Below, piece after piece: positions 1-64,000 of a stretch of 64,000 bases of DNA; the stretch's first letter is position 1; the number at the start of each line of letters is the position of its first letter. The position numbers and the translations under genes are program-made. The stretch is from NCBI GenBank assembly GCA_003712055.1, contig RHLJ01000006.1:62001-126000 (forward strand), in the 5' to 3' direction. The notes beneath the pieces were generated by a model that worked only from the letters and a program-made list of their open reading frames with translations, did not search any database and was not told the origin of the DNA. Source of the DNA: Balneola sp. (lineage in GTDB: Bacteria > Bacteroidota > Rhodothermia > Balneolales > Balneolaceae).

Positions 1-1
1 T

Positions 2-859
2 TGTTATCTAGCTGTACTTCCAGGAGTGCCTTATGAAATGAAATATTTGATGAAGCGGAGAGTAGCTTCAAAATTGAGAAATGTTTCTGAGAACATAGGA
101 TACATTCACACAGAATACCTTAAGGTTGCGGGAATTGGAGAAAGTACTCTTAGCGATACAATTCTAGGGGATTTATCAAGCTTTTTAACTAATGGTGTAT
201 CACTCGCTTTTTTGCCTTCCTTTGGTCAGGTAACACTTCGCATAACTGGTAAAGGTGAAACCAAAGAAGCAGCCACAGAACATGCTCAAAAACTGATTGA
301 TTTCATACGCGAGAAAACAGATCCTTTTATTTATGGAGAAACCAAAGAGGCTTCAATAAGTGAATCTCTTGGTACGATACTCAAAGAAAAAGAATTTACT
401 GTTGCCACTGCTGAAAGCTGTACAGGAGGACTCCTGGCCAGTAAAATCACAGATATTTCAGGAAGTAGTGCCTACATGTTAGGAGGGATTGTTTCCTACG
501 CAAATGAAGTTAAAATCAAGCAGCTTGGAGTTCTTCAGCAAGACTTGGATACCGTTGGCGCAGTGAGCAAACAAGTGGCATTACAGATGGCAAAAGGAGT
601 AGCCGAAAATCTGGGCGCGGATATAGGAATTTCAACCACTGGTATAGCCGGCCCCGGAGGGGGAAGCCCTGAAAAGCCAGTAGGTACGGTATGGATTGGA
701 TTTTACAGCTCAGAACAACATTTTGCGGTAAAGGCGTTGTTTACCAAAGATCGACTTGTTAATAAAGAGCGTACGGTAGTCACGGCGCTTGAAATTATAC
801 GTCGAGTTTTAATTGGGATAGAGGAACTCCCATATTCATTAAAAAAAGAAACTTCTTGA
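2..859 (+). CDS. cinA: CinA-family protein (competence/damage-inducible; nicotinamide-nucleotide amidohydrolase domain), 5' truncated by the window
   Basis: The reading frame is open to the first bases of the window, so the N-terminal part (MoCF-biosynthesis-like domain) lies outside. The visible part begins within the family stretch LAVLPGVPYEMKYL. The last 160 or so residues form the CinA C-terminal domain, seen in the blocks ATAESCTGGLLASKI, GGIVSYAN and TTGIAGPGGGSPEKPVGTVW. In characterised relatives this domain (PncC) deamidates nicotinamide mononucleotide to nicotinate mononucleotide in NAD salvage. The gene is cytoplasmic and directly abuts the next gene, whose TTG start overlaps its stop codon by four bases, which suggests translational coupling. 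Family call is firm; the exact role of full-length CinA in this organism is inferred. Confidence 0.93.
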   Translation, partial: CYLAVLPGVPYEMKYLMKRRVASKLRNVSENIGYIHTEYLKVAGIGESTLSDTILGDLSSFLTNGVSLAFLPSFGQVTLRITGKGETKEAATEHAQKLIDFIREKTDPFIYGETKEASISESLGTILKEKEFTVATAESCTGGLLASKITDISGSSAYMLGGIVSYANEVKIKQLGVLQQDLDTVGAVSKQVALQMAKGVAENLGADIGISTTGIAGPGGGSPEKPVGTVWIGFYSSEQHFAVKALFTKDRLVNKERTVVTALEIIRRVLIGIEELPYSLKKETS

Positions 860-2829
860 TCAGCAGATGTACATTATTGGTCTTGGTGGTTGTTTGTTTA
901 GCCACTGCTGAAATTTCAGCTCAAGTGCTGCCAGACTCGGTGTCTACAGATTCTTTAGCAATTGATACTCCTACTCCCGATTCATTGTTGAATGCTGAAA
1001 CGCTTCGCGATGTTAGTTTGCCCGAGGAAAAACTCCCTGAAAATATAATACCCTGGAAGCAATTCACTCCGGCCAGTTTTAGCCAGGTTTCTAATGATAG
1101 TCTTCTCCGCTGGCAGGTTTGGCCCAATTGGGGAGATTATTATGCTTATCGGCATGATGTGCTTTCATTTAGACAGGGAACCATTGGAAGGGTAGATGCT
1201 TTCCAAATCTCCGGGTACAATCCCTATGAGCAAAGCCTGACTCTTGACGGAATTGATCTTTCGAATCCAATAACAGGACTAATCAATTACAATTACGTTC
1301 CACATAGTAAAATTGGAGAAGTAATTGAGCAGAAAATGATTCGCTATCAATCTGAAGTGAGGCTTAAGAGGTATTATCTGGTTGAGCCACTGAGCTATAT
1401 GAATTACGATGAAGCCAAGTTTAATTACAGAAATCTCGAATTTTCGGTAGCTCAAAATTTTACCGAGAGAACAAACCTTGAATTATCTTTTTGGGATCGA
1501 AGAGATGGAGATAGCTATCCGAGAAATGATGTGCTTGGCAACCAAATTGTCGCTCGAGGTTATCACTACCTTAAGCCAAATCTCCAGTTGAGAAGTTTAT
1601 TTCTCCGCAATCAGTTTGAATTACAGGAGCCTTTCGGGTATGTAGTAAGCGACCCATTGGCCTTTTCCTTTGATCGATTCGCTTCCTCGGCCAATGTTAG
1701 CAACGCAGAGTCAAAAACAACTCGAAGAGATTGGTTAATTGGGCTATACCAAAGGCAGGATACGAACTCGGTAGAGACAAGGGGAATTGAATTCGTTGCT
1801 TCAAAGGACGACTTTAGCCTTCCTGCTTCATCAAGGGATACACTTAGTTGGGATATAAGAAATTATACCTTGAGTGCATTTAATATCAACAAGGTTGGAA
1901 ATCTGGAGATTAAGCTTAAAGCAAGCGGAAGTTATTTTCGAAGGGCTTCGGGTACTACTATTTCCAGAGATGATTGGTGGATTGGAAATGTATCTCCTCA
2001 GTTAACCTACTATCTATCACCAAAATTTTCAGTTAGTACTCAAGGGAAAGCTACTTTTCGTTCGGATTCTTTTTCAGGAGTAGAATTAGGAGGGGAGCTT
2101 CAGTTTTTACCAACAAGTCGCTCTTCTTTAAGCATGGGTGCGGGTACATATTCAAGGATGCCAACCATTCAACATTTATACTGGAATGGAAAAAACTATT
2201 CAGGAACATCCTCTCTTGAAAACGAAACCGGGATATCCATGTTTGGAGATCTGGAAGTCAAATTTTCAGATAGAATATCAGTGGGTATTTCAGGGAGGCT
2301 TAATCAATCCCAGAACAGAACCATCTTAAATACAGACAGTACTTTTATTAATGATGGAAATGTGACGGGTATTTCAGGAACAATATTTGGAAAATTTTCA
2401 AACTACAGATACGAATTTGAAAGTTCGGTTACTTTTGATGCTTTAGGAGCAACAGATACCCTTGCTTCCAATGATTATAACGAGCAAAAGATCTGGTTTA
2501 GAAACAGTGCATTTATTAAAGGATATATGTTTGATCGGGCAACTTATGTGAAACTTGGAGTGCGTACAATCTTATCTCCGCTCACTTATGGAAGTAAATA
2601 TTTTAATACAGAATTACAGTACTGGCAGGCTAATAGTAGTGAAAGTGATATTGCAGCTTTTTTCCGGCTAGATGCAGAACTTTCGGCAAGAATACGAGCT
2701 ATGATGGTAGTAATAAGATGGGAAAATGCACTTGATGGAGTGGGCCAGTTAGGCTACTTTGAATCGGCTACGTACCCTATGCCTGCCCGGCGCTTATTAT
2801 TTGGAATTAGGGCACAATTCAGAAATTGA
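856..2829 (+). CDS. outer-membrane beta-barrel protein with TonB-receptor plug-like N-terminus
   Basis: This is a 657-residue protein with a Sec signal peptide (hydrophobic LLVLVVVCLATAEISAQ). A Ser/Asp/Pro-rich linker and a short plug-like segment with SGYNPYEQSLTLDGIDLSNP near residues 115-135 follow. The rest is alternating polar/aromatic beta-strand sequence ending in FGIRAQFRN, a typical outer-membrane terminal strand with a C-terminal aromatic near the end. No TonB box or carboxypeptidase-like repeat is obvious and it is shorter than most SusC/TonB receptors, so substrate and TonB dependence are unknown. The TTG start is chosen because it overlaps the cinA stop and gives a complete signal peptide; no ATG lies upstream of that signal. 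ftsX follows one base after its stop. Confidence 0.7.
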   Translation: MISRCTLLVLVVVCLATAEISAQVLPDSVSTDSLAIDTPTPDSLLNAETLRDVSLPEEKLPENIIPWKQFTPASFSQVSNDSLLRWQVWPNWGDYYAYRHDVLSFRQGTIGRVDAFQISGYNPYEQSLTLDGIDLSNPITGLINYNYVPHSKIGEVIEQKMIRYQSEVRLKRYYLVEPLSYMNYDEAKFNYRNLEFSVAQNFTERTNLELSFWDRRDGDSYPRNDVLGNQIVARGYHYLKPNLQLRSLFLRNQFELQEPFGYVVSDPLAFSFDRFASSANVSNAESKTTRRDWLIGLYQRQDTNSVETRGIEFVASKDDFSLPASSRDTLSWDIRNYTLSAFNINKVGNLEIKLKASGSYFRRASGTTISRDDWWIGNVSPQLTYYLSPKFSVSTQGKATFRSDSFSGVELGGELQFLPTSRSSLSMGAGTYSRMPTIQHLYWNGKNYSGTSSLENETGISMFGDLEVKFSDRISVGISGRLNQSQNRTILNTDSTFINDGNVTGISGTIFGKFSNYRYEFESSVTFDALGATDTLASNDYNEQKIWFRNSAFIKGYMFDRATYVKLGVRTILSPLTYGSKYFNTELQYWQANSSESDIAAFFRLDAELSARIRAMMVVIRWENALDGVGQLGYFESATYPMPARRLLFGIRAQFRN

Positions 2830-2830
2830 T

Positions 2831-3715
2831 ATGAATATAAAATACATCATTAAAGAAGGTTTCGCGGGCTTCCGAAGAGCGAAGTTAGCAGCCACCACTT
2901 CGATTTTCTCGTTATTTGTAGCCATTTTATTACTGGGGATCTTATCCAGGGTAGCTTATAACATCTATGTTCAGGCGATGTCTGTAAAGGATCTTATAGA
3001 GGTGGAGGTTTTTCTTTTTGATATCGATGAAAGCACAACTGCACAGATTCAACAGTCTCTCGAAAACAGGGAGGTAGTACTCTCGGTCTCCTATATTTCA
3101 AAAGACAGTGCCTCAACAATTATGAAGCAAGAATTCGGACCCGGAGCTGAAGAGTTAGTTGAACTTAATTTCCTTCCTGCTTCATTTCGGATTAAGGTAG
3201 ATACTGAAGCTGGTACAGCCCAGATTGAGTCTCTGGTATCAAGTATTCAAAACCTCAGAGGAGTTGATGAGGTTAAATATAACGCAAGTTTATTGCGCAT
3301 TATGGAGTCAAACCTGAATACCTTTACTCTAGTGGGAGGAGGAATCGGATTTCTAATTCTTTTGGCTTCAGTAATTTTAGTTTACAATACCATAAGGCTT
3401 ACTATTTATGCGAAAAGAGAACTCATAAGGGCAATGAAATTGGTAGGAGCAACTAACGGATTCATCCGAAGCCCGTTTATTATTGAGGGAGTTTTACAAG
3501 GGGTATTATCCGGTTTAATGGCTGTGTTATGTGTTTTTCTAGTTTTTGAATTTGTTATTCCAATATACCTGCCCGAAATGGGGTTACTTTCCTGGCCGTT
3601 TGGTAGCTGGCATTTTTTAACTGCGGCAATGTTTGGGCTCTCAGTACTAATGGGGTGGTGGGGAAGCCGATTGGCAGCTCATAAGTTTATCGAAGAGACA
3701 TATATATCAAGGTAG
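2831..3715 (+). CDS. ftsX: cell-division protein FtsX (ABC-type permease subunit)
   Basis: The 294-residue protein has the FtsX topology: a cytoplasmic N-terminus (IKEGFAGFRRAKLAATTSIFS), one membrane segment around residues 22-43 and a periplasmic domain of about 120 residues with the alternating motif SKDSASTIMKQEFG. Three C-terminal membrane segments carry the family sequence IRLTIYAKRELIRAMKLVGA. FtsX partners with the ATPase FtsE and transmits a signal across the inner membrane to peptidoglycan hydrolases during division. FtsE is not in the window, so here ftsX is encoded apart from ftsE. The ATG at 2831 is preferred over an upstream in-frame ATG at 2759 because the upstream extension overlaps the preceding gene by 24 codons and matches nothing in FtsX. 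Confidence 0.92.
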   Translation: MNIKYIIKEGFAGFRRAKLAATTSIFSLFVAILLLGILSRVAYNIYVQAMSVKDLIEVEVFLFDIDESTTAQIQQSLENREVVLSVSYISKDSASTIMKQEFGPGAEELVELNFLPASFRIKVDTEAGTAQIESLVSSIQNLRGVDEVKYNASLLRIMESNLNTFTLVGGGIGFLILLASVILVYNTIRLTIYAKRELIRAMKLVGATNGFIRSPFIIEGVLQGVLSGLMAVLCVFLVFEFVIPIYLPEMGLLSWPFGSWHFLTAAMFGLSVLMGWWGSRLAAHKFIEETYISR

Positions 3716-3746
3716 TTCTTAGCTATTCCGTATCTCAATTTTTGTC

Positions 3747-3768
3747 ATCCCGTGCTGCGACACGGGAT
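3747..3768. repeat. REP-like hairpin downstream of ftsX
   Basis: A perfect 8-bp stem (ATCCCGTG/CACGGGAT) around the six-base loop CTGCGA sits 31 bases after the ftsX stop. It is preceded by GTC and followed by CTGTAGAGG, the same flavour of sequence as the palindromes at 4336 and 6966. No T-run follows, so it looks more like an interspersed palindrome than a classical intrinsic terminator, although it could protect the ftsX mRNA end. Confidence 0.6.
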
Positions 3769-3857
3769 CTGTAGAGGAAGAGATTGATTTAGCGATGACT
3801 ATATCAACGAATCATGCTTTACAGATCCTCAAACAAGCCTACCTATCGGCACACAGG

Positions 3858-3891
3858 CTTCCCCTCTTGGGAGGGGATTGAGGGGTGGGTT
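3858..3891 (+). repeat. interspersed CCCCTC-TTGG-GAGGGG element, copy 1
   Basis: A 34-base element with the hairpin CCCCTC TTGG GAGGGG followed by ATTGAGGGGTGGGTT. Closely related copies lie at 52504-52539 (opposite orientation) and 52572-52605 (same orientation), all in intergenic DNA. Similar GC-rich elements are common between genes in Bacteroidetes (general knowledge, no specific name claimed). Confidence 0.75.
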
Positions 3892-4170
3892 CGCTATTCC
3901 ACCTGCAAGCCTATGCTTCGGATTAGCCACAAACACACAAAACCACTAATTTTTGTGTATCAGAGTAAGCTTAGTTGCGAAGGTCTCTTTCGCAACGCCT
4001 TCTAGGAAGCTCTGCTTCCAGCAGCTGTTTTTCAGGAGAGTAGGCTAGGGCAATAGTAGGAGCGGAGCTCCAGTCTGGGTATTGTAGCAGAGCTCCAGAA
4101 CCAGATTAGGGGTAAAACCATATTCATGTGTACTAGTGTTGTAACGCTAATTAAATACACGGTGAAAACC

Positions 4171-4314
4171 ATGAATGAACAGTTGTTAAACGCAGAGCCA
4201 TTGATAAGCTACCCGGAACTGGCCCTTTTTATTTTATGCGTATTCGGAGTACTGGTGTATGGTGCAGCGCTAAGACAGGAAAAGAAATCTAGTCAGTGGA
4301 TGGACGATAAGTAG
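4171..4314 (+). CDS. possible small single-pass membrane protein
   Basis: A 47-codon frame starting with MNEQLLNAEPLISYPELALF. It has one clear hydrophobic segment (LALFILCVFGVLVYGAAL) followed by a basic/polar tail, RQEKKSSQWMDDK. Size and topology resemble CcoQ/FixQ-like small subunits, but no oxidase genes are nearby, so no function is assigned. An in-frame ATG at 4126 would add 15 residues; the later ATG is preferred because the extra residues are unremarkable. No good ribosome binding site is visible. It may be spurious. Confidence 0.4.
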   Translation: MNEQLLNAEPLISYPELALFILCVFGVLVYGAALRQEKKSSQWMDDK

Positions 4315-4443
4315 TTACTTTCTATACAAAGAAAGTCATTCTGGACTTGATCCGGAGCCTGTGAATATTGTGCCTCTAATCCAAATAGAGTTAGGTCAAA
4401 GTTCTAACTACTACAGGACCCTGAAACGAGTATAAGTGACCTA

Positions 4444-4480
4444 AAAAAGGAATAGTCTAACTTACGAGACTACCCTTTTT
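4444..4480 (-). terminator. intrinsic terminator at the end of the Fur-family gene
   Basis: Inverted repeat AAAAAGGAATAGTCT / AGACTACCCTTTTT with the loop spanning the stop codon of the minus-strand regulator gene. On the minus strand the hairpin is followed by a T-rich stretch. It begins inside the coding sequence. Confidence 0.6.
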
Positions 4481-4957
4481 AGAAGCAGACTTTCGATGCT
4501 CACAAGCATTGAGATCACTACATGTACCATAAAAGTGGAGCGAATGGGAGCTGATATTCATTCCATGAATCTTTCCAAGCATATCCTGGATTTCACCAAT
4601 TCTTGGATCACAAAATTCCAGCACATGTCCACATTCGTTACAAATAATATGATCATGCTGTTGGTAAGCATAAGCGCGCTCATAATAATATTGGCTGCGA
4701 CCGAATTGCTGTTTTTGTACTAAACCACATTCTACAAGTAGATCTAGTGTATTATACACCGTTGCACGGCTCACACGGGTTCCGCCTTCTTGCATTCGAA
4801 AGAATATATCGTCTGCATCAAAGTGACCATCCGCTCGATAGATTTCTTCCAGTACCATGAAACGTTCAGGGGTCTGACGTTGGTTGCCTTCTTTTAGGTA
4901 TGAGCGGAAAATTTCCTTAACAAGCTGAATCGTGTCTTCGTGTGCGGGATGTGCCAT
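4457..4957 (-). CDS. Fur-family transcriptional regulator
   Basis: A 166-residue protein with the Fur architecture. The winged helix with recognition helix SRATVYNTLDLLVE lies at residues 63-76. Metal-binding residues follow: the HDH cluster at 101-103, C106 and C109 in CNECG, SHSLHFYG around 138-144, and the second cysteine pair at C146 and C152 (C-x5-C; E. coli Fur has C-x4-C). Family members are dimeric cytoplasmic repressors that sense Fe(II), Zn(II) or peroxide. The sequence alone does not decide between Fur, PerR and Zur. The gene is divergent from the acyl-CoA synthetase gene with 115 bases between them; I could not recognise a clear Fur box there. Confidence 0.88.
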   Translation of the reverse strand: MAHPAHEDTIQLVKEIFRSYLKEGNQRQTPERFMVLEEIYRADGHFDADDIFFRMQEGGTRVSRATVYNTLDLLVECGLVQKQQFGRSQYYYERAYAYQQHDHIICNECGHVLEFCDPRIGEIQDMLGKIHGMNISSHSLHFYGTCSDLNACEHRKSASKKGSLVS

Positions 4958-5072
4958 GAAAAGAATTAATTTTTGTTGAATATAAGACTTGTTAAGCTCC
5001 TTTTGAAACTCATGCTTTTCACCCGAAGAATAGTATATTCAAGCGGAAATAAACGGAATAAAGGATTGCAGT

Positions 5073-6956
5073 ATGCCAGTAATTGTACCATTTGAGACCC
5101 TTACTGATCTCTATAAAAATCTATCAAAAAAATATTCGGGGCAGAATAAACCGATAATACATCATAAGCTAAATCCTAGCGGAAGCTATGAGCCTGTGTA
5201 TTGGGACCAGGTGACGGATGATGTAAATGCCATGGCTGCTTATATGATTGAGCAAGGCATTGAGCACGGCGATCGTGTAGGTATTTTGAGCGAGAACCGA
5301 TATGAGTGGGCAGTAGTAGATCTTGCTATTCAGCTAATTGGAGGAATCAATGTATCGTTGTATACAACTTTACCACCCAATCAATGTGAATACATACTTC
5401 AGGATTCAGAATCCAAGCTATTCTTCGTTTCCACAGGCATTCAGTTAAAAAAATCTGTTGAGGTATATGACAACTGTGAGCACCTCGCTAAAGTAATAGC
5501 TTTTGATACTCCAAAAGTAAAGAAGCTCCTTGAACATGAGTATGTAACTCTTTTTACTGCGGTACTCGAAGAGGGGAAGAGGCTATTTCCAAAGCATGAG
5601 GAAACTATCCAAAAACGATCATCTAAGGTTACCCCACAAGATGTTTCTACCTTAATATATACTTCCGGAACAACGGGGCGACCTAAAGGTGCAATGCTTA
5701 CTCACAACAATATTGTGAGTAATGTAAAAGCGGCTACCCAGCATATTTACTGGGACGATAAAGATAGGTTGCTGTCCTTCTTACCACTTTGCCATTCTTT
5801 TGAGAGAACCGCAGGGTACTATGCGATTATTTCTTGTGGCGCTGAAATCTATTATGCGGAAAGTGTGGATACTGTATCTAAAAATATGCCTGAGGTAAAG
5901 CCAACGGTTATGATTAGTGTGCCTCGACTATTTGAAAAGATTTATAACCTGATTATCAAAAGTGTAGAAGAAGGTAGCGATACAAAGAAGAAGATTTTCA
6001 ATTGGGCAGTAGAAGTAGGTCGGAAATACTCTGAAGGAAAACGAGGAATTGTTTCTCTTCAAAAGGTAGTAGCTGATAAACTGGTTTTCGATAAGCTGAA
6101 GCAGCGAACAGGTGGAAATATTCGATTGTTTGTAGCAGGTGGAGCTGCACTTCCTCCAGATATTGATTTGTTTTTCAGGTGTGCCGGACTAACTATACTA
6201 CAGGGCTATGGCCTCACAGAGACTTCTCCGGTAATGGCCGCAAATAAACCAGGTAAAGAAGTTCTTGGTGTGGTAGGAGAAGTAATTCCAGGGGTTACAG
6301 TGGGTATCCAGGATTTGAATAGTGGAAAAATAATTGCGGAAATAAGTGGGGAAGATTATCCAACTGAACTTAGTTCTGAAGCTGGAGAGATTCTTTGTAA
6401 GGGTCCTAATGTAATGAAGGGGTATTGGAAGAATGATACGGCAACTGAAGAAATGATTGACTCTGATGGCTGGCTACATACCGGTGATGTAGGCCGTTTT
6501 GTTAATGGTGGCCTTAAGATCACAGACCGAATTAAGCACATGATTGTTAATGCAGGTGGGAAGAATATCTACCCTGGGCCAATTGAGGATATGTTTAAAA
6601 CCAGTAAGTGGATTGATCAATTGGTAGTAGTAGGTGAAGCTCAGAATTTTATGGGAGCTTTGATTGTGCCTGACTACGAAGCGATTCAAAAATTTGCTCG
6701 AGACAATGGGATAAAGACTTCATCAACACAAGAATTACTTGCTCATGATGAAATTCAAAAGTTGTATAAAAATGAGATGAGAGCTTTTTCAAAGGAATTG
6801 GCTTCCCATGAAAAAATCAGAGATTTTCGACTCCTCCCAAATGAATTCACGGTAGAGACCGGAGAGATTACTCCAACCTTAAAAGTGAAACGCAGAGTTA
6901 TTGCTGAGAAATACGGAGATCAAATCGCCGATATTTTCAAGAATGATGCGGCGTAG
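5073..6956 (+). CDS. long-chain acyl-CoA synthetase (AMP-binding, FAA1-type)
   Basis: The 627-residue length fits the long-chain acyl-CoA synthetase (COG1022/FAA1-like) group. Visible motifs are the AMP/P-loop signature LIYTSGTTGRPKGAMLTHNN near residue 195, the adenylate motif QGYGLTETSPV near 376, the hinge region GWLHTGDVG near 466 and the C-terminal TPTLKVKRR carrying the likely catalytic lysine. The enzyme activates long-chain fatty acids with ATP and CoA at the cytoplasmic face of the membrane, feeding beta-oxidation or lipid synthesis. It is monocistronic, followed by a long inverted repeat at 6966. Chain-length specificity cannot be read from the sequence. Confidence 0.9.
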   Translation: MPVIVPFETLTDLYKNLSKKYSGQNKPIIHHKLNPSGSYEPVYWDQVTDDVNAMAAYMIEQGIEHGDRVGILSENRYEWAVVDLAIQLIGGINVSLYTTLPPNQCEYILQDSESKLFFVSTGIQLKKSVEVYDNCEHLAKVIAFDTPKVKKLLEHEYVTLFTAVLEEGKRLFPKHEETIQKRSSKVTPQDVSTLIYTSGTTGRPKGAMLTHNNIVSNVKAATQHIYWDDKDRLLSFLPLCHSFERTAGYYAIISCGAEIYYAESVDTVSKNMPEVKPTVMISVPRLFEKIYNLIIKSVEEGSDTKKKIFNWAVEVGRKYSEGKRGIVSLQKVVADKLVFDKLKQRTGGNIRLFVAGGAALPPDIDLFFRCAGLTILQGYGLTETSPVMAANKPGKEVLGVVGEVIPGVTVGIQDLNSGKIIAEISGEDYPTELSSEAGEILCKGPNVMKGYWKNDTATEEMIDSDGWLHTGDVGRFVNGGLKITDRIKHMIVNAGGKNIYPGPIEDMFKTSKWIDQLVVVGEAQNFMGALIVPDYEAIQKFARDNGIKTSSTQELLAHDEIQKLYKNEMRAFSKELASHEKIRDFRLLPNEFTVETGEITPTLKVKRRVIAEKYGDQIADIFKNDAA

Positions 6957-6965
6957 CTTTTTCTA

Positions 6966-7041
6966 GGTCATCCTGAGCATACTTGCGAAGGATCTTATCG
7001 AATATTAAGCAAGATCCTTCGGCGGTAGCCTCAGGATGACC
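6966..7041. repeat. long imperfect inverted repeat between convergent genes
   Basis: Two 31-base arms (6966-6996 and 7011-7041) separated by 14 AT-rich bases. The outer 12 bases (GGTCATCCTGAG / CTCAGGATGACC) and inner 10 bases (GAAGGATCTT / AAGATCCTTC) pair perfectly, with a diverged 9-base middle. It lies between the stop of the acyl-CoA synthetase and the stop of the convergent membrane gene, so it can terminate both. The TCATCCTGAG...GAAGGATCT sequence is a familiar intergenic palindrome type of Bacteroidetes genomes. Confidence 0.8.
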
Positions 7042-7059
7042 GAATCTTTTTAGTAGATA

Positions 7060-7431
7060 TTAAACCTCTCCGGCTTTTCGGGCAGCTCTAAAGGATTGAA
7101 CCGCCTTGAATAAAAAGACCAAACACATCAGGAACATTGCAGTTTGAGCATAAATAGCCAGTGGTCTTTCCACATCTGCTCCGCCAAATATTTCAAAAAG
7201 CCCTGGTATACCACGAGCAGAGCCTAAAATGCCAAGTAATGCAAGTCCGGCTGCTCCGTGCATAGCATGCTTTTTTAGTTTTTCAACTCCAGCCAGTACA
7301 CCAAAGCCAATAAAAACCAATCCAAAGAAAGATGGTATGAGAGCGGTGACGCTTTCCTGACCTGTACCAAAATAAGAAGCCAAGCCAAGGATGATCAGTA
7401 AGATTCCGAGTGACAGTGTAAGATTTTTCAT
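7060..7431 (-). CDS. small multi-pass membrane protein of unknown function
   Basis: A 123-residue protein with four hydrophobic segments: LTLSLGILLIILGLASYFG, LIPSFFGLVFIGFGVLAG, AAGLALLGILGSARGI and AIYAQTAMFLMCLVFLFKAV. It has a short basic C-terminus. I do not recognise a named family. It starts eight bases after the stop of the upstream DUF1499 lipoprotein gene and is probably co-transcribed with it, the LOG protein gene and the cysteine desulfurase gene. Confidence 0.75.
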   Translation of the reverse strand: MKNLTLSLGILLIILGLASYFGTGQESVTALIPSFFGLVFIGFGVLAGVEKLKKHAMHGAAGLALLGILGSARGIPGLFEIFGGADVERPLAIYAQTAMFLMCLVFLFKAVQSFRAARKAGEV

Positions 7432-7438
7432 AGTTCTG

Positions 7439-7873
7439 TTATTGTAATAGAAAGTTGTTAGTTCGACGAATCAGTTTTCTAACCCGAATAGAGTTCGCCC
7501 AGATATCCCAGGTTCCTTCCCGACTGGCACTTCGAAAAAAGGCTACAGTAACATTATCAATTTGCTGAATGGAAACGTTTACGTCGTCTCTCCAGCCAAA
7601 AACGGGAATTCTGAATACTGCATGGATATCAAGGGTCGAGTCAGCAACAGTGATTTCTTCTGCCTTCATACTTTGTAGTGCATGCTGAATAGCTTCAAAG
7701 ACTTTCATTGAATCTACTTCACCAAATGAAGCTGCTGTACGAACACAATTAGGAGTGGACGGGCAGGGCGGTAAAGGGTTTGTTAAGTCTGACATTTCTG
7801 GAGAATGTGATTGATTTGCACAAGCACCGGCAAAAATTGAAAAGAGTATAATCGTGATAAATGAATTTTTCAT
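7439..7873 (-). CDS. DUF1499-family lipoprotein
   Basis: A 144-residue protein with a lipoprotein signal (FSIFAGACANQ, lipidated cysteine at residue 18). It has the DUF1499 hallmark PPCPSTPNCV followed by a compact domain with the family-like FRSASREGTWDIWANSIRVRKL near the C-terminus. DUF1499 proteins are small envelope-associated proteins of unknown function in proteobacteria, cyanobacteria, plants and Bacteroidetes. The position between a membrane protein gene and the LOG gene on the same strand suggests one transcription unit. Confidence 0.8.
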   Translation of the reverse strand: MKNSFITIILFSIFAGACANQSHSPEMSDLTNPLPPCPSTPNCVRTAASFGEVDSMKVFEAIQHALQSMKAEEITVADSTLDIHAVFRIPVFGWRDDVNVSIQQIDNVTVAFFRSASREGTWDIWANSIRVRKLIRRTNNFLLQ

Positions 7874-7884
7874 GAATTGAGAAA

Positions 7885-8421
7885 TTAACCCTTTAAAATT
7901 TCAAGGCATTCCTCAAGGCTTTCAACCACGCTAAATAACCCCATACTCGATTCTCTGACATAATTTTCATCAATGGAACGCTCAAAAAACTGTGTTAAGC
8001 CATTAAAGTATCCGGATTTATTGACCAGTATGATGGGTTTGCTATGTATACCAAGTTGCTTCCAAGTAAGAATTTCAAAGAATTCGTCCAAGGTTCCGAA
8101 ACCTCCGGGAATGATTACAAATACATCAGAAAGATTTTCCAATAAAGCTTTTCTGGTGTGCATATCCTGCGTTTCATAAAGCTTGGTTAGTCCTTCATGG
8201 GCTACTTCGGCTTTTTTGAGGTGAGTAGGGATAACCCCGATTACTTCTCCGCCTTTATCCAGGGCAGCATCAGCTATAATTCCCATGGTACCTACCTTGC
8301 CACCACCATACACAAGTGTCCATCCTTCTTGAGCTATTTCTTTACCAAGATTAGAGGCAAGATCTACTAACTCAGGACTATTCGGAATACGGGATCCGCA
8401 ATACACACAGATGTGCTTCAT
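7885..8421 (-). CDS. LOG-family nucleoside 5'-monophosphate phosphoribohydrolase (TIGR00730 type)
   Basis: The 178-residue protein carries both hallmarks of the lysine-decarboxylase-like/LOG family: YGGGKVGTMG near residue 40 and PGGFGTLDEFFE near residue 104. LOG enzymes release free base from cytokinin or AMP-type nucleotides; many bacterial members are simply nucleotide 5'-monophosphate nucleosidases. The start codon overlaps the stop of the cysteine desulfurase gene by four bases, implying translational coupling. Substrate is inferred from the family only. Confidence 0.88.
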   Translation of the reverse strand: MKHICVYCGSRIPNSPELVDLASNLGKEIAQEGWTLVYGGGKVGTMGIIADAALDKGGEVIGVIPTHLKKAEVAHEGLTKLYETQDMHTRKALLENLSDVFVIIPGGFGTLDEFFEILTWKQLGIHSKPIILVNKSGYFNGLTQFFERSIDENYVRESSMGLFSVVESLEECLEILKG

Positions 8422-9584
8422 TGAACAAGATCAAACATTCGGGTAAGTACTCCATCAAGTTTTTCAACAAAGTAGTGGACATCTTCAGGGGTATTCTTTT
8501 TACCAAAACTAACTCTGATACTGGATTTAGCTGAGGTTTCATCGATACCTAGTCCTGTTAATACATGTGATGGTTCTACAGCACCGGACGTGCATGCCGA
8601 TCCGTTAGACACGCAAATTCCTTCTATGTCCAGATTCAGAAGCAACATCTCACCATCAATACCATGATTTTGGTCATCAGTAAATGAGAGATTCACGATG
8701 TGGGGCACTCCATTTTCATTATTCCCGTTGATGGAATAGCTACAACTGTTAAGCTTATTATCCAGCTCTGAAATCAACAGGGAACGTAAGTGCTTATAAT
8801 GTGCAGTATTCTGTTCCATTTCTGCTATTGCTAACTCGAGGGCTTTAGCAAAACCGACAACTCCAGGTACATTGATAGTACCTGCTCTTCTGCGTCGTTC
8901 CTGGGAGCCTCCAGTCATCCATGGAATCCATCGAGAACCATTTTTAACATACATGATCCCTACTCCTTTGGGACCATATATTTTATGGGCACTACCACTG
9001 AGGAAATCCAGGCCTAGTTCTTGAACATCAATAGGAATTTTGCCAAGGCTTTGAACAGTATCAGAATGAAAAGGAACGCCTTTCTCAGTACAAAGTGTAG
9101 CGATTTCTTTAACCTCATTGATGCAACCTATTTCATTATTTACATGCATCAGGCTAACCAGAGCAGTATGCTCTGTCAATACATCATTAACCCTTTCAGC
9201 AGTAATTCTTCCGCATTCTTCGGGTTCTACAAACACTGGCTTGAACCCATTCATCTTTGCCATCTCAATGGGATGTAGTACCGCATGATGTTCCAGATGT
9301 GAGGTAATCAATTCATTCTTATTACCCGCTACGGCCATTACTCCTTTGATTACAGCATTATCACTTTCAGTTCCTCCACTGGTAAATATAATCTCCGAAG
9401 GCTCTGCATTTATCAGATGGGCCACTTTTTCACGAGCTTCTTCAACAACAACTTTAGCTTTTTGCCCCAAGTGGTGAGCAGAGTTCGCGTTGCCATAGTT
9501 TTCGGTCATAAAGGGAAGCATAGCTTCAAGTACACGTTCGTCGAGAGGAGTGGTGGCTGCGTGATCGAGATAAAGAGTTTTCAT
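8418..9584 (-). CDS. cysteine desulfurase (NifS/IscS type, PLP-dependent)
   Basis: A 388-residue aminotransferase class-V protein. The PLP lysine lies in SAHKIYGPKG (about residue 200) and the catalytic cysteine in NGSACTSGAVEPSHVL (about residue 329). The start LYLDHAATTPLDERV is the standard NifS/IscS N-terminus. The enzyme takes sulfur from cysteine as an enzyme persulfide for Fe-S clusters and thiolated tRNA. No IscU/SufU or tRNA thiolase gene is beside it, so the downstream pathway is open. It leads a probable operon with the LOG, DUF1499 and small membrane genes. Confidence 0.92.
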   Translation of the reverse strand: MKTLYLDHAATTPLDERVLEAMLPFMTENYGNANSAHHLGQKAKVVVEEAREKVAHLINAEPSEIIFTSGGTESDNAVIKGVMAVAGNKNELITSHLEHHAVLHPIEMAKMNGFKPVFVEPEECGRITAERVNDVLTEHTALVSLMHVNNEIGCINEVKEIATLCTEKGVPFHSDTVQSLGKIPIDVQELGLDFLSGSAHKIYGPKGVGIMYVKNGSRWIPWMTGGSQERRRRAGTINVPGVVGFAKALELAIAEMEQNTAHYKHLRSLLISELDNKLNSCSYSINGNNENGVPHIVNLSFTDDQNHGIDGEMLLLNLDIEGICVSNGSACTSGAVEPSHVLTGLGIDETSAKSSIRVSFGKKNTPEDVHYFVEKLDGVLTRMFDLVQ

Positions 9585-9643
9585 CTATAACCTGTTTGTA
9601 ATTAGTTGCGAAAAATAGAGAAATAGCATTTGAAAATCAGGCA

Positions 9644-9680
9644 TAAAAAAAGCCCTGCATCCCATTGCGATACAGGGCTT
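9644..9680 (-). terminator. intrinsic terminator of the large T9SS protein gene
   Basis: Stem AAGCCCTG / CAGGGCTT (9650-9657 with 9673-9680) extended by an inner ATC/GAT pairing. The A-run at 9644-9650 becomes a U-run on the minus-strand transcript that ends the gene at 9700. Confidence 0.8.
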
Positions 9681-9699
9681 AATCTAACTAAGGATAATT

Positions 9700-12600
9700 T
9701 TATTTAAGCAGGATTAGTTTTTTGGTTTGAGTAAAACCTTTTGCCTGCATCCTGTAAATATACATTCCACTAGCCAGGTTTCTGGCATCCCATCTAACCG
9801 AATGCGAACCGGCAGGGTACTGCTCATTCACAATGGTAGCTACTTTCTGGCCCAGAATAGAATAAACACTTATTTCTACTCTTGAAGCTTCTCGTAATGA
9901 GAAGGGGATAGTAGTAGTTGGGTTAAATGGATTTGGATAGTTCTGTGAGAGACTAAACTCTGTTGGCAGAGCATCTTCATTTTCATTCGATACAATTACA
10001 GATTGATATAGAACATCTCCCGTTTCTGCATCAAGAATAATAGTTAGAGAGTCTGCTCCGACTGGAACTCCGGAAGGATCGAAGGCCCACGCATAGTATC
10101 TCATGTGCCACGTGATAGGTGCATCTGGAGTTGGATCAGGTGGGAACTCCCAGTAATTGTGAAGCAATTGTAACTCAGCCTCCCAAATCCAGTTAATCTC
10201 AGAGTCTTCCAAAGTTGCTCGGAATGCATAGCCTCCCGCTTCATCAATCAGATAAGCAGCAGAGTCACTATCAATATGTGTAAACGGAAGAGGATCGATA
10301 TCATCAAACTCGATAGGTTCTTCGAAATCATCTTCACCTGCATAATACATTTCGAATACATCAAACTCAGTTACATTTATGAATAGAACGGAGTCTTTAA
10401 CCGGATCATAAGCAAAAAGCTCCCAGCTAAATGCATACCCATCAGGACTGATAGTAAAGGAAGAGTCCTCATCTGCAAGAGCCGTTACTTTACTTTGGAA
10501 ACGCTCATTTTGGAAGTTCGGATTATCCTTGAAAATGGCTTCGGCATTTGTATACCTGGTAACTCCACCTACCAACTCTAGATCATTTGGATGGTTACTT
10601 AACAGGCTATCAGCAAGACCTACAGCATCATCAAAAGTGATGAAAGAGTCTCCGGGGCCTGCTACGATTTCAGAATCAGTGAATAAGATTTCACCTGTTT
10701 CCATATCCAGGTAAATCACAAAGTATCCGCCGTAGTATTCTTCTGTAATGGGGTCAAAGCCTAATCCTAGATAAGAACCTTTCCATAACACAGGAGCGTC
10801 TACGGTTGGATCAGGAGGGAATAACCAGTACTCATGTACGGCTTGTAAATCCATATACCAAAAACCGTAGTCACCATCAAACTCAGATCGGAAATCCCAT
10901 CCGCCATTTTCCTCCATAATGTAGACCGCTGAATCACTATCGATAAATGATTCCGGTATTTCCTTTAATGAAGAAAAGGCAACCGTGTCAGGTAATTCCG
11001 CATCTTCTTCACTTATGTATCCTTCGAATTGAGTATCGAAGAAAGAAACACTGATTGTGAATGCAGAATCTTTGACGCCGTCATATCCAAATATCTCCCA
11101 TTGCAGTTGTTCGCCACTAGGCTCAAAAAGGAATTCAAATGGGAATACATCATCATCGTCTTCCCCATCATGTCCGTCGTTACTTGTGAAAATACCTTCA
11201 GGAACCGTTTTGAAGTCTCCTCCTCCGGTGCCGCCATCAAAGGCTGTTTCAGAAAAGTAGAAGGTAGTTCCTCCAAGAATGACAGGATCGTTTTCAAGGC
11301 TATCAATCACAGATTGAGCGAGGTCAAGCGCTTCGCTAAAAGTGATTAATGCAGAATCCAGTGGATTAACGGTTAATGAATCTGTAAATAAAAGCGCACC
11401 GGTTTCTATGTCGATATAAATATCCAGGTACGATTCTATATAGAATCCATCGTAAGGATCGAAAGAGGTACCGTAATATCGGCCTCTCCACATCACAGGA
11501 GCAGTTTCAGTAGGATTTGGACCGAACTCCCAATAATTGTGCAAGGCTTCTAATTCCATTTCCCAGAAGCTGTAATCTCCATGGAATCGGTCTCGGAAAT
11601 CCCAACCACCGTTCGTTTCAATGATATAAGCCGCAGAATCGCTATCAATGAAAGTTTCAGGAAGGGGTTTGATGGAAGCAAAATCTACAGTATCAGGAAG
11701 ATCGGTTTCATCTTTACCGAGGTATCCTGAGAAATTTACATCATTGAAAGTAACACCAATTGAAAAAGCAGAGTCTTTTACCGTATTGTACCCATAGATA
11801 TTCCAGAAAAGCTGCTCGCCAGTTTCAGGCTCATCTTCACCAAAATATAGATACCTGTAGTAGAACCAATCTCCATCTCCTCCTTCTTCATCGTGATCAG
11901 CAGCTAAAAGAGGTGTTTCAGGATTTCCTTTTGCTTGGATTTCTCCATCTTGAGGGCTGTCAAAAATGAAATCACTTCTGTAAGATGTACCTCCACCTAC
12001 AATAACAACATCAGTGCCCAGACTGTCGATCGTTTCTTCAGCAAGCGCTAATGCTTCATCAAAAGTAATCAGCGCTAACTCAAAAGGTTCGCCAATTAGG
12101 GAGTCGATATGAAGTACTTCTCCGGTTTCGATATCGAGGTAAATATCAAAATATCCTTGCTCAGCGAAACCAGTATAAGGATTGTAGGTATTTCCATTAT
12201 ATCGACCAATCCACATTACAGGTGCATCTGTAGTTGGATCGGGTTCGAACTCCACATAGTTATGAAAAGCTTCCAGTTCCATTTCCCAGGAGCTATGATT
12301 TCCTGTAAAACGATCTCGGAATTCCCATCCACCATTTTCTTCCATGATAAAGGCAGCGGAGTCACTGTCAATAAACGTTACCGGTAGCGGATCAAATGAA
12401 TCAAAGTCTACACTATCTGGTAAGTCGGTATCATCTTTACCAAAATAGGCAGCAACAAAAGAATCGAAAGGAGTTACAATGATATTAACTACGGAATCTT
12501 TAATAGCATCGTACCCAAAAATGCTCCATTGGAATTGGTAACCCGATGGGAAGCTTGTGATATCAAGGAATTCTCCATCTCCGCCGTGATCATCAGCTTC

Positions 12601-13548
12601 GAAAGATCTTTCTATCCCTAGACTCCCGAATTTAGTTTTTTCAGTAGTACCATCTTCTTCAATATCATCTGAGTAAGAAGCATAAAACGTATTTCCACCA
12701 AGAATTGAAATTATGTTCTCAAGATCTGCAATGGTAGAATCGGCTTTTTCAATAGCTTCCTGGAAAGTGAAAGGCGTGATTTCAAACTTAAACAGGTTTA
12801 CACCACTCAAAGTATCATTTACCGTAGTACCGGCATCAACCTGGATAGCATCAAGCTCAAAGTCTCCATCTACATCATAGAAGTAGAAAAGAGGAAAGAA
12901 ATCTACTTCTTCCTCTTGACCAAAAATAGGAAAAGCCATGGGGTAATATTCACCTTCTCTGACTCTGGGAATTGAGAAATCACCCGTTTCTTTATCCACT
13001 AATGTGGAGAAAACTGCTCGTACATCCGTACTATCATCCTCTTCTCCAAAAACAATTGGATCATAAGCAAGTGCTACAAATATGTCTTCGTAAGGATGAG
13101 CCTCGATTACCTTTGCAAGAGCTTCCTGATCGATTGTTCCTTCAATTACAAACTGCCCTGTATCGGCTGCAGTAGTGAACTGAAAGATGTATGGATCCTC
13201 AAGGAGATCTCCATCAGCAGATTCTCCATCAAGCAAGTAAACTGTGAAATCAGTGTTTTCACCTAATTCCACATAGTATACCGCAGACATACTATCTGCA
13301 CTTATACTAGCCCCTAAGTAATACACAGAATCATCAGGAGCTATAAAGAAATTGAATTCTGAGTCTGTTGATCCATCACTGATTCCGAAGAAACTGTAAT
13401 CTATTTTTTGATCAAAAGTAATTACTACAGAATCTGTATCAACATCAAAATCACCGTCAGCGGGAGAGGTACTGACTACATTTAGATTTTGTGCAAAAGC
13501 TGCACCAGACAATAAGCTCAAAGAGCACAATAGTATCCGAAACTTCAT
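9700..13548 (-). CDS. large T9SS-exported protein with four PepSY-like repeats
   Basis: A 1282-residue acidic protein. Order: signal peptide (LLCSLSLLSGAAFAQ), a bacterial Ig/SbsA-type domain (STSPADGDFDVDTDSVVITF), a carboxypeptidase-regulatory-like segment, four repeats of about 235 residues, and a T9SS type-A sorting domain (FSLSQNYPNPFNPTTTIPF ... KKLILLK). Repeat starts are near residues 259, 492, 735 and 969. Each repeat has a helix such as ITFDEALALAEETIDSL, a FIDSDSAAYIIEENGGW-like block and a strand D.ETGEVLxxDS. The last resembles the C-terminal turn of PepSY domains, so PepSY-like is my inference. The protein should be secreted or anchored to the surface. It stands alone with its own terminator, divergent from pgk. 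Function unknown. Confidence 0.82.
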   Translation of the reverse strand: MKFRILLCSLSLLSGAAFAQNLNVVSTSPADGDFDVDTDSVVITFDQKIDYSFFGISDGSTDSEFNFFIAPDDSVYYLGASISADSMSAVYYVELGENTDFTVYLLDGESADGDLLEDPYIFQFTTAADTGQFVIEGTIDQEALAKVIEAHPYEDIFVALAYDPIVFGEEDDSTDVRAVFSTLVDKETGDFSIPRVREGEYYPMAFPIFGQEEEVDFFPLFYFYDVDGDFELDAIQVDAGTTVNDTLSGVNLFKFEITPFTFQEAIEKADSTIADLENIISILGGNTFYASYSDDIEEDGTTEKTKFGSLGIERSFEADDHGGDGEFLDITSFPSGYQFQWSIFGYDAIKDSVVNIIVTPFDSFVAAYFGKDDTDLPDSVDFDSFDPLPVTFIDSDSAAFIMEENGGWEFRDRFTGNHSSWEMELEAFHNYVEFEPDPTTDAPVMWIGRYNGNTYNPYTGFAEQGYFDIYLDIETGEVLHIDSLIGEPFELALITFDEALALAEETIDSLGTDVVIVGGGTSYRSDFIFDSPQDGEIQAKGNPETPLLAADHDEEGGDGDWFYYRYLYFGEDEPETGEQLFWNIYGYNTVKDSAFSIGVTFNDVNFSGYLGKDETDLPDTVDFASIKPLPETFIDSDSAAYIIETNGGWDFRDRFHGDYSFWEMELEALHNYWEFGPNPTETAPVMWRGRYYGTSFDPYDGFYIESYLDIYIDIETGALLFTDSLTVNPLDSALITFSEALDLAQSVIDSLENDPVILGGTTFYFSETAFDGGTGGGDFKTVPEGIFTSNDGHDGEDDDDVFPFEFLFEPSGEQLQWEIFGYDGVKDSAFTISVSFFDTQFEGYISEEDAELPDTVAFSSLKEIPESFIDSDSAVYIMEENGGWDFRSEFDGDYGFWYMDLQAVHEYWLFPPDPTVDAPVLWKGSYLGLGFDPITEEYYGGYFVIYLDMETGEILFTDSEIVAGPGDSFITFDDAVGLADSLLSNHPNDLELVGGVTRYTNAEAIFKDNPNFQNERFQSKVTALADEDSSFTISPDGYAFSWELFAYDPVKDSVLFINVTEFDVFEMYYAGEDDFEEPIEFDDIDPLPFTHIDSDSAAYLIDEAGGYAFRATLEDSEINWIWEAELQLLHNYWEFPPDPTPDAPITWHMRYYAWAFDPSGVPVGADSLTIILDAETGDVLYQSVIVSNENEDALPTEFSLSQNYPNPFNPTTTIPFSLREASRVEISVYSILGQKVATIVNEQYPAGSHSVRWDARNLASGMYIYRMQAKGFTQTKKLILLK

Positions 13549-13666
13549 AAATACTAATACCCCATTTGTTTGTTAAACGATTAATACCCAGTACAATAAC
13601 CGAAATTTTTAAGCAAAAAGCATGTAATCCTATTGTAAATGCCTATGCTTGAATTAAGAAAGATTG

Positions 13667-13674
13667 TACCTTTG
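13667..13674 (+). promoter_or_regulatory. candidate -7 promoter element of pgk
   Basis: TACCTTTG fits the Bacteroidetes -7 consensus TAnnTTTG and lies 42 bases upstream of the pgk ATG. A TTG at 13649-13651 is closer than the usual -33 element, so only the -7 match is claimed. Confidence 0.5.
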
Positions 13675-13715
13675 AGAGTAAGACCAATTCAAAATAAACT
13701 CCTTACAAAAAAATT

Positions 13716-14909
13716 ATGGCGAAGCTCACTCTTAACGACATCGATGTACAAGGCAAAAAAGTACTAATGCGCGTCGACTTTAATGTACCCATTATTAATG
13801 GCGAAATAACAGACGATAACCGGGTAGTTCAGGCATTACCATCTATCCAACATGTTATTGATGCAGGAGCCTTGCTAATACTTACGTCTCACTTAGGGCG
13901 CCCAAAAGGAGAAAGAAATCCGGAGTTCTCACTAAAACCAGTGGCCGAACATTTAGCTTCTTTAATAGATGCAAAGGTACATTTTGCAGATGATTGTATA
14001 GGAGAAGCTGCATCATCAGTTATTGAGAAAGCTGATTTTGGTGAAATAGTGGTTCTTGAAAACGTTCGATTTCATAAAGAAGAGACTGATAATGAAACCG
14101 GGTTTGCAAAAGCACTTGCCAGCCATGCTGATGTATTTGTAAATGATGCTTTCGGAAGTAGTCACAGGGCTCATGCTTCAGTTGCGGGAGTAACTGAGTT
14201 TCTGCAGCCGTCGGCTTCAGGATATCTTTTAGAAAAGGAGATTAGATATCTAAGCGATAGTGTAAATGATCCCAATCGACCATTTGTGGCTATTTTAGGA
14301 GGAGCAAAGGTATCAGATAAAATTCCAGTGATTGAAAACCTTATTAATAAAGTGGATACCATAATTATTGGTGGGGGGATGGCTTATACATTCCTTGTAG
14401 CAAATGGTAAGTCTGTGGGTAATTCTCTGCTTCAGGAAGAAATGGTATCAACCGCAAAGAAACTGATGGAAGACGCTAAGAAAGCCGGAGTCAATCTCAT
14501 GCTCCCTTTCGATTTTGTAATAGCTGATGACTTTAGCAATGAAGCCAATCAGGAAGTAGTTGACGAAGATAATATCAAAGATGACTGGGAAGCACTAGAC
14601 ATTGGGCCACAATCTGCAATTGCATTTGGGAATGCAATCAAGGCCGCTAAAACAGTAGTTTGGAATGGGCCAATGGGAGTATTCGAGATGCCTAGTTTTG
14701 CTGAAGGGACCAATGCGGTAGCTATGGCACTTGTAGAGGCGACAAAATTTGGAGCAACTACGATAATTGGTGGGGGAGATTCGGCTTCTGCCATAAAGCA
14801 AGCAGGGTTAAGTGATCAGGTATCACACGTTTCAACAGGAGGGGGAGCTAGTTTGGAATACCTGGAAGGAAAAGACTTGCCAGGTGTAAGTTCGTTGACT
14901 GATAAATAA
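13716..14909 (+). CDS. pgk: phosphoglycerate kinase
   Basis: A 397-residue protein with classic PGK motifs: [11 protein letters not shown] at the N-terminus, [21 protein letters not shown], the hinge/nucleotide region [24 protein letters not shown], and the C-terminal [10 protein letters not shown] and [14 protein letters not shown]. It transfers the acyl phosphate of 1,3-bisphosphoglycerate to ADP in cytoplasmic glycolysis, and runs in reverse in gluconeogenesis. Length and all catalytic blocks are complete. It is divergent from the giant T9SS gene and followed after 11 bases by a secreted DUF3857 gene, so the two may be co-transcribed although functionally unrelated. Confidence 0.97.
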
Positions 14910-14920
14910 AGAATCAGGAT

Positions 14921-16873
14921 GTGAAAAGTTTCTGGATCGTTTTAATAGGATTCTTTCTTTTTACTTCTTCAGCAAAAGCACAGCCGAAGGATTATGGAGA
15001 TATAAGTGCTGAGGATTTCTTAGCATATGACTCCACCTATAATGAATCGGCTTCGGCGGTAATATTATTCGAAAAAGGGGTAGTAGAATTTGATTCTGAC
15101 TACAATTGCATCCTTCAGCTTCATAGACGAATTAAAATATTAACTGATCAAGGAGCTGATTATGGAGATATTGAGATTCCTGCTTATAAACCTGCCCGGC
15201 AAAATGTGTCAAGCATAAAGGCGGTTACCTATATACTCAATGAAGATGGAGAAATTGAGGAAAAAAAGATAAATGAAGAGGATATTTTCACATCGGTAGA
15301 AGGTCATGTTATAGAAGTAAAGAAATTCACCATGCCCGATTTGCAACCAGGGGTAATAATTGAATACTATTATCGGAAAAAGATGGGGAATGCATTCATG
15401 ATGCCTGATTGGGAATTCCATGGGTACATTCCTATAGAATGGAGTGAAATAGAAATGATCGTTCCATCTACATTGAATTACAGAATGGTTTTTAAGGGAG
15501 GGGATACCCTACATATTAATGAAGCAGAAAGGATTAATAACCTGGTAAATAATATGCCTGCCCAGAGTATCAGGCTGGCAAAGAAAGACCTTAAGCCCAT
15601 CGAGTCATTACCTTTTTTATTGAACAGAGATGATCATGTTTCTTCCGTAATAACTCAGCTAACCGGAATGAGTATCCCAGGTTATTATCCAAGAAATTTT
15701 CCGCGGAGTTGGGACGAAATAATTAAACAACTAAATGAGAGGGAAGATTTCGGTAAACAGAAGGCTAACCGCGCTATAAAAGGGCTTGTTAATTCTATTA
15801 TAACTGATGGAATGAATGACTTAGAAAAAGTAGAAGCTGTTTACAGTTATATGGTAAACAATTTTGAATGGGACGGTTATCATTACTTGGTTACAGAAAA
15901 AGGAATTAGAGATACTTTCGATGACAAAATGGGGAATAGCGCAGATTTAAATTTACTTCTTACCATCATGTTAAGGGAAGCGGGTATCGGCACTAATCCG
16001 GCCTTAATTAGTACTCGAGATAATGGAAGTGTTTTAGGTGATTACCCCTCATTGAATCAATTCAATATGTTAGTTGTTGCTGTTGAATCAGAGGAGGGGG
16101 TGTTTATGCTTGATGCTTCATCAGGATTAAGGTCTTATACCTTTCCTCACCCAAAACTTCTATTTCGAAATGCATTAGTAATCAGGAAGGATAACACCTT
16201 TGGTTGGCTGCTTACCCATTCCCTGGAAAATTCATCAGAGAGATTAAGTATGAATTATTCCCTGAAGGATTCTTCAAAAATTGCAGTTTCAATTTCAGCG
16301 AGGACAAAAGGGGCTTTTTCTGAACAATTGAGGAGCGATGTAGATCGGTTAGATTTTAACTCATATTGGGAGGACTACTACAGTGATCTGGAAGATGTTA
16401 CTGTAGACTCATCTTCCTTCACTAACCTTCAGAATCTAGGAGAAAGCGTAACGTATAAAACGTCTTTTTCTATGGAGAAAGAAGAGAGGCTTAAGCTAGG
16501 TAATGAATTTATCTACCTGAACCCTTTTCTTTTTTTAAGTGAACCAGAAAACCCGTTTATCAAAACGGAGCGGAATCTGCCTATCGAATTTCCATTTCCC
16601 TATGGTAAGCAACACCTGGTTAGAGTAACTCTGCCTGATGGGTATATAGTGGATGAAATACCTGAATCAGTAGAAGTGAATCTGCCAGATCAGGGAGGGT
16701 ATTACCGTTTTCAAACCAACCTAACAGGAGATGTTTTAACTCTGGTATCTATCACCAGTATTAATACCTACTACTATGCACCTGATCAGTATCAGGAGAT
16801 AAAAGAGCTATTCGAAGCCAAGTACAAAGCAACTAATTCTCAGGTGGTTCTAAAAAAAGAAAGCTCTGAATAA
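14921..16873 (+). CDS. DUF3857/transglutaminase-like secreted protein, catalytic residues lost
   Basis: A 650-residue protein with a signal peptide ([18 protein letters not shown]), an N-terminal DUF3857 domain and a transglutaminase-like core at about residues 290-410. A DUF3858-like beta-rich C-terminus follows. Aligned by eye with the paralogue at 28558, the catalytic Cys position is Ser340 (GNSADLN) and the catalytic His position is Met383 (FNMLVV), while an Asp (D398) remains. It is therefore probably a non-enzymatic periplasmic or surface domain. The start is GTG with a weak CAGGAT upstream; no ATG gives a full signal peptide. Paralogues at 24442, 26580 and 28558. Confidence 0.82.
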
Positions 16874-16916
16874 ACCTATCCCGAGCCTGTTTTTTTAAAA
16901 GTAAGTAGAACTATTA

Positions 16917-17501
16917 TTACATCGCCTGGTATTCGCCCAGTACTTCTTTCATTTGATGTGTGTGACGTTGACTATGACCAGCAATAAGAAGAACAATTTG
17001 ATACGCATCAACTTCTCCTAAAGGAATTTCACCTTTGTGATGTCTCATATTTGCATCGTTTGATTTAAGGAAGTCAATAATTTGAGTTCTAGATTCCTTG
17101 AGAGCGTTAAGCATATCGTCTTTAGTATCCCACTTGCCACTTGGCTCAAATTGTGGAGCGGTGGTTACTTTGGTACCTCTGTTAGCGATGGTACCAATAA
17201 GTACGCCATCAGCTCCGGACATATCAAGAGATTCGTCAGCTTCTCCCTGAAGCATACCCTGAATCATTCCAAAAAAAGCCTGTTCTGTGACAAGAATATG
17301 TTCCAGGCAGTTTGAAGCAGACCATCCGCCAGCTTCTGGTGTATAATTCCAGGCTTCATCTGAAAGATCCTGAGCGCTATTAACAATTTCTTGCTGAGTT
17401 GCCATTAAATATTTAATCGCGAAATCACGCTCTGCTCCTGACTGTGCAAAAGCGGAAAGAGTGAATAAACTTATGACTAATAATGAACCGATTTTTTTCA
17501 T
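16917..17501 (-). CDS. secreted DinB-like superfamily protein
   Basis: A 194-residue protein with a cleavable signal peptide (GSLLVISLFTLSAFAQ) followed by a DinB-like four-helix bundle. The likely metal-binding histidines are in NCLEHILVTE and AGHSQRHTHQMKEVLG, the usual DinB_2 spacing. Cytoplasmic relatives use thiols such as bacillithiol or mycothiol in transfer reactions. Export by a signal peptide is seen in some Bacteroidetes members, whose function is unknown. It is convergent with the DUF3857 gene at 14921 and divergent from the next gene; monocistronic. Confidence 0.82.
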   Translation of the reverse strand: MKKIGSLLVISLFTLSAFAQSGAERDFAIKYLMATQQEIVNSAQDLSDEAWNYTPEAGGWSASNCLEHILVTEQAFFGMIQGMLQGEADESLDMSGADGVLIGTIANRGTKVTTAPQFEPSGKWDTKDDMLNALKESRTQIIDFLKSNDANMRHHKGEIPLGEVDAYQIVLLIAGHSQRHTHQMKEVLGEYQAM

Positions 17502-17650
17502 GTTTCCCCGTATTTGGTTAATGATGTTTGAAATAGTAACAAATTTGATCTAAAGAAAGGGACAAGAATTTGTTACTATCCCGTAATACAAAAAATCACT
17601 CTTCAAAGCCTATGTAAAAGGATACTGTACATTTAACAAACCTTCAGACA

Positions 17651-18823
17651 ATGAAGTCCTTACTAACAGTATTCCTACTACTTTGTCTTTCCACTTTTTC
17701 TTATGGGCAACTTGGCTTAACTGCATTTCCATTCACTATTCACAACTCGAATGTTAGGAGCTTATCTCTGGGAAATGCTACGGTTTCTCTTCAAGGTATA
17801 GATGGAGATTACCATGTAAATCCGGCTGGAATTGGGGTAAGTAATATTGTTCAGGTAAAAGGCATGTATGAACGCTTTGGGAGAGGTGAGCACTCAATTG
17901 GATTAATGGGAATTAGCTATGAGGTAGGGAGATCATCATTCGGCTTGTCTTTTAGAAAATTAACGCAGGGCGGGCAGATCTTGCTAGAAGATAGACTCAG
18001 AAGAATAGGTAGACTTGCAGGAGAAGAACATTATATATCGGGAGTATATAATTATAGGCTTTCTCAAGGATTGAGATTAGGAGTAGGAATGAATTATATG
18101 AATGCCAATGGGTCTTTTTCACAAGCCATTGCTACTCGATTAGATAAAGTTGAAGGATTTAGTTTTGATATAGGAGCGGTTTACGAGAATTCTTTTAAAC
18201 TAAATAATAGACACATTTTAAGAACAAGCTTTGGATTCTCTTTGACAGATTTCGGAGCAGGGTTAGAATATCATACGAACAGAAGTACCGATCCTTTGCC
18301 AACTATATTAAAAATTGGAACAGGGCTGGCTTACGAAAGCAATAGAGAATGGAAAGGTTTTAACCTCTTTGATGTCAGTTTAATGACAAATGTATCCAAA
18401 TTATTATCAAGGAAAGAATTGAGGATATCAGGTTCGGATACTTCCTTTGTCGCACTCCCTCCATTCAGGCAATTAATAGAATCATGGGAAGCGTATGAGT
18501 TTTTTAATGGGCAGCAAAATGTATCAGTCGGTTTAAAAGACCAACTTTGGTACCATGTAGGTATTGAGGTCACATTTTTAAGCGCCCTTTCACTGAGATT
18601 TGGCTTTGAAAATGCTGCTGAAATAGAAGAAGATTTTTCTTACCGCTCTTTTGGTTTAGGTATAGACTTGTACTATATCAATTTCGATTATGCTTATTTA
18701 CATGTCATTGAGGAAGGTGCTTTCAACCGAGGGTATTATAGGCATGGTAACCATTGGTCAATTAGGGGTAGAATACCTCTTAATGGAAAGTCGGAAAGGA
18801 CTCTTTTAGAATTAATATTCTGA
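17651..18823 (+). CDS. PorV/PorQ-like outer-membrane barrel protein
   Basis: A 390-residue protein with a signal peptide (LLTVFLLLCLSTFSYGQ). Right after it comes NVRSLSLGNATVSLQG..DYHVNPAGIG, the hallmark of the PorV/PorQ branch of FadL-like barrels. The remainder is amphipathic beta-strands with SxSLRFGFEN near the C-terminus. PorV and PorQ are T9SS components that shuttle or attach cargo proteins at the outer membrane, but many Bacteroidetes and Balneolota paralogues have no assigned role. The gene is convergent with the DUF1800/DUF1501/WG operon. Alternative: a generic outer-membrane protein. Subtype is uncertain. Confidence 0.65.
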   Translation: MKSLLTVFLLLCLSTFSYGQLGLTAFPFTIHNSNVRSLSLGNATVSLQGIDGDYHVNPAGIGVSNIVQVKGMYERFGRGEHSIGLMGISYEVGRSSFGLSFRKLTQGGQILLEDRLRRIGRLAGEEHYISGVYNYRLSQGLRLGVGMNYMNANGSFSQAIATRLDKVEGFSFDIGAVYENSFKLNNRHILRTSFGFSLTDFGAGLEYHTNRSTDPLPTILKIGTGLAYESNREWKGFNLFDVSLMTNVSKLLSRKELRISGSDTSFVALPPFRQLIESWEAYEFFNGQQNVSVGLKDQLWYHVGIEVTFLSALSLRFGFENAAEIEEDFSYRSFGLGIDLYYINFDYAYLHVIEEGAFNRGYYRHGNHWSIRGRIPLNGKSERTLLELIF

Positions 18824-18831
18824 GATAAACA

Positions 18832-18855
18832 AAAGAGGCGCCGAAGCGCCTCTTT
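18832..18855. terminator. bidirectional terminator between convergent genes
   Basis: Perfect 10-bp stem AAAGAGGCGC / GCGCCTCTTT around the tetraloop CGAA, flanked by A and T runs on both sides. It can end transcription of the PorV/Q-like gene and of the minus-strand WG-lipoprotein operon. Confidence 0.9.
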
Positions 18856-18896
18856 ACCTACGTATTAATTAATCAACTGTACTTAAGCGATAGTCA

Positions 18897-19955
18897 TTAA
18901 TTAGTGGGAAACCACACATAATCTCCAGATTTGTTGATGTAGCCATACTGTTCGGTTACTTCTTCATCTACCGTAACATAAATTACTACCCTGGCCAGGC
19001 CATTATAAAAAGCATCAACCTCATCGAATTTGGCTTCAGTGATTTTATTTCCTGAAAGATCTATAAAAGTCCATTTTCCGTTTTCAAGAATAGGAGCTCT
19101 TTCCTCAGTAAAAGGGCGAACTTCTTCGAATTGTTCAGTAATGGCAAAATTCCCGGATCTATCAATAAACCCAAATTGATTGCTATTTCTTCTGGCCGGA
19201 GCTAACCCATTCCCAAACCTGCCTGCACTAATGTATTGAGGTGAAATGACCACACTACCACCAGCATCAATAAAGCCCCAACGATCGCTGACCCTTACAG
19301 CTGCCAAGTTATCCGAAAATGGGAGGGCTTCTGAATACTTGAGATCAACTACGGTACTACCGCTTCGGTCTATATAGCCAAATAGTTCATCATCTCGAAC
19401 CAAAGCTCTTCCATTAGAAAATTCATTCTCATCAATATTATCTAAATCTTCAGGCATATTTACTGATTCAATTTTATCACCATCTTCATTGATATATAAA
19501 TATTCGGAGTAATCGAGACTTCTCACAAAGGCGCGTCCATCAGAGAAAGGATTGGATTCCCTGAAACGAGGATTAATAATGAAGTTTCCTTTTTTGTTGA
19601 TATACCCCCATCTGCCATTAACTCGAACAGCAGCTTTACCGTCGTAAAAAGGCTGGATATCCTGGAAATCTCCTTCAATAATGAAATCTCCATTTTTGTC
19701 CATGTATTTCCAACCCCAGCTTTCCCTCACAACAGCAAGACCATCGGAAAAGGGGTATGCATTTTGTAAGGTAGGCTCAATAACCATTGCTCCCTGATTA
19801 TTGATATATCCCCATTCCCCATCCACAAGAACCGGATAAAGTTTTACTACAACATCATCATTGTTATCGCCGCCACCGGTAATATTATCTACTATATCAC
19901 ATGAAGAGGCAAAAACAAGAAATAGGGCGCTTAAGTATATAAGTGAACGTTTCAT
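18897..19955 (-). CDS. WG-repeat lipoprotein, second copy
   Basis: A 352-residue lipoprotein (signal SLIYLSALFLVFASSC, lipidated Cys). After a Gly/Asp linker it consists of WG (KWG-type) repeats of about 45 residues, e.g. GEWGYINNQGAMVIEP, GRWGYINKKGNFIINP and DRWGFIDAGGSVVISP. The pattern alternates W/F-G-Y/F-I-D/N with F-S-x-G-L-A-x-V-R. It ends KSGDYVWFPTN, nearly identical in form to its neighbour's KSGEYVWYPTR, so the two are tandem duplicates. The start at 19955 is chosen because it gives the lipoprotein signal; earlier in-frame starts run into the upstream gene. Last gene of a four-gene operon, 10 bases after its neighbour. Function of WG repeats is unknown; binding or scaffolding is assumed. 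Confidence 0.85.
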   Translation of the reverse strand: MKRSLIYLSALFLVFASSCDIVDNITGGGDNNDDVVVKLYPVLVDGEWGYINNQGAMVIEPTLQNAYPFSDGLAVVRESWGWKYMDKNGDFIIEGDFQDIQPFYDGKAAVRVNGRWGYINKKGNFIINPRFRESNPFSDGRAFVRSLDYSEYLYINEDGDKIESVNMPEDLDNIDENEFSNGRALVRDDELFGYIDRSGSTVVDLKYSEALPFSDNLAAVRVSDRWGFIDAGGSVVISPQYISAGRFGNGLAPARRNSNQFGFIDRSGNFAITEQFEEVRPFTEERAPILENGKWTFIDLSGNKITEAKFDEVDAFYNGLARVVIYVTVDEEVTEQYGYINKSGDYVWFPTN

Positions 19956-19965
19956 AATTCTGTAT

Positions 19966-21003
19966 TTATCGAGTTGGGTACCAAACATATTCTCCTGATT
20001 TATCCACGTATCCATAGCGTGGGTTATCTTCACCAAATCGCACTCTCGCGATTCCATTAGTGAAGCTTTCTGCCTCATAAAAAGGCTCATTTATTGTTAT
20101 TAAACCGGAACTCCGGTTGATGTAGAACCAATCGCCACTAAGACGTACGGCACTCATGTTTTCGGAGAATGATTTTACCTCAGCAAATTGGAAAGGAATT
20201 ACAAGCTCTCCCTCATTATCAATAAAACCTATATAGTCTTCTTCCATAACCCAGGCCAGGCCTTGCGAGAATATTCCTGCCTGGGTATAAGTTGGAGTAA
20301 TTACCGGATTACCTGATTTATCAATATATCCCCATCCCTCGGTGGTTTGAACAGGGGCAAGTCCGTCAGAAAATTCCCCAGCCGAAGCTATCTGGAAATC
20401 TGGGTTTATAATTTCATTTCCGGATTTATCGATATATACCCATCCTTCAAAAGTTTCTACCGCAGCAACGTCTTCTGAAAAAACCTGGGCATCGCTAAAT
20501 CTAAGCTCAATGGCCGTTGAGCCATCGCTAGAAACATATCCCCATAAACCATCGGCACGAACAGCAGCTAAGCCCTCAGAAAAAGGCCCGGCAAAATCAA
20601 AGGAAGGAGAGATGGCGAAATCTCCGCTGGAATTGATAAACCCATAAGCTTGTCCGGGAAGTTGTGCAGGAGCTAGTTCTCCTGAAAAATTACCGGCGAC
20701 ACTAAATGATACCGGGATTGCAAGTTTTTTTGTCTCTTCGGATACATATCCCCATTGGGTTCCTTGACGAACAGCCGCAAAACCATCCGAGAACTCTCGG
20801 GCTTCATCATAATTGGGTTCAATAACAATATTGCCAGAGTTATTGATGTATCCCCATTGTCCGTTTAAAAGAATAGGGTGGAGGGTTTCTACTGTTTCAT
20901 TATCGTCTCCTCCCCCTATGCTGTCTACCACAGTACAATTTGAGAGAACAAATAAACTTATTAGAGAAAAAATAAGGGCGAGTGTTTGTAGCTTTTTTGA
21001 CAT
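19966..21003 (-). CDS. WG-repeat lipoprotein, first copy
   Basis: A 345-residue protein with lipoprotein signal (LALIFSLISLFVLSNC) followed by GGGDDNE-type linker and about eight WG repeats. Examples are GQWGYINNSGNIVIEP, DGLWGYVSSDGSTAIEL and EGWGYIDKSGNPVITP. It shares linker, repeat pattern and C-terminal KSGEYVW with the adjacent gene. It begins six bases after the stop of the DUF1501 gene, so it belongs to the same transcript. The protein should be anchored to the outer membrane, facing periplasm or outside. Role unknown; association with the DUF1501/DUF1800 pair is inferred from gene order only. Confidence 0.86.
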   Translation of the reverse strand: MSKKLQTLALIFSLISLFVLSNCTVVDSIGGGDDNETVETLHPILLNGQWGYINNSGNIVIEPNYDEAREFSDGFAAVRQGTQWGYVSEETKKLAIPVSFSVAGNFSGELAPAQLPGQAYGFINSSGDFAISPSFDFAGPFSEGLAAVRADGLWGYVSSDGSTAIELRFSDAQVFSEDVAAVETFEGWVYIDKSGNEIINPDFQIASAGEFSDGLAPVQTTEGWGYIDKSGNPVITPTYTQAGIFSQGLAWVMEEDYIGFIDNEGELVIPFQFAEVKSFSENMSAVRLSGDWFYINRSSGLITINEPFYEAESFTNGIARVRFGEDNPRYGYVDKSGEYVWYPTR

Positions 21004-21009
21004 GATTAG

Positions 21010-22650
21010 CTATTTAATGAGGGTCATTTTTTTGCTTTGGCTACCTGATGGAGTTTCAATACGGTACAGATAAACCCCACTGGTGAGAGCGCTGGCATCA
21101 AAACTGAGTGTGTGTTCTCCTGCAGGTAGTGTTCGATGAACCAGGGTTTGGACCAAGCTCCCCCTGGCATCGAACACTTTTAATGTGACCGGCTCCGATT
21201 TGGCCAGCACAAACGATATGTTAGTAGTTGGGTTAAATGGATTAGGATAATTCTGATGGAGGGTAAAGTTCCTGGCTTTACTTCCCGGCTCCGTATTGAC
21301 GGGCAGCTCATTCACAAATCCAAGATCCTGGAATTCGCCTTGTAATACGGTTTCTGTATCATCCACATCCAATCCAAACCACTTATTGAGGATAGTGGTA
21401 TATATAGAGCGGTAGTCGATACTAAATACCGGATCGCCGGAATTATCCAAATCGGTGAGATTAGCATGATCTCCATACAAACCACCGTTTACTGGTCCAA
21501 AAAGCATTACAGGTGCAGAAGAACCGTGATCGGTACCTTGAGATGAGTTTTCATCCAGTGTTCTTCCGAATTCAGAGAACGTCATAGTTAAAGCTCGATC
21601 CTGAAGTTCGTCGGCTGCCAGGTCTTCATAAAAGGCATTCACAGAATTAGCGATATCAGCTAATAAGCCTGCATGCCCACCTTCGGTTCCTCCCTGATTA
21701 TTATGAGTATCGAAACCTCCTTTAGAGACAAGGAATACTTTGGTTTGCAGACCACCTCGAATCAAACGGGCAACAACCGAGAGACTATTTGCTAATCCTG
21801 AATTAGGATATTCAACAAGGTTAGTTGAAGCATCGGCAGCAGATTGGATAGCTTCAAGATACCGGAAGGACGAGTTTGCAATCTTTCGCGCGAAGGAAAG
21901 AGATCGGCCGAATTCGTTTTCAGGAACATTTTCTTCGCTATAAAACCCTCCTTGTTCCAGGAATTGAGCAAATTGACTTGCGCCTCCAAAAGTTACTCCT
22001 AGGTTCCCGAATTCGCTCTGGAATAATGTAGCGGATCCTCCAATTCGTACTCCTAAAGGATACTCAGGAGGGCTTAGGATAAAGCTTGGATTATCTTCCA
22101 CCAGAAAACGTCCGGCCCAACCAGTACCAAGATTCTGATCTTCATCACTGGCTGAGGTCCATATATCCGTAGAGCGGGCATGAGAACGATTCGGGTTTTG
22201 ATAGCCTACATTATGGATTACAGACATATTTCCATTATCCCAAACTGGTTGTAGCGCTGCCATAGCAGGATGCATCCCAATGTCGTCACTTAGAAGAATC
22301 GACTGTTCTTTAGTAATAGCTATGGTTGGGCGTTTTTGAAAATAGACATCATTTTCTACAGGAATGATGGTATTTAAACCATCATTACCTCCACCTAGCT
22401 GGATAAGTATTAATACCCGATCGTTGTTGGCAGCTACCAGGCGGTTTAGGAATTTAGTCCTCGCCATGGCATTAACAGATAATCCACCAAGCATAAAACC
22501 AGAACCTAAAGCCCCAATTCCAAGGGTGCTTAAGAAACTTCTTCTGGTCCATGACTGGTGGTCTTGTTCATGGGCCTGCCCATGCTCAAGACTGCTTCCA
22601 TGACGATTAGAGATAGTTTTCTTGTTAGAATGATTGTGATGATTACACAT
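21010..22650 (-). CDS. DUF1501 protein with Tat signal and T9SS sorting domain
   Basis: A 546-residue protein. The N-terminus is His-rich (seven His in the first 31 residues). A twin-arginine motif TRRSFLS at residues 35-41 and a hydrophobic GIGALGSGFMLGGLSVNAMA follow. The DUF1501 domain (alkaline-phosphatase-like fold) shows LIQLGGGNDGLNTIIP, NVGYQNPNRSHARS, SKGGFDTHNNQGG and TFSEFGRTLDENSSQGTDHG. The last 85 residues are a T9SS type-A sorting domain (FTLHQNYPNPFNPTTNISF ... SQSKKMTLIK). Export therefore appears to be Tat across the inner membrane, then T9SS across the outer. DUF1501 and DUF1800 genes are habitual neighbours. Spacing to the DUF1800 gene is 12 bases. Activity is unknown. Confidence 0.88.
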   Translation of the reverse strand: MCNHHNHSNKKTISNRHGSSLEHGQAHEQDHQSWTRRSFLSTLGIGALGSGFMLGGLSVNAMARTKFLNRLVAANNDRVLILIQLGGGNDGLNTIIPVENDVYFQKRPTIAITKEQSILLSDDIGMHPAMAALQPVWDNGNMSVIHNVGYQNPNRSHARSTDIWTSASDEDQNLGTGWAGRFLVEDNPSFILSPPEYPLGVRIGGSATLFQSEFGNLGVTFGGASQFAQFLEQGGFYSEENVPENEFGRSLSFARKIANSSFRYLEAIQSAADASTNLVEYPNSGLANSLSVVARLIRGGLQTKVFLVSKGGFDTHNNQGGTEGGHAGLLADIANSVNAFYEDLAADELQDRALTMTFSEFGRTLDENSSQGTDHGSSAPVMLFGPVNGGLYGDHANLTDLDNSGDPVFSIDYRSIYTTILNKWFGLDVDDTETVLQGEFQDLGFVNELPVNTEPGSKARNFTLHQNYPNPFNPTTNISFVLAKSEPVTLKVFDARGSLVQTLVHRTLPAGEHTLSFDASALTSGVYLYRIETPSGSQSKKMTLIK

Positions 22651-22662
22651 AATTAGTCTCCC

Positions 22663-24243
22663 TTAAATAAGCTGGTATGCTGGTAATTGAATGAGATATG
22701 AGATGTACAGCCGTAGATTTTCGGCAAATGTATCTTCATAGAAGAGATTATCATCGGCATCAGAATTAGCCGTCCATTCATACCAGGGAATATCTCCCAG
22801 CAGAATTTTAGAGAGGTTTATTTTGTAATCAGGAAACCCGGATACATCAGGTGCCAAATCAGGGTTCCCTGCAAAATCTTCTTCCACTTCCCGTATTCCA
22901 ACCTGATCTAGTGGGAGCGAAAGCAGGTGTTCTGCAATATCTTCCGCAACACTAAAAGGGTTGGATGGGTCCGAGACTTTTTCAGCGATTCGAATGGGAT
23001 CGTAAAGGTCTCCACCACCATCATATCCATAAACCAGGTCAGTAAGATTATCCCATCTTGAGGGCATCAGATTAGTATTAAGCCAGGTGTAATGCCCAGG
23101 GGTACCATCTGAATCAGGCGGATTATATCCGGACCAACCAAAAACAGTTTCGGGGCGGAGCAGCTCTTCATTAAGCTCCTGCATCCTGACTCTTATATAC
23201 TCTTTAATTTCAGAAGTAGGAGCTATTTCGAGTTGCCGAAGAAAGCTGATGAATATTTCAATAGGGCTCTTAATCCTTGAACCCATAAACCTTTCATCGT
23301 AAAAATGAGTGCTGCTAAGAAGGTTTTTGAGAACATCTGCAATGTTGAAGTCTACACTTAAACAATAATCAGCAAGTTCCTGAATAGCATCATTATCAGG
23401 TTCAGCACTAACAAAAAAGACGTATAGTTTTCTGCTTATGAACCAGGCCACTTCTGCTGGCTTTTGATCAAAAATCAGATCAATAACTCCATCTAAATCG
23501 AAAGAGTCGGTCTGTTCAAGTATGCTCTTCGACCCGGTATCATAACGGCTATCATCAAAATATCCTGATAGGGTGGCATCGTTCACTCTCCAGCCGGTAA
23601 CAGCTCTGGCTACTTCGGCTACATCGTTTTCAGAATAATTATCATTCTCGTCTTTGTCTTTTGGCCCAAGAGTAAATAGCTCCAGTAATTCTCGCGCAAA
23701 ATCCTCATTAGGTTGACCTGCACTATTGTTGTAGTTATTCAGGTAATAGACCATTGCAGAGTTTTTACTCACAAGACGAACAAGTTCCTTGTAATCGCCA
23801 AAGCCGTGTGTTTGTAGCAACTTCATGTATTTGTACATATGGCTACTGTAGCTGTTGGGAGCTTTACCAGGCAGGTCGTTCATATTTTGGTAAGACACAG
23901 CAAAATGATTACTCCAAAAAAGCATCATTCGCTCCATGAGCCCACCATTATACATGCGATCCATCCAGCGAAACTGAATATCATATATATCCAAAATATC
24001 CCCTGAGTTTCCTGAGTTATACCAGGAAGGATCATCCGGAAGGATAGCGGAAGCGGCTTCATCAACAATAGTATCAACCGCAGCTGATGCCGAGCCAAGC
24101 GCTCGAAGCCGGTTTAAATCACTTATTTTGTTACCAAAATGAGTTCGTCTTGTTAGATGGGCGGCCTGTGCTTTTCCCCAGGTTCCATTATAAGTCTCCA
24201 GACTTGATGAATTAGCTCTGATTGAGAGAGAAGGAGAATTCAT
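22663..24243 (-). CDS. DUF1800-family protein
   Basis: A 526-residue protein with DUF1800 hallmarks: HLTRRTHFG near the N-terminus, MERMMLFWSNHFAVSYQNM, NEDFARELLELFTLG, ENDVAEVARAVTGW and, in the C-terminal half, SPIEIFISFLRQLE, VFGWSGYNPPDSDGTPGHYTW. Function is not known for the family. Its gene typically sits beside a DUF1501 gene, as here. No signal peptide or T9SS tail is evident, so location is unclear (cytoplasmic, or exported in complex with the Tat substrate next door, which is speculation). It heads the operon and is divergent from the DUF3857 cluster across a 198-base region. Confidence 0.88.
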   Translation of the reverse strand: MNSPSLSIRANSSSLETYNGTWGKAQAAHLTRRTHFGNKISDLNRLRALGSASAAVDTIVDEAASAILPDDPSWYNSGNSGDILDIYDIQFRWMDRMYNGGLMERMMLFWSNHFAVSYQNMNDLPGKAPNSYSSHMYKYMKLLQTHGFGDYKELVRLVSKNSAMVYYLNNYNNSAGQPNEDFARELLELFTLGPKDKDENDNYSENDVAEVARAVTGWRVNDATLSGYFDDSRYDTGSKSILEQTDSFDLDGVIDLIFDQKPAEVAWFISRKLYVFFVSAEPDNDAIQELADYCLSVDFNIADVLKNLLSSTHFYDERFMGSRIKSPIEIFISFLRQLEIAPTSEIKEYIRVRMQELNEELLRPETVFGWSGYNPPDSDGTPGHYTWLNTNLMPSRWDNLTDLVYGYDGGGDLYDPIRIAEKVSDPSNPFSVAEDIAEHLLSLPLDQVGIREVEEDFAGNPDLAPDVSGFPDYKINLSKILLGDIPWYEWTANSDADDNLFYEDTFAENLRLYISYLIQLPAYQLI

Positions 24244-24441
24244 AATACTGCTTTAAAATTTGAATTCTTGTTGCATAGAATGTCAGTAAGAGGGCTGACT
24301 ATAGTTAGGTGTTACATTAAATGTTAATAGTTCTAGTTAAGTTTCTGGGAAAGGTTCCCGTAATTTTGAGGGAAATCATTTCTCTTGGATTGCATAATAT
24401 TTTAGGAGAGAGATAGTTTACTGTGAGTGTTATAAGTATTT

Positions 24442-26424
24442 ATGAAATCAAAAAAGCTACTAACTATAATAGCCTTGTTACTGATATCTGGAGAGGTACA
24501 TTCACAGGTTCGCGAATTCGGTGATATTTCCCGTGAAAATCTGGAGATGCTAATTTTTGATAAGGATTCAGCTGCAGATGCGGTGGTACTTTTTGCGTTA
24601 GGAGAATCTAATATTGTGTTTAGGAGGGGCGAGTTTACTCTCAAGGTTAGCATACATGAGCGGATTAAAGTGCTTACCGATGAAGGAGAGAACTTTGGAA
24701 ATATCTCAATCCTGTTTTGGAATAATTGGTCAGATTTTCCTCAAGAGATAAAAAATTTGAGAACAGCGAGTTATACACTAGATGAGACCGGGGCAGTTAT
24801 TACGAGAGAGATTCCAAGAGAGGCTTACTTTGAGGAAAGAATATCAAATCATATTTCAGAGCTATCGGTCTCAATTTCAGATCTAAAAAAGGGAGACATA
24901 TTTGAATATTCCTATGAAATTTATTCTGATACCCCCTGGGATATTTTGGATTGGTTCTTTCAGGATTCTATTCCGGTGAAGTGGAGTGAATATCGAATTC
25001 GAGTTCCGGATTGGCTTACACTATCTACGATTAAAAAAGGATTTCAGGAATATCATATTAATACAAAAGAATCTTATTCAGAATATGTGTCATTTGAAAA
25101 CCTGGAAATGCTTCAAGTGCAGGGTAGCGATTACAGATTTGTAATGAAAGATCTCGAAGCTTTTGAAGAGGAACCTTTTATGAAGATAGCAAATGACTAT
25201 TTACCTCAAATAAGGTATCAACCTGTTTCAATAGAGTTTTCGGAGAGATTCTATCAGAATTTCACAAGTTCATGGGAAGAATTTATAAACGAAATGTTAG
25301 GTGATGAGGATTTTGGTAAAAGATTGAATGGCAAATGGGTTAGAAAAGAAATACCGGGTATTGTTGATGACTCAGATTCTGATCTCGAAAAGATGATTAA
25401 AGTCTATAACCATATTTCAAATATGATAGATTGGAATGAAGAGTATAGCCTTTGGTCAGATAGGAAACCAGAAGATGTGTACGAAGAGGGGACCGGGAAT
25501 GGGACAGCGATAAATCTAATATTGGTTGATTTTCTAAGGGCTGTCGGATTAGAAGCCCATCCTGTTTTATTAAGTACACGTTTTAACGGAGAGGTAATCC
25601 ACCAATTTCCGGGCTTTGATCAATTTAACCACACTATAGCTTATGCAGAAGTTGATGGAGAATCCTATCTACTGGATGCAAGAGATCAAAATTTGCCCTA
25701 TAACTTACTGCCTCTGGATGTGATTGGTGGAAAGGCATTGCTACTTCATCCATTAGAAGAACGTTGGATTACACTAGACAATAGAATCGTTTCGAGTGAG
25801 GATGTTAAAATTGATGTACAAGTCTCAGAAAGTAGCGTACGGGGTAATCTTAGGCTATCAAATAAAGGGTATTTCGCTTATATCCGGAGAAACCAGCTTG
25901 ACTATAGAGATCTTACAAAAAGTGTAGAGGATGAAATATTCAAGACACCGGGCAACTACCTGATTGATTCGGTAAGGATAACGAAAGATAAACTGGATGG
26001 GGCGTTTGACCTTGATATTGATTTTCGCCTTGATAAGAATGTGGATGCTGATGTGCTTTATATCAATCCAATGATTATTGGTGGGTGGGATAATCCATTT
26101 AAGAAAAATGACAGATCTTTTCCTGTGGATTACAACTTTCCATTTTCGAAAAACCTTATCTATACATTTACAATCCCGGATGGATGGGGTATTGATACAC
26201 TACCTCAATCGGTTGCGCACACATTACCAGATAACGCAGGAGAATACCGTAGATTAATACAAGTGAATGGAAATACTATAATAGTGAACAATACCTTTTA
26301 CATTAAAAAGTATCGCTTTGTGCCAGAAGAATATGACGAACTAAAAGAAATGTACGATTACATGACTGCAGCACTTGATGAAGGTATTGTTCTGAAGAAA
26401 CAAGAAAGGGAGTTACGAGAATAA
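24442..26424 (+). CDS. DUF3857/transglutaminase-like secreted protein, catalytic Cys replaced by Gly
   Basis: A 660-residue protein with signal peptide (LLTIIALLLISGEVHSQ), DUF3857 domain, transglutaminase-like core and a beta-rich C-terminal domain. In the core the Cys position is Gly354 (GNGTAIN), while His397 (FNHTIA) and Asp412 (LLDARD) of the triad are kept. Loss of the nucleophile predicts no transglutaminase or protease activity of the usual kind. It is a close tandem paralogue of the next gene, with near-identical stretches such as VYEEGTGNG and YINPMIIGGWDNPFKK. No Shine-Dalgarno is evident at the ATG. Role unknown. Confidence 0.84.
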   Translation: MKSKKLLTIIALLLISGEVHSQVREFGDISRENLEMLIFDKDSAADAVVLFALGESNIVFRRGEFTLKVSIHERIKVLTDEGENFGNISILFWNNWSDFPQEIKNLRTASYTLDETGAVITREIPREAYFEERISNHISELSVSISDLKKGDIFEYSYEIYSDTPWDILDWFFQDSIPVKWSEYRIRVPDWLTLSTIKKGFQEYHINTKESYSEYVSFENLEMLQVQGSDYRFVMKDLEAFEEEPFMKIANDYLPQIRYQPVSIEFSERFYQNFTSSWEEFINEMLGDEDFGKRLNGKWVRKEIPGIVDDSDSDLEKMIKVYNHISNMIDWNEEYSLWSDRKPEDVYEEGTGNGTAINLILVDFLRAVGLEAHPVLLSTRFNGEVIHQFPGFDQFNHTIAYAEVDGESYLLDARDQNLPYNLLPLDVIGGKALLLHPLEERWITLDNRIVSSEDVKIDVQVSESSVRGNLRLSNKGYFAYIRRNQLDYRDLTKSVEDEIFKTPGNYLIDSVRITKDKLDGAFDLDIDFRLDKNVDADVLYINPMIIGGWDNPFKKNDRSFPVDYNFPFSKNLIYTFTIPDGWGIDTLPQSVAHTLPDNAGEYRRLIQVNGNTIIVNNTFYIKKYRFVPEEYDELKEMYDYMTAALDEGIVLKKQERELRE

Positions 26425-26579
26425 TCTCGATAGATTATTTCTTAAGAGTCTGCTAAAATCTTATTCATCTGGTTTGATGCAATAGAAAAGTTCCTTTAAT
26501 TTCATCATTATTTTTTCTGGGATTTAGGCTGGTACCTACGAAAAGTGCTTTCTTTTTAATGAATACAAGGGCTTAAAAA

Positions 26580-28565
26580 ATGTATCGACTACTACTAACT
26601 TCTCTATTTCTACTCTATGTAACTAACCTGTATTCTCAAACATTTAAGTTTGGTGATATTCCTCAAGAACATCTTGAGATGGAGGTTTACGATAAGGACT
26701 CAACCGCAAGTGCAGTTATCCTCTTTTCAAACGGGGAAACGGATTTAACATACCGGAATGAGGAATTCATGCTCACTATTAAAAGGCATGTACGAATAAA
26801 AATTTTAACGGATGAAGGGCTTGATGAGGGAGATATTTCCATTCGATTCAGGAACAAAAATTCAAGCAGTCCCGAAGAGATAAACAATATAAAAGCGACG
26901 AGCTACTTTTTAGATGAAAATGGAAAGTTGAATAAAGAAAATATAGGTCGAAGAGACCGCTTCACAGAAGAACTTTCAGAATATGCTTCCGCCGTAAAGT
27001 TTACCATGCCGAATTTGAGAAAGGGAAGTGTTTTTGAGTACTCCTATGAATTGGTATCTAATAATCCGTTGAATTTTCCGGATTGGGTATTTCAGGGTGA
27101 TATTCCGGTGATGTGGAGTGAGTACACAGCCAAAATACCCGAATGGTTCAGTTTTTTAACGGTGAGCCGTGGTTTTCATAGGTATGCTGTGAATGAGCAA
27201 AAAACATACAATGATTACTTTTCTCTGCGCAGTATTTATATGGGTGATACTTCAGAGCGAATCGAATTTAAAGGGACAGAATACAGATATGCAATGAAGG
27301 ATCTTCCGGCCATTAAGAGTGAACCATATATGAAGACTTCGTTGGATTATTTGTCTCACATCAGGTATAAGCTTGCTTCCATTCAAATGCCAAATTCCAT
27401 GGTCGACAATTACATGACTTCATGGAGAGGGTTAGTAAATGGTATGTTAGAAAACGGTGATTATGGGAGAAGATTAAACGGTAGATGGGTTGGAAGAGAA
27501 GTTGCCGGACTTGTTGACGACGCAGATTCTGATCTCCATAAGATGGTTAAAGTATATAATCATGTTTCTAGCGTGATGGATTGGAACGAAAATTATGGAC
27601 TTTGGCCGAATAAGAAACTAGAAGATGTATATGAAGAGGGTACTGGGAATGGGGCAGCGATAAATCTAGTACTTGTAGATTTTTTAAGAGCTGTTGGATT
27701 AGAAGCGCACCCTGTTATGATTAGTACACGTTCTCATGGAGAGGTTATTAGGACATTTCCAGGTTCTATTCAATTCAATCATACCATTGTATATGCTGAG
27801 GTAGATGGAATCTATCATTTACTGGACGCTAAGGATGATTACCTGCCCTATAATTTATTACACCCGGAAGATCTCAACGGAGAGGGGTTGCTTGTTTATC
27901 CTAATGAAGAGCTATGGGTTCCGATAGATAATAAATCTACTTCCAGTGAAGTGTGCAGAGTTAACGTTCAAATCACAGATAGCGGGATTAAAGGATCTCT
28001 CAAGCTTACCAACAAAGGGTATTTCGCATATAATCGCAGGCAACAGATCGACTATGAAGAGTTAGAGAAAAGTGTGAAGCAGGAAATACTCGGAGCCCCC
28101 GATAGTTACATGATTGATTCGGTAAGTATATCAAAAGATGTTCTGGATGAGTCTTTTGACCTGGAAGTTGATTTTCGCATTGATAAGAATATGCACGTTG
28201 ATGTACTCTATATCAATCCAATGGTTATTGGTGGGCGTGAAAATCCATTTAAGAAAGAAGACAGATCATTTCCTGTAGATTATAATTATCCCTTTTCTGA
28301 AAATTTAGTGTACTCAATGACTCTTCCTGAAGGATGGGTCGTGGATGAGTTACCACAATCAGTAGTGCACCGACTTCCGGATAACACCGCTGAGTTCAGA
28401 CGACTTATCCAAGCCAATGGAAATACTATCATGATGAATTACATTTTCAGGATTAAGAAATATCGCTTCATGCCCGGTGAGTACGACGAATTGAAAAAAA
28501 TGTACGATCAGATGACTGCGATGCTGGATGCAAACATTGTGTTAAAAAAGCAGACCAATGAATAA
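26580..28565 (+). CDS. DUF3857/transglutaminase-like secreted protein, tandem paralogue
   Basis: A 661-residue protein with signal peptide (LLLTSLFLLYVTNLYSQ) and the same domain order as the preceding gene. The catalytic Cys position is Gly358 (GNGAAIN); His401 and Asp416 are retained. Similarity to the upstream paralogue runs over the whole length, including RLNGRWVGREVAGLVDDADS versus RLNGKWVRKEIPGIVDDSDS, so this is a recent tandem duplication that diverged. Its last bases overlap the start of the next gene by eight, indicating co-translation. A sequence AAAAGTGCTTTC lies 28-39 bases before the ATG (see the amt/glutamine synthetase motif). Confidence 0.84.
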   Translation: MYRLLLTSLFLLYVTNLYSQTFKFGDIPQEHLEMEVYDKDSTASAVILFSNGETDLTYRNEEFMLTIKRHVRIKILTDEGLDEGDISIRFRNKNSSSPEEINNIKATSYFLDENGKLNKENIGRRDRFTEELSEYASAVKFTMPNLRKGSVFEYSYELVSNNPLNFPDWVFQGDIPVMWSEYTAKIPEWFSFLTVSRGFHRYAVNEQKTYNDYFSLRSIYMGDTSERIEFKGTEYRYAMKDLPAIKSEPYMKTSLDYLSHIRYKLASIQMPNSMVDNYMTSWRGLVNGMLENGDYGRRLNGRWVGREVAGLVDDADSDLHKMVKVYNHVSSVMDWNENYGLWPNKKLEDVYEEGTGNGAAINLVLVDFLRAVGLEAHPVMISTRSHGEVIRTFPGSIQFNHTIVYAEVDGIYHLLDAKDDYLPYNLLHPEDLNGEGLLVYPNEELWVPIDNKSTSSEVCRVNVQITDSGIKGSLKLTNKGYFAYNRRQQIDYEELEKSVKQEILGAPDSYMIDSVSISKDVLDESFDLEVDFRIDKNMHVDVLYINPMVIGGRENPFKKEDRSFPVDYNYPFSENLVYSMTLPEGWVVDELPQSVVHRLPDNTAEFRRLIQANGNTIMMNYIFRIKKYRFMPGEYDELKKMYDQMTAMLDANIVLKKQTNE

Positions 28566-30474
28566 ATTAAAAATCATCGTCCTATTACTGTTAGTTCTTG
28601 GGTGTTCATCAACTAAAAGGTCAGTTGATATTGGGTACGGTGATTATTCGAGTACCGATTTGCGTCTGGCCTTAAATGCGCATTCAACAGTTAGGCTAAG
28701 TAATACCACACTTGACGTTATAAGCCCATCAAAAGCACTATATAAAGTTCAAAAGGCGGTCACTATTTATGATAAAGACGATAAGGATCTGGCGGTAGTT
28801 TATTTACCATATGATGATTTTATAAGTATTAACTATTTGGTTGCTAATATCAGAGATAATACCGGGCGAGTTATTCGGTCTTTTTCCTTAGGGGATGCCG
28901 GAGACTATAGTGCTTCGGGAGGGGATTTCTTCTCTGACAATAGAATGAAAATACTCGAAATGCCTTACAACAAATTTCCCTACTCTATTGAGTATGAGTT
29001 TGAGCTAGAATATAATGGCCTATTAGGGTTACCTGGTTGGTGGCCTCAGCTTATAGGTCAAAGTGTGGAAGAAGCCAATTTCACCTTAATTGACAGGGGT
29101 AATACCGGGGTTCGTTTCTATAACAAAAATATTGACGAGGAACCTATTATTACAGAAACTCAAACTGCGAAGACCTATTCATGGAGCATAAAGAACTCAG
29201 AAGCAATTGAACGAGAAGTACTTGGGCCTCCATCCTCTGAGCTCTTACCCATGGTAGAGGTCGCTCCCGGGAAATTTGAAATGGAGCAAACGACTGGGAA
29301 TGCTACAACATGGAAGTCATTTGGAAAATGGTATTACGAACTTAGCAAAGATACCCGAGAGCTTCCGGAAGAAGCCAAAAAAGAAGTTGATGAGCTGATT
29401 GCAGGAATTAGTTCAGAGAAAGAGAAGGTTAAAATCCTTTTCGATTACCTCCAGGACAGATCCAGATATGTCAGTATTCAGCTTGGTATAGGAGGCTGGA
29501 AGCCTTTTACTGCAGATTACGTTTTCGATAACAGCTATGGTGATTGTAAGGCACTAACCAATTATATGCATGCAATGCTCGAGTATGCAGGGATAAAAGC
29601 TGAAAGCGTTCTAATCTACAGAGGGATAAATGAGCAGTTTATGAATGTTGATTTTCCAAGCAATCAGTTCAATCATGTAATTCTAAAAGTTACTTTGGAA
29701 AGTGGTGAAGTGATATGGTTAGAATGTACCAGTAAGTACTATCCTCCTAATCATATAGGTCCGGATAATGAAGGCAAATATGCTTTATTGATTACCGAAG
29801 AAGGAGGCGAAGTTATTGAAACACCTTCTTATGAATATTCAGCGAACCTCTCTCAAACAAAATTACATGTGAAAGTTGAGGAAGACGGTACTACCATTAT
29901 TGAGAATAAAACTAAGAGGGAAGGGATTCTTCAGGACTACTTATTAATGGAGGTGTTACCAGTATCAGAAAAGGAGAGAGAGGAATGGATAGAAAGTCAG
30001 ATTGATGTAGACAATACAAACATCATAGAATATAGTTTTGACGAAGTAAACAGTTCAGATGACTTCTCCATATTTAGTTTTAAAGCCAGACTTGGGAATT
30101 ACACACAAGCATCAAATAAGCGAATTTTTGTTCCGGTTAATAAAATGAACCGTTGGTTTTTTGGTTTGGATGATGATGAAGAACGAGAACAGTCGTTGTA
30201 TCTGCCTTATACCTTTATGGAATCAGACTCAATCATTTTTGAAACGCCCGAAGGGTTTTCGATTGAATCAGCCCCAGCTGATGTAGAATACACCAATGAG
30301 TTTGGAGAGTTTACTGCTGATTTCGAAGTACTTGGAGAAGGTAAAATGGGCTATTTCAGAACCTTCTCAATTACCGAAAAAATGATTGAGCCGGAGAGCT
30401 ATAATGACCTAAAAGACTTTTTTGATAAAGTTAGATATGCTGATAGACAACAGTTTGTTTTAGTACGCGATTAG
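28558..30474 (+). CDS. DUF3857/transglutaminase-like lipoprotein, catalytic Cys and His present
   Basis: A 638-residue protein with lipoprotein signal (IIVLLLLVLGCSS, Cys16), so anchored in the envelope. After the DUF3857 domain the transglutaminase core reads RYVSIQLGIGGWKPFTADYV then YGDCKALTNYMHAML with Cys330. FNHVIL has His373; the third position is Glu389 in WLECTSKYYPP rather than Asp. This is the only one of the four paralogues here that keeps the nucleophile, so it could be the active member of the set. Eight-base overlap with the upstream paralogue supports an operon. Substrate unknown; peptide or amide cleavage is possible by family analogy. Confidence 0.85.
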   Translation: MNKLKIIVLLLLVLGCSSTKRSVDIGYGDYSSTDLRLALNAHSTVRLSNTTLDVISPSKALYKVQKAVTIYDKDDKDLAVVYLPYDDFISINYLVANIRDNTGRVIRSFSLGDAGDYSASGGDFFSDNRMKILEMPYNKFPYSIEYEFELEYNGLLGLPGWWPQLIGQSVEEANFTLIDRGNTGVRFYNKNIDEEPIITETQTAKTYSWSIKNSEAIEREVLGPPSSELLPMVEVAPGKFEMEQTTGNATTWKSFGKWYYELSKDTRELPEEAKKEVDELIAGISSEKEKVKILFDYLQDRSRYVSIQLGIGGWKPFTADYVFDNSYGDCKALTNYMHAMLEYAGIKAESVLIYRGINEQFMNVDFPSNQFNHVILKVTLESGEVIWLECTSKYYPPNHIGPDNEGKYALLITEEGGEVIETPSYEYSANLSQTKLHVKVEEDGTTIIENKTKREGILQDYLLMEVLPVSEKEREEWIESQIDVDNTNIIEYSFDEVNSSDDFSIFSFKARLGNYTQASNKRIFVPVNKMNRWFFGLDDDEEREQSLYLPYTFMESDSIIFETPEGFSIESAPADVEYTNEFGEFTADFEVLGEGKMGYFRTFSITEKMIEPESYNDLKDFFDKVRYADRQQFVLVRD

Positions 30475-30536
30475 CCTACAACAATTTACAGTTTAGAAAC
30501 GGAGAATTATCTGTCAAAGAAGTAACTTTGGCAGGT

Positions 30537-31628
30537 ATGAAGGCGCAAAATTATCCTATTTCTGTTCGCTATCTGGTTAGAATCATGCTCATTTTTGCTG
30601 TTGTGGCAGTATTGAGTATTACTAAACAGTTACTAGTCCCACTATTCTTCAGCATTTTTCTTGCCTACTTACTTTACCCAGGAGCACAATGGTTAGAAAA
30701 GAAAGGGCTACCTAGAATTGTTACTAATTTTGTAGTGATTCTCAGTTTTATGGCGCTCATTCTCGGAGTAATTATTGTTATAGCACAGCTTTTCGATCGA
30801 TTTAGTGATGATCTCCCGCAGCTTAGAGATCAACTTGCTCAAAATATTCGGTCCCTACAACTGTGGATTGTGAGTGTAATGGGTATGCCTGTAGAGCAAC
30901 AGAATTCTATACTTACTACAGCAGGGCTTTCCGGAGATTATTTTGGATCCCTTATTGAGGCAGGGCGCAATACGATTATTGCATTGGCACTTATCCCGGT
31001 ATATACATTTCTGCTCCTTTTTTATCGCGATAAGTTCAGAGACTTTATATCCATGATTGTGAAAAAGGATAATGAGTCAACCGCACAAGAAGTGATCAGC
31101 AAAGCCGCATTTGTAGTTCCAAAATATTTGAAGGGGCTCATTGTGGTCTGCCTGATACTTGTTGTGATCAATTCATTAGGGTTTTATCTGATTGGGGTAA
31201 AGTATCCGATCTTACTCGGCGTAATAGCTGCAATCTTCAACCTCATTCCTTATTTAGGCACGGTGCTTGGATATGGAATCGTAGCTATTTTTGTGCTGGG
31301 TGTCCAATCTCCAGCCATAGCTGGAGCTGTAGTCATTCAATTTTTTATCATTCAGTTCACCGAAAACAATATTCTCACACCAAATATTACTGGATCATAT
31401 GTACGCATAAACCCGCTGGTAATTATTTTCTCTTTGATTGCAGGTGGTTTGATTTGGGGATTGCCTGGAATGTTTCTTGTTATCCCTTCGCTGGGCATGC
31501 TTAAAATATTTTGTGAAAGTGTTACTGAGCTTAAGCCTTACGCTTTCTTGCTCGGAACAGAAGGCTCCGAAAAGCATTCTATTACTTTGAAAAGGGTGCG
31601 TAAAATATTTGGATGGTCAGAAGAATAA
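30537..31628 (+). CDS. AI-2E/PerM-family transporter
   Basis: A 363-residue integral membrane protein with about seven or eight hydrophobic segments and the family landmarks LVPLFFSIFLAYLLYPGAQWLEKKGLPR at the start, VPKYLKGLIVVCLILVVINS, GVIAAIFNLIPYLG and QFTENNILTPNITGSYVRINPL (shown split here by family convention). Members export autoinducer-2 (TqsA), act as Na+/H+ antiporters, or are unassigned; substrate cannot be told. A TTG at 30528 would add three residues; the ATG is preferred. TAACTTTG, a match to the Bacteroidetes -7 box, lies directly before the ATG, which would imply an almost leaderless message; this may be coincidence. Confidence 0.88.
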   Translation: MKAQNYPISVRYLVRIMLIFAVVAVLSITKQLLVPLFFSIFLAYLLYPGAQWLEKKGLPRIVTNFVVILSFMALILGVIIVIAQLFDRFSDDLPQLRDQLAQNIRSLQLWIVSVMGMPVEQQNSILTTAGLSGDYFGSLIEAGRNTIIALALIPVYTFLLLFYRDKFRDFISMIVKKDNESTAQEVISKAAFVVPKYLKGLIVVCLILVVINSLGFYLIGVKYPILLGVIAAIFNLIPYLGTVLGYGIVAIFVLGVQSPAIAGAVVIQFFIIQFTENNILTPNITGSYVRINPLVIIFSLIAGGLIWGLPGMFLVIPSLGMLKIFCESVTELKPYAFLLGTEGSEKHSITLKRVRKIFGWSEE

Positions 31629-31755
31629 CCTGTCTGGAAAAAATCATTAAGTAATACTTAATGGTCAGCTACTTATAAAATTTTTTGTAAGGAATTCGGA
31701 TTAATTAAGTCTTACCTTGCAAAAACGAAACATAAATTAGACAGCAGGATACGTA

Positions 31756-32211
31756 ATGAGTTCACTAAATAAAGTAATGTTAATCGGCCGACTTGGCCAA
31801 GACCCAGAAGTAAGATACACCCAGGCAAATACAGCCGTAGCTACCTTGAATATGGCCACCAGCGAACGCTACAAAGATGGTAACGGCGAGTATCAGGAAA
31901 AAACAGAATGGCACCGGGTAGTAGCCTGGGGCAGACTCGCTGAGATTTGTCAGCAGTATTTAAGAAAAGGTTCTCTAATCTATATTGAAGGCCCACTTCA
32001 AACCCGCCAATGGGAAGACAATCAGGGTCAGAAGAGATATACTACTGAGATTAAGGCGCTACAAATGACAATGCTCGATAGCAAAGGATCAATGGGTGGT
32101 GGAAATCAAAATACCCCTCAAGCAGCTCCGGCATCTCAAGGCGCTCCTATTTCAAGTAATGTTGAACTGGGAAGCAATTTTGATGATATGGACGATGATC
32201 TTCCGTTTTAA
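31756..32211 (+). CDS. ssb: single-stranded DNA-binding protein
   Basis: A 151-residue SSB with the OB-fold start [20 protein letters not shown], the [21 protein letters not shown] block and [21 protein letters not shown] low-complexity linker leads to the acidic tip DDDLPF that recruits repair and replication proteins. It coats single-stranded DNA as a tetramer during replication, recombination and repair. Everything expected is present. It is separated from the upstream permease gene by 127 bases and followed by its own terminator, so it is likely monocistronic. Confidence 0.96.
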
Positions 32212-32238
32212 GGATCACTTTATATTATATTCCTTATT

Positions 32239-32268
32239 AAGCGTCGGGACTTTGTTCCGGCGCTTTTT
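32239..32268 (+). terminator. intrinsic terminator after ssb
   Basis: Stem AAGCGTCGGGA / TTCCGGCGCTT with two G-U pairs and a five-base loop, followed directly by a run of T. It starts 27 bases after the ssb stop. Confidence 0.85.
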
Positions 32269-32321
32269 TATTTTGTAGCGAATTAATACGTCATTACATT
32301 CATAAAAATTATTCCACTCTA

Positions 32322-33710
32322 TTGATAGATAATTTTTTTGATACTCTCTTTTTAGCATTTCAAAACACGGCATTTATAATTTCTACCGGCGAGATTGATG
32401 TGATTATGCTCAGTATCCAGGTAGTGATAATGATACTTGGGTTAATATTTTCTGCGGTGTTTTCGGGATCAGAGGTTGCCTTTTTCTCTCTTGCAAACCG
32501 ACTCGAAGATTTGAAGCAGGATGAAAAGCCACACACGGCAGATGATCGGATTCTGCTAATGCTTGATAAACCCAGAAGGCTACTGGCTACTATCCTTATC
32601 GGAAATACATTTACCAACATTATGGCCTCGGTTATGGCTGCTGCAATAACCGGGAGTTTGTTATTACTTATTGGTCTATCTGAGGTACTGGTTTATGCGA
32701 TTGAGGTAGTAGTGTTAACTTTTACTATCCTGATCCTAAGCGAAATCACTCCAAAAATTATCGCAATTAATAACCCACTTCGTGTTTCAAGAAGGGTTAG
32801 CGGTTTTATCTATTCACTGTTCATTTTACTAAAACCTATTGCAACCATTTTAGCGGAAAGTGCCATTAGCTTGGAACGTTATCTCCCTAAACCTACTTCA
32901 AAAATGACTTCTGAAGACATAAAAACAATGGCTGAGGTAAGTGAAAAAGAAGGCTCGATCAAAGAAGACGAAAGGGAGATTATTGAAAACGTAATAGAGT
33001 TTGGTACTACTACGGTCAGGGAGATAATGACTTCAAGGGTAAGCATTATCGGAGTTTCTGTAGAAGACTCCCTGACAGACGTTCTCAAGCTCATCAAAGA
33101 ACATAGCTTGTCCCGAATGCCGCTTTACGAGAATGATCTGGATACTATCCATGGGGTAATTTATACAAAGGATGTGCTCCCATATTTAAATAAGGTTAAA
33201 GAAGAGCCAGCACTGAACTGGAAGACGATATCGAGGAAAGCACTATTTATCCCTATTACAAAGAAGCTAGACGACCTTCTGAGAGACTTTCAAAAGGAAA
33301 AAACACATATGGCGGTTGTGGTTGATGAATATGGTGGGACAGAAGGGTTGATAACTATGGATGATATCCTTGAAGAAATAGTTGGCGACATTGTAGATGA
33401 TGAAGGCGAAGAATTAAGCCTTTACACCCGTTTCAAGAGCGGAATCTATATTTTCGATGCCCAAATAGATTTGGACGATATGGAAGACATCCTTGAATGT
33501 GAGCTCACTTCTGAGGATGATGAATATGAAACCCTGGGTGGCCTTATCTACCATTTAACTGAAAGTCTGCCTACCGTTGGAGTGAGAGTTAATTTTAAAA
33601 ACCTTGAACTTACTGTTCACTCTGTCCAAAATAACAGGATCAAAAAAGTTCGGGTTAAAGTAGAAGGGCCTAAAGAAGTAATCACTGATAGCGGATCGGA
33701 TAAATTATGA
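32322..33710 (+). CDS. GldE/CorC-HlyC-like membrane protein (CNNM + CBS domains)
   Basis: A 462-residue protein. Order: DUF21/CNNM membrane domain with SGSEVAFFSLANRLEDL and LSEITPKIIAINNP, a CBS pair beginning IMTSRVSIIGVSVEDSLTDVL and containing MAVVVDEYGGTEGLITMDD, and a CorC_HlyC domain at the C-terminus. Bacteroidetes members include GldE, linked to gliding motility, while others affect Mg2+/Co2+ export; which applies is open. The start is uncertain: a TTG at 32322 gives the longest form; GTG at 32400 or ATG at 32407 would leave the first membrane segment intact. It overlaps murB by four bases (ATGA), implying coupled translation. Confidence 0.87.
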   Translation: MIDNFFDTLFLAFQNTAFIISTGEIDVIMLSIQVVIMILGLIFSAVFSGSEVAFFSLANRLEDLKQDEKPHTADDRILLMLDKPRRLLATILIGNTFTNIMASVMAAAITGSLLLLIGLSEVLVYAIEVVVLTFTILILSEITPKIIAINNPLRVSRRVSGFIYSLFILLKPIATILAESAISLERYLPKPTSKMTSEDIKTMAEVSEKEGSIKEDEREIIENVIEFGTTTVREIMTSRVSIIGVSVEDSLTDVLKLIKEHSLSRMPLYENDLDTIHGVIYTKDVLPYLNKVKEEPALNWKTISRKALFIPITKKLDDLLRDFQKEKTHMAVVVDEYGGTEGLITMDDILEEIVGDIVDDEGEELSLYTRFKSGIYIFDAQIDLDDMEDILECELTSEDDEYETLGGLIYHLTESLPTVGVRVNFKNLELTVHSVQNNRIKKVRVKVEGPKEVITDSGSDKL

Positions 33711-34726
33711 TCTCAATTAAGGAGAAGGTTGAGTTAGCTCCATTCACAACGATGGGAGTCTCCGCTTTGGCCAGGTATTTTGTTGAATGTATTAACGAAG
33801 AAGACCTTTTACAGGCGTGTACCTTTGCTAAAAAGAATAACCTGGACGTCCTGGTTCTAGGAGAAGGCAGTAATATCCTGTTTGTAAAAGACTATGAGGG
33901 GCTCATTATCTTAAATCGAATAAAAGGATTTACTATCGTTCAAGAAGATAATGAGTCTGTTACCCTTAAAATTGGTGCGGGAGAAAACTGGCATAGTCTG
34001 GTAATCTGGAGTGTGGAAAAAGGCTACAGCGGAATTGAAAACCTTTCGTTAATTCCGGGAACAGTTGGGGCCGCACCTATTCAGAACATAGGAGCCTATG
34101 GAGTAGAACTGAAGGAAGTGTTTGTAGAGCTGGAAGCACTTCATTTGGAAACCATGGAGCATACTATCTGGACTAAGGAACAATGTAAATTTGGTTACAG
34201 AGATAGTATTTTTAAAAGAGAACTTAAAGGGAAGGTGATCATAAGCTCAGTCACCTTGAAGCTTTCTAAAATGGCAGTGCCAAGATTCGAGTATGCCAGC
34301 TTAAAGCAAAAACTAGAGGAAAAAGGAATACACAATCCAGGTATTAAAGATGTAAGTGATGCGGTTATCGAAGTCCGTCAAAGCAAGCTTCCCGATCCGA
34401 ATGAAATTGGTAATACTGGAAGTTTCTTTAAGAATCCCGTGATCTCCGTTTTTCACTTTGATGAGCTTAAAAAAGAACATCCCAAACTTCCAGGGTATGC
34501 TGTTACAGAACATCTGGTAAAAGTGCCTGCAGGCTGGCTTATTGAACAGGCAGGCTGGAAAGGGAAGAGGAAAGGGGATGCAGGAGTACATGATAAACAG
34601 GCGTTGGTTCTGGTTAATCATGGTAATGCCACGGGAAAAGAAATGTGGAACCTCGCCCTCCAGGTTGTTCAGGTTGTTAAACAAAAATTTGGGATTGAAC
34701 TTAATCCTGAAGTGAACATCATCTAG
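33707..34726 (+). CDS. murB: UDP-N-acetylenolpyruvoylglucosamine reductase
   Basis: A 339-residue type-I MurB with the FAD-binding blocks LVLGEGSNILF and IPGTVGAAPIQNIGAYG, then KFGYRDSIFK and the catalytic serine region GNTGSFFKNPV. The C-terminus contains PAGWLIEQAGWKGKRKGDAGVH. It reduces UDP-GlcNAc-enolpyruvate to UDP-MurNAc with NADPH in cytoplasmic peptidoglycan precursor synthesis. All expected motifs are present and the length fits the E. coli-type enzyme. It is the second gene of a two-gene unit with the CNNM/CBS protein. It faces the next gene tail to tail with only 16 bases between stops and no visible terminator. Confidence 0.96.
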   Translation: MISIKEKVELAPFTTMGVSALARYFVECINEEDLLQACTFAKKNNLDVLVLGEGSNILFVKDYEGLIILNRIKGFTIVQEDNESVTLKIGAGENWHSLVIWSVEKGYSGIENLSLIPGTVGAAPIQNIGAYGVELKEVFVELEALHLETMEHTIWTKEQCKFGYRDSIFKRELKGKVIISSVTLKLSKMAVPRFEYASLKQKLEEKGIHNPGIKDVSDAVIEVRQSKLPDPNEIGNTGSFFKNPVISVFHFDELKKEHPKLPGYAVTEHLVKVPAGWLIEQAGWKGKRKGDAGVHDKQALVLVNHGNATGKEMWNLALQVVQVVKQKFGIELNPEVNII

Positions 34727-34742
34727 TTCAAAAGTATTAAAA

Positions 34743-35174
34743 CTAATAACCATTTCGGATGTGGCTACTCATCGAGTCTTTAGCCACATCATAATTGATA
34801 GTAATTATACTCTTATAGTTTTTCTCCGATAAGTACTTAAGCTGAACCGTTTTAATATTCGATAGTGAATCTCTCTGTTTTACATCAGGATTGACCAATA
34901 TTGTGAAGCAGTCCGTTCTCTTCTTGTGAGGTTTAAACAGAAGGATTTTGCTGAACTCCTGAAATTCTTTATTCCCGAGAAAAGCCTGAACAGATTCATG
35001 CTCTGCAATTACTGTAGTCTCCTCGGTTCCATCATTAAACGTATGTGTTAATTCAAGTTTGATATCCGAATCAGTATCAGGGCAGTAATTTGTTGTTGTT
35101 TGCTGGGCGTGTGCGACATAATTACCAGCTACTGTTGCTACTAAAAAAAGGAGAGATGGGAGTACTTTTTTCAT
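34743..35174 (-). CDS. secreted protein of unknown function
   Basis: A 143-residue protein with a clear signal peptide (SLLFLVATVAGNYVAHAQQ) and a small mature domain containing two cysteines (NYCPD and TDCFT) that could form a disulfide. I do not recognise a family. It begins 10 bases after the stop of the FG-GAP/ASPIC lipoprotein gene and is probably co-transcribed with it; coding quality is supported by the signal peptide and the tight spacing. Confidence 0.7.
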   Translation of the reverse strand: MKKVLPSLLFLVATVAGNYVAHAQQTTTNYCPDTDSDIKLELTHTFNDGTEETTVIAEHESVQAFLGNKEFQEFSKILLFKPHKKRTDCFTILVNPDVKQRDSLSNIKTVQLKYLSEKNYKSIITINYDVAKDSMSSHIRNGY

Positions 35175-35184
35175 ATCTGTTTAA

Positions 35185-36690
35185 TTAGGATTCTTCTTTT
35201 ATAAATAGAACTTCATTAATGCTAATGTTCTCCAGCTCGGATCTAGCACCTGACGGCCATTCAACAACTATTTTGTCAATAATTCTACCATTAGCTAACC
35301 CAAAATGCTGAACAAGTCCACTTTGGCTTCTCCAGTTCTGGCTTCCGGAAACTTCTCTAAGTTGAGTTGTGGTTTGGCCATTTATATCAGAGGTGAGGAG
35401 TATTCTGGCTCCAATTGCTGATCGGTTAGATTCGGTACCTTCAAGTCTTATTTTTATCCAGTTTCCTTTTTGGATTTGGTTGATGTATAAATGATTCTCT
35501 TCTGGCTCTCCTGGGTAATTCGGCCAATTCCCAATATAAACATCCTGGTCTCCATCATTATCATAATCTCCGGCTGCTATTGAAGATGAGTAGATTATAT
35601 TCTCACCTAGTTCTCCAGGAAAAGTTCGCCGAAATTTCAATCCACCAAGATTTTCGTAGTACTCAAGTGCACCTCCCCAGGTTGAAGCAATTACATCCAA
35701 ATCTCCATCATTATCAAAATCACTGGATAAGGCACTACTTGTATATCCACTTTGTGTGACAATTGGGTCATGTTCAAGAGGTGAAAAATTTGCCGAGCCA
35801 TCATTCACTAATAAGATATTATTACCTCCAAAAGGCTTAGCTATATAAATATCTATATCTCCGTCACTGTCAAAGTCGCCTGAGCTGGCTCCCTGGCTGG
35901 TAAAGAGATTCATCTCTCTTGTGAGAGAAAAGTCTTCTACTTTGGTGAATTCCCAATTTCCTTTATTCAAATACAATGCATCATTTCCGCCTCTGTTTGG
36001 GACAAATAGATCAGGATCTCCATCATTATCGAAATCATTCCAAATGCCTCCGGTAGTAGCAAGAGAGTCGGTAGCAATTGGTGAGGCTAATATTCGTGTA
36101 AATGTTCCATCTCCGTTATTCTTAAATAAGAAATCGGGTTCTCTGGCACTTAAACCTCCATTTCCAACATATAAGTCGATCCATCCATCTAGATCTATAT
36201 CTACCCATGCTGCTCCAAATGAAGACCCTCCATCCATGGTAGCACTACTATCTTCGGAGATAAACAACTGGCCATTACCCATATTTTTAAACAAAAAATT
36301 GTTTTGCCCTCTCTGATTAGAAATGAATACATCAGGATCTCCATCATTATCATAATCGCCCCAGGTGCTGCCTGATGAGAAACCTTCTTTAGTTGCAAAG
36401 GGACTATCTACTATCTCTTCAAATGTTCCATCACCACTATTACGGTACAGCCGGTTAGTTTGCGGGATTGCACCGTTAGGGTTAGTTACATCATATCCAT
36501 TCGTTATTGCCAAATCCAGGTCTCCGTCATTATCAATATCAATCCAGCTAGCCCCACCAGTACTCGCACGATCTGTTACTATCGGGACATTCTGCAACCT
36601 GGTAAAAGTATGAGGCGTAACATGCTCCTGCGTTGAACAAGAACTAATGATTAGAAGAAGCATAATTAAGTATTTGTCGGTGGATTGCAT
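35185..36690 (-). CDS. FG-GAP/VCBS-repeat lipoprotein with ASPIC/UnbV domain
   Basis: A 501-residue protein with lipoprotein signal (LIMLLLIISSCSTQ). About seven FG-GAP/VCBS-type blades follow, each with a calcium-loop motif such as WIDIDNDGDLDLAITNG, WGDYDNDGDPDVFISN, SDFDNDGDLDVIAS and AGDYDNDGDQDVYIGN. The C-terminal ASPIC/UnbV domain has NWIKIRLEGTESNRSAIGAR and IVVEWPSGARSELENI. Such proteins form beta-propellers on the cell surface and probably bind ligands or glycans; no activity is proven. The gene is divergent from a CadC-like regulator gene across 114 bases, so that regulator is a candidate controller. Confidence 0.86.
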   Translation of the reverse strand: MQSTDKYLIMLLLIISSCSTQEHVTPHTFTRLQNVPIVTDRASTGGASWIDIDNDGDLDLAITNGYDVTNPNGAIPQTNRLYRNSGDGTFEEIVDSPFATKEGFSSGSTWGDYDNDGDPDVFISNQRGQNNFLFKNMGNGQLFISEDSSATMDGGSSFGAAWVDIDLDGWIDLYVGNGGLSAREPDFLFKNNGDGTFTRILASPIATDSLATTGGIWNDFDNDGDPDLFVPNRGGNDALYLNKGNWEFTKVEDFSLTREMNLFTSQGASSGDFDSDGDIDIYIAKPFGGNNILLVNDGSANFSPLEHDPIVTQSGYTSSALSSDFDNDGDLDVIASTWGGALEYYENLGGLKFRRTFPGELGENIIYSSSIAAGDYDNDGDQDVYIGNWPNYPGEPEENHLYINQIQKGNWIKIRLEGTESNRSAIGARILLTSDINGQTTTQLREVSGSQNWRSQSGLVQHFGLANGRIIDKIVVEWPSGARSELENISINEVLFIKEES

Positions 36691-36804
36691 TTTTGTGAAT
36701 TTTATTCATTGTTTAACGAATGTATTATCAGAGTGCTTTTTTAACCTGATGTTTATCAAAGGGAAATCTGATTTTTAAAGAAAAACTTGTATTAAGACAC
36801 TTTT

Positions 36805-38916
36805 TTGAAGGAAGAGACAACTCATACTCAAGCTTTTTATATAGGAGACTTTACTGTTCTACCTATGCAAAATGAGGTCATAATAAATGGGCATTCAGTA
36901 CAGGTAGAGAATAAAGTGATGCAGGTTTTGGTTTATCTTGCTCAGAATTCGGACCGGGTAGTTACAAGAGAGGAGTTGCTTCAGGAAATCTGGAAGCAAG
37001 AGTATGTATCAGAAGAAGTCCTAACAAGATGTATCTCGGTGTTGAGGCGCACCTTTAAAGATGACATAAAAGAGCCCAGAGTGATTAGGACAATTCGAAA
37101 GAAAGGATATCGATTAGTAGCAGAAGTTACTTTTGGTGATAAACGAGAAAAAGCTCAGGAAGTCGTTGAAAAGAAAAAGAACAGTTTGGTGTTCATCCTG
37201 GTTATTTCGGTTTTGATACTTTTATTTATTGGGAACACGATCTATAGCCAAAGAGATAATAATGATTTTGTAGTATGGCAGGATTTTCCAACAGCGACCT
37301 CAAAGAAAAATGAGATTTTTCCAGCTATTTCACCTGATGGTAGCCGTATAGCTTATGCTATGTATTCAGATTCAGATACCAACCGGGACATAACGGTTGC
37401 TATTTCAGGAGTGGAGGGAGAAAGTATTCGGATAACAAACCATCCTGGGAATGAATCCGCACCCGTATGGTCTCCAGATGGACGTTACATCGCATACTTT
37501 AGACAGGAGGGTGAAAAAAGTGGGATTTATAAAATACCTGCACAAGGGGGGATGGAAGAAAAAATTGGGGTGCCTTACAATTTAATAGCCCAACATATGT
37601 CCTGGTCACCAGATGGAAAACAAATAGCCTATGTTGATAGAGAATCAAAGAGGGATTCGTACAGTATTTATTTAATGAATGTTGAAAATGGTACGAAAGT
37701 CAAACTAACTACTCCTACTAATCAGCATTGGGGAGATTACGCTCCTTCGTTTAGCCCTGATGGAAGCAAGCTTTCCTTTATTCGAGGTATAAGTGCTGGT
37801 ACCCACGATATTTTTATTCATGATTTGAAAACCGGAGATGAGCGTAGATTGACTCATGATACTCAGCGCACTCTTGGTCAGGTTTGGGCTGAGGATGATA
37901 GAATTATTTACTCAGCTTCAAGAGGTAGTTCGGCAGAGTTGTGGAGCGTCTCAAAAAAAGGTGGTAAACCAACGTGGTTAAATATAGCCGGAAGATTTCC
38001 GAGTGTAGATAAAAGTGGTGAGTTATTAGTTACCGAAGTCTGGGATCATGACTATGATATTATCAGTGTTGATGTATCCAATAGAAGTGAAGCAGTTTTT
38101 AATAGAGAGGTAGTAAGTGGACTTAATTCAACACTGGAGGATTTTTCTCCACAAATAAGTAAGGATGGTACCAAGTTGGTTTTCGTCTCAAACCGATCGG
38201 GCAATTTCGAACTCTATATTTATGATAAAACTAACCGTCAAACCAAAAGAGTTACTGATATCAATTCGAAGTATGTGAGTTCACCTCATTGGTCATCAGA
38301 TGATTCCCAACTCTTATTCAATGTATTCACCCTTAAAGGGAATGCAGATATATATCATCTGGATATTGAGAAGCAGCAACTAAAACAAGTTACCAGTTCC
38401 ATTTCTAACGAGATTACGCCTCAATGGGCTCCAGGAGATAAAGGTTTTTATTTTAGCTCAAATCAAACAGAGAAATGGGAAGTATGGTATCATAACCTTG
38501 AAGATGATTCGCAAAAGCAAATTACCCAAAATGGGGGCTATTCCGTTAAGGCTCCATCCAATGAGAATATCTATTTCACAAAATTCGATTCAACGGGTAT
38601 ATGGGAGAAATCGCTGATAAACGGAGTAGAAGAACGAATTATAGAAGATCTTCACCTTTTTGATTGGGGAAATTTTGTAGTGTCAGAAAAAGGGATTTAT
38701 TACATAAGTCGACTTTCAGCATCAGCCAATCCCGCATTGAAGTTTTACGATTTTGAATCGCTAGAAACTGAATTAGTATTGAATTTGAACAACATCCCTA
38801 ATGTGGCGGGAATGAGTTTGTCAGGAGAAGAAAGAAGAATTCTAATAACACAAAGAGTAAGCAATAACAGCGATGTAATTCTTTATAGAAATCTAAGTAC
38901 AGACCGCAGATTATAG
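36805..38916 (+). CDS. CadC-like transmembrane regulator: winged helix + TM + PD40 beta-propeller
   Basis: A 703-residue protein. Residues 10-110 are an OmpR/PhoB-type winged helix, with VMQVLVYLAQNSDRVVTREELLQ and VIRTIRKKGYRLVAEV. One membrane segment covers residues 127-147. The rest is periplasmic TolB/PD40 propeller blades (ISPDGSRIAYA, WSPDGRYIAYF, WSPDGKQIAYV, FSPDGSKLSFI). The design is a one-component sensor like CadC/ToxR: the propeller senses, the cytoplasmic winged helix binds DNA. Signal unknown. The start is TTG; a later ATG at 36864 would cut into the winged helix, so TTG is preferred. Neighbours are the divergent FG-GAP lipoprotein and a downstream M48 protease, both possible targets. 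Confidence 0.85.
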   Translation: MKEETTHTQAFYIGDFTVLPMQNEVIINGHSVQVENKVMQVLVYLAQNSDRVVTREELLQEIWKQEYVSEEVLTRCISVLRRTFKDDIKEPRVIRTIRKKGYRLVAEVTFGDKREKAQEVVEKKKNSLVFILVISVLILLFIGNTIYSQRDNNDFVVWQDFPTATSKKNEIFPAISPDGSRIAYAMYSDSDTNRDITVAISGVEGESIRITNHPGNESAPVWSPDGRYIAYFRQEGEKSGIYKIPAQGGMEEKIGVPYNLIAQHMSWSPDGKQIAYVDRESKRDSYSIYLMNVENGTKVKLTTPTNQHWGDYAPSFSPDGSKLSFIRGISAGTHDIFIHDLKTGDERRLTHDTQRTLGQVWAEDDRIIYSASRGSSAELWSVSKKGGKPTWLNIAGRFPSVDKSGELLVTEVWDHDYDIISVDVSNRSEAVFNREVVSGLNSTLEDFSPQISKDGTKLVFVSNRSGNFELYIYDKTNRQTKRVTDINSKYVSSPHWSSDDSQLLFNVFTLKGNADIYHLDIEKQQLKQVTSSISNEITPQWAPGDKGFYFSSNQTEKWEVWYHNLEDDSQKQITQNGGYSVKAPSNENIYFTKFDSTGIWEKSLINGVEERIIEDLHLFDWGNFVVSEKGIYYISRLSASANPALKFYDFESLETELVLNLNNIPNVAGMSLSGEERRILITQRVSNNSDVILYRNLSTDRRL

Positions 38917-39071
38917 TTACTCAAGCAGCCATCGCGAAAGTTGAAAAATGAAAGACGAATACTCGAATAATAATTCTTGTAGAGTTCTATAACTGAAACT
39001 TTATACTCTTAAAGTTTTTAAATTCCTACCATTGTTAGCAAAGTAGCTATTCCATTAAAATTGATATTAGT

Positions 39072-40580
39072 ATGATCAAACAAGAATATTCTAAAATCAG
39101 AGTGATAAACACTTTGACCCTTGTTCTAATCCTTTTTTTAAGTGGTTGCGTTTCCTATCAAACCAGCCTTCTCTCCGGAAATAAAAGAGTGTATGGGTAT
39201 TCCTGGGAGAAAGAGAAAGAAATAGGGCAGGAAGCAGATGGTGAGATTATTGCTCAATATGGCTTATACGATGACCAGGAACTGGCAGATTATGTAACCA
39301 GGCTTGGGGAAGAGTTACTGGAGGTGAGTCACTTCAATAGAGAAGATACCCCGGCGGAATACAGGAATACCGAATTTACCTTTAGGGTGCTAAACAGTCC
39401 TGTGGTAAATGCATTTGCTTTGCCTGGGGGTTATGTATATGTAACCCGTGGTTTGCTCGGCCATCTGGACAATGAAGCACAATTAATGGTAGTACTTGGA
39501 CACGAGATTGGGCATGTAGCCGCAAGACATGCCTCGCAAAGAGAAGCGAATCAGCAATTAGGGCAGGTATTTATTCTAGGTGGAGCGGTGCTCGGACAGT
39601 CTTTAGGTCTTGATGGTGGAAATATTCTTCAATTGAGTAGCCAAACAGCTGAGCTGTTATATATGAGTTATAGTCGAGAAAACGAAAGAGAATCAGATGC
39701 ACTAGGTGTTGAATATTCGGCTATGGAAGGGTATGTGGCAGCCGAAGGTAGTGACTTCTTTACTTCCCTTAAAAGAATATCTGAGAAAACAGGGCACAGC
39801 ATCCCTTCACACCTTTCTTCTCATCCTGATCCGGGTGAACGTGAGCAAAATATCCCAAGGATGGCTTCTGAATGGGCAGAGCAGGGATATGAAATGAATA
39901 AGATAAATCAGGATGAGTTTTTAGACAAGATTGACGGGCTTATGTATGGAGATAATCCTCGTGAAGGTTTTGAGAGTGACGGAGTATTTTATCATCCGGA
40001 TTTGGCTTTTGAGTTCCCCGTCCCGGATGCCTTCACAGTTTATAACCAGCCTTCATCAGTCATTCTTATGAATGAAGCTCAGGATGCTATTATCCAATTT
40101 AACATTAACTCTGAGAATGATAGTCCCGAAGCTGCGGTTCAGGCATTTATAAATCAGGAGGGCGTGGCTATAGTTGATGAGGGAGCAGTTAATATAAATG
40201 GATATACTGGTTATGAAGCTGAAGCAAAAATTACTACCGATGATGGGACAGAGCTTACCATAGATATGTCAGCAGTTTCTTATTCTGGTAATATTTATCA
40301 ATTTTTGAGCTACACAACGAGCGCTCAGTACAATGAATATCGTTCTCGATTCAACTCGGTTCCAATGGGCTTTAATGGGGTTAATGATCCGGATATTTTG
40401 AATGTAGAGCCGGTTCGGCTTGAAGTAATTGAGGCTTCGAAAACAGTTTCTTTTTCTTCGTTACTCCCGTCTAGTCTGCCCATGAATATTGATCCCCTTG
40501 ATATGGCAATATTGAACCAGGTTGAATTAGATGAGATTATTCAGCAGGGTACCATGCTTAAGATTCCAGTTCAAAACTAG
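39072..40580 (+). CDS. M48-family metalloprotease lipoprotein (BepA/LoiP-like)
   Basis: A 502-residue protein with lipoprotein signal (LVLILFLSGC, Cys26). The zinc site is HEIGH at residues 144-148, with third ligand Glu205 in SRENERESDALG. The substrate-facing motif NSPVVNAFALPGGYVYVTRGLL precedes it. Relatives such as BepA, LoiP and YcaL are periplasmic proteases that check outer-membrane protein assembly. The C-terminal half is an additional domain of about 230 residues including HPDLAFEFPVPDAF and a final DEIIQQGTMLKIPV, found with Bacteroidetes M48 proteins. All catalytic residues are present. Monocistronic, 155 bases after the CadC-like gene. Confidence 0.9.
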   Translation: MIKQEYSKIRVINTLTLVLILFLSGCVSYQTSLLSGNKRVYGYSWEKEKEIGQEADGEIIAQYGLYDDQELADYVTRLGEELLEVSHFNREDTPAEYRNTEFTFRVLNSPVVNAFALPGGYVYVTRGLLGHLDNEAQLMVVLGHEIGHVAARHASQREANQQLGQVFILGGAVLGQSLGLDGGNILQLSSQTAELLYMSYSRENERESDALGVEYSAMEGYVAAEGSDFFTSLKRISEKTGHSIPSHLSSHPDPGEREQNIPRMASEWAEQGYEMNKINQDEFLDKIDGLMYGDNPREGFESDGVFYHPDLAFEFPVPDAFTVYNQPSSVILMNEAQDAIIQFNINSENDSPEAAVQAFINQEGVAIVDEGAVNINGYTGYEAEAKITTDDGTELTIDMSAVSYSGNIYQFLSYTTSAQYNEYRSRFNSVPMGFNGVNDPDILNVEPVRLEVIEASKTVSFSSLLPSSLPMNIDPLDMAILNQVELDEIIQQGTMLKIPVQN

Positions 40581-40591
40581 AACAAAAGAAA

Positions 40592-40620
40592 TAAAAAAGA
40601 GAGAGCCTTGCGGGGCTCTC
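40592..40620 (-). terminator. terminator between convergent M48 and TorF-like genes
   Basis: Stem GAGAGCC / GGCTCTC (40601-40607 with 40614-40620). The A-run at 40592-40598 becomes a U-run on the minus-strand transcript, so it best serves the TorF-like gene; it may also act on the M48 transcript. Confidence 0.75.
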
Positions 40621-40668
40621 CCTGTGGTTTTCCAGTTAAAAGATAAACCTAACTAACGACCAAAAGTC

Positions 40669-41319
40669 TTAGAATGAGAATCCGACCAGAATGTAAAGTT
40701 GCTCTGAGTCGGGATTCAGGATAATTGCGCCACTAACTGGTACTGAAAATGAATCGGTAATAGCAATTTCTTTACTGGTTCCAATACCTATATTAACAAG
40801 GGCAAATTCTCCGTCAGTAGAGTGCCATCCGTCACCAGCACCAACAAATAGATCAGCCTGGTCTAATGAGTACCCGGCTTCAAAATAGAGATCATCACCT
40901 ACTGAACCTTCACCTGCAAAAATATAGTTGGCAGCAAGTGAGAAGCCATCGATTTCATAACCAAGGTTTAATTCATAAGCATGAGTATCGGTATCAAGGT
41001 ATTGAGATTCCGGATACCAGTAATCGGTTACTCCGAGGTATAACCCAAAATCGAAACCATATCCGGCATAAAGATCCATTTCCTGGAATCCGTCATATCC
41101 CTGCGAGCCCCAGGCGCCAATTGCAAAGTCGCCTGTTGAAAGCTCAATGGCAGGCTGCCATGAAGGACCTGAATAAGCTACGCCACGAAACACATAGGTT
41201 GAATAAAGATCTACCCCTGTGCTTACTTCAACTTCCTGAGCACTGACCGTGCTAATGTTTGCTAATACCAATAATATACCCAACATCAATAAAGATGTGA
41301 TTTTAGATTGTGTTTTCAT
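40669..41319 (-). CDS. TorF-family-like small outer-membrane protein
   Basis: A 216-residue protein with a signal peptide (LLMLGILLVLANISTVSAQ). Next comes VSTGVDLYSTYVFRGVAYSG, the hallmark start of the TorF/'gcw_chp' putative porin family. Short amphipathic strands follow, ending QLYILVGFSF with the C-terminal Phe of outer-membrane barrels. It lies 152 bases downstream of amt on the same strand. Members of this family are often encoded beside ammonium transporters, so a role in passage of small nitrogen compounds across the outer membrane is a reasonable inference, not shown here. Confidence 0.75.
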   Translation of the reverse strand: MKTQSKITSLLMLGILLVLANISTVSAQEVEVSTGVDLYSTYVFRGVAYSGPSWQPAIELSTGDFAIGAWGSQGYDGFQEMDLYAGYGFDFGLYLGVTDYWYPESQYLDTDTHAYELNLGYEIDGFSLAANYIFAGEGSVGDDLYFEAGYSLDQADLFVGAGDGWHSTDGEFALVNIGIGTSKEIAITDSFSVPVSGAIILNPDSEQLYILVGFSF

Positions 41320-41471
41320 TTTTTATTCGATTGAGTGAGTGATTAAGAAGGGCTACACAAAATTTGCTAATACCCTGAGTGTAGTTTTCCTGTAGTCAGG
41401 AGGAGAGTGAGTTCCCCCTTGACTTTCAGGAAAGTGTGTGTTTGAGTAGTGTTTAGTAAGAACTAAACGTG

Positions 41472-42770
41472 CTAAGCGATGACCTTAGATTCGAATTCGG
41501 GATATGCTTCAGCATCATGTTCGTGAAGATCAAGTCCCATTTCTTCAAGTTCACCATTGACCCGAAGTGGTAAGAGTAGGTCGATTCCTTTAAAAAGAAG
41601 GTAGCTTACCGGGAAAGTCCATAGGAAAGCAGCCGCGATACCAATAAGCTGAACACCTACTACCCCCCAGCTAAATCCGGCAGAGTCGAATAACCCGGCT
41701 GCTAATGTTCCCCAGGCACCACATACCCCGTGTACTGAAACAGCACCAACAGCGTCGTCTACCTTTTTATCAAGTAAGATCATAGAGTAATGAACGATAA
41801 CCCCTGCAATGGCTCCTGCTAGAATTGCAAAACCAGGTGTGAGATTAGCACAGCCCGCTGTGATACCAACCAACCCGGCAAGGACACCATTTAAGGTAAT
41901 AGCACCATCAGGTTTACCAGCCGAAATCCAGCTTGTTACCATAGCAGCAGTTGCACCAGCTCCTGCGGCGAGGAATGTATTAAGGGCGATCAAGGCAACC
42001 GAAGTGTCTCCGGTTGTGGTAGAACCAGCGTTGAACCCAAACCAGCCTAGCCATAGGATGAACACCCCAAGAGCTGCTAGCGGCAAACTATGCCCTTTAA
42101 TAACTTGAGGTTTACCATCAATGTATTTTCCAACGCGAGGTCCAACCACAATGGCTCCTGCAAGAGCAGCCCAGCCTCCAACAGAGTGTACTACTGTAGA
42201 TCCAGCAAAATCGATGAATCCAAGGCCTTCGAGCCATCCGCTTCCATTGAATAAACTGCCCCATGCCCATGAGCCAAAAACGGGATAGATAAACGCCGTA
42301 ATCAGAATGGAAAAGATGAGATAAGCATTAAATGAAGTACGTTCAGCAACGGCTCCTGAAACAATAGTAGCAGCGGTTGCAGCAAATACAGCCTGGAAGA
42401 AAAAGAAGGTGTAAGACCATTCTATAGAATAGTCACCTATTTCTGATAGCAAAAAGCCATCCGTTCCGATCCAGCCTCCCGCGGTGGTACCAAACATAAT
42501 ACCAAAGCCAACCAGGAAGAAAGCCAATCCGCCCGCAGAAACGTCCATTACGTTTTTCATGATAATGTTTACTGCGTTTTTGGCACGCGTGAATCCGGTT
42601 TCAACTAATGCAAAACCAGCCTGCATAAAAAATACCAGACAAGCTGCGATAATAGTCCAGATATAATTAAGATTGTCCTGCACAGTTTCAGCAGTTATGT
42701 CCTGAGCTTGTACCTGATCTACCGTTAACATAGCCAATATGCAAAGTGCAAATTTGTATCTAATTTTCAT
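41472..42770 (-). CDS. amt: ammonium transporter (Amt family)
   Basis: A 432-residue protein with a cleavable signal peptide (FALCILAMLTVDQVQAQ) followed by eleven membrane segments. Family signatures are FFMQAGFALVETGFTRAKNA, DFAGSTVVHSVGGWAALAGA with the first pore His, LGWFGFNAGST, and GAVSVHGVCGAWGTLAAGLF with the second pore His. It takes up ammonium through the inner membrane, normally gated by a PII protein; no glnK lies nearby. Two palindromes resembling AAAAGCGCTTTT lie 127-169 bases upstream and recur upstream of the glutamine synthetase gene. Divergent from purB. Confidence 0.95.
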   Translation of the reverse strand: MKIRYKFALCILAMLTVDQVQAQDITAETVQDNLNYIWTIIAACLVFFMQAGFALVETGFTRAKNAVNIIMKNVMDVSAGGLAFFLVGFGIMFGTTAGGWIGTDGFLLSEIGDYSIEWSYTFFFFQAVFAATAATIVSGAVAERTSFNAYLIFSILITAFIYPVFGSWAWGSLFNGSGWLEGLGFIDFAGSTVVHSVGGWAALAGAIVVGPRVGKYIDGKPQVIKGHSLPLAALGVFILWLGWFGFNAGSTTTGDTSVALIALNTFLAAGAGATAAMVTSWISAGKPDGAITLNGVLAGLVGITAGCANLTPGFAILAGAIAGVIVHYSMILLDKKVDDAVGAVSVHGVCGAWGTLAAGLFDSAGFSWGVVGVQLIGIAAAFLWTFPVSYLLFKGIDLLLPLRVNGELEEMGLDLHEHDAEAYPEFESKVIA

Positions 42771-42896
42771 TGGTAAAGTGATTAATTAAGATGAGTGAGT
42801 TGAATTGTATACCCGGTTCTAACATAATTAGGCAAGGCTAAATATCAAATAAAAAAACTTAACGTAATCTTTATATTAGCTTTACCAATTACCGTG

Positions 42897-42939
42897 AGAA
42901 GCGCTTTTTCATTCAAAATACAAGGTGAAAAGCGCTTAC
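42897..42939. promoter_or_regulatory. candidate paired operator upstream of amt (and purB)
   Basis: Two near-palindromes centred on AAGCGCTT lie 31 bp centre to centre, differing from AAAAGCGCTTTT at one and two positions. The same core occurs twice upstream of the glutamine synthetase gene at 49013 and 49083. The CG-centred symmetry resembles LacI-family or cre-type sites (known pattern); the regulator is unknown. Confidence 0.45.
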
Positions 42940-43035
42940 GTTATTTTTTTAAATTTTTTTTGAAAGATTCGTTAATTGGTGTGTAGCAAGGGGTAAGGAA
43001 AAGGGATTTCTGAGAAAAGGTGTGCAACAAAACCG

Positions 43036-43043
43036 TATCTTTG
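43036..43043 (+). promoter_or_regulatory. candidate -7 promoter element of purB
   Basis: TATCTTTG matches the Bacteroidetes -7 consensus TAnnTTTG and lies 34 bases before the purB ATG. No exact -33 TTTG was found at the expected spacing. Confidence 0.5.
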
Positions 43044-43077
43044 CGCGCGAACACTCACCTAATAAAGATCACTTTTT

Positions 43078-44373
43078 ATGATTTCAAGATATGCCCGAAA
43101 GGAAATGTCAGATATATGGACAGAAGAAAACCAGTTCAATGCATGGTTACAAGTAGAGCTGGCGGCATGTTGGGCATGGGCTAAGCTGGGAGTGATCCCA
43201 ATGGAAGATGTAGATAAGTTATATGAGCAAGCATCTTTCGATCTGGCCCGAATTAAGGAAATTGAAGAGCAAACACGCCATGATGTGGTGGCTTTTACCA
43301 GGGCAGTGTCAGAAACTCTTGGAGATGAGAAGAAATGGATACACTATGGGCTTACTTCAACCGACGTAGTTGATACGGCATGGGGAGTGAGACTTAAACA
43401 GGCCAATGAATTACTGTTATCAGACCTGGAGAGAATAATAGCTGTGCTGAAAGAAAAGGCTTTAAAGCATAAGCATACAGTTATGATGGGCAGGACACAT
43501 GGCATCCATGCCGAGCCTACTACTTTTGGATTAAAGTGTGCGCTCTGGTATGCTGAAATGTCCAGAAATCTGGAGCGGTTTAAAAAAGCAGCTTTTGATG
43601 TCGAGTTTGGTAAGCTTTCGGGATCAGTAGGAACATTTGCAAATATACCTCCCGAAGTAGAACAGCACACCTGCGAGAAGCTGGGGCTTACTCCTGCGCC
43701 AATTTCTACACAAACCTTGCAACGTGATCGTCACGCGCATTATTTGTCTACCATAGCATTAATTGGCTCTACCCTGGAAAAAATGGCTGTTGAAGTTCGG
43801 CACCTGCAACGAAGTGAGGTTCGAGAAGCAGAAGAAGCATTTAGAAAAGGGCAAAAAGGTTCTTCATCTATGCCTCATAAGCGAAACCCTATTAGCTCAG
43901 AAAATATATCAGGTTGTGCCAGGGTTCTAAGGGGCTATATGGTTACGGCTTTTGAAAATATTCCACTTTGGCATGAGCGTGATATTTCTCACTCATCGGC
44001 AGAACGAATTATACTTCCTGATGCGACTATTCTTTTAGACTATATGCTTCATCGTTTTGCAAATGTGATGGAAAACCTTGTGGTGTTTGAAGAGAATATG
44101 GAAGCCAACATCTGGAAAACACATGGTTTGGTATTCTCTCAAAGGGTCTTAAATAAACTTATCGAAAAGGGAGAGGTACGGGAGCAAGCCTACGATGCCG
44201 TTCAACCATTGGCAATGCAGGCCTGGGAGAATCAAATTGCTTTCAAACCGTTAGTTGAAGCAGATGCTTTTATTACCAGTAAGCTATCACAGGAAGAAAT
44301 AGATGATGCCTTTGACTTAAATCATCATACCAGAAATGTGGATACTATTTTTGAGAGGGTGGGCTTGAGATAA
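43078..44373 (+). CDS. purB: adenylosuccinate lyase
   Basis: A 431-residue member of the fumarase/aspartase superfamily of the short (Bacillus/Thermotoga-like) PurB type. Seen are [20 protein letters not shown] at the N-terminus, [14 protein letters not shown], and the signature [16 protein letters not shown] with the mobile catalytic serine. It cleaves SAICAR and adenylosuccinate, releasing fumarate, in purine synthesis and the AMP branch. Other pathway genes in the window are purE and purK, but far away. A long perfect palindrome begins at its last codon and likely ends transcription. Confidence 0.96.
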
Positions 44374-44406
44374 TCGTTTTATTTTTAAAAAATAAAACGA
44401 TTATCT
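44368..44406 (+). terminator. 39-base palindromic terminator overlapping the purB stop codon
   Basis: Arms of 19 bases (AGATAATCGTTTTATTTTT at 44368-44386 and its exact complement at 44388-44406) with a single A between. In RNA the middle A/U bases would open as a loop. The left arm includes the last purB codon and the stop. Both arms carry A/T runs, so it could work in either direction. Confidence 0.75.
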
Positions 44407-44616
44407 CTGGATGATTGAGCACTATATGTGATTCTAATGATTCATCTTCTGTCGTAAAAAGGTAATGGTATTAATATAGAATTCGGTTTTGAAAACGTGA
44501 CATTGAAACCTGAACTCCTTTTTAACCTCCTAGGGTCTCTTGAGATTTGACTGATGCCGAACTAATTCAACAAAAATTAGATTCACTAAAATTAAAGTAA
44601 TCTCTTTGTATCAGCA

Positions 44617-45015
44617 ATGACCTTCAAAAAAATGTCACTTACCCTTAGAGCCGCTGCAATCTACAATCTTATTTGGGGGGGGTGGGTAGTTTTGTTTCCA
44701 AATCACTTTTTCGAATTAGTGGGAATGGAATTGCCAACACATCCTATGATTTGGCAAGGAATGGGCATGGTTATTGGGGTTTATGGTTTGGGATATTGGT
44801 GGGCTTCAAAAGATCCTTTAACTCATTGGCCAATTGTAGCGGTTGGTTTTTTAGGTAAAATATTTGGCCCGGTTGGGTTTTTTGTAAACTACTTAAATGG
44901 AAATATCCCTTTTGAATTTTTCTATACACTTATTACCAACGACTTTATATGGTGGCTTCCCTTTTTCCTCATTCTGAAAACCTCCCATAAGCATAAAAAG
45001 ATTCAATGGATTTGA
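44617..45015 (+). CDS. small four-helix membrane protein of unknown function
   Basis: A 132-residue protein with four hydrophobic segments: AAAIYNLIWGGWVVLFP, MIWQGMGMVIGVYGLGYWWA, WPIVAVGFLGKIFGPVGFFV and FIWWLPFFLILK. Its tail is basic (KTSHKHKK). I do not recognise a named family. It overlaps the DoxX-like gene by 10 bases, so the two are probably translated together and may form one membrane complex (inference). Confidence 0.75.
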   Translation: MTFKKMSLTLRAAAIYNLIWGGWVVLFPNHFFELVGMELPTHPMIWQGMGMVIGVYGLGYWWASKDPLTHWPIVAVGFLGKIFGPVGFFVNYLNGNIPFEFFYTLITNDFIWWLPFFLILKTSHKHKKIQWI

Positions 45016-45416
45016 AGCGAGTAAACGTATTCCTGTTAACTTTTTTCTACGTTTTTGCAGGACTTAATCATTTCATTAATCCTGATTTCTACCTGTCACT
45101 TATACCAGAGTATCTTCCTTTTCCTGATGCCATAAACATAATAAGTGGAATTGCAGAAGTCGTTTTAGGAATCGGTGTGTTACTCAATAAAACTCGAAAA
45201 ATAGCCAGCTATCTGTTAGTGCTAATGCTGATCAGTTTTATTCCTGCACATATTTATTTTCTCGAAATAGGGAGTTGTGTAGAAACAGGACTTTGTGTAC
45301 CTGAATGGGTTAGCTGGGTAAGGCTTTTAATTATTCACCCTGTATTAATTGTATGGGCACTTTCCGTGAGGAATATGAATGTTATTTCTGAAAGGGTAGG
45401 GCTTAAAGAAGAGTAA
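45006..45416 (+). CDS. DoxX-like membrane protein
   Basis: A 136-residue protein with four membrane segments and the DoxX-type start VFLLTFFYVFAGLNHFINPDF. AEVVLGIGVLLNKTRKIASY follows in the second helix pair. DoxX-family members are small quinone- or thiol-linked membrane proteins, with substrate mostly unknown. Overlap with the upstream membrane protein gene indicates an operon. It is convergent with menE, seven bases apart, without an obvious terminator. Confidence 0.78.
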   Translation: MDLKRVNVFLLTFFYVFAGLNHFINPDFYLSLIPEYLPFPDAINIISGIAEVVLGIGVLLNKTRKIASYLLVLMLISFIPAHIYFLEIGSCVETGLCVPEWVSWVRLLIIHPVLIVWALSVRNMNVISERVGLKEE

Positions 45417-45423
45417 GCTATCC

Positions 45424-46908
45424 CTAAGAAAAAGAAGCGATAAGTTCTGACTTCCTAATTTTTCCAGTTTGAGTTTTGGGGAGTTCGTCGATGATGAACA
45501 GCTCTCTCGGTAATTTGAAATTGATGAGCTCTCCCTTAAGTAAATCTCTCATTTCTTCGAGGCTTGGATTTTTTCCATTCGACAGAGTTACAACAGCTGT
45601 TATTTTTTGACCCCATTCTTCATCCGGTAGTCCAACAACTGCCGCTTCTTTGATAAATGGAAGCTTTTGAATCGCCTGTTCCACTTCAACGGGATTCACA
45701 TTTTCCCCTCCGGTGATTATTAGATCTGTACGCCTTGATTCAATAAATACCTGGTCAAAGGTATTCTTGTGTCCATAGTCGCCGGTATTAAACCATCCGT
45801 CTTTATCGAAACGGTCCTTATTGTCTTTTTTATAGTAATAACCGTCAAATACTTGAGGGCCTTTTAGCCAAATTGTACCCGATTGATTTCGTTTAAGTAC
45901 CTTCCCACGATCATCCCTGATTTGTAATTCATTGGGTGGAAAAGCCTTTCCTACACTTTTAATTGGGATATATACTCCGGAAGGTGCAGAAGTAGGGTTA
46001 GCAGCAATTTGAGCACAGGTTTCTGTCATCCCATAAGATGAAACCACAGGTATTCCTCGTTCTACCGCCTTTTGGAGCAAGCCTGAATTCACAGGGCCTC
46101 CTCCTAGTAAAATGGCTTTAAAACTTCTATGGGTTTTAAAGAGAGGATCGTCCAGTAACCGCTTGAGCATAGTAGGAACTAACGAAGCTGCCTGGAACCG
46201 GGTATTCTCTCCAAGGAATTCCTTAATCATTTCTTCATGGAATACATCCATTCGGTAGATTGCTGTTCCGTAAATAAGCGATCGTAATATGATTGAAATA
46301 CCACCAATGTGATTAAGAGGGAGGCAGAGTAACCAGAAATGGTTAGGATCGGGTTTAAAATTCTTTGCGGACGATTTCGCCGCAGCAAGCATCTGCTTTC
46401 TTTTAAGTGGTACAATCTTTGGAGAACCTGAAGTACCGGAAGTGAAAAAGTAGCCAAACACTAATTGGTCTTTGATCTTAGTCTCATCAGGTAGTTTAAG
46501 ATTTCTTATATCAAAGGTGAAAGCATTGAGGAAGAAATTCTCATCCATTTGAATGACATCATCGCCCATTAATCGATTTCTATTTTTCGAGTCAGAAAAG
46601 ATGAGTGTGGGACTGAGTTCCTGTATCTGTTCTTTGAGCTTTTCAGTAGGTAGTTTTGGATTTAAGGGAATAAAGGGGATGCCAAGTTTCCAGCAAGCGG
46701 CTATCGAGAAGATGAGTAAATCAGAGGATTCGGAGAGAAAGGCGATAGGCCATTTAATGGAATCAGATTTTTTCTCTACTATATCTTTGAAGAAGGCAGT
46801 GAATCGGTCAAGATCACTATAAGTATACATTCCATGCTGAGAGGTCAAAAAGACCTGTTGCGGGTTTGTTTTCCTAAATTCAAAACTATGTAATCGAGAC
46901 CTAAACAA
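45424..46908 (-). CDS. menE: o-succinylbenzoate-CoA ligase
   Basis: A 494-residue acyl-adenylating enzyme with the AMP motif YFFTSGTSGSPKIVPLKRKQ, the adenylate motif SSYGMTETCAQI, hinge FNTGDYGHK, and C-terminal LPKTQTGKIRKSEL with the catalytic lysine. The menE assignment comes from its place directly after menC and menA (one base apart from menC). It activates o-succinylbenzoate with CoA in menaquinone synthesis. Its length of about 490 residues fits MenE rather than the long acyl-CoA synthetase at 5073. Confidence 0.92.
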   Translation of the reverse strand: MFRSRLHSFEFRKTNPQQVFLTSQHGMYTYSDLDRFTAFFKDIVEKKSDSIKWPIAFLSESSDLLIFSIAACWKLGIPFIPLNPKLPTEKLKEQIQELSPTLIFSDSKNRNRLMGDDVIQMDENFFLNAFTFDIRNLKLPDETKIKDQLVFGYFFTSGTSGSPKIVPLKRKQMLAAAKSSAKNFKPDPNHFWLLCLPLNHIGGISIILRSLIYGTAIYRMDVFHEEMIKEFLGENTRFQAASLVPTMLKRLLDDPLFKTHRSFKAILLGGGPVNSGLLQKAVERGIPVVSSYGMTETCAQIAANPTSAPSGVYIPIKSVGKAFPPNELQIRDDRGKVLKRNQSGTIWLKGPQVFDGYYYKKDNKDRFDKDGWFNTGDYGHKNTFDQVFIESRRTDLIITGGENVNPVEVEQAIQKLPFIKEAAVVGLPDEEWGQKITAVVTLSNGKNPSLEEMRDLLKGELINFKLPRELFIIDELPKTQTGKIRKSELIASFS

Positions 46909-47982
46909 TTAGCACACTTCTTTTAATTGAACTAGATCAATTGGGTGGCCTAATCCGGGTTCACATTCATTGAGTAAATATCTTCCATTCTCAATATGCT
47001 CAGAACTTGAATATGATTCATAAAAAAATGAACCAGTTCCTAGTCCATGGGCAAAATTGGTTGAGCCGAGACCAGATGCCAAGACCGATGTGACCTTCCT
47101 CCCAATAACTCCGTCAAGGGTTGTTGTGAAGACAACTACCATGTTATGAGAATTGGCAAGTTGTTTTGTTACGTTTATTTCTTCGAAAGAACCAAATAAA
47201 GCTGGTTTTATAACAATCAGATCGCAGCTCTTATTCTCGAAAATCTTGATAATGTTGTCTTTGTTAGCCAGTGATTCATCAGCAGCAATTGGGATCTCCG
47301 TTCTGTCACTTACCCACTTTAAATCAGAGATGTTCTCAGCAGAAACGGGTTGCTCGCAATACTCAATATTTAAGGACGAAAGCTGATTAAGAAGCGTAAC
47401 TGCTTCACCTTTCTCCCATGCCTGGTTGGCATCAATCCTTAATTTAATATCAGGATAATGATCCCTCAATGAATAGAGTACTTCTTTCTCTTTCTGAAAA
47501 TCCTTTCCCACTTTTACTTTAATAGTTCTAAACCCTTCTTTGATCTTCAGTTCAGCTTGATTTAGAGCCTCTTCGGTAGTTTGCATACCAATGGTTGTAT
47601 TGCATAAAACCTGGTTTGTTCCTTTCCCAAATAATAATTCCTGAAAAGGGATCTTCTGTTGTTTTGCTTTTAGATCATGAATTAATGTATCTATTCCAAA
47701 TAATAGGGAGGGATAAGGATGAGAGTTCGATAATTCGTTTAGTAATTCATCATAATTTTCACTGTCAATGAAGTCATTAATTAAGTTTCTATTAGATAGC
47801 AGTACTGATTTCACTTCAATCAGATTGTCAATGGAAAAGCCAGGTAGCGGGGCTACTTCTCCATAGGCTCGTAATCCATCCTTTTCATAAGTGATGATAA
47901 TTCCTTCCCGAGACGCGAAATTTCCCATTGAGGTTTTAAAAGGCTTTTTTAAAGGAGTGATATAAGAATAATAGCTCAGCAT
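46909..47982 (-). CDS. menC: o-succinylbenzoate synthase
   Basis: A 357-residue enolase-superfamily protein. Visible active-site blocks: TIKVKVGKD with the KxK lysines, LRIDANQAW with the first metal Asp, EYCEQPV with the second metal Glu, IAADESL with the third Asp, and DLIVIKPALFGS with the second lysine. It dehydrates SHCHC to o-succinylbenzoate in menaquinone synthesis. It sits between menA and menE with zero or one-base spacing, so the three form a compact operon. Confidence 0.93.
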   Translation of the reverse strand: MLSYYSYITPLKKPFKTSMGNFASREGIIITYEKDGLRAYGEVAPLPGFSIDNLIEVKSVLLSNRNLINDFIDSENYDELLNELSNSHPYPSLLFGIDTLIHDLKAKQQKIPFQELLFGKGTNQVLCNTTIGMQTTEEALNQAELKIKEGFRTIKVKVGKDFQKEKEVLYSLRDHYPDIKLRIDANQAWEKGEAVTLLNQLSSLNIEYCEQPVSAENISDLKWVSDRTEIPIAADESLANKDNIIKIFENKSCDLIVIKPALFGSFEEINVTKQLANSHNMVVVFTTTLDGVIGRKVTSVLASGLGSTNFAHGLGTGSFFYESYSSSEHIENGRYLLNECEPGLGHPIDLVQLKEVC

Positions 47983-48870
47983 TTAAGTGAGAACAATGCC
48001 TATTGAGAATAAAATTCCGAAAAGCGCCATAAACTGCGCAGTTTGAGCCAGTACCTTATTCAGGTGAGGTTTATGTGTCTCTATCCAAACCTTTTTAGTA
48101 TGCATAGCTGCTAGTGGCAGCAACAAGAAGGGAAGGAAAATCCATGCACTATAATCCAACTGAAAATAAAAGTGCGGGGGAATGGCAAAAGCAAGTAAGA
48201 GCATAAACAGGTACTCCCACTTTAAGGCAGTTTCTCCAAAAAGAACCCCAAGGGTACGTTTTCCTGCTTTTGCGTCTTGTTCTACATCTCTCAAATTGTT
48301 GATTACAAGAATATTCGTACATAGTGCCCCAACTGCTAACGAAGCCCAAAACGAAGCCTCGGACCATGCAAGTGCATTCACATAATACGTGCCCATTACC
48401 GCTACAATTCCAAAAAAGATGAAAACAAAAATATCGCCTAACCCATTATATCCAAGAGGGTAGGGGCCACCTGTATAGAGAATCCCAAACACAAGAGATA
48501 GGATTCCAATGATTAATACTGTCCATCCCCCAACCCAAACCAGATAAAGCCCAAAAAGAAAAGCTAAACTCATAGTTAAGATGGTTGCTCTAAGCATAGT
48601 TTTTGGCGAGATAAGTCCGGAGGCAGTAGCTCTTTCGAAACCAATTCGCTCTTCAGTATCAGCTCCTTTAACAAAATCGAAATAATCATTTGCGAAGTTG
48701 GTGCCAATTTGAATTAAGAACGCGCACAAAAATGCAACGAAAGTAGCACTTGCTGAAAGTACTTGATCTTGCAAGGATAAAACTGCTCCAACAAGCACGG
48801 GAGTAAAGGCTGCAGTTAGTGTTTTTGGGCGGGCAGCGTCTACCCAGATTTTAAAAGTTGATGAAGACAA
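47983..48870 (-). CDS. menA: 1,4-dihydroxy-2-naphthoate polyprenyltransferase
   Basis: A UbiA-superfamily membrane protein of about 295 residues. The first Asp-rich motif is NFANDYFDFVKGAD and the second NNLRDVEQDAKAGKRTLGVL, with eight or nine hydrophobic segments. It attaches the isoprenoid chain to DHNA in the inner membrane to give demethylmenaquinone. The start is chosen at a TTG (48870) giving SSSTFKIWVDAARPKTLTAA, the usual MenA N-terminus, with AAGAG seven bases upstream. An in-frame ATG at 48975 would add 35 unremarkable residues. menA, menC and menE are consecutive; menF, D, H and B are not in the window. Confidence 0.9.
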   Translation of the reverse strand: MSSSTFKIWVDAARPKTLTAAFTPVLVGAVLSLQDQVLSASATFVAFLCAFLIQIGTNFANDYFDFVKGADTEERIGFERATASGLISPKTMLRATILTMSLAFLFGLYLVWVGGWTVLIIGILSLVFGILYTGGPYPLGYNGLGDIFVFIFFGIVAVMGTYYVNALAWSEASFWASLAVGALCTNILVINNLRDVEQDAKAGKRTLGVLFGETALKWEYLFMLLLAFAIPPHFYFQLDYSAWIFLPFLLLPLAAMHTKKVWIETHKPHLNKVLAQTAQFMALFGILFSIGIVLT

Positions 48871-49012
48871 AAGGCTCTTTTTTAGACATTTAGAATGTGG
48901 ATAAATATAAAAAGGATAGAAGTTTTTATGTGAAGCTAGTTTTAGTGTTTTTGCAATTAATATAGACGTATACAAAAGGGCGACTCGTTTGAAATTAAAA
49001 AATAATTAAAGC

Positions 49013-49094
49013 AAAAGCGCTTTTCAGCCTATCTAATTAATATGTGGATAAATATTGGTTTAAATTAATTGAGTGTTTTAGTAAAAGTGCTTTA
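49013..49094 (+). promoter_or_regulatory. candidate operator pair upstream of glutamine synthetase
   Basis: A perfect 12-bp palindrome AAAAGCGCTTTT (49013-49024) and a related AAAAGTGCTTTA (49083-49094), exactly 70 bp centre to centre, lie 116 and 46 bases before the ATG. The second overlaps TATATTTA (49093-49100), a one-mismatch -7 box, which would suit repression. The same motif occurs upstream of amt. Confidence 0.45.
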
Positions 49095-49139
49095 TATTTA
49101 CGGTCATTTTTTTGCACTAACCTACAAACAAATTCAAAC

Positions 49140-50153
49140 ATGGCATTCTCAAAACTTGAATACATATGGCTTGACGGGTATAAACCTACCCAAAGCCTAA
49201 GAAGTAAAACCAAAATTGTATCGGACTTTAGCGGAAAACTGGAGGATTGTCCGGAATGGTCATTTGATGGAAGTTCTACTGAACAAGCTGATGGTAGTAG
49301 TTCAGATTGTTTATTAAAACCAGTAGCAATTTTCCCTGACCCTGAAATTAAGAATGGCTATTTAGTCATGACGGAAGTATTAAATGCCGATGGTACTCCT
49401 CACGAATCAAACGGACGGGCAACTATCGAAGATGAAGACGATGATTTCTGGTTCGGTTTCGAGCAGGAATACTTCTTAATGGACCCTGAAACCCAACGCC
49501 CACTTGGTTTCCCACTTAATGGTTACCCTGAACCACAAGGCCCATATTACTGTGGCGTTGGTGGCCAAAATGCTTTTGGTCGCGCATTTAAGGATGAGCA
49601 CCTGGATATTTGCCTTGATGCAGGATTAAATGTAGAAGGAACTAACGGTGAAGTTGCTGCAGGTCAGTGGGAATGGCAAATTTTCGCAAAAGGTGCGCAA
49701 TCTGCTGGTGATCAAATTTGGGTAGCACGTTATCTCATGGAAAGACTTTCTGAGAAGTATGGTGTTTACATCGAATATCATCCCAAGCCACTTGGCGATA
49801 CTGACTGGAATGGTTCAGGTATGCATGCAAACTTCTCAAACGAATATATCCGAACTGCTGGTTCTAAAGAAAAAATAGAAGCTGTTTGTGAAGCTTTCCG
49901 TGATGTAGTTGAGGAGCACATTGCCGTATACGGTGCACACAACGAGCAACGCTTAACCGGTAAGCACGAAACTCAATCTATTGATCAATTCTCTTATGGC
50001 GTTTCTGATCGTGGAGCTTCTATTCGAATTCCTATTTATACAGCTACCCATGGCTGGAGCGGATATCTGGAAGATAGACGCGTAGCTTCTAATGCAGATC
50101 CATACAAAGTAGCTGCTCGAATTATCAAAACAGTGAAAACTGTTACCGGATAA
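49140..50153 (+). CDS. glnII: type II (eukaryotic-type) glutamine synthetase
   Basis: A 337-residue protein of the GSII class: KLEYIWLDGYKPTQSLRSK at the start, PEWSFDGSSTEQADGSSSD, WFGFEQEYFLMD, YCGVGGQNAFGR, GEVAAGQWEWQI, WNGSGMHANFSNE and GVSDRGASIRIP. It makes glutamine from glutamate and ammonium with ATP in the cytoplasm. The bacterial type-I adenylylation site is absent, as expected for GSII. The ATG at 49140 is chosen because GSII proteins begin close to this point. A GTG start at 49044 would add 32 non-homologous residues. It is followed by a strong terminator and preceded by two palindromes shared with amt. Confidence 0.95.
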   Translation: MAFSKLEYIWLDGYKPTQSLRSKTKIVSDFSGKLEDCPEWSFDGSSTEQADGSSSDCLLKPVAIFPDPEIKNGYLVMTEVLNADGTPHESNGRATIEDEDDDFWFGFEQEYFLMDPETQRPLGFPLNGYPEPQGPYYCGVGGQNAFGRAFKDEHLDICLDAGLNVEGTNGEVAAGQWEWQIFAKGAQSAGDQIWVARYLMERLSEKYGVYIEYHPKPLGDTDWNGSGMHANFSNEYIRTAGSKEKIEAVCEAFRDVVEEHIAVYGAHNEQRLTGKHETQSIDQFSYGVSDRGASIRIPIYTATHGWSGYLEDRRVASNADPYKVAARIIKTVKTVTG

Positions 50154-50178
50154 AACTTTCTTCTTATCGAAGTAGAAC

Positions 50179-50215
50179 AAAACCTCACTTTCAAAAGAAG
50201 GTGGGGTTTTTTATT
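50179..50215 (+). terminator. intrinsic terminator after glutamine synthetase
   Basis: Stem AAAACCTCAC / GTGGGGTTTT (one G-U pair) followed by TTATT. It ends 12 bases before the csaA start. Confidence 0.85.
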
Positions 50216-50226
50216 GTTCCTCAAAA

Positions 50227-50565
50227 ATGAAAGAAATTACCTGGAGCGAATTTGAACAAGTAGAACTAAGGATTGGTACTATAATTGAAGCTCATGATTT
50301 TCCTGAAGCCAACAAACCAGCGTATAAACTCATTGTAGATTTTGGAGAAGAAATAGGTACACGTAAATCTTCCGCTCAAATAACAGATCATTATTCCCGG
50401 GAAGAGCTTATTGGAAAACAGGTGATAGCGGTAATCAATTTTCCAAAGAAACAAATCGGGCATTTCTTATCAGAATGTCTGGTTACCGGTTTTTATGATG
50501 AAGAAGGGAAAGTAATACTAGCCACTCCGGATAAATCAATAAAAAATGGAGTAAAACTAGGGTAG
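50227..50565 (+). CDS. csaA: CsaA-like tRNA-binding protein
   Basis: A 112-residue protein with the CsaA/EMAP-type tRNA-binding domain: FEQVELRIGTIIEAHDFPEA, PAYKLIVDFGEEIGTRKSSAQ, IAVINFPKKQIGHFLSE and the C-terminal GVKLG. CsaA is a small dimeric tRNA-binding/chaperone-like protein connected with protein export in B. subtilis. Length and blocks fit the family throughout. It stands alone after the glutamine synthetase terminator. Confidence 0.9.
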   Translation: MKEITWSEFEQVELRIGTIIEAHDFPEANKPAYKLIVDFGEEIGTRKSSAQITDHYSREELIGKQVIAVINFPKKQIGHFLSECLVTGFYDEEGKVILATPDKSIKNGVKLG

Positions 50566-50665
50566 AGAGAATTATTCCGATATTTTCTTGGTTAAGAGCC
50601 TGTCGCTCAGAAACATAACTCACAAGAGTAAGTAGAAAGCGGTATTTGTAAACACTAGTCGAACA

Positions 50666-51109
50666 ATGGTCAAACATATAGCAGTATTTTTAGTTTTGGT
50701 TGTCTCATTAAGTATGAGCGCTATTGCACAGGAACTCCCTGAATATTCAAACTCATCTGTTTTTAAGCTTCAAATTGAAGGGTTAAAAAAAGCGGAAGGA
50801 GAGATTCGAATTGCAATGTTCAATTCAAAAGATTCCTACACAAAAGATCCGATTCATGCTGTTGTAATTACAGTAGACAGTACGCTAGTAGAGTGGGAAG
50901 TTGACGGGCTACCTTTCGGAGAATATGCTATAGCAGTGTATCACGATAAGAATGAGAATGGGAAACTGGATACTAACTTTCTTGGAATCCCAAAAGAGAG
51001 TTATGGCTTCTCTAACAATGCGCGCGGCAGATTTGGACCTGCTTCGTGGGATGATGCACAATTCGTAGTTACCAAAGAAGAAGAGATTCATCTCATTAAG
51101 ATTAAGTAG
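50666..51109 (+). CDS. secreted DUF2141 protein
   Basis: A 147-residue protein with signal peptide (AVFLVLVVSLSMSAIAQ) and the DUF2141 hallmarks LKKAEGEIRIAMFNS, VEWEVDGLPFGEYAIAVYHD, KNENGKLDTNFLGIPKESYG and FGPASWDDAQF. DUF2141 proteins are small beta-sandwich envelope proteins of unknown function, common in Bacteroidetes and some proteobacteria. Monocistronic between csaA and a repeat-rich gap. Confidence 0.9.
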   Translation: MVKHIAVFLVLVVSLSMSAIAQELPEYSNSSVFKLQIEGLKKAEGEIRIAMFNSKDSYTKDPIHAVVITVDSTLVEWEVDGLPFGEYAIAVYHDKNENGKLDTNFLGIPKESYGFSNNARGRFGPASWDDAQFVVTKEEEIHLIKIK

Positions 51110-51114
51110 TAGTG

Positions 51115-51213
51115 CAACCTAGCTAGGTTGGTTGCGTAGCTCACTCCGCTTTATATAGGAGCTATTGGTTATTTGTTAATGGTTCACAAATAACCATTAA
51201 CAAATAACGCTCC
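51115..51213. repeat. complex palindromic element between DUF2141 and permease genes
   Basis: Two nested features. A perfect 16-base palindrome CAACCTAGCTAGGTTG lies at 51115-51130. A hairpin has 17-base perfect arms (GTTATTTGTTAATGGTT at 51168-51184 and its complement at 51192-51208) with loop CACAAAT. The long arms are bracketed by a further GGAGC / GCTCC pairing (51158-51162 with 51209-51213). No T-run follows. It looks like a small mobile or structured RNA-type element rather than a simple terminator. Confidence 0.65.
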
Positions 51214-51269
51214 GGGCAAGTAGGTAACAATTGTGTAATAGCTTATTGTACTTCATCTAAATCTACGGT

Positions 51270-52481
51270 ATGAGTTATTTTATAAAATCTGTTTTCATAG
51301 CCCTGCAAAATATTCGGGCTAACCCACTTCACACTTTCTTATCCACCCTGGGCATTATCATTGGAGTAGCTGCATTGGTTGGAATATTAGCCTTAGGTGA
51401 TGGACTTGAACAAACGGGAAGGGAGCAGTTAGCTCAGACTACTTCCCTGAACATTCTTCAAGCCCGGACCAATCAAACAAAAACAGTTGATAATGTAAGA
51501 GTTCGCATTGAGGATGCTCCAAGATTGAAGGTAGAACAAGCCCGAAGGATTCAAAGCGAATATAGTAAACGTGCTATTGTTGAGTTTGTGGCAAATGAAG
51601 CTACAGAAATTAGCTATGGAGACTCAACCCATGGCATATACTTCCAGGGAAATATGGAGAATGGACTCTCTTTTATAAACGACTCCCTGGCTTCAGGTCG
51701 GTATATTACCGAAACGGATATTTTGAATGGGGAAAAAGTTCTGGTACTAGGAGGGTACATTGCTGAAAAATGGTTTGAAAGTCCTGAAGAGATTATAGGG
51801 AAGCAGGTTGGTATAAAAGGAGAACAATTCGTAGTTATTGGACTTTTAAAGGAACAGGGAGAAGGAACTCCAAGAGCTTATGTTCCAATTTCTACTTTTC
51901 TGGATATAGTTGATGATTACCCGGTACTTAGCTTAAAAGTAACCAGAGCTGAAGAGATTCCTATAGTTGAAGAAGAATTAAAAGTATGGCTGGATAGTGA
52001 ATTTGAAGAAGGGCATGGAGCTTTTTCATTGATGTCGAACCGAGCTAGGGTAGAGCAATTTTCTCAGGGCATTCTCTTATTCAAACTGATTATGGGTGCA
52101 ATTACCGGCATTTCTGTATTGGTAGGTGGAATTGGAGTTATGAATGTGCTCCTCATTTCCGTTACCGAAAGAACGAAAGAGATAGGAATCCGAAAGGCAA
52201 CCGGAGCCAAAAAGAAAGATATCGTACTTCAGTTTATGGCAGAGTCGGTTACTGTATCCTTCGTTGGTTGTATAGCAGGCTGGGTAGTTGGTATTCTTGG
52301 GATCTTTATTTTTGTACCCATAGTGAATTCCATCGCTGATATGGGATTTCGCGCTGCTCTTGGGTTTAATACCGTTTTGATAATTCTGGCAGTAGCTATG
52401 GTTGTGGGAGTAGTGTTTGGCACTTACCCAGCCTGGAGGGCGTCACAGTTGGATCCAATCGATGCCATTCGGCATGAGTGA
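51270..52481 (+). CDS. MacB/FtsX-type ABC transporter permease, no ATPase beside it
   Basis: A 403-residue protein with one N-terminal membrane segment (NPLHTFLSTLGIIIGVAALVG), a MacB periplasmic core of about 220 residues, and a C-terminal FtsX domain with three helices. The latter carries GGIGVMNVLLISVTERTKEI and the typical end GTYPAWRASQLDPIDAIRHE. Such permeases act in lipoprotein release, peptide or macrolide export, or signalling, as mechanotransmitters with an ATPase. No ATPase gene is adjacent, so the partner must be encoded elsewhere. Confidence 0.88.
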   Translation: MSYFIKSVFIALQNIRANPLHTFLSTLGIIIGVAALVGILALGDGLEQTGREQLAQTTSLNILQARTNQTKTVDNVRVRIEDAPRLKVEQARRIQSEYSKRAIVEFVANEATEISYGDSTHGIYFQGNMENGLSFINDSLASGRYITETDILNGEKVLVLGGYIAEKWFESPEEIIGKQVGIKGEQFVVIGLLKEQGEGTPRAYVPISTFLDIVDDYPVLSLKVTRAEEIPIVEEELKVWLDSEFEEGHGAFSLMSNRARVEQFSQGILLFKLIMGAITGISVLVGGIGVMNVLLISVTERTKEIGIRKATGAKKKDIVLQFMAESVTVSFVGCIAGWVVGILGIFIFVPIVNSIADMGFRAALGFNTVLIILAVAMVVGVVFGTYPAWRASQLDPIDAIRHE

Positions 52482-52503
52482 TACTTCTCATGCTATTTGA
52501 TTT

Positions 52504-52605
52504 AACCCACCCCTCAATCCCCTCCAATGGAGGGGAGGCTTTTTACTTTAATTTTTTATTTAGATCAAAGAGTTCCCCTCTTGGGAGGGGATAGGGGAGG
52601 GTTAA
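52504..52605. repeat. interspersed GC-rich element, copies 2 and 3 in inverted arrangement
   Basis: Copy 2 (52504-52539) is in reverse orientation and copy 3 (52572-52605) forward; both match the element at 3858 over about 30 bases. Each contains a CCCCTC..GAGGGG hairpin, and the pair can also fold on itself across an AT-rich spacer. It lies between the stops of convergent genes, where it can serve as a transcription barrier. Confidence 0.75.
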
Positions 52606-52643
52606 TTATCTGGGAAAGGACAATACTTAAAGTTTTCCAGTGA

Positions 52644-54059
52644 TTATTTAATTATCACATTGGCATTTTGAGTGATGATTTCCATGGTTCCATTCCCGTT
52701 GCCGACGGTTCCGGTAACAATTCTTCGGTTACTGTACTCTGAAATCTGTTCGCCTGTAATGGTGAAGTCGGAATCTAATTTTCCATATTTGGTTTCAATT
52801 TTGACCTGACCATTAAACTTGGATTTCATAAATAATTCTACATTGCCGTAGTTCGACTTAATAAAGACATTCTCCATTACAGCAAGAGTTTCGATATCCA
52901 TATTCCCTGATTTGTTATCAATATTTAGATTAGCTCCTCTTAAGTTCCTGGCCGAAATAGGCACATATTCTCCTCTGAAGGTTAAATCCTTTTCAAGATC
53001 ATTAATGTAGAGTTTACCAGATCGATTGCTGATTGAGGCGGCGCCTTTAACTTTTTCTAAGTCAATATTGAGGTATTGGCCAGTTACCATCACATTCCCT
53101 TCTATATTCTTCAGATCTACATTAGCAGATCTTCCTTCTATTGAAGCACCTTCTGAACTGGTTATGTTTGAGGCATTTACGTGGGTATAATCTCCAACTA
53201 CCCGAAGGGATCTTGCAGAATTGAGAGTGATTTTTCCGCTTTTATTATCAATGCGAACGTCCCCGTCGATATTGGTTAGTTCATATTCAACATAAGGGCC
53301 ATCTCCGGTAAGCGATCCATTTATGTCGAAGGCATTCACAGCACCACTTCGATTTGTGATGTCCAGGTCTCCATCAACCTTTGAAATATTCATTTTTGAA
53401 TAATTGGCATTTACTTGAACGGCCCCTATAATTTCCTGTACATCAATGCTAGCCGAACGATTTGCAATAAAAAGCTCACCCTGAATATTCATTGCTACGA
53501 TAGAACCATAATCGTTATAGATTCGAACGGTCTGAAAGATATCTCTTGCTTTAACAGTACCACTTCGGTTTTCAACCTCAAGACCAAGTCGGATATTTTC
53601 GACTTCGATTTGAGAATACCTGGATCTAAGTCTTAAGAGAAGTTCCGAAGGGAGAGTGATTTCCAGGCGGTGTTCATCAACCCTGAAAGTCTCATTTTTG
53701 ATATTAATGTTGGGGAAGTCAACCTCAAATCGCGCCTCGCCACCATTCCGCTTTACTTCAGGGTCAAAATTTTCAAAATAGCGTTCATAGGCCAGCTTAT
53801 TCCCTTTGAAGTAGTATTTATAGCTTAGTTTCGTGCTATTATCTCCTTTAACTGTAATCTCCATTCCGGCATCAACCAATACTTCTAGTTGACTAATACC
53901 TTCAAGATCTACTTCTCCTTCTTTAGTACCATCCTGGAAGAATAAATCCATATTTGCCAGGAGGGCGAGCCTTTCCAGGCCTTTATCATTAGAATTCTGT
54001 GCAGAAAGGTTTAGAGAAATAAAAAGGACAGCTATAAATGGGATGATGATTCGTTTCAT
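52644..54059 (-). CDS. DUF4097-like exported beta-solenoid protein
   Basis: A 471-residue protein with signal peptide (IIIPFIAVLFISLNLSAQ). The body is a long parallel-beta pattern of about 20-residue rungs with recurring NRSG/NKSG turns: VENRSGTVKARDI, ITNRSGAVNAFDI, IDNKSGKITL, ISNRSGKLYI and IDNKSGNMDI. This is the DUF4097/adhesin-like style. It should sit in periplasm or on the surface. It is the third gene of a unit with an ECF sigma factor and a membrane protein, overlapping the latter by four bases; envelope-stress output is plausible. Ligand unknown. Confidence 0.8.
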   Translation of the reverse strand: MKRIIIPFIAVLFISLNLSAQNSNDKGLERLALLANMDLFFQDGTKEGEVDLEGISQLEVLVDAGMEITVKGDNSTKLSYKYYFKGNKLAYERYFENFDPEVKRNGGEARFEVDFPNINIKNETFRVDEHRLEITLPSELLLRLRSRYSQIEVENIRLGLEVENRSGTVKARDIFQTVRIYNDYGSIVAMNIQGELFIANRSASIDVQEIIGAVQVNANYSKMNISKVDGDLDITNRSGAVNAFDINGSLTGDGPYVEYELTNIDGDVRIDNKSGKITLNSARSLRVVGDYTHVNASNITSSEGASIEGRSANVDLKNIEGNVMVTGQYLNIDLEKVKGAASISNRSGKLYINDLEKDLTFRGEYVPISARNLRGANLNIDNKSGNMDIETLAVMENVFIKSNYGNVELFMKSKFNGQVKIETKYGKLDSDFTITGEQISEYSNRRIVTGTVGNGNGTMEIITQNANVIIK

Positions 54060-54559
54060 GATTCTAATTCCTCGTTAAGTAATAAATCTTTATAAAAATC
54101 TAGTTTGGTTGCGTAGAGCCGCTTAAGGGTATTTCGTTTGACAGGACTTTCTCCATTGATAAGGATGTCTGTCTTTAGTTCTTCTATTAAGAGGTCAATC
54201 TCTTCAATAGCATGGGTAGTGGACTCAAGAGATGATCTACGACCTTCTGTAGCCTGATCAATAAGAAGTGGTGGCAAATCACTAAGCTGGTTTGTGGCCG
54301 AGTTGAGCGTTTCATAAATCTGCTCATCACTGTTTTCTGCATTCGACAGGTTTTGAAGTGAATTACCTGTGAATACTATTCCAACAGCTGCAAAAATCAG
54401 AAGTACGGCAGCTGCATTTCCAACCCAGAAGCTTTTCCAGTGGATATGGATAATCTTTGCCGGCTTAGGTTTTTTAAGGGAGGATTGGACACCTCCCCAT
54501 ACAGCCTGTTTTTCTTCTTCTGTTGGTAAATCTGATGAATTATAGAAAGATTCGCTCAT
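54056..54559 (-). CDS. putative anti-sigma factor (single-pass membrane protein)
   Basis: A 167-residue protein: about 48 cytoplasmic residues (EEEKQAVWGGVQSSLKK), one membrane segment (FWVGNAAAVLLIFAAVGIVF) and a periplasmic helical tail of about 100 residues. Size, topology and the four-base overlaps with both the sigma-factor gene upstream and the DUF4097-like gene downstream are those of an ECF anti-sigma factor. I see no ZAS zinc motif, so the identity rests on context. Confidence 0.65.
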   Translation of the reverse strand: MSESFYNSSDLPTEEEKQAVWGGVQSSLKKPKPAKIIHIHWKSFWVGNAAAVLLIFAAVGIVFTGNSLQNLSNAENSDEQIYETLNSATNQLSDLPPLLIDQATEGRRSSLESTTHAIEEIDLLIEELKTDILINGESPVKRNTLKRLYATKLDFYKDLLLNEELES

Positions 54560-55167
54560 ACCAGTTGTTGTTTTCTTAGTTCTTCTTTTGTGCGATGTAA
54601 GATCACCCTGGAGGTACCTTCCTTGATGTTTAGCATCGAACCGATTTCATTGTGTGAATATCCTTCCACTTCATGGAGAAGCAGAATCATTCGTTTTTCA
54701 GGAGATAGTTTTCTAATAGCTTTTCGAAGTAGTGACCAGTCATGAGAAGTAGAATGTTCTGGTTCCTGTTTATCGAGATTAGCCTCTTCCAGGTCTGTGA
54801 ACGTTATTTTCGATCTCATTTCTGATCTCATCACATTTAAGCCAATTGAGAATAACCAGGTCTTGAATCTCGAATTGAACTTGAATGAATCTAGATTGTC
54901 GAATGCTTTCACAAACGCAACTTGAGTCCAGTCTTTTACTTGTTCCCGTTGATCAGAAAACTGAGCCAAAAATCGGAACAGGATTTCTACATAGCTCTCA
55001 TAAAGCTTTTCATAAGCTTTTTGATCGCCAGAGAGTGCTCTGTTAATCAGTGCTATTTCTTCTTTTTCCGGAAGCAAGTAAAGGTTCTTTTCTTCTTTGA
55101 TGCAGACCTGGGTTGAAACGTTACAACCAATGTTCAAAAAATTCAGATGAACATGAAATATGCTCAC
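54556..55167 (-). CDS. ECF-type RNA polymerase sigma factor
   Basis: A sigma-70-family protein of up to 203 residues. Region 2 shows GDQKAYEKLYESYVEILFRF, VKDWTQVAFVKAFDNLDSF and SRFKTWLFSIGLNVMRSEMR; region 4 shows LRKAIRKLSPEKRMILLLHE and GYSHNEIGSMLNIKEGTSR. It directs RNA polymerase to envelope-type promoters and is probably held by the membrane protein encoded next. The start is uncertain: the ATG at 55167 gives about 30 unusual residues, whereas a TTG at 55077 gives a standard ECF N-terminus. The extension also overlaps the palindrome at 55111-55128. Confidence 0.92.
   Translation of the reverse strand: MSIFHVHLNFLNIGCNVSTQVCIKEEKNLYLLPEKEEIALINRALSGDQKAYEKLYESYVEILFRFLAQFSDQREQVKDWTQVAFVKAFDNLDSFKFNSRFKTWLFSIGLNVMRSEMRSKITFTDLEEANLDKQEPEHSTSHDWSLLRKAIRKLSPEKRMILLLHEVEGYSHNEIGSMLNIKEGTSRVILHRTKEELRKQQLV
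55111..55128. promoter_or_regulatory. near-palindrome upstream of the ECF sigma core
   Basis: GGTTGAAACGTTACAACC is symmetric except at one pair of positions. It lies between the ECF gene and the divergent secreted gene, or within the 5' end of the ECF frame if the long start is used. It could be a regulator site; I cannot show it. Confidence 0.3.
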
Positions 55168-55253
55168 ACGAAGATGCTAACACAAAGATGTGAGAAAGTT
55201 GGTGGGTATTTAGCCGTTAACTTATCAACGAGTTCACAAAATCAGGAGGAACT

Positions 55254-55817
55254 ATGAAACAGCTATTAGTAACAATCATTTTTATAGGCATAGGAACCAT
55301 AGAGATTAATGCTCAGCAAAATACTGTTCGAAGAGTAAACCAAATAGATTATAGCTACGAAGTAAATGAGGATATTCGTGAGTTGAGAAATTTCGAAAAC
55401 AAACTGGATCGATTTTCATACGCTTTAATGGTTGAAGACAACTGGCAGGCGAAGAAGGTTAAGGATCGTATCCTTAATGACATGCAAAGAGAGATTCGTC
55501 AAACCAGGAGAGAACTGGACAGGTTGGATAGAAGTTGGAACAACTATTCAAAAAGAAACTATTCAGAGTACAGAACCCGAAGAGGTGGTATCCAGTCAAA
55601 AAATCGAGGACGTTATCAGAATTATGAAGTAAGGCTATTGATGGATCGACTTGAGGATCAAATCTGGATCAAAAACCGATTTGAGGAGACCTACTTAACA
55701 GGGAGAAGGAGAGCCCTTGTAAATAAGAAAAAGCACAGAAGATTGATGTACGAATTCAGGGATATTATGAGAGAAGAGATAGAGTTCGAGAGAGGACACA
55801 GAGACAGAAGAGGGTAG
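55254..55817 (+). CDS. secreted, highly charged helical protein of unknown function
   Basis: A 187-residue protein with a signal peptide (LLVTIIFIGIGTIEINAQQ) and a mature part rich in Arg, Lys, Glu and Tyr. The predicted helices include VNEDIRELRNFENKLDRFSY and REIRQTRRELDRLDRSW. It starts 87 bases from the divergent ECF sigma gene and has the best ribosome binding site of the window (AGGAGG, four bases from the ATG), suggesting strong translation. By position it is a candidate target of the sigma factor. No family recognised. Confidence 0.75.
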   Translation: MKQLLVTIIFIGIGTIEINAQQNTVRRVNQIDYSYEVNEDIRELRNFENKLDRFSYALMVEDNWQAKKVKDRILNDMQREIRQTRRELDRLDRSWNNYSKRNYSEYRTRRGGIQSKNRGRYQNYEVRLLMDRLEDQIWIKNRFEETYLTGRRRALVNKKKHRRLMYEFRDIMREEIEFERGHRDRRG

Positions 55818-55822
55818 GAGTA

Positions 55823-55858
55823 ACCCCGCCACGTGTAAAACGTGGCGGGGTATTTTTT
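55823..55858 (+). terminator. strong intrinsic terminator
   Basis: Perfect 12-bp stem ACCCCGCCACGT / ACGTGGCGGGGT with loop GTAAA, followed by ATTTTTTT. It ends the secreted-protein gene. Confidence 0.95.
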
Positions 55859-55861
55859 TGC

Positions 55862-56182
55862 TTAAGACATTGAAACGGCGGTACCGCTAACTGAAACCAT
55901 AAGCATGCTTCCATTAGCACCTATAGTTTCGTAATCAATGTCGATACCAATAATAGCATTTGCTCCAACACGAGCAGCTTTTTCTTCCAGCTCGGCGAAA
56001 GCTATCCTCCGTGCTTCCTGTAGTTCACGCTCGTATGAAGCTGAGCGGCCCCCAACGATATCCCGAATACCAGCAAAAATGTCTTTAAATATGTTTGCCC
56101 CCAGGATTGCTTCTCCTGTAACAACACCAAGATATTTTTGAATTTCTCGCCCATCAAGATGATTGGTTGTTGTCATTACCAT
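55862..56182 (-). CDS. YbjQ/UPF0145 (heavy-metal-binding domain) protein
   Basis: A 106-residue protein of the YbjQ family: [60 protein letters not shown] and [12 protein letters not shown]. Members form small pentameric domains; a role in metal handling is proposed but not settled. It has a good ribosome binding site (GGAG, six bases before the ATG). No partner gene in the same operon. Confidence 0.92.
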
Positions 56183-56211
56183 AGTTAACTCCTTTGAAAT
56201 TTAATTGATAT

Positions 56212-56246
56212 AAAAAAAGCCGCTTAAGCTAATAAACGGCCTTTTT
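56212..56246 (-). terminator. terminator between the DoxX and YbjQ genes
   Basis: Stem GCCG / CGGC within AAAAAAAGCCG ... CGGCCTTTTT, with one bulged base and an AT-rich loop. It can act in both directions; on the minus strand it lies downstream of neither stop exactly, but it separates the YbjQ promoter region from the DoxX gene end. Confidence 0.45.
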
Positions 56247-56271
56247 CGTATACATTTTTGAAAAGTTACTC

Positions 56272-56673
56272 TTATTCAGAATCTTTATCAGGAGTTGCAG
56301 ATGCAACCAGGAATGGATAATAATATTTCTTGTATGCGAAAAGCAGGTAAAGATTTAAAGCAAATACAGCGATACCCATCACAAGACCTGAGCTATCAAG
56401 AAAAATGTGGAACAAAAGAATGTGAAGGGTTACTGGTGCAACAACTACTAAAGCTACTGGAACAAAACGATTTGCTAATAATAACGCTCCGGCTAAGATT
56501 TCAACTACTGCTATAAATGGGAACATGTATCCTGTTGCCATTAATGCCCCAAAAAAAGCCATTGGAGCTTCTGATAATTCCGGTTGTGGTAAAAACTGAA
56601 GGAATTTGTTCAGGCCAAAAACAAAGAATATCAGGCCGAAAAGATATCTTGCGATAGTTGGGACATGTTTCAT
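56272..56673 (-). CDS. DoxX-family membrane protein
   Basis: A 133-residue protein with four membrane segments and the DoxX start VPTIARYLFGLIFFVFGLNKF. FIAVVEILAGALLLANRFV is helix 2-3. The ATG at 56673 is chosen because GAGGTG lies six bases before it; an in-frame GTG three codons upstream falls inside that ribosome binding site. Second DoxX-type protein of the window. Function open. Confidence 0.85.
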   Translation of the reverse strand: MKHVPTIARYLFGLIFFVFGLNKFLQFLPQPELSEAPMAFFGALMATGYMFPFIAVVEILAGALLLANRFVPVALVVVAPVTLHILLFHIFLDSSGLVMGIAVFALNLYLLFAYKKYYYPFLVASATPDKDSE

Positions 56674-56781
56674 AATAATCACCTCGTAAATTTAATAATA
56701 GTTTAATGTTGAACAATATTAAAGTAGGTGATAAAACTATGTGAGACAATAGATAAATCTTATCGTCCTGAAAGCATAAAA

Positions 56782-56809
56782 AAAGCCCCATGCAAAAGCA
56801 TGAGGCTTT
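56782..56809 (-). terminator. terminator of the RRM-protein gene
   Basis: Stem AAAGCCCCATGC / GCATGAGGCTTT with one mismatch and an AAAA loop. The A-run to its left gives a U-run on the minus-strand transcript of the gene ending at 56838. Confidence 0.8.
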
Positions 56810-56837
56810 GATACCATTTAGTATCAGATAATCTTAA

Positions 56838-57101
56838 TTATCTTCTCGGGCGGTTGTCTTCTCTTGGCCGTGCTTCGTTAACTTTAACTGGTCGGCCATC
56901 AATCTCAGCGCCATCTAATTGCTCGATAGCAGCGTGCCCTTCTGCATCGTTATCCATCTCAACAAAACCAAAACCTTTTGAACGGCCTGAGTATTTGTCT
57001 GTGATTACTTTTGCAGAACTAACAGTTCCAAAAGCTTCAAAAACTTCGCGTAAATGGTCATCTTTAACGCCATAGCTAAGATTCCCAACATAAATATTCA
57101 T
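56838..57101 (-). CDS. small RRM RNA-binding protein
   Basis: An 87-residue protein consisting of one RRM: RNP2 is IYVGNLSYG at the N-terminus and RNP1 is KGFGFVEMD near residue 43, followed by a short basic tail RPREDNRPRR. Such single-RRM proteins occur in cyanobacteria and Bacteroidetes and bind RNA, often with cold or stress response; targets unknown. It has its own terminator. The 134-base region upstream may hold a structured leader, but I see no specific element. Confidence 0.92.
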   Translation of the reverse strand: MNIYVGNLSYGVKDDHLREVFEAFGTVSSAKVITDKYSGRSKGFGFVEMDNDAEGHAAIEQLDGAEIDGRPVKVNEARPREDNRPRR

Positions 57102-57235
57102 TGTAGTAAGTCTGAATTAATAGTTATAGGAAAGAATAGAATTCAGAGCTATAGTTCGAAATTGATTCTCTAGTCTGCAAGTCGTAGTCCATCCAAAGTG
57201 GCGGGTAAATTACAGGAATTATACACTATACCCAA

Positions 57236-57760
57236 TTATTTATTAGATATATCCTTTCTACGGTAAGTAATACTGTAGGCTGGATGAAACTCAAGGCCTT
57301 TTTTGTTGAAATAGGTCCAGAGATATTTGTTTTCGTCCACAAATTCCAGTGTTTCTAATTGGGGTAGTCCATCTATGTGTCCCCCGTAACCCATAAAAGT
57401 GTTTACCATTTTATAAGGCCCTTCGAACACTGTTGTATAATCAAAGAAATCCATCTGCATTTCAATAGAAGTTCCAAAGCCCTTGATTTGTTTTAAACCA
57501 GGATGCCAAAACCAGGTAATTTCTCCTACTAGTTGAAGGCTGTCACCTCTGGAAAAATAGAGTTTGGAGACCACGGACTTCTGACCAACTCCCCACTCAA
57601 AAGTCTGTTGGGTATTATCTGTCGACCAGGTTCCACCAATTAAAAATTCGAAGTTTTGAAGAGGATTAGCGGTAGAATCGGCTTCCTGCGCATAACTATT
57701 AGCGGCTCCAAGCTGAATAACCCCCAAAATAAATAGGGTATTAATAAATCTTCGAATCAA
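57236..57760 (-). CDS. secreted lipocalin-like protein of unknown function
   Basis: A 174-residue protein with signal peptide ([18 protein letters not shown]), then [17 protein letters not shown] and a run of beta-strands with [20 protein letters not shown]. The opening 'F-LIGGTW' pattern is typical of small lipocalin-like or DUF1579-like domains, an impression rather than a match. It overlaps purE by four bases (purE stop and its start), so it is translated with purE though functionally unlinked. Confidence 0.7.
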
Positions 57761-58242
57761 ACTAAATTCTCTGTCTTCTTACGAGACTCGTTTGCCATAC
57801 CTTCATGGTATTGTTTAAGCTGCATGGCAATACCCTTGTCTTCTGTTGAAAGAATACGAAGTGCTAATAAGCCTGCGTTTTGAGCTTTACCAATCGCTAC
57901 CGTTGCAACTGGAATTCCATTGGGCATTTGAACAATCGAGTACAAGCTATCAACTCCACCTAACGCTGAAGTTTGGATAGGTACTCCAATTACAGGAAGT
58001 GTTGTATGGCTGGCTAACATTCCGGGCAGATGTGCTGCTCCGCCTGCACCTGCTATAATTACTTTAATCCCTCTTTCTCGGGCTTCTTTTCCATAGTTAG
58101 CCATATCATCGGGAGTGCGGTGTGCTGAGACTACTCTCTTTTCAAAAGACACTCCAAATTGGTCCAAAATCTCAGCCGCTTGTTTCATTGTAGGCCAGTC
58201 GCTGTCGCTGCCCATTACCACGCCAACTATTGGGTTACTCAT
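57757..58242 (-). CDS. purE: 5-(carboxyamino)imidazole ribonucleotide mutase
   Basis: A 161-residue class-I Pur[32 protein letters not shown] with the catalytic His, and [20 protein letters not shown]. It converts N5-CAIR to CAIR in purine synthesis, using the product of PurK. The gene order here is purK, T9SS protein, purE, all on the minus strand, so the usual purE-purK adjacency is interrupted by 2.8 kb. Confidence 0.96.
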
Positions 58243-58286
58243 TACCTGAAATGATTTAGTTTATCGTTCGGATAAAGGTACAAAAT

Positions 58287-61112
58287 CTATTTGAGCAATA
58301 TCATCTTACCGGATTTCGATCCGAAATTTGAAGTAATCCTGTAGATATACATTCCAGAGCTTAAGCTACTTCCATCAAATGAAAAGCTTTGCTTACCTCG
58401 TACTTGTTGATCAAATGCTGTTGACCGGATAAGAGCTCCTGAAGTATTGAACACTTCAATAAGTACCGGAGATGGTTCTGGGAGTGAATATGATATGTTA
58501 GTGCTGGGATTGAAAGGATTTGGATAGTTCTGGTATACTTCAAATCGAGCTGGTACCTCAGGATCTGCTTCAGTACTTGTATTTGCCGAGTTAGAAAGGA
58601 GTAATTGATAGGAATCAGTAGCATTCCCTTCTTTCAGAATTATTGGCTCAAAAGAGCCTTCAAGCAAGTCTATATATTCATTGGTGGATTGATTATGGAG
58701 TGTAAGCTCAAGTTCATCAGGAACATTTGCCAGTTTTGAGACCGAAAGTATAAGATCGGAGTTAGTTCCTACCTGACCAATCTTTAGTGGAATATTTATC
58801 TGTTCCTCAAAGCTAACAGGAATCGAAAACTGGCTCTGTCGGATTTCTTCTTCCTCTTTTTCTCCAATGCCAAAAAATGAAACATAGTTAATGGATAAGG
58901 AAGTAAGCTCTTCGGCATCTAAAAGATCCCAGTCGGTTTTTGCAGTAGGAGATAAAACGATTACTAATTCGTCCGCTAAATCAAGTTCGGTACTTCTAAG
59001 TGTTAGTACCACATAGGATAAATCTTTGGAACGGGTTTTAAGGAAAGTACCACCATCAGTTTGAGCAGAAGTTGGAATAGTGATGCTGGAAGCGGACGAG
59101 TTTTCTATAAATAAGCCTTGCCAAGCGGCAACGGTATCATCACGGGAGGTAGTAGTAACATAATTGCTTATTGAAGGATCATAAATCTGACCTACACTAC
59201 TTGCTAAAGATCCCCCATTTATAGTAATCGAAGAGAAATCAATTGCAGAATCAAACGGGTTACCTATCAGGTTCCAGTTATCTCCGGAAGTATGTAAATC
59301 AATGGTAACATCAGACGAGGGAACACTACCTGTCGCTCTAAGTTTTAGAGGAAGTTCAGAACTTTCAGCATTGGTATTATCAAAGAAATAGAAGATGAAT
59401 CCTTCTCCATTCTTTATGCTATCGGAAAGGGATGAAGGAGCCTCCCAACTGCTGCCATTATAATTGGTATAAAAGTTTTTGTCATGATCATCACCGAATC
59501 CCTGAATTGGGCTAAAAGCAACTAAATCCTGTATCGGTAAATTAGAAGTTGGGCTAGCCATCATTCTCCAACCAGAGTTTCCATCTATTTCAACAAAGGG
59601 TAGAAAAGTGTCACCATTAATTTTAGTACCTGGAGAGAACAACGAATTATCATCTGTGTCGGCAGTAGAATGTGAAACCAGGGTATCACTGGTAATGTCC
59701 GGATTCAATGTGATGGAAACCCCGCTCTCAGTTCCAGGATATTCCACAAAAGTAATTACATCATTAGCAGGTGTTTTAATAGAAATCTTATCTCCGGTAT
59801 TATTGAGGCTCAATGTTTCGGTTGAAGCAGCTTGAACAGTCGCCCCCCCGAAATCTCCATCAAAGGTGTCTCTGCCAAATAACAGTAAAGCCTGACCCGG
59901 TAGAATATTGGTACCCGATTCAATGACGTGACGATCACTGGTATTGTCAGCTACTATCCATTTATCCAGCGCTATCGTAGTATCCGCTGTATTTATTATT
60001 TCGAGGAACTCATCTGAAACACTACCTACACTTCCATTATTATTTGCATCCCCGTTGATGGCATCGGGGTTGAAGTGAATTTCATTAATGGTAAGTGAAG
60101 GATAATCGGGAAAAGTGACGGTATTGAAAGATCGGCTGATTAATTCTCCAAATGCATCGATCACGGGAATATGCCCTGCGAGCGATCTTCGAATATCCCT
60201 GGATTGTTCAACATGAAAAAAGAACCCGGTATTATTATCAGGTGCTTCTGTAGCAGGTGTAGTAGATCCATTGATAAAACGGCCTTGAACATTAGTAGAG
60301 CCGATGAGTGTGCATGATGAGCCGTCTCCTGTCATAGCGGCATCCACGTTGTCAGCGATTAGACTATCTCTAACTGCCTGGAGGCCTGGTTGAGGATCAT
60401 CCTCACGACCATTTGATAAAAATACATCTTCACAGCTGGAACTTGCATGACCATGTAAATTGATGGCGTAGACATTTGAAGAAAGTTCTTTTAGAGACTC
60501 ATGAGCAATTTGAAAAGCGGTACTATCATAATGAGCCATATCAGAGACCTTAAACTTCTCAGAAGTATCTGTATCATTACACACCGTGGTAGTTCCATCG
60601 CTAAAACTTGCTTCATCGTTCGAACAGCGGTGAGTACCAGCCATAGCCAGTAGACGCCCACCTAGATATTGGAACATATTTACTCCTTGCTGAGGAGTAA
60701 AGGAATCATAGATGGGATGTGGCACACCAACAATAACATCTCTTTGGTAATTAGGATCAGAAGCATATAGTCCCCAACCAAGAGTAACCGGAGTTTTCTC
60801 TCTAATCAGATAGTATTGTCGATCTATGAACGAGGTATCGGTGAGTAATACCATTTCATAATCACTAAAGTTGGCAGATAAACTATCTTCGGCCTGGGAA
60901 TAGGATTCGGCAACAAATAAATCCATCATCCGCTTCCATTGCTCAAGCTGGGTACTATCAGGAACTACGAAACCTTCTGAATCTTCATCAGGAATGAGGT
61001 TTTGCTCATAGTTGATGAACTCTCCCATCAGGTTTCCGTTTTCGGATGTGATTTGAGCGTTTATGCTCACAGTAATCCCCATCAGTAAAAAAAGAAAAAT
61101 ACCCCGTCTCAT
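58287..61112 (-). CDS. T9SS-exported multidomain protein with lamin-tail domain
   Basis: A 941-residue protein. Order: signal peptide (GIFLFLLMGITVSINAQ) and an N-terminal region to about residue 335 with histidine motifs (VGVPHPIYDSF, AGTHRCSNDEA, INLHGHASSS, FFFHVEQSRDIRR). An LTD lamin-tail domain spans about 340-470 (INEIHFNP, SDEFLEIINTAD, LDKWIVAD). Then come SSPxW/GWRM-type beta domains and a T9SS sorting domain (FEVYQNYPNPFNPSTNISY ... KSGKMILLK). The His pattern suggests a zinc-dependent amidohydrolase, possibly N-formylglutamate- or polyglutamate-hydrolase-like, but I cannot confirm the family. Secreted or surface-bound. It lies 44 bases upstream of purE. Confidence 0.78.
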   Translation of the reverse strand: MRRGIFLFLLMGITVSINAQITSENGNLMGEFINYEQNLIPDEDSEGFVVPDSTQLEQWKRMMDLFVAESYSQAEDSLSANFSDYEMVLLTDTSFIDRQYYLIREKTPVTLGWGLYASDPNYQRDVIVGVPHPIYDSFTPQQGVNMFQYLGGRLLAMAGTHRCSNDEASFSDGTTTVCNDTDTSEKFKVSDMAHYDSTAFQIAHESLKELSSNVYAINLHGHASSSCEDVFLSNGREDDPQPGLQAVRDSLIADNVDAAMTGDGSSCTLIGSTNVQGRFINGSTTPATEAPDNNTGFFFHVEQSRDIRRSLAGHIPVIDAFGELISRSFNTVTFPDYPSLTINEIHFNPDAINGDANNNGSVGSVSDEFLEIINTADTTIALDKWIVADNTSDRHVIESGTNILPGQALLLFGRDTFDGDFGGATVQAASTETLSLNNTGDKISIKTPANDVITFVEYPGTESGVSITLNPDITSDTLVSHSTADTDDNSLFSPGTKINGDTFLPFVEIDGNSGWRMMASPTSNLPIQDLVAFSPIQGFGDDHDKNFYTNYNGSSWEAPSSLSDSIKNGEGFIFYFFDNTNAESSELPLKLRATGSVPSSDVTIDLHTSGDNWNLIGNPFDSAIDFSSITINGGSLASSVGQIYDPSISNYVTTTSRDDTVAAWQGLFIENSSASSITIPTSAQTDGGTFLKTRSKDLSYVVLTLRSTELDLADELVIVLSPTAKTDWDLLDAEELTSLSINYVSFFGIGEKEEEEIRQSQFSIPVSFEEQINIPLKIGQVGTNSDLILSVSKLANVPDELELTLHNQSTNEYIDLLEGSFEPIILKEGNATDSYQLLLSNSANTSTEADPEVPARFEVYQNYPNPFNPSTNISYSLPEPSPVLIEVFNTSGALIRSTAFDQQVRGKQSFSFDGSSLSSGMYIYRITSNFGSKSGKMILLK

Positions 61113-61243
61113 AATTCTAATAGATTGAATGTCGACCCCTTACGGTGTGACAACCAAAAGGATACTACAACATTTTTAGAAAAAGTAGGGTAATGATTAC
61201 CTAAAGCTTACCGCTTTTATACAAGTATTGAACCAGTGTCCGA

Positions 61244-62404
61244 TCAGATTTCGAAATTACTGGTAAGCTCCTTCGCTTTTTGATAGGTAGCCTCAAGGTC
61301 ATCTCCCAATAAGGTATAATGAGCCATTTTTCGACCTACTTTGCTTTGAACCTTACCATATACATGATAATGTCCATCTTCATGGGCTAGTCCATCAGAA
61401 ATATGATCCGCTTCAGCAAGTCGGTTATGAGTTCCCAGCAGATTAATCATAGCTGCTGCAGGTTTATTCATCTTTGTTGAGCCTAAGGGAAGTCCCAATA
61501 CAGATCGTACATGGTTTTCAAATTGAGAGGCTACACATCCTTCGATGGTATAATGCCCGGAATTATGAGGGCGTGGAGCAGATTCGTTCAATAGTACATC
61601 ACCTTGTTCGGTCAAAAAGAATTCGAACGCAAAGATGCCTTTTCCATCAATAGCTTCAATAGCCTTTACAGCTAATTCCTGTGCCCTTTCCTGATATTTT
61701 GTATCGATGGGAGCAGGTGAGAGAACGGCTACACAAATATGATTTTCCTGGACGGTTTCACAACAAGGATAGACAACTGTACCGGTTTCATTTCGGGCTA
61801 CCTGGACGGCCAGTTCTTTAGTAAAAGGAACAAAAGCTTCTGCTACAATATCATGTCCCTTAATTCCCCCAAGTTTTTCAAAGCCAGCTTTGGCTCCTTC
61901 TAAATCTCTGACAGTTTCATTGCCGTACCCATCATAGCCGCCTTTCGAAGACTTTAATAAATAAGGCCAACCATATTCATCGCCAAAGGCTTCTAAATCT
62001 TCTGCTGATTGAACAAGGCGATAGGGGGTAACCGGAATCCCCGCTGCTTCAAAGGTCTGCTTCTCAATGAGTTTGTTTTCAATAAGTGCAAAACTATCAG
62101 GTGAAGGAAAGATTGGGGTTCCGCTTCTCTCCTGGACTTCCTTAAGGAGGTCAGAACTGATAAACTCATTTTCCAGGGTAACTACATCGCACTTCTTGGC
62201 GAATTCAACCATTTCATCCACATTTTCGAAAGACCCGGAAGCTGAGAATGGGGTCATGAACTGAACAGGCTCATTTTCTGATCGGTCAGAAAAAACGGCG
62301 ACCTGGATTCCAAATCGAAAAGCCTGAAGAGCACTCATTCTTGCCAGTTGGCCTGCTCCAAGGAAACCAAGTTTTGTAGATGAAGGGAGGGAAGTGTTAG
62401 CCAT
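61244..62404 (-). CDS. purK: 5-(carboxyamino)imidazole ribonucleotide synthase
   Basis: A 386-residue ATP-grasp protein: KLGFLGAGQLARMSALQAFR at the N-terminus, LENEFISSDLL, YLLKSSKGGYDGYGN for ATP binding, FAFEFFLTEQGDVLLNESAPRPHNSGHYT for metal binding, and the closing LLGTHNR. It carboxylates AIR with bicarbonate and ATP, giving N5-CAIR for PurE. Lies 131 bases downstream of which the T9SS gene starts. Confidence 0.95.
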   Translation of the reverse strand: MANTSLPSSTKLGFLGAGQLARMSALQAFRFGIQVAVFSDRSENEPVQFMTPFSASGSFENVDEMVEFAKKCDVVTLENEFISSDLLKEVQERSGTPIFPSPDSFALIENKLIEKQTFEAAGIPVTPYRLVQSAEDLEAFGDEYGWPYLLKSSKGGYDGYGNETVRDLEGAKAGFEKLGGIKGHDIVAEAFVPFTKELAVQVARNETGTVVYPCCETVQENHICVAVLSPAPIDTKYQERAQELAVKAIEAIDGKGIFAFEFFLTEQGDVLLNESAPRPHNSGHYTIEGCVASQFENHVRSVLGLPLGSTKMNKPAAAMINLLGTHNRLAEADHISDGLAHEDGHYHVYGKVQSKVGRKMAHYTLLGDDLEATYQKAKELTSNFEI

Positions 62405-62624
62405 AAAATCTTTTGTTCAAAATTGAAGCAGAAAATAAGAAATAGGATTGTTAGAATAATGGGAATCCTAACTCTTAAACCTCAAGTTAGCTTAAAGGGG
62501 TTTTAAAAAGTTTTTGAAGCCAAATAAGTTTTTATTTTTACACAGACATCATTTTTATACTAAACCGTTTCGGTAAACGTGTATAGGAAAGTTTTTTGGG
62601 TTAATCATTAAGTAAAATTTTTAG

Positions 62625-63533
62625 ATGAGATCAATAGCTCGTATTAAAAGGGGACAATATATTGCTGCGTTAATGGGTCTGTTTTTTGCACTATGCTGCG
62701 TTGAACAGGCACATGCCCAGAACGCTTTTTCAGAAATGGAGTTTGATACAACAAGTTATTATGTACTAACTCTAAACGACGGTACCCAGTTAACAGGAAA
62801 AGTGATAAAGGTAACAGAGACTTCTCTTATATTTTCGACCAATTCAATTCCGAGCATAGACATTCCCTTTGAGAATATTAAAAAGATAGAGGAGATCGAT
62901 TCCCTAAATATTCGCTCTGATGGGGAGTACTGGTTTCCAAACCCAAGCTCAACCCGGTACTTTTTGTCTCCTACTGCATTTACCTTGGATAGAAAGGAAG
63001 GTTATTACCAAAACACCTACTTACTTTTTAATTCGGTGAATGTGGGATTAATGGATTTCTTTTCGGTAGGAGGTGGCTTTGAATTCTTAAGTACGTTCGG
63101 CTCTGGTATTTCTCCGATTTTTTATCTCACACCAAAAATTGGAGGCAAAGTAGCTAAAGATTTTCGGCTCAGTGGTGGTGTTTTGATGATAAATGCAGAT
63201 GATTTTTGGTTAGGTACCATTTATACAGTAGGAACTTATGGCAATACGAACGACAATATTTCCGTCGGGCTTAGCTGGGGATTTATTGATGGAGAGATAG
63301 CAGATCGTCCTATATATACCCTCGGCGGGACAAAAAGAATAAGTCGAAGAGTATCCCTACTCACAGAAAACTATTTCTTCCCGGATGTAGAAGGAAATAA
63401 TAGCTTTCATTTATATGGATTCAGATTTTTTGGCTCAAAGTTGAGTACAGATTTAGGTTTTCTAAATAACAGCGATATAAGTGACGACCTCGGTATAGGG
63501 GTTCCTTATGTAGGTTTCGCTGTTAAATTTTAG
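62625..63533 (+). CDS. secreted outer-membrane-type protein of unknown function
   Basis: A 302-residue protein with signal peptide (AALMGLFFALCCVEQAHAQ). A short SH3/Sm-like segment follows (YVLTLNDGTQLTGKVIKVTE...IPFENIKKIEEID), then amphipathic beta-strands ending in YVGFAVKF, a barrel-like C-terminus with terminal Phe. A known Bacteroidetes arrangement is a small 'DGTxxxGxVxxVxxxxI' domain ahead of a barrel. Function unknown. The 220-base upstream gap contains an AACCG TTT CGGTAAACG-type symmetric stretch near 62567, of uncertain meaning. Confidence 0.72.
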   Translation: MRSIARIKRGQYIAALMGLFFALCCVEQAHAQNAFSEMEFDTTSYYVLTLNDGTQLTGKVIKVTETSLIFSTNSIPSIDIPFENIKKIEEIDSLNIRSDGEYWFPNPSSTRYFLSPTAFTLDRKEGYYQNTYLLFNSVNVGLMDFFSVGGGFEFLSTFGSGISPIFYLTPKIGGKVAKDFRLSGGVLMINADDFWLGTIYTVGTYGNTNDNISVGLSWGFIDGEIADRPIYTLGGTKRISRRVSLLTENYFFPDVEGNNSFHLYGFRFFGSKLSTDLGFLNNSDISDDLGIGVPYVGFAVKF

Positions 63534-63599
63534 TAGTAGATAATCCGAATTCCTTTTTCTGCATTTTGCTTACCTTAGCTCGGCACAAAAAAGCAGCAC

Positions 63600-64000
63600 A
63601 TGAGCATGAATATTGAAGAAAAGCTAAAGCAGATTAAATCCAGATTCCAGGAAGTGAATACAGCGATGAGTGATTCCTCTGTATTTGATGACCCTGATAC
63701 CTATACCAAGCTTACCAAAGAGAGGAGTGAGCTGGAAGAGTTAGTGCAAGACTATGATACCTGGTCCGATTTAAAAAACAGGCTTGAGGGTAATAAAGAA
63801 CTCATTGAATTGAACGAAGATCCTGAGATCACTGAAATGGCACGGGATGAGAATAAAGAGATTGTTGTAGAGCTTGAACAGTTAGAAGAGGACATTAAAG
63901 TTAAACTTGTACCAAAAGACCCCGAAGACTCCAAGAATGCCATCGTGGAAATCCGTGCAGGAACTGGGGGAGATGAAGCTGCTATTTTTGCCGGAGATCT
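63600..64000 (+). CDS. prfA: peptide chain release factor 1, 3' truncated by the window
   Basis: The first 133 codons run off the window end. Visible are the helical RF1 N-terminus (IEEKLKQIKSRFQEVNTAMS and LEELVQDYDTWSDLKNRL) and the start of the central domain, IVEIRAGTGGDEAAIFAGD. The GGQ and PxT motifs lie beyond the edge, so RF1 versus RF2 rests on the N-terminal pattern; GTGGDEAAIFAGD is the RF1 form. It releases finished proteins at UAA and UAG codons. Two in-frame ATGs (63600, 63606) are possible starts. Confidence 0.93.
   Translation, partial: MSMNIEEKLKQIKSRFQEVNTAMSDSSVFDDPDTYTKLTKERSELEELVQDYDTWSDLKNRLEGNKELIELNEDPEITEMARDENKEIVVELEQLEEDIKVKLVPKDPEDSKNAIVEIRAGTGGDEAAIFAGD

Follow-up and report, generated by a model that had tools for sequence, protein, structure and literature searches.

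A conserved block of DUF1800, DUF1501 and two WG-repeat lipoprotein genes in Balneola sp.

The DUF1800-DUF1501 gene pair (COG5267/COG4102) is known, for example, from bacterial chitin synthase operons (PMC5122149), and in Planctomycetes WD40 genes tend to neighbour DUF1501 (PMC5587647). DUF1501 and DUF1800 co-occur in many phyla. In the literature on the two families that was found in our search, no function is established for either. Here, we analyse a locus in a 64,000-nucleotide stretch of DNA from Balneola sp. (the window), where the pair is followed by two genes for WG-repeat lipoproteins, WG1 and WG2. As in the chitin synthase operons, the two genes are present in one operon and DUF1501 carries a Tat motif; by contrast, no WG lipoproteins were reported for those operons (PMC5122149), and the conserved unit described here lacks a chitin synthase. 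As in the Planctomycetes (PMC5587647), a propeller gene adjoins DUF1501, but WD40 is another propeller family and the association there is a neighbourhood tendency, whereas here a fixed tandem pair of WG lipoprotein genes lies in one operon.

The gene order from 5' to 3' is DUF1800, DUF1501, WG1 and WG2, with the following features in the window.

22663..24243, minus strand: DUF1800 protein, 526 aa; PF08811, E 1.4e-78; signal peptide absent
21010..22650, minus strand: DUF1501 protein, 546 aa; PF07394, E 4.8e-22, and C-terminal Por_Secre_tail
19966..21003, minus strand: WG1 lipoprotein, 345 aa; PF14903, E 2e-71; nine WG repeats
18897..19955, minus strand: WG2 lipoprotein, 352 aa; PF14903, E 8e-72; nine WG repeats
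18832..18855, minus strand: terminator-like hairpin at the operon end; 10-pair stem AAAGAGGCGC-TTCG-GCGCCTCTTT and a short T-rich tail
17651..18823, plus strand: PorV/PorQ-family outer-membrane protein, convergent; NF033709, 117 bits against a cut-off of 90; judged to be outside the module

It is noted that most of what the initial annotation had read from this locus is borne out: the four minus-strand genes are all present at 24243-18897, separated by 12, 6 and 10 bases; DUF1501 has both the Tat motif TRRSFL and a T9SS type A sorting domain; and the two WG-repeat proteins have the lipoboxes VLSNC and FASSC, with PF14903 in both. Its PorV/PorQ-like gene at 17651 passes the family model but fails the equivalog models for PorV (77.8 against 250) and PorQ (36.2 against 220). 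The longest open reading frame of WG2 begins at 20090, and its start was set at 19955 from homology and the signal peptide, which agrees with the 10-base gap between WG1 and WG2. The terminator-like hairpin is located directly 3' of WG2. Promoter-like sites in the region number 20, compared with 19.7 in shuffles, so that there is no excess and a single promoter is not demonstrated by them.

The tandem pair of full-length WG genes was found in 40 genomes from 11 families of one class, lying directly downstream of DUF1501 in all 40, and the order DUF1800-DUF1501-WG1-WG2 is kept in this set wherever the contig extends far enough. The genes are on the same strand throughout, with the intergenic gaps being often a few bases or replaced by overlaps, including 4-base overlaps of DUF1501 and WG1 in several genomes. 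The number of species carrying the block is a lower bound, at least 40 in one bacterial class. In the 3.63-Mb genome, WG1 and WG2 are the only PF14903 genes, and this, together with the recurrence in 40 genomes, argues that the arrangement is not due to chance. The claim that the genes form a real unit thus stands, the four being inherited as a conserved block, and the case that WG genes occur beside DUF1501/DUF1800 in one strain only is excluded. We consider it almost certain that the four genes are one functional unit. It could still be supposed that they share no more than their regulation, co-transcribed because all are needed in one condition and linked neither physically nor through a reaction, but such bare co-regulation is very unlikely, because the strict order has been kept across 11 families although the flanks changed, because DUF1501 and WG1 overlap in several genomes, and because the other DUF1501 loci of the same genomes lack the WG pair.

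The flanks of the block vary between genera and families, and mapping them across these groups revealed no further gene that travels with the module. The PorV-family gene was rejected as a fifth member, being missing from most orthologous loci. The DUF3857 and DinB neighbours were also rejected; they are missing in other families and, being confined to close relatives, are treated as local synteny.

The association is restricted in its range. The neighbourhood survey proposed in the initial annotation gives a positive result inside the class of the window and a negative one outside it, so that the proposed extension to Bacteroidetes is not supported. PF08811 and PF07394 genes adjoin on one strand here, as they do in nearly every one of 80 loci from GTDB; among the 80 named DUF1501/DUF1800 loci, the WG pair is present only in a Balneolaceae record, and no tandem WG pair at E <= 1e-50 was detected outside the class in a phylum-wide sample. 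Within the class, the members with top module-type DUF1501 scores (E < 1e-190) all have the WG pair or a contig break. Within the loci surveyed, the WG lipoprotein pair accompanies only this version of the DUF1501 enzyme. Note also that DUF1501 homologues occur in many other loci without WG, implying that WG is not required for DUF1501 function generally. Outside the class, the apparent DUF1501 hits close to WG loci are pieces of only 83-111 residues, which read as the common T9SS tail, and they were therefore rejected as DUF1501. No WG1 relatives were found in viral contigs.

The DUF1501 protein carries two export signals. The Tat signal (about residues 34-61) consists of TRRSFL, an uncharged run and then VNAMA, with RK replacing RR in a few orthologues, and TatC is encoded in the genome, so that by its sequence DUF1501 qualifies as a Tat substrate. 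The T9SS type A sorting domain (residues 468-542) scores 42.5 bits against a cut-off of 23 (TIGR04183/PF18962), and with SprA and PorU also encoded, the protein has the sequence features of a T9SS type A cargo. Such a tail is present in 58 of the 69 DUF1501 relatives, as counted by family models; a regular expression for RR motifs or tails undercounts.

Between these signals, at about residues 72-451, an alkaline-phosphatase-superfamily domain is predicted. None of DUF1501, WG and DUF1800 had a useful match when solved structures were searched by sequence, the weak hits of DUF1800 and WG being judged chance. One DUF1501 relative gives a weak hit to the Pfam Sulfatase model (E 0.007). The AlphaFold model of DUF1501 (pLDDT 82) has snake venom phosphodiesterase as its best VIA-align match (Z 19.2), with Z of 17-19 against NPPs, PafA and choline sulfatase, and its best Foldseek matches are sulfatases and other superfamily members. 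The candidate active-site residues D90, S156, H157, D314, H316, E360, D374 and H375 are invariant in all 69 DUF1501 sequences and are located in the model in loops beside the core strands, as this fold predicts. Based on the model, DUF1501 very probably has the alkaline-phosphatase-superfamily fold, its core sharing with NPPs, sulfatases and PafA the predicted fold and the order of the candidate metal ligands. By contrast, the identity to these closest solved relatives is only about 10%, and DUF1501 has SEFG where NPPs have the usual ligand pair DHG, so that one metal-ligand position is apparently changed. The remoteness of the relatives and the SEFG for DHG make the activity, or a one-metal site, uncertain; we somewhat favour an active hydrolase.

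WG1 and WG2 are paralogues with 40% identity, and they separate in the tree with a support of 99 and none of 80 sequences misplaced, from which it is concluded that the two arose by one ancient duplication and have been kept together since. A simple pattern search finds a lipobox in 71 of the 80 WG proteins. The repeats of WG1 start at residues 50, 84, 120, 154, 188, 224, 258, 292 and 330. Its model (pLDDT 84, built from only four sequences) is a propeller nearest to nine-bladed structures, with the eIF2A propeller as the best match (Z 17.6 over 307 residues), and thus WG1 is predicted to be a nine-bladed beta-propeller. With this nine-repeat propeller and the superfamily model of DUF1501, the initial view that no function is known for any of the parts is narrowed for these two proteins.

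BamB of the BAM complex is likewise a lipid-anchored beta-propeller of related predicted fold; it is eight-bladed, and its repeat sequence is unrelated, whereas the WG proteins have nine repeats and come paired. The likeness bears on a periplasmic hand-off, in which WG1 and WG2, at the inner membrane or the periplasmic face of the outer membrane, would shepherd the folded, Tat-exported DUF1501 to the T9SS translocon, playing a role like that of BamB for BAM and having no part in the final surface enzyme. The predicted fold of WG1 resembles BamB (Z about 10.9; Foldseek ranks 2, 3 and 6), and a cargo that bears a T9SS tail as well as a Tat signal poses a special routing problem. Moreover, in E. 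coli, Asp at +2 retains a lipoprotein in the inner membrane, and the mature N-termini of most WG orthologues have Asp at +2 and an acidic patch, the background sample of 11 being too small for comparison. However, these features can be read as either inner-membrane retention or surface export, the +2 rule is not established for this phylum, WG1 of the window itself has Thr at +2, and most DUF1501 relatives combine Tat and T9SS yet lack WG. We therefore regard the hand-off as rather unlikely.

A similarly low probability is given to substrate capture, where the propellers, like the surface glycan-binding lipoproteins that accompany enzymes in polysaccharide utilisation loci, would bind a surface polymer and make no contact with DUF1501. 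Propellers commonly serve as ligand-binding scaffolds, the predicted fold of DUF1501 is that of polysaccharide-acting sulfatases, and the retention of two divergent WG copies together suggests two different ligands; but no transporter or glycoside hydrolase is conserved beside the module, whose flanks change from one genus or family to the next.

For DUF1800, the ATG is preceded by an in-frame TAA 9 bases upstream, and no signal peptide is present. In each of 17 orthologues examined, its N-terminal hydrophobicity, measured ahead of the domain start, is far lower than that of the exported partners; the longest uncharged run is confounded by wrong starts in GC-rich genomes. A Thermus plasmid DUF1800 that is split by a transposase was set aside. 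Since DUF1800 lacks an export signal, the single assembled cell-surface complex envisaged in the initial annotation is not supported as stated. The position of a signal-less protein encoded beside a Tat substrate recalls the Tat hitchhiker and chaperone pairs, such as hydrogenase large subunits and DmsD/TorD, but there is no known sequence relation to them, and co-export of DUF1800 is putative.

We propose that the operon is one cell-envelope unit around an exported hydrolase, predicted to be metal-dependent, with the propellers binding or retaining the enzyme, a model that as a whole has in our estimate an even chance of being correct. In the model, DUF1501 would fold in the cytoplasm, binding there metal and perhaps DUF1800, and would pass the inner membrane via Tat, with DUF1800 either carried along through Tat or staying behind as a dedicated chaperone. 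DUF1501 would then pass the outer membrane via T9SS, and the lipid-tethered propellers of WG1 and WG2 would bind the enzyme or its substrate, so that the activity stays at the envelope. As to the substrate, an ester of phosphate or sulfate on a polymer of the envelope or the environment is probable, and this is the weakest step. Whether the WG proteins contact DUF1501 directly we regard as evenly balanced. That WG repeats turn up in many unrelated contexts counts against the model. A bolder version, which we consider improbable, is a self-contained delivery unit spanning two membranes: folded DUF1501 would take DUF1800 with it through Tat, and the complex would be picked up by the two propeller lipoproteins, to be either handed on to T9SS or kept at the outer membrane. 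If true, this would amount to a dedicated relay from Tat to T9SS whose receptors are a pair of propellers.

The four-gene unit is a system open to direct test, and it would show how the cell deals with a folded Tat cargo that also bears a T9SS tail, a matter hardly discussed in the literature found. A lineage that locks DUF1501/DUF1800 to two lipoproteins offers co-purification partners and a location as handles that the bare pair lacks. Finally, we note that the same genome has a second DUF1800-DUF1501 pair without WG, and thus the module pair and the WG-free pair offer a with/without comparison in one genome.

On the minus strand of the window, four genes lie head to tail at 18897-24243 in the order DUF1800, DUF1501, WG1 and WG2, where WG1 and WG2 are WG-repeat (PF14903) lipoproteins:

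22663-24243, minus strand: DUF1800
21010-22650, minus strand: DUF1501
19966-21003, minus strand: WG1
18897-19955, minus strand: WG2
18855-18832, minus strand: terminator-like hairpin 3' of WG2

The intergenic gaps are 12, 6 and 10 bases, and both genes and gaps are as described in the initial annotation. Since the hairpin follows WG2 and the promoter-like matches across the operon region show no excess over shuffled sequence, the operon is likely to be one transcription unit. It is noted that a longer form of DUF1800 is excluded by an in-frame stop nine bases upstream, and that the WG2 start at 20090 (the longest open frame, beginning inside WG1) is rejected because homologues and the signal peptide place the start at 19955. 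DUF3857/transglutaminase-type paralogues are present on both flanks of the operon (14921-16873 and 24442-26424), and similar genes adjoin it in related Balneolaceae too.

The linkage of the four genes is conserved. Among 117 relatives, every full-length WG pair lies directly 3' of DUF1501 (20 genomes plus the window's own), and gene mapping of the loci of those 20 genomes gives DUF1800-DUF1501-WG1-WG2 on one strand in all of them, with mostly short spacing, 4-base DUF1501/WG1 overlaps in several genomes, and flanking genes that vary between genomes. In one locus (L094, genome G088) DUF1501 is split and a stop lies within WG1, which is either decay or an assembly error. The search of the window's own class, Rhodothermia (245 genomes), adds 19 genomes in further families, in all of which the tandem WG genes directly follow DUF1501 or its remnant on the contig, with DUF1800 preceding DUF1501 wherever the contig extends that far. 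Thus the linkage, for which the initial annotation had suggested a survey of neighbourhoods, recurs in 40 genomes of 11 families and not in this strain alone, a conservation exceeding what could be known at that first reading. Note also that in seven loci of other families (L200, L201, L202, L204, L207, L211 and L212) the module is adjoined by another DUF1800-DUF1501 pair or by the DUF1800 of such a pair, and that in Aquimarina (L164, L171) two to three such pairs occur in tandem.

As far as sampled, the module is confined to the one class, and the neighbourhood survey suggested for Balneolota and Bacteroidetes bears the linkage out within the class and not outside it: among 394 genomes sampled across the phylum, no tandem WG pair reached E <= 1e-50 outside the class, and neither a DUF1501 domain nor DUF1800 lies near any of 20 single WG loci there. 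Searching GTDB species with DUF1501 yielded 80 named loci, nearly all with DUF1800 ahead of DUF1501 and one with WG genes beside it (L117, a Balneolaceae record), where named Balneolaceae are undercounted because the genome collections may omit very near relatives. In the class-wide DUF1501 search, all matches stronger than 1e-190 are from module genomes; in G163, DUF1501 and WG lie on separate contigs, the WG contig opening with a DUF1501 tail. In the DUF1501 tree the WG-linked proteins fall into two adjacent groups with good support, set among sequences of the Rhodothermia type, and the WG-linked clade includes L118, whose contig stops after DUF1501. Within the 3.63 Mb assembly, of which the window is C6:62001-126000, a second DUF1800-DUF1501 pair with a T9SS tail (L097, contig C7:52541-55154) has no WG genes, the only PF14903 genes of the genome being WG1 and WG2, and this pair serves as a built-in control for the module. 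Some Balneolaceae (L112, L113; G043) have a DUF1501 of another, canonical type (E about 1e-161 or 1e-74) whose upstream partner is 916-972 aa long, an arrangement resembling the Planctomycete one; others (L114, L115, L116) have one WG gene, a more distant one, whose conserved neighbourhood contains neither DUF1501 nor DUF1800.

In a tree of 80 WG proteins, all WG1 separate cleanly from all WG2 (support 99, none misplaced), and in the loci WG1 always lies ahead of WG2. By sequence, the two come from one old duplication, and the retention of both copies since before the families diverged argues that they do different jobs. A long-branch single WG gene with no DUF1501 or DUF1800 neighbours (L217) was left out as a module. 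Each protein has nine repeats spaced 34-42 residues, and a propeller is predicted for WG1 from an alignment of four sequences (pLDDT 84). This model best matches eIF2A and eIF3b, with Z 15-17.6 across about 310 residues, whose propellers are nine-bladed, followed by the designed propellers Cake9 and Cake10 and others, BamB having Z of about 10.9. A simple pattern finds the lipobox in 71 of the 80 proteins. In most of them the residue after the lipidated Cys is Asp, with an acidic patch a few residues further. In E. coli, Asp at +2 retains a lipoprotein in the inner membrane, and for Bacteroidota an acidic patch can be the mark of a lipoprotein at the surface; the WG N-termini may fit either reading.

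For DUF1501, the AlphaFold2 model (69 sequences; pLDDT 82 overall, residues 80-450 mostly above 80) matches sulfatases, LtaS, YejM and alkaline phosphatase by Foldseek, and snake venom phosphodiesterase (Z 19.2), NPP3 (18.8), PafA (18.1) and choline sulfatase (17.5) by VIA-align, and an alkaline-phosphatase-superfamily fold is therefore predicted. D90, S156, H157, D314, H316, E360, D374 and H375 are invariant in the 69-sequence alignment. From order and secondary structure, D90, D314/H316, E360 and D374/H375 are candidate metal ligands, and S156, at a helix start, is a candidate nucleophile position. The superfamily's usual DHG ligand pair, which follows core strand four, is SEFG in DUF1501, and this suggests a changed metal site. 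Besides its Tat motif, DUF1501 has a T9SS tail of type A; since the tail is common to 58 of 69 relatives, the combination of Tat and T9SS belongs to the family and is not peculiar to this strain. The genome encodes TatC, PorU and SprA. Ahead of the twin arginines, a His-rich stretch (MCNHHNH...AHEQDHQSW; 22650-22540, minus strand) is kept in orthologues and is possibly a metal-binding site or a recognition site for DUF1800.

By contrast, no hydrophobic stretch precedes the DUF1800 domain in 17 of 17 module orthologues from the Balneolales loci tested, where the best hydrophobicity window has a median of 0.26, compared with 1.8 in DUF1501 and about 2.7-2.9 in the WG proteins. Nor was a signal found in the DUF1501-paired DUF1800 of Azospirillum, Rhodobacter and Vibrio, where the two DUF1501 partners examined have Tat signals. 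The DUF1800 of L153 (Chlorobiota) has a Tat-like signal. These sequence features favour DUF1800 as a cytosolic partner, or as a protein co-exported with DUF1501 through Tat, and do not support it as an independently exported surface component. Of the initial annotation's interpretation, the four genes as a module stand by their conserved linkage, while an assembled surface complex of all four is unproven, DUF1800 having no export signal. Several DUF1800 N-termini from Chitinophagaceae and others (L170, L176, L182, L183, L189, L192) show an RRxFL motif with no hydrophobic stretch, possibly a relic Tat signal. A Vibrio maritimus plasmid (L241, NZ_CP090440.1) has tatA about 450 bases ahead of DUF1800 and on the other strand from DUF1800-DUF1501, which hints that the pair is linked to Tat.

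The gene unit and the folds are supported by computation. We infer for DUF1501 a hydrolase activity, a contact with the propellers and a location at the envelope, as follows. The hydrolase would be folded and loaded in the cytoplasm and exported via Tat and T9SS, the two propeller lipoproteins would keep or feed it at the envelope, and DUF1800 would be its constant helper. In the literature searched no function was found for DUF1501 or DUF1800; the two accompany bacterial chitin synthases (PMC5122149), and DUF1501 has been linked to compartmentalised PVC bacteria (PMC4452313, PMC4960237). The closest parallel to propeller genes next to DUF1501 comes from Planctomycetes, where DUF1501 neighbours genes for WD40 propellers, a propeller family other than WG (PMC5587647).
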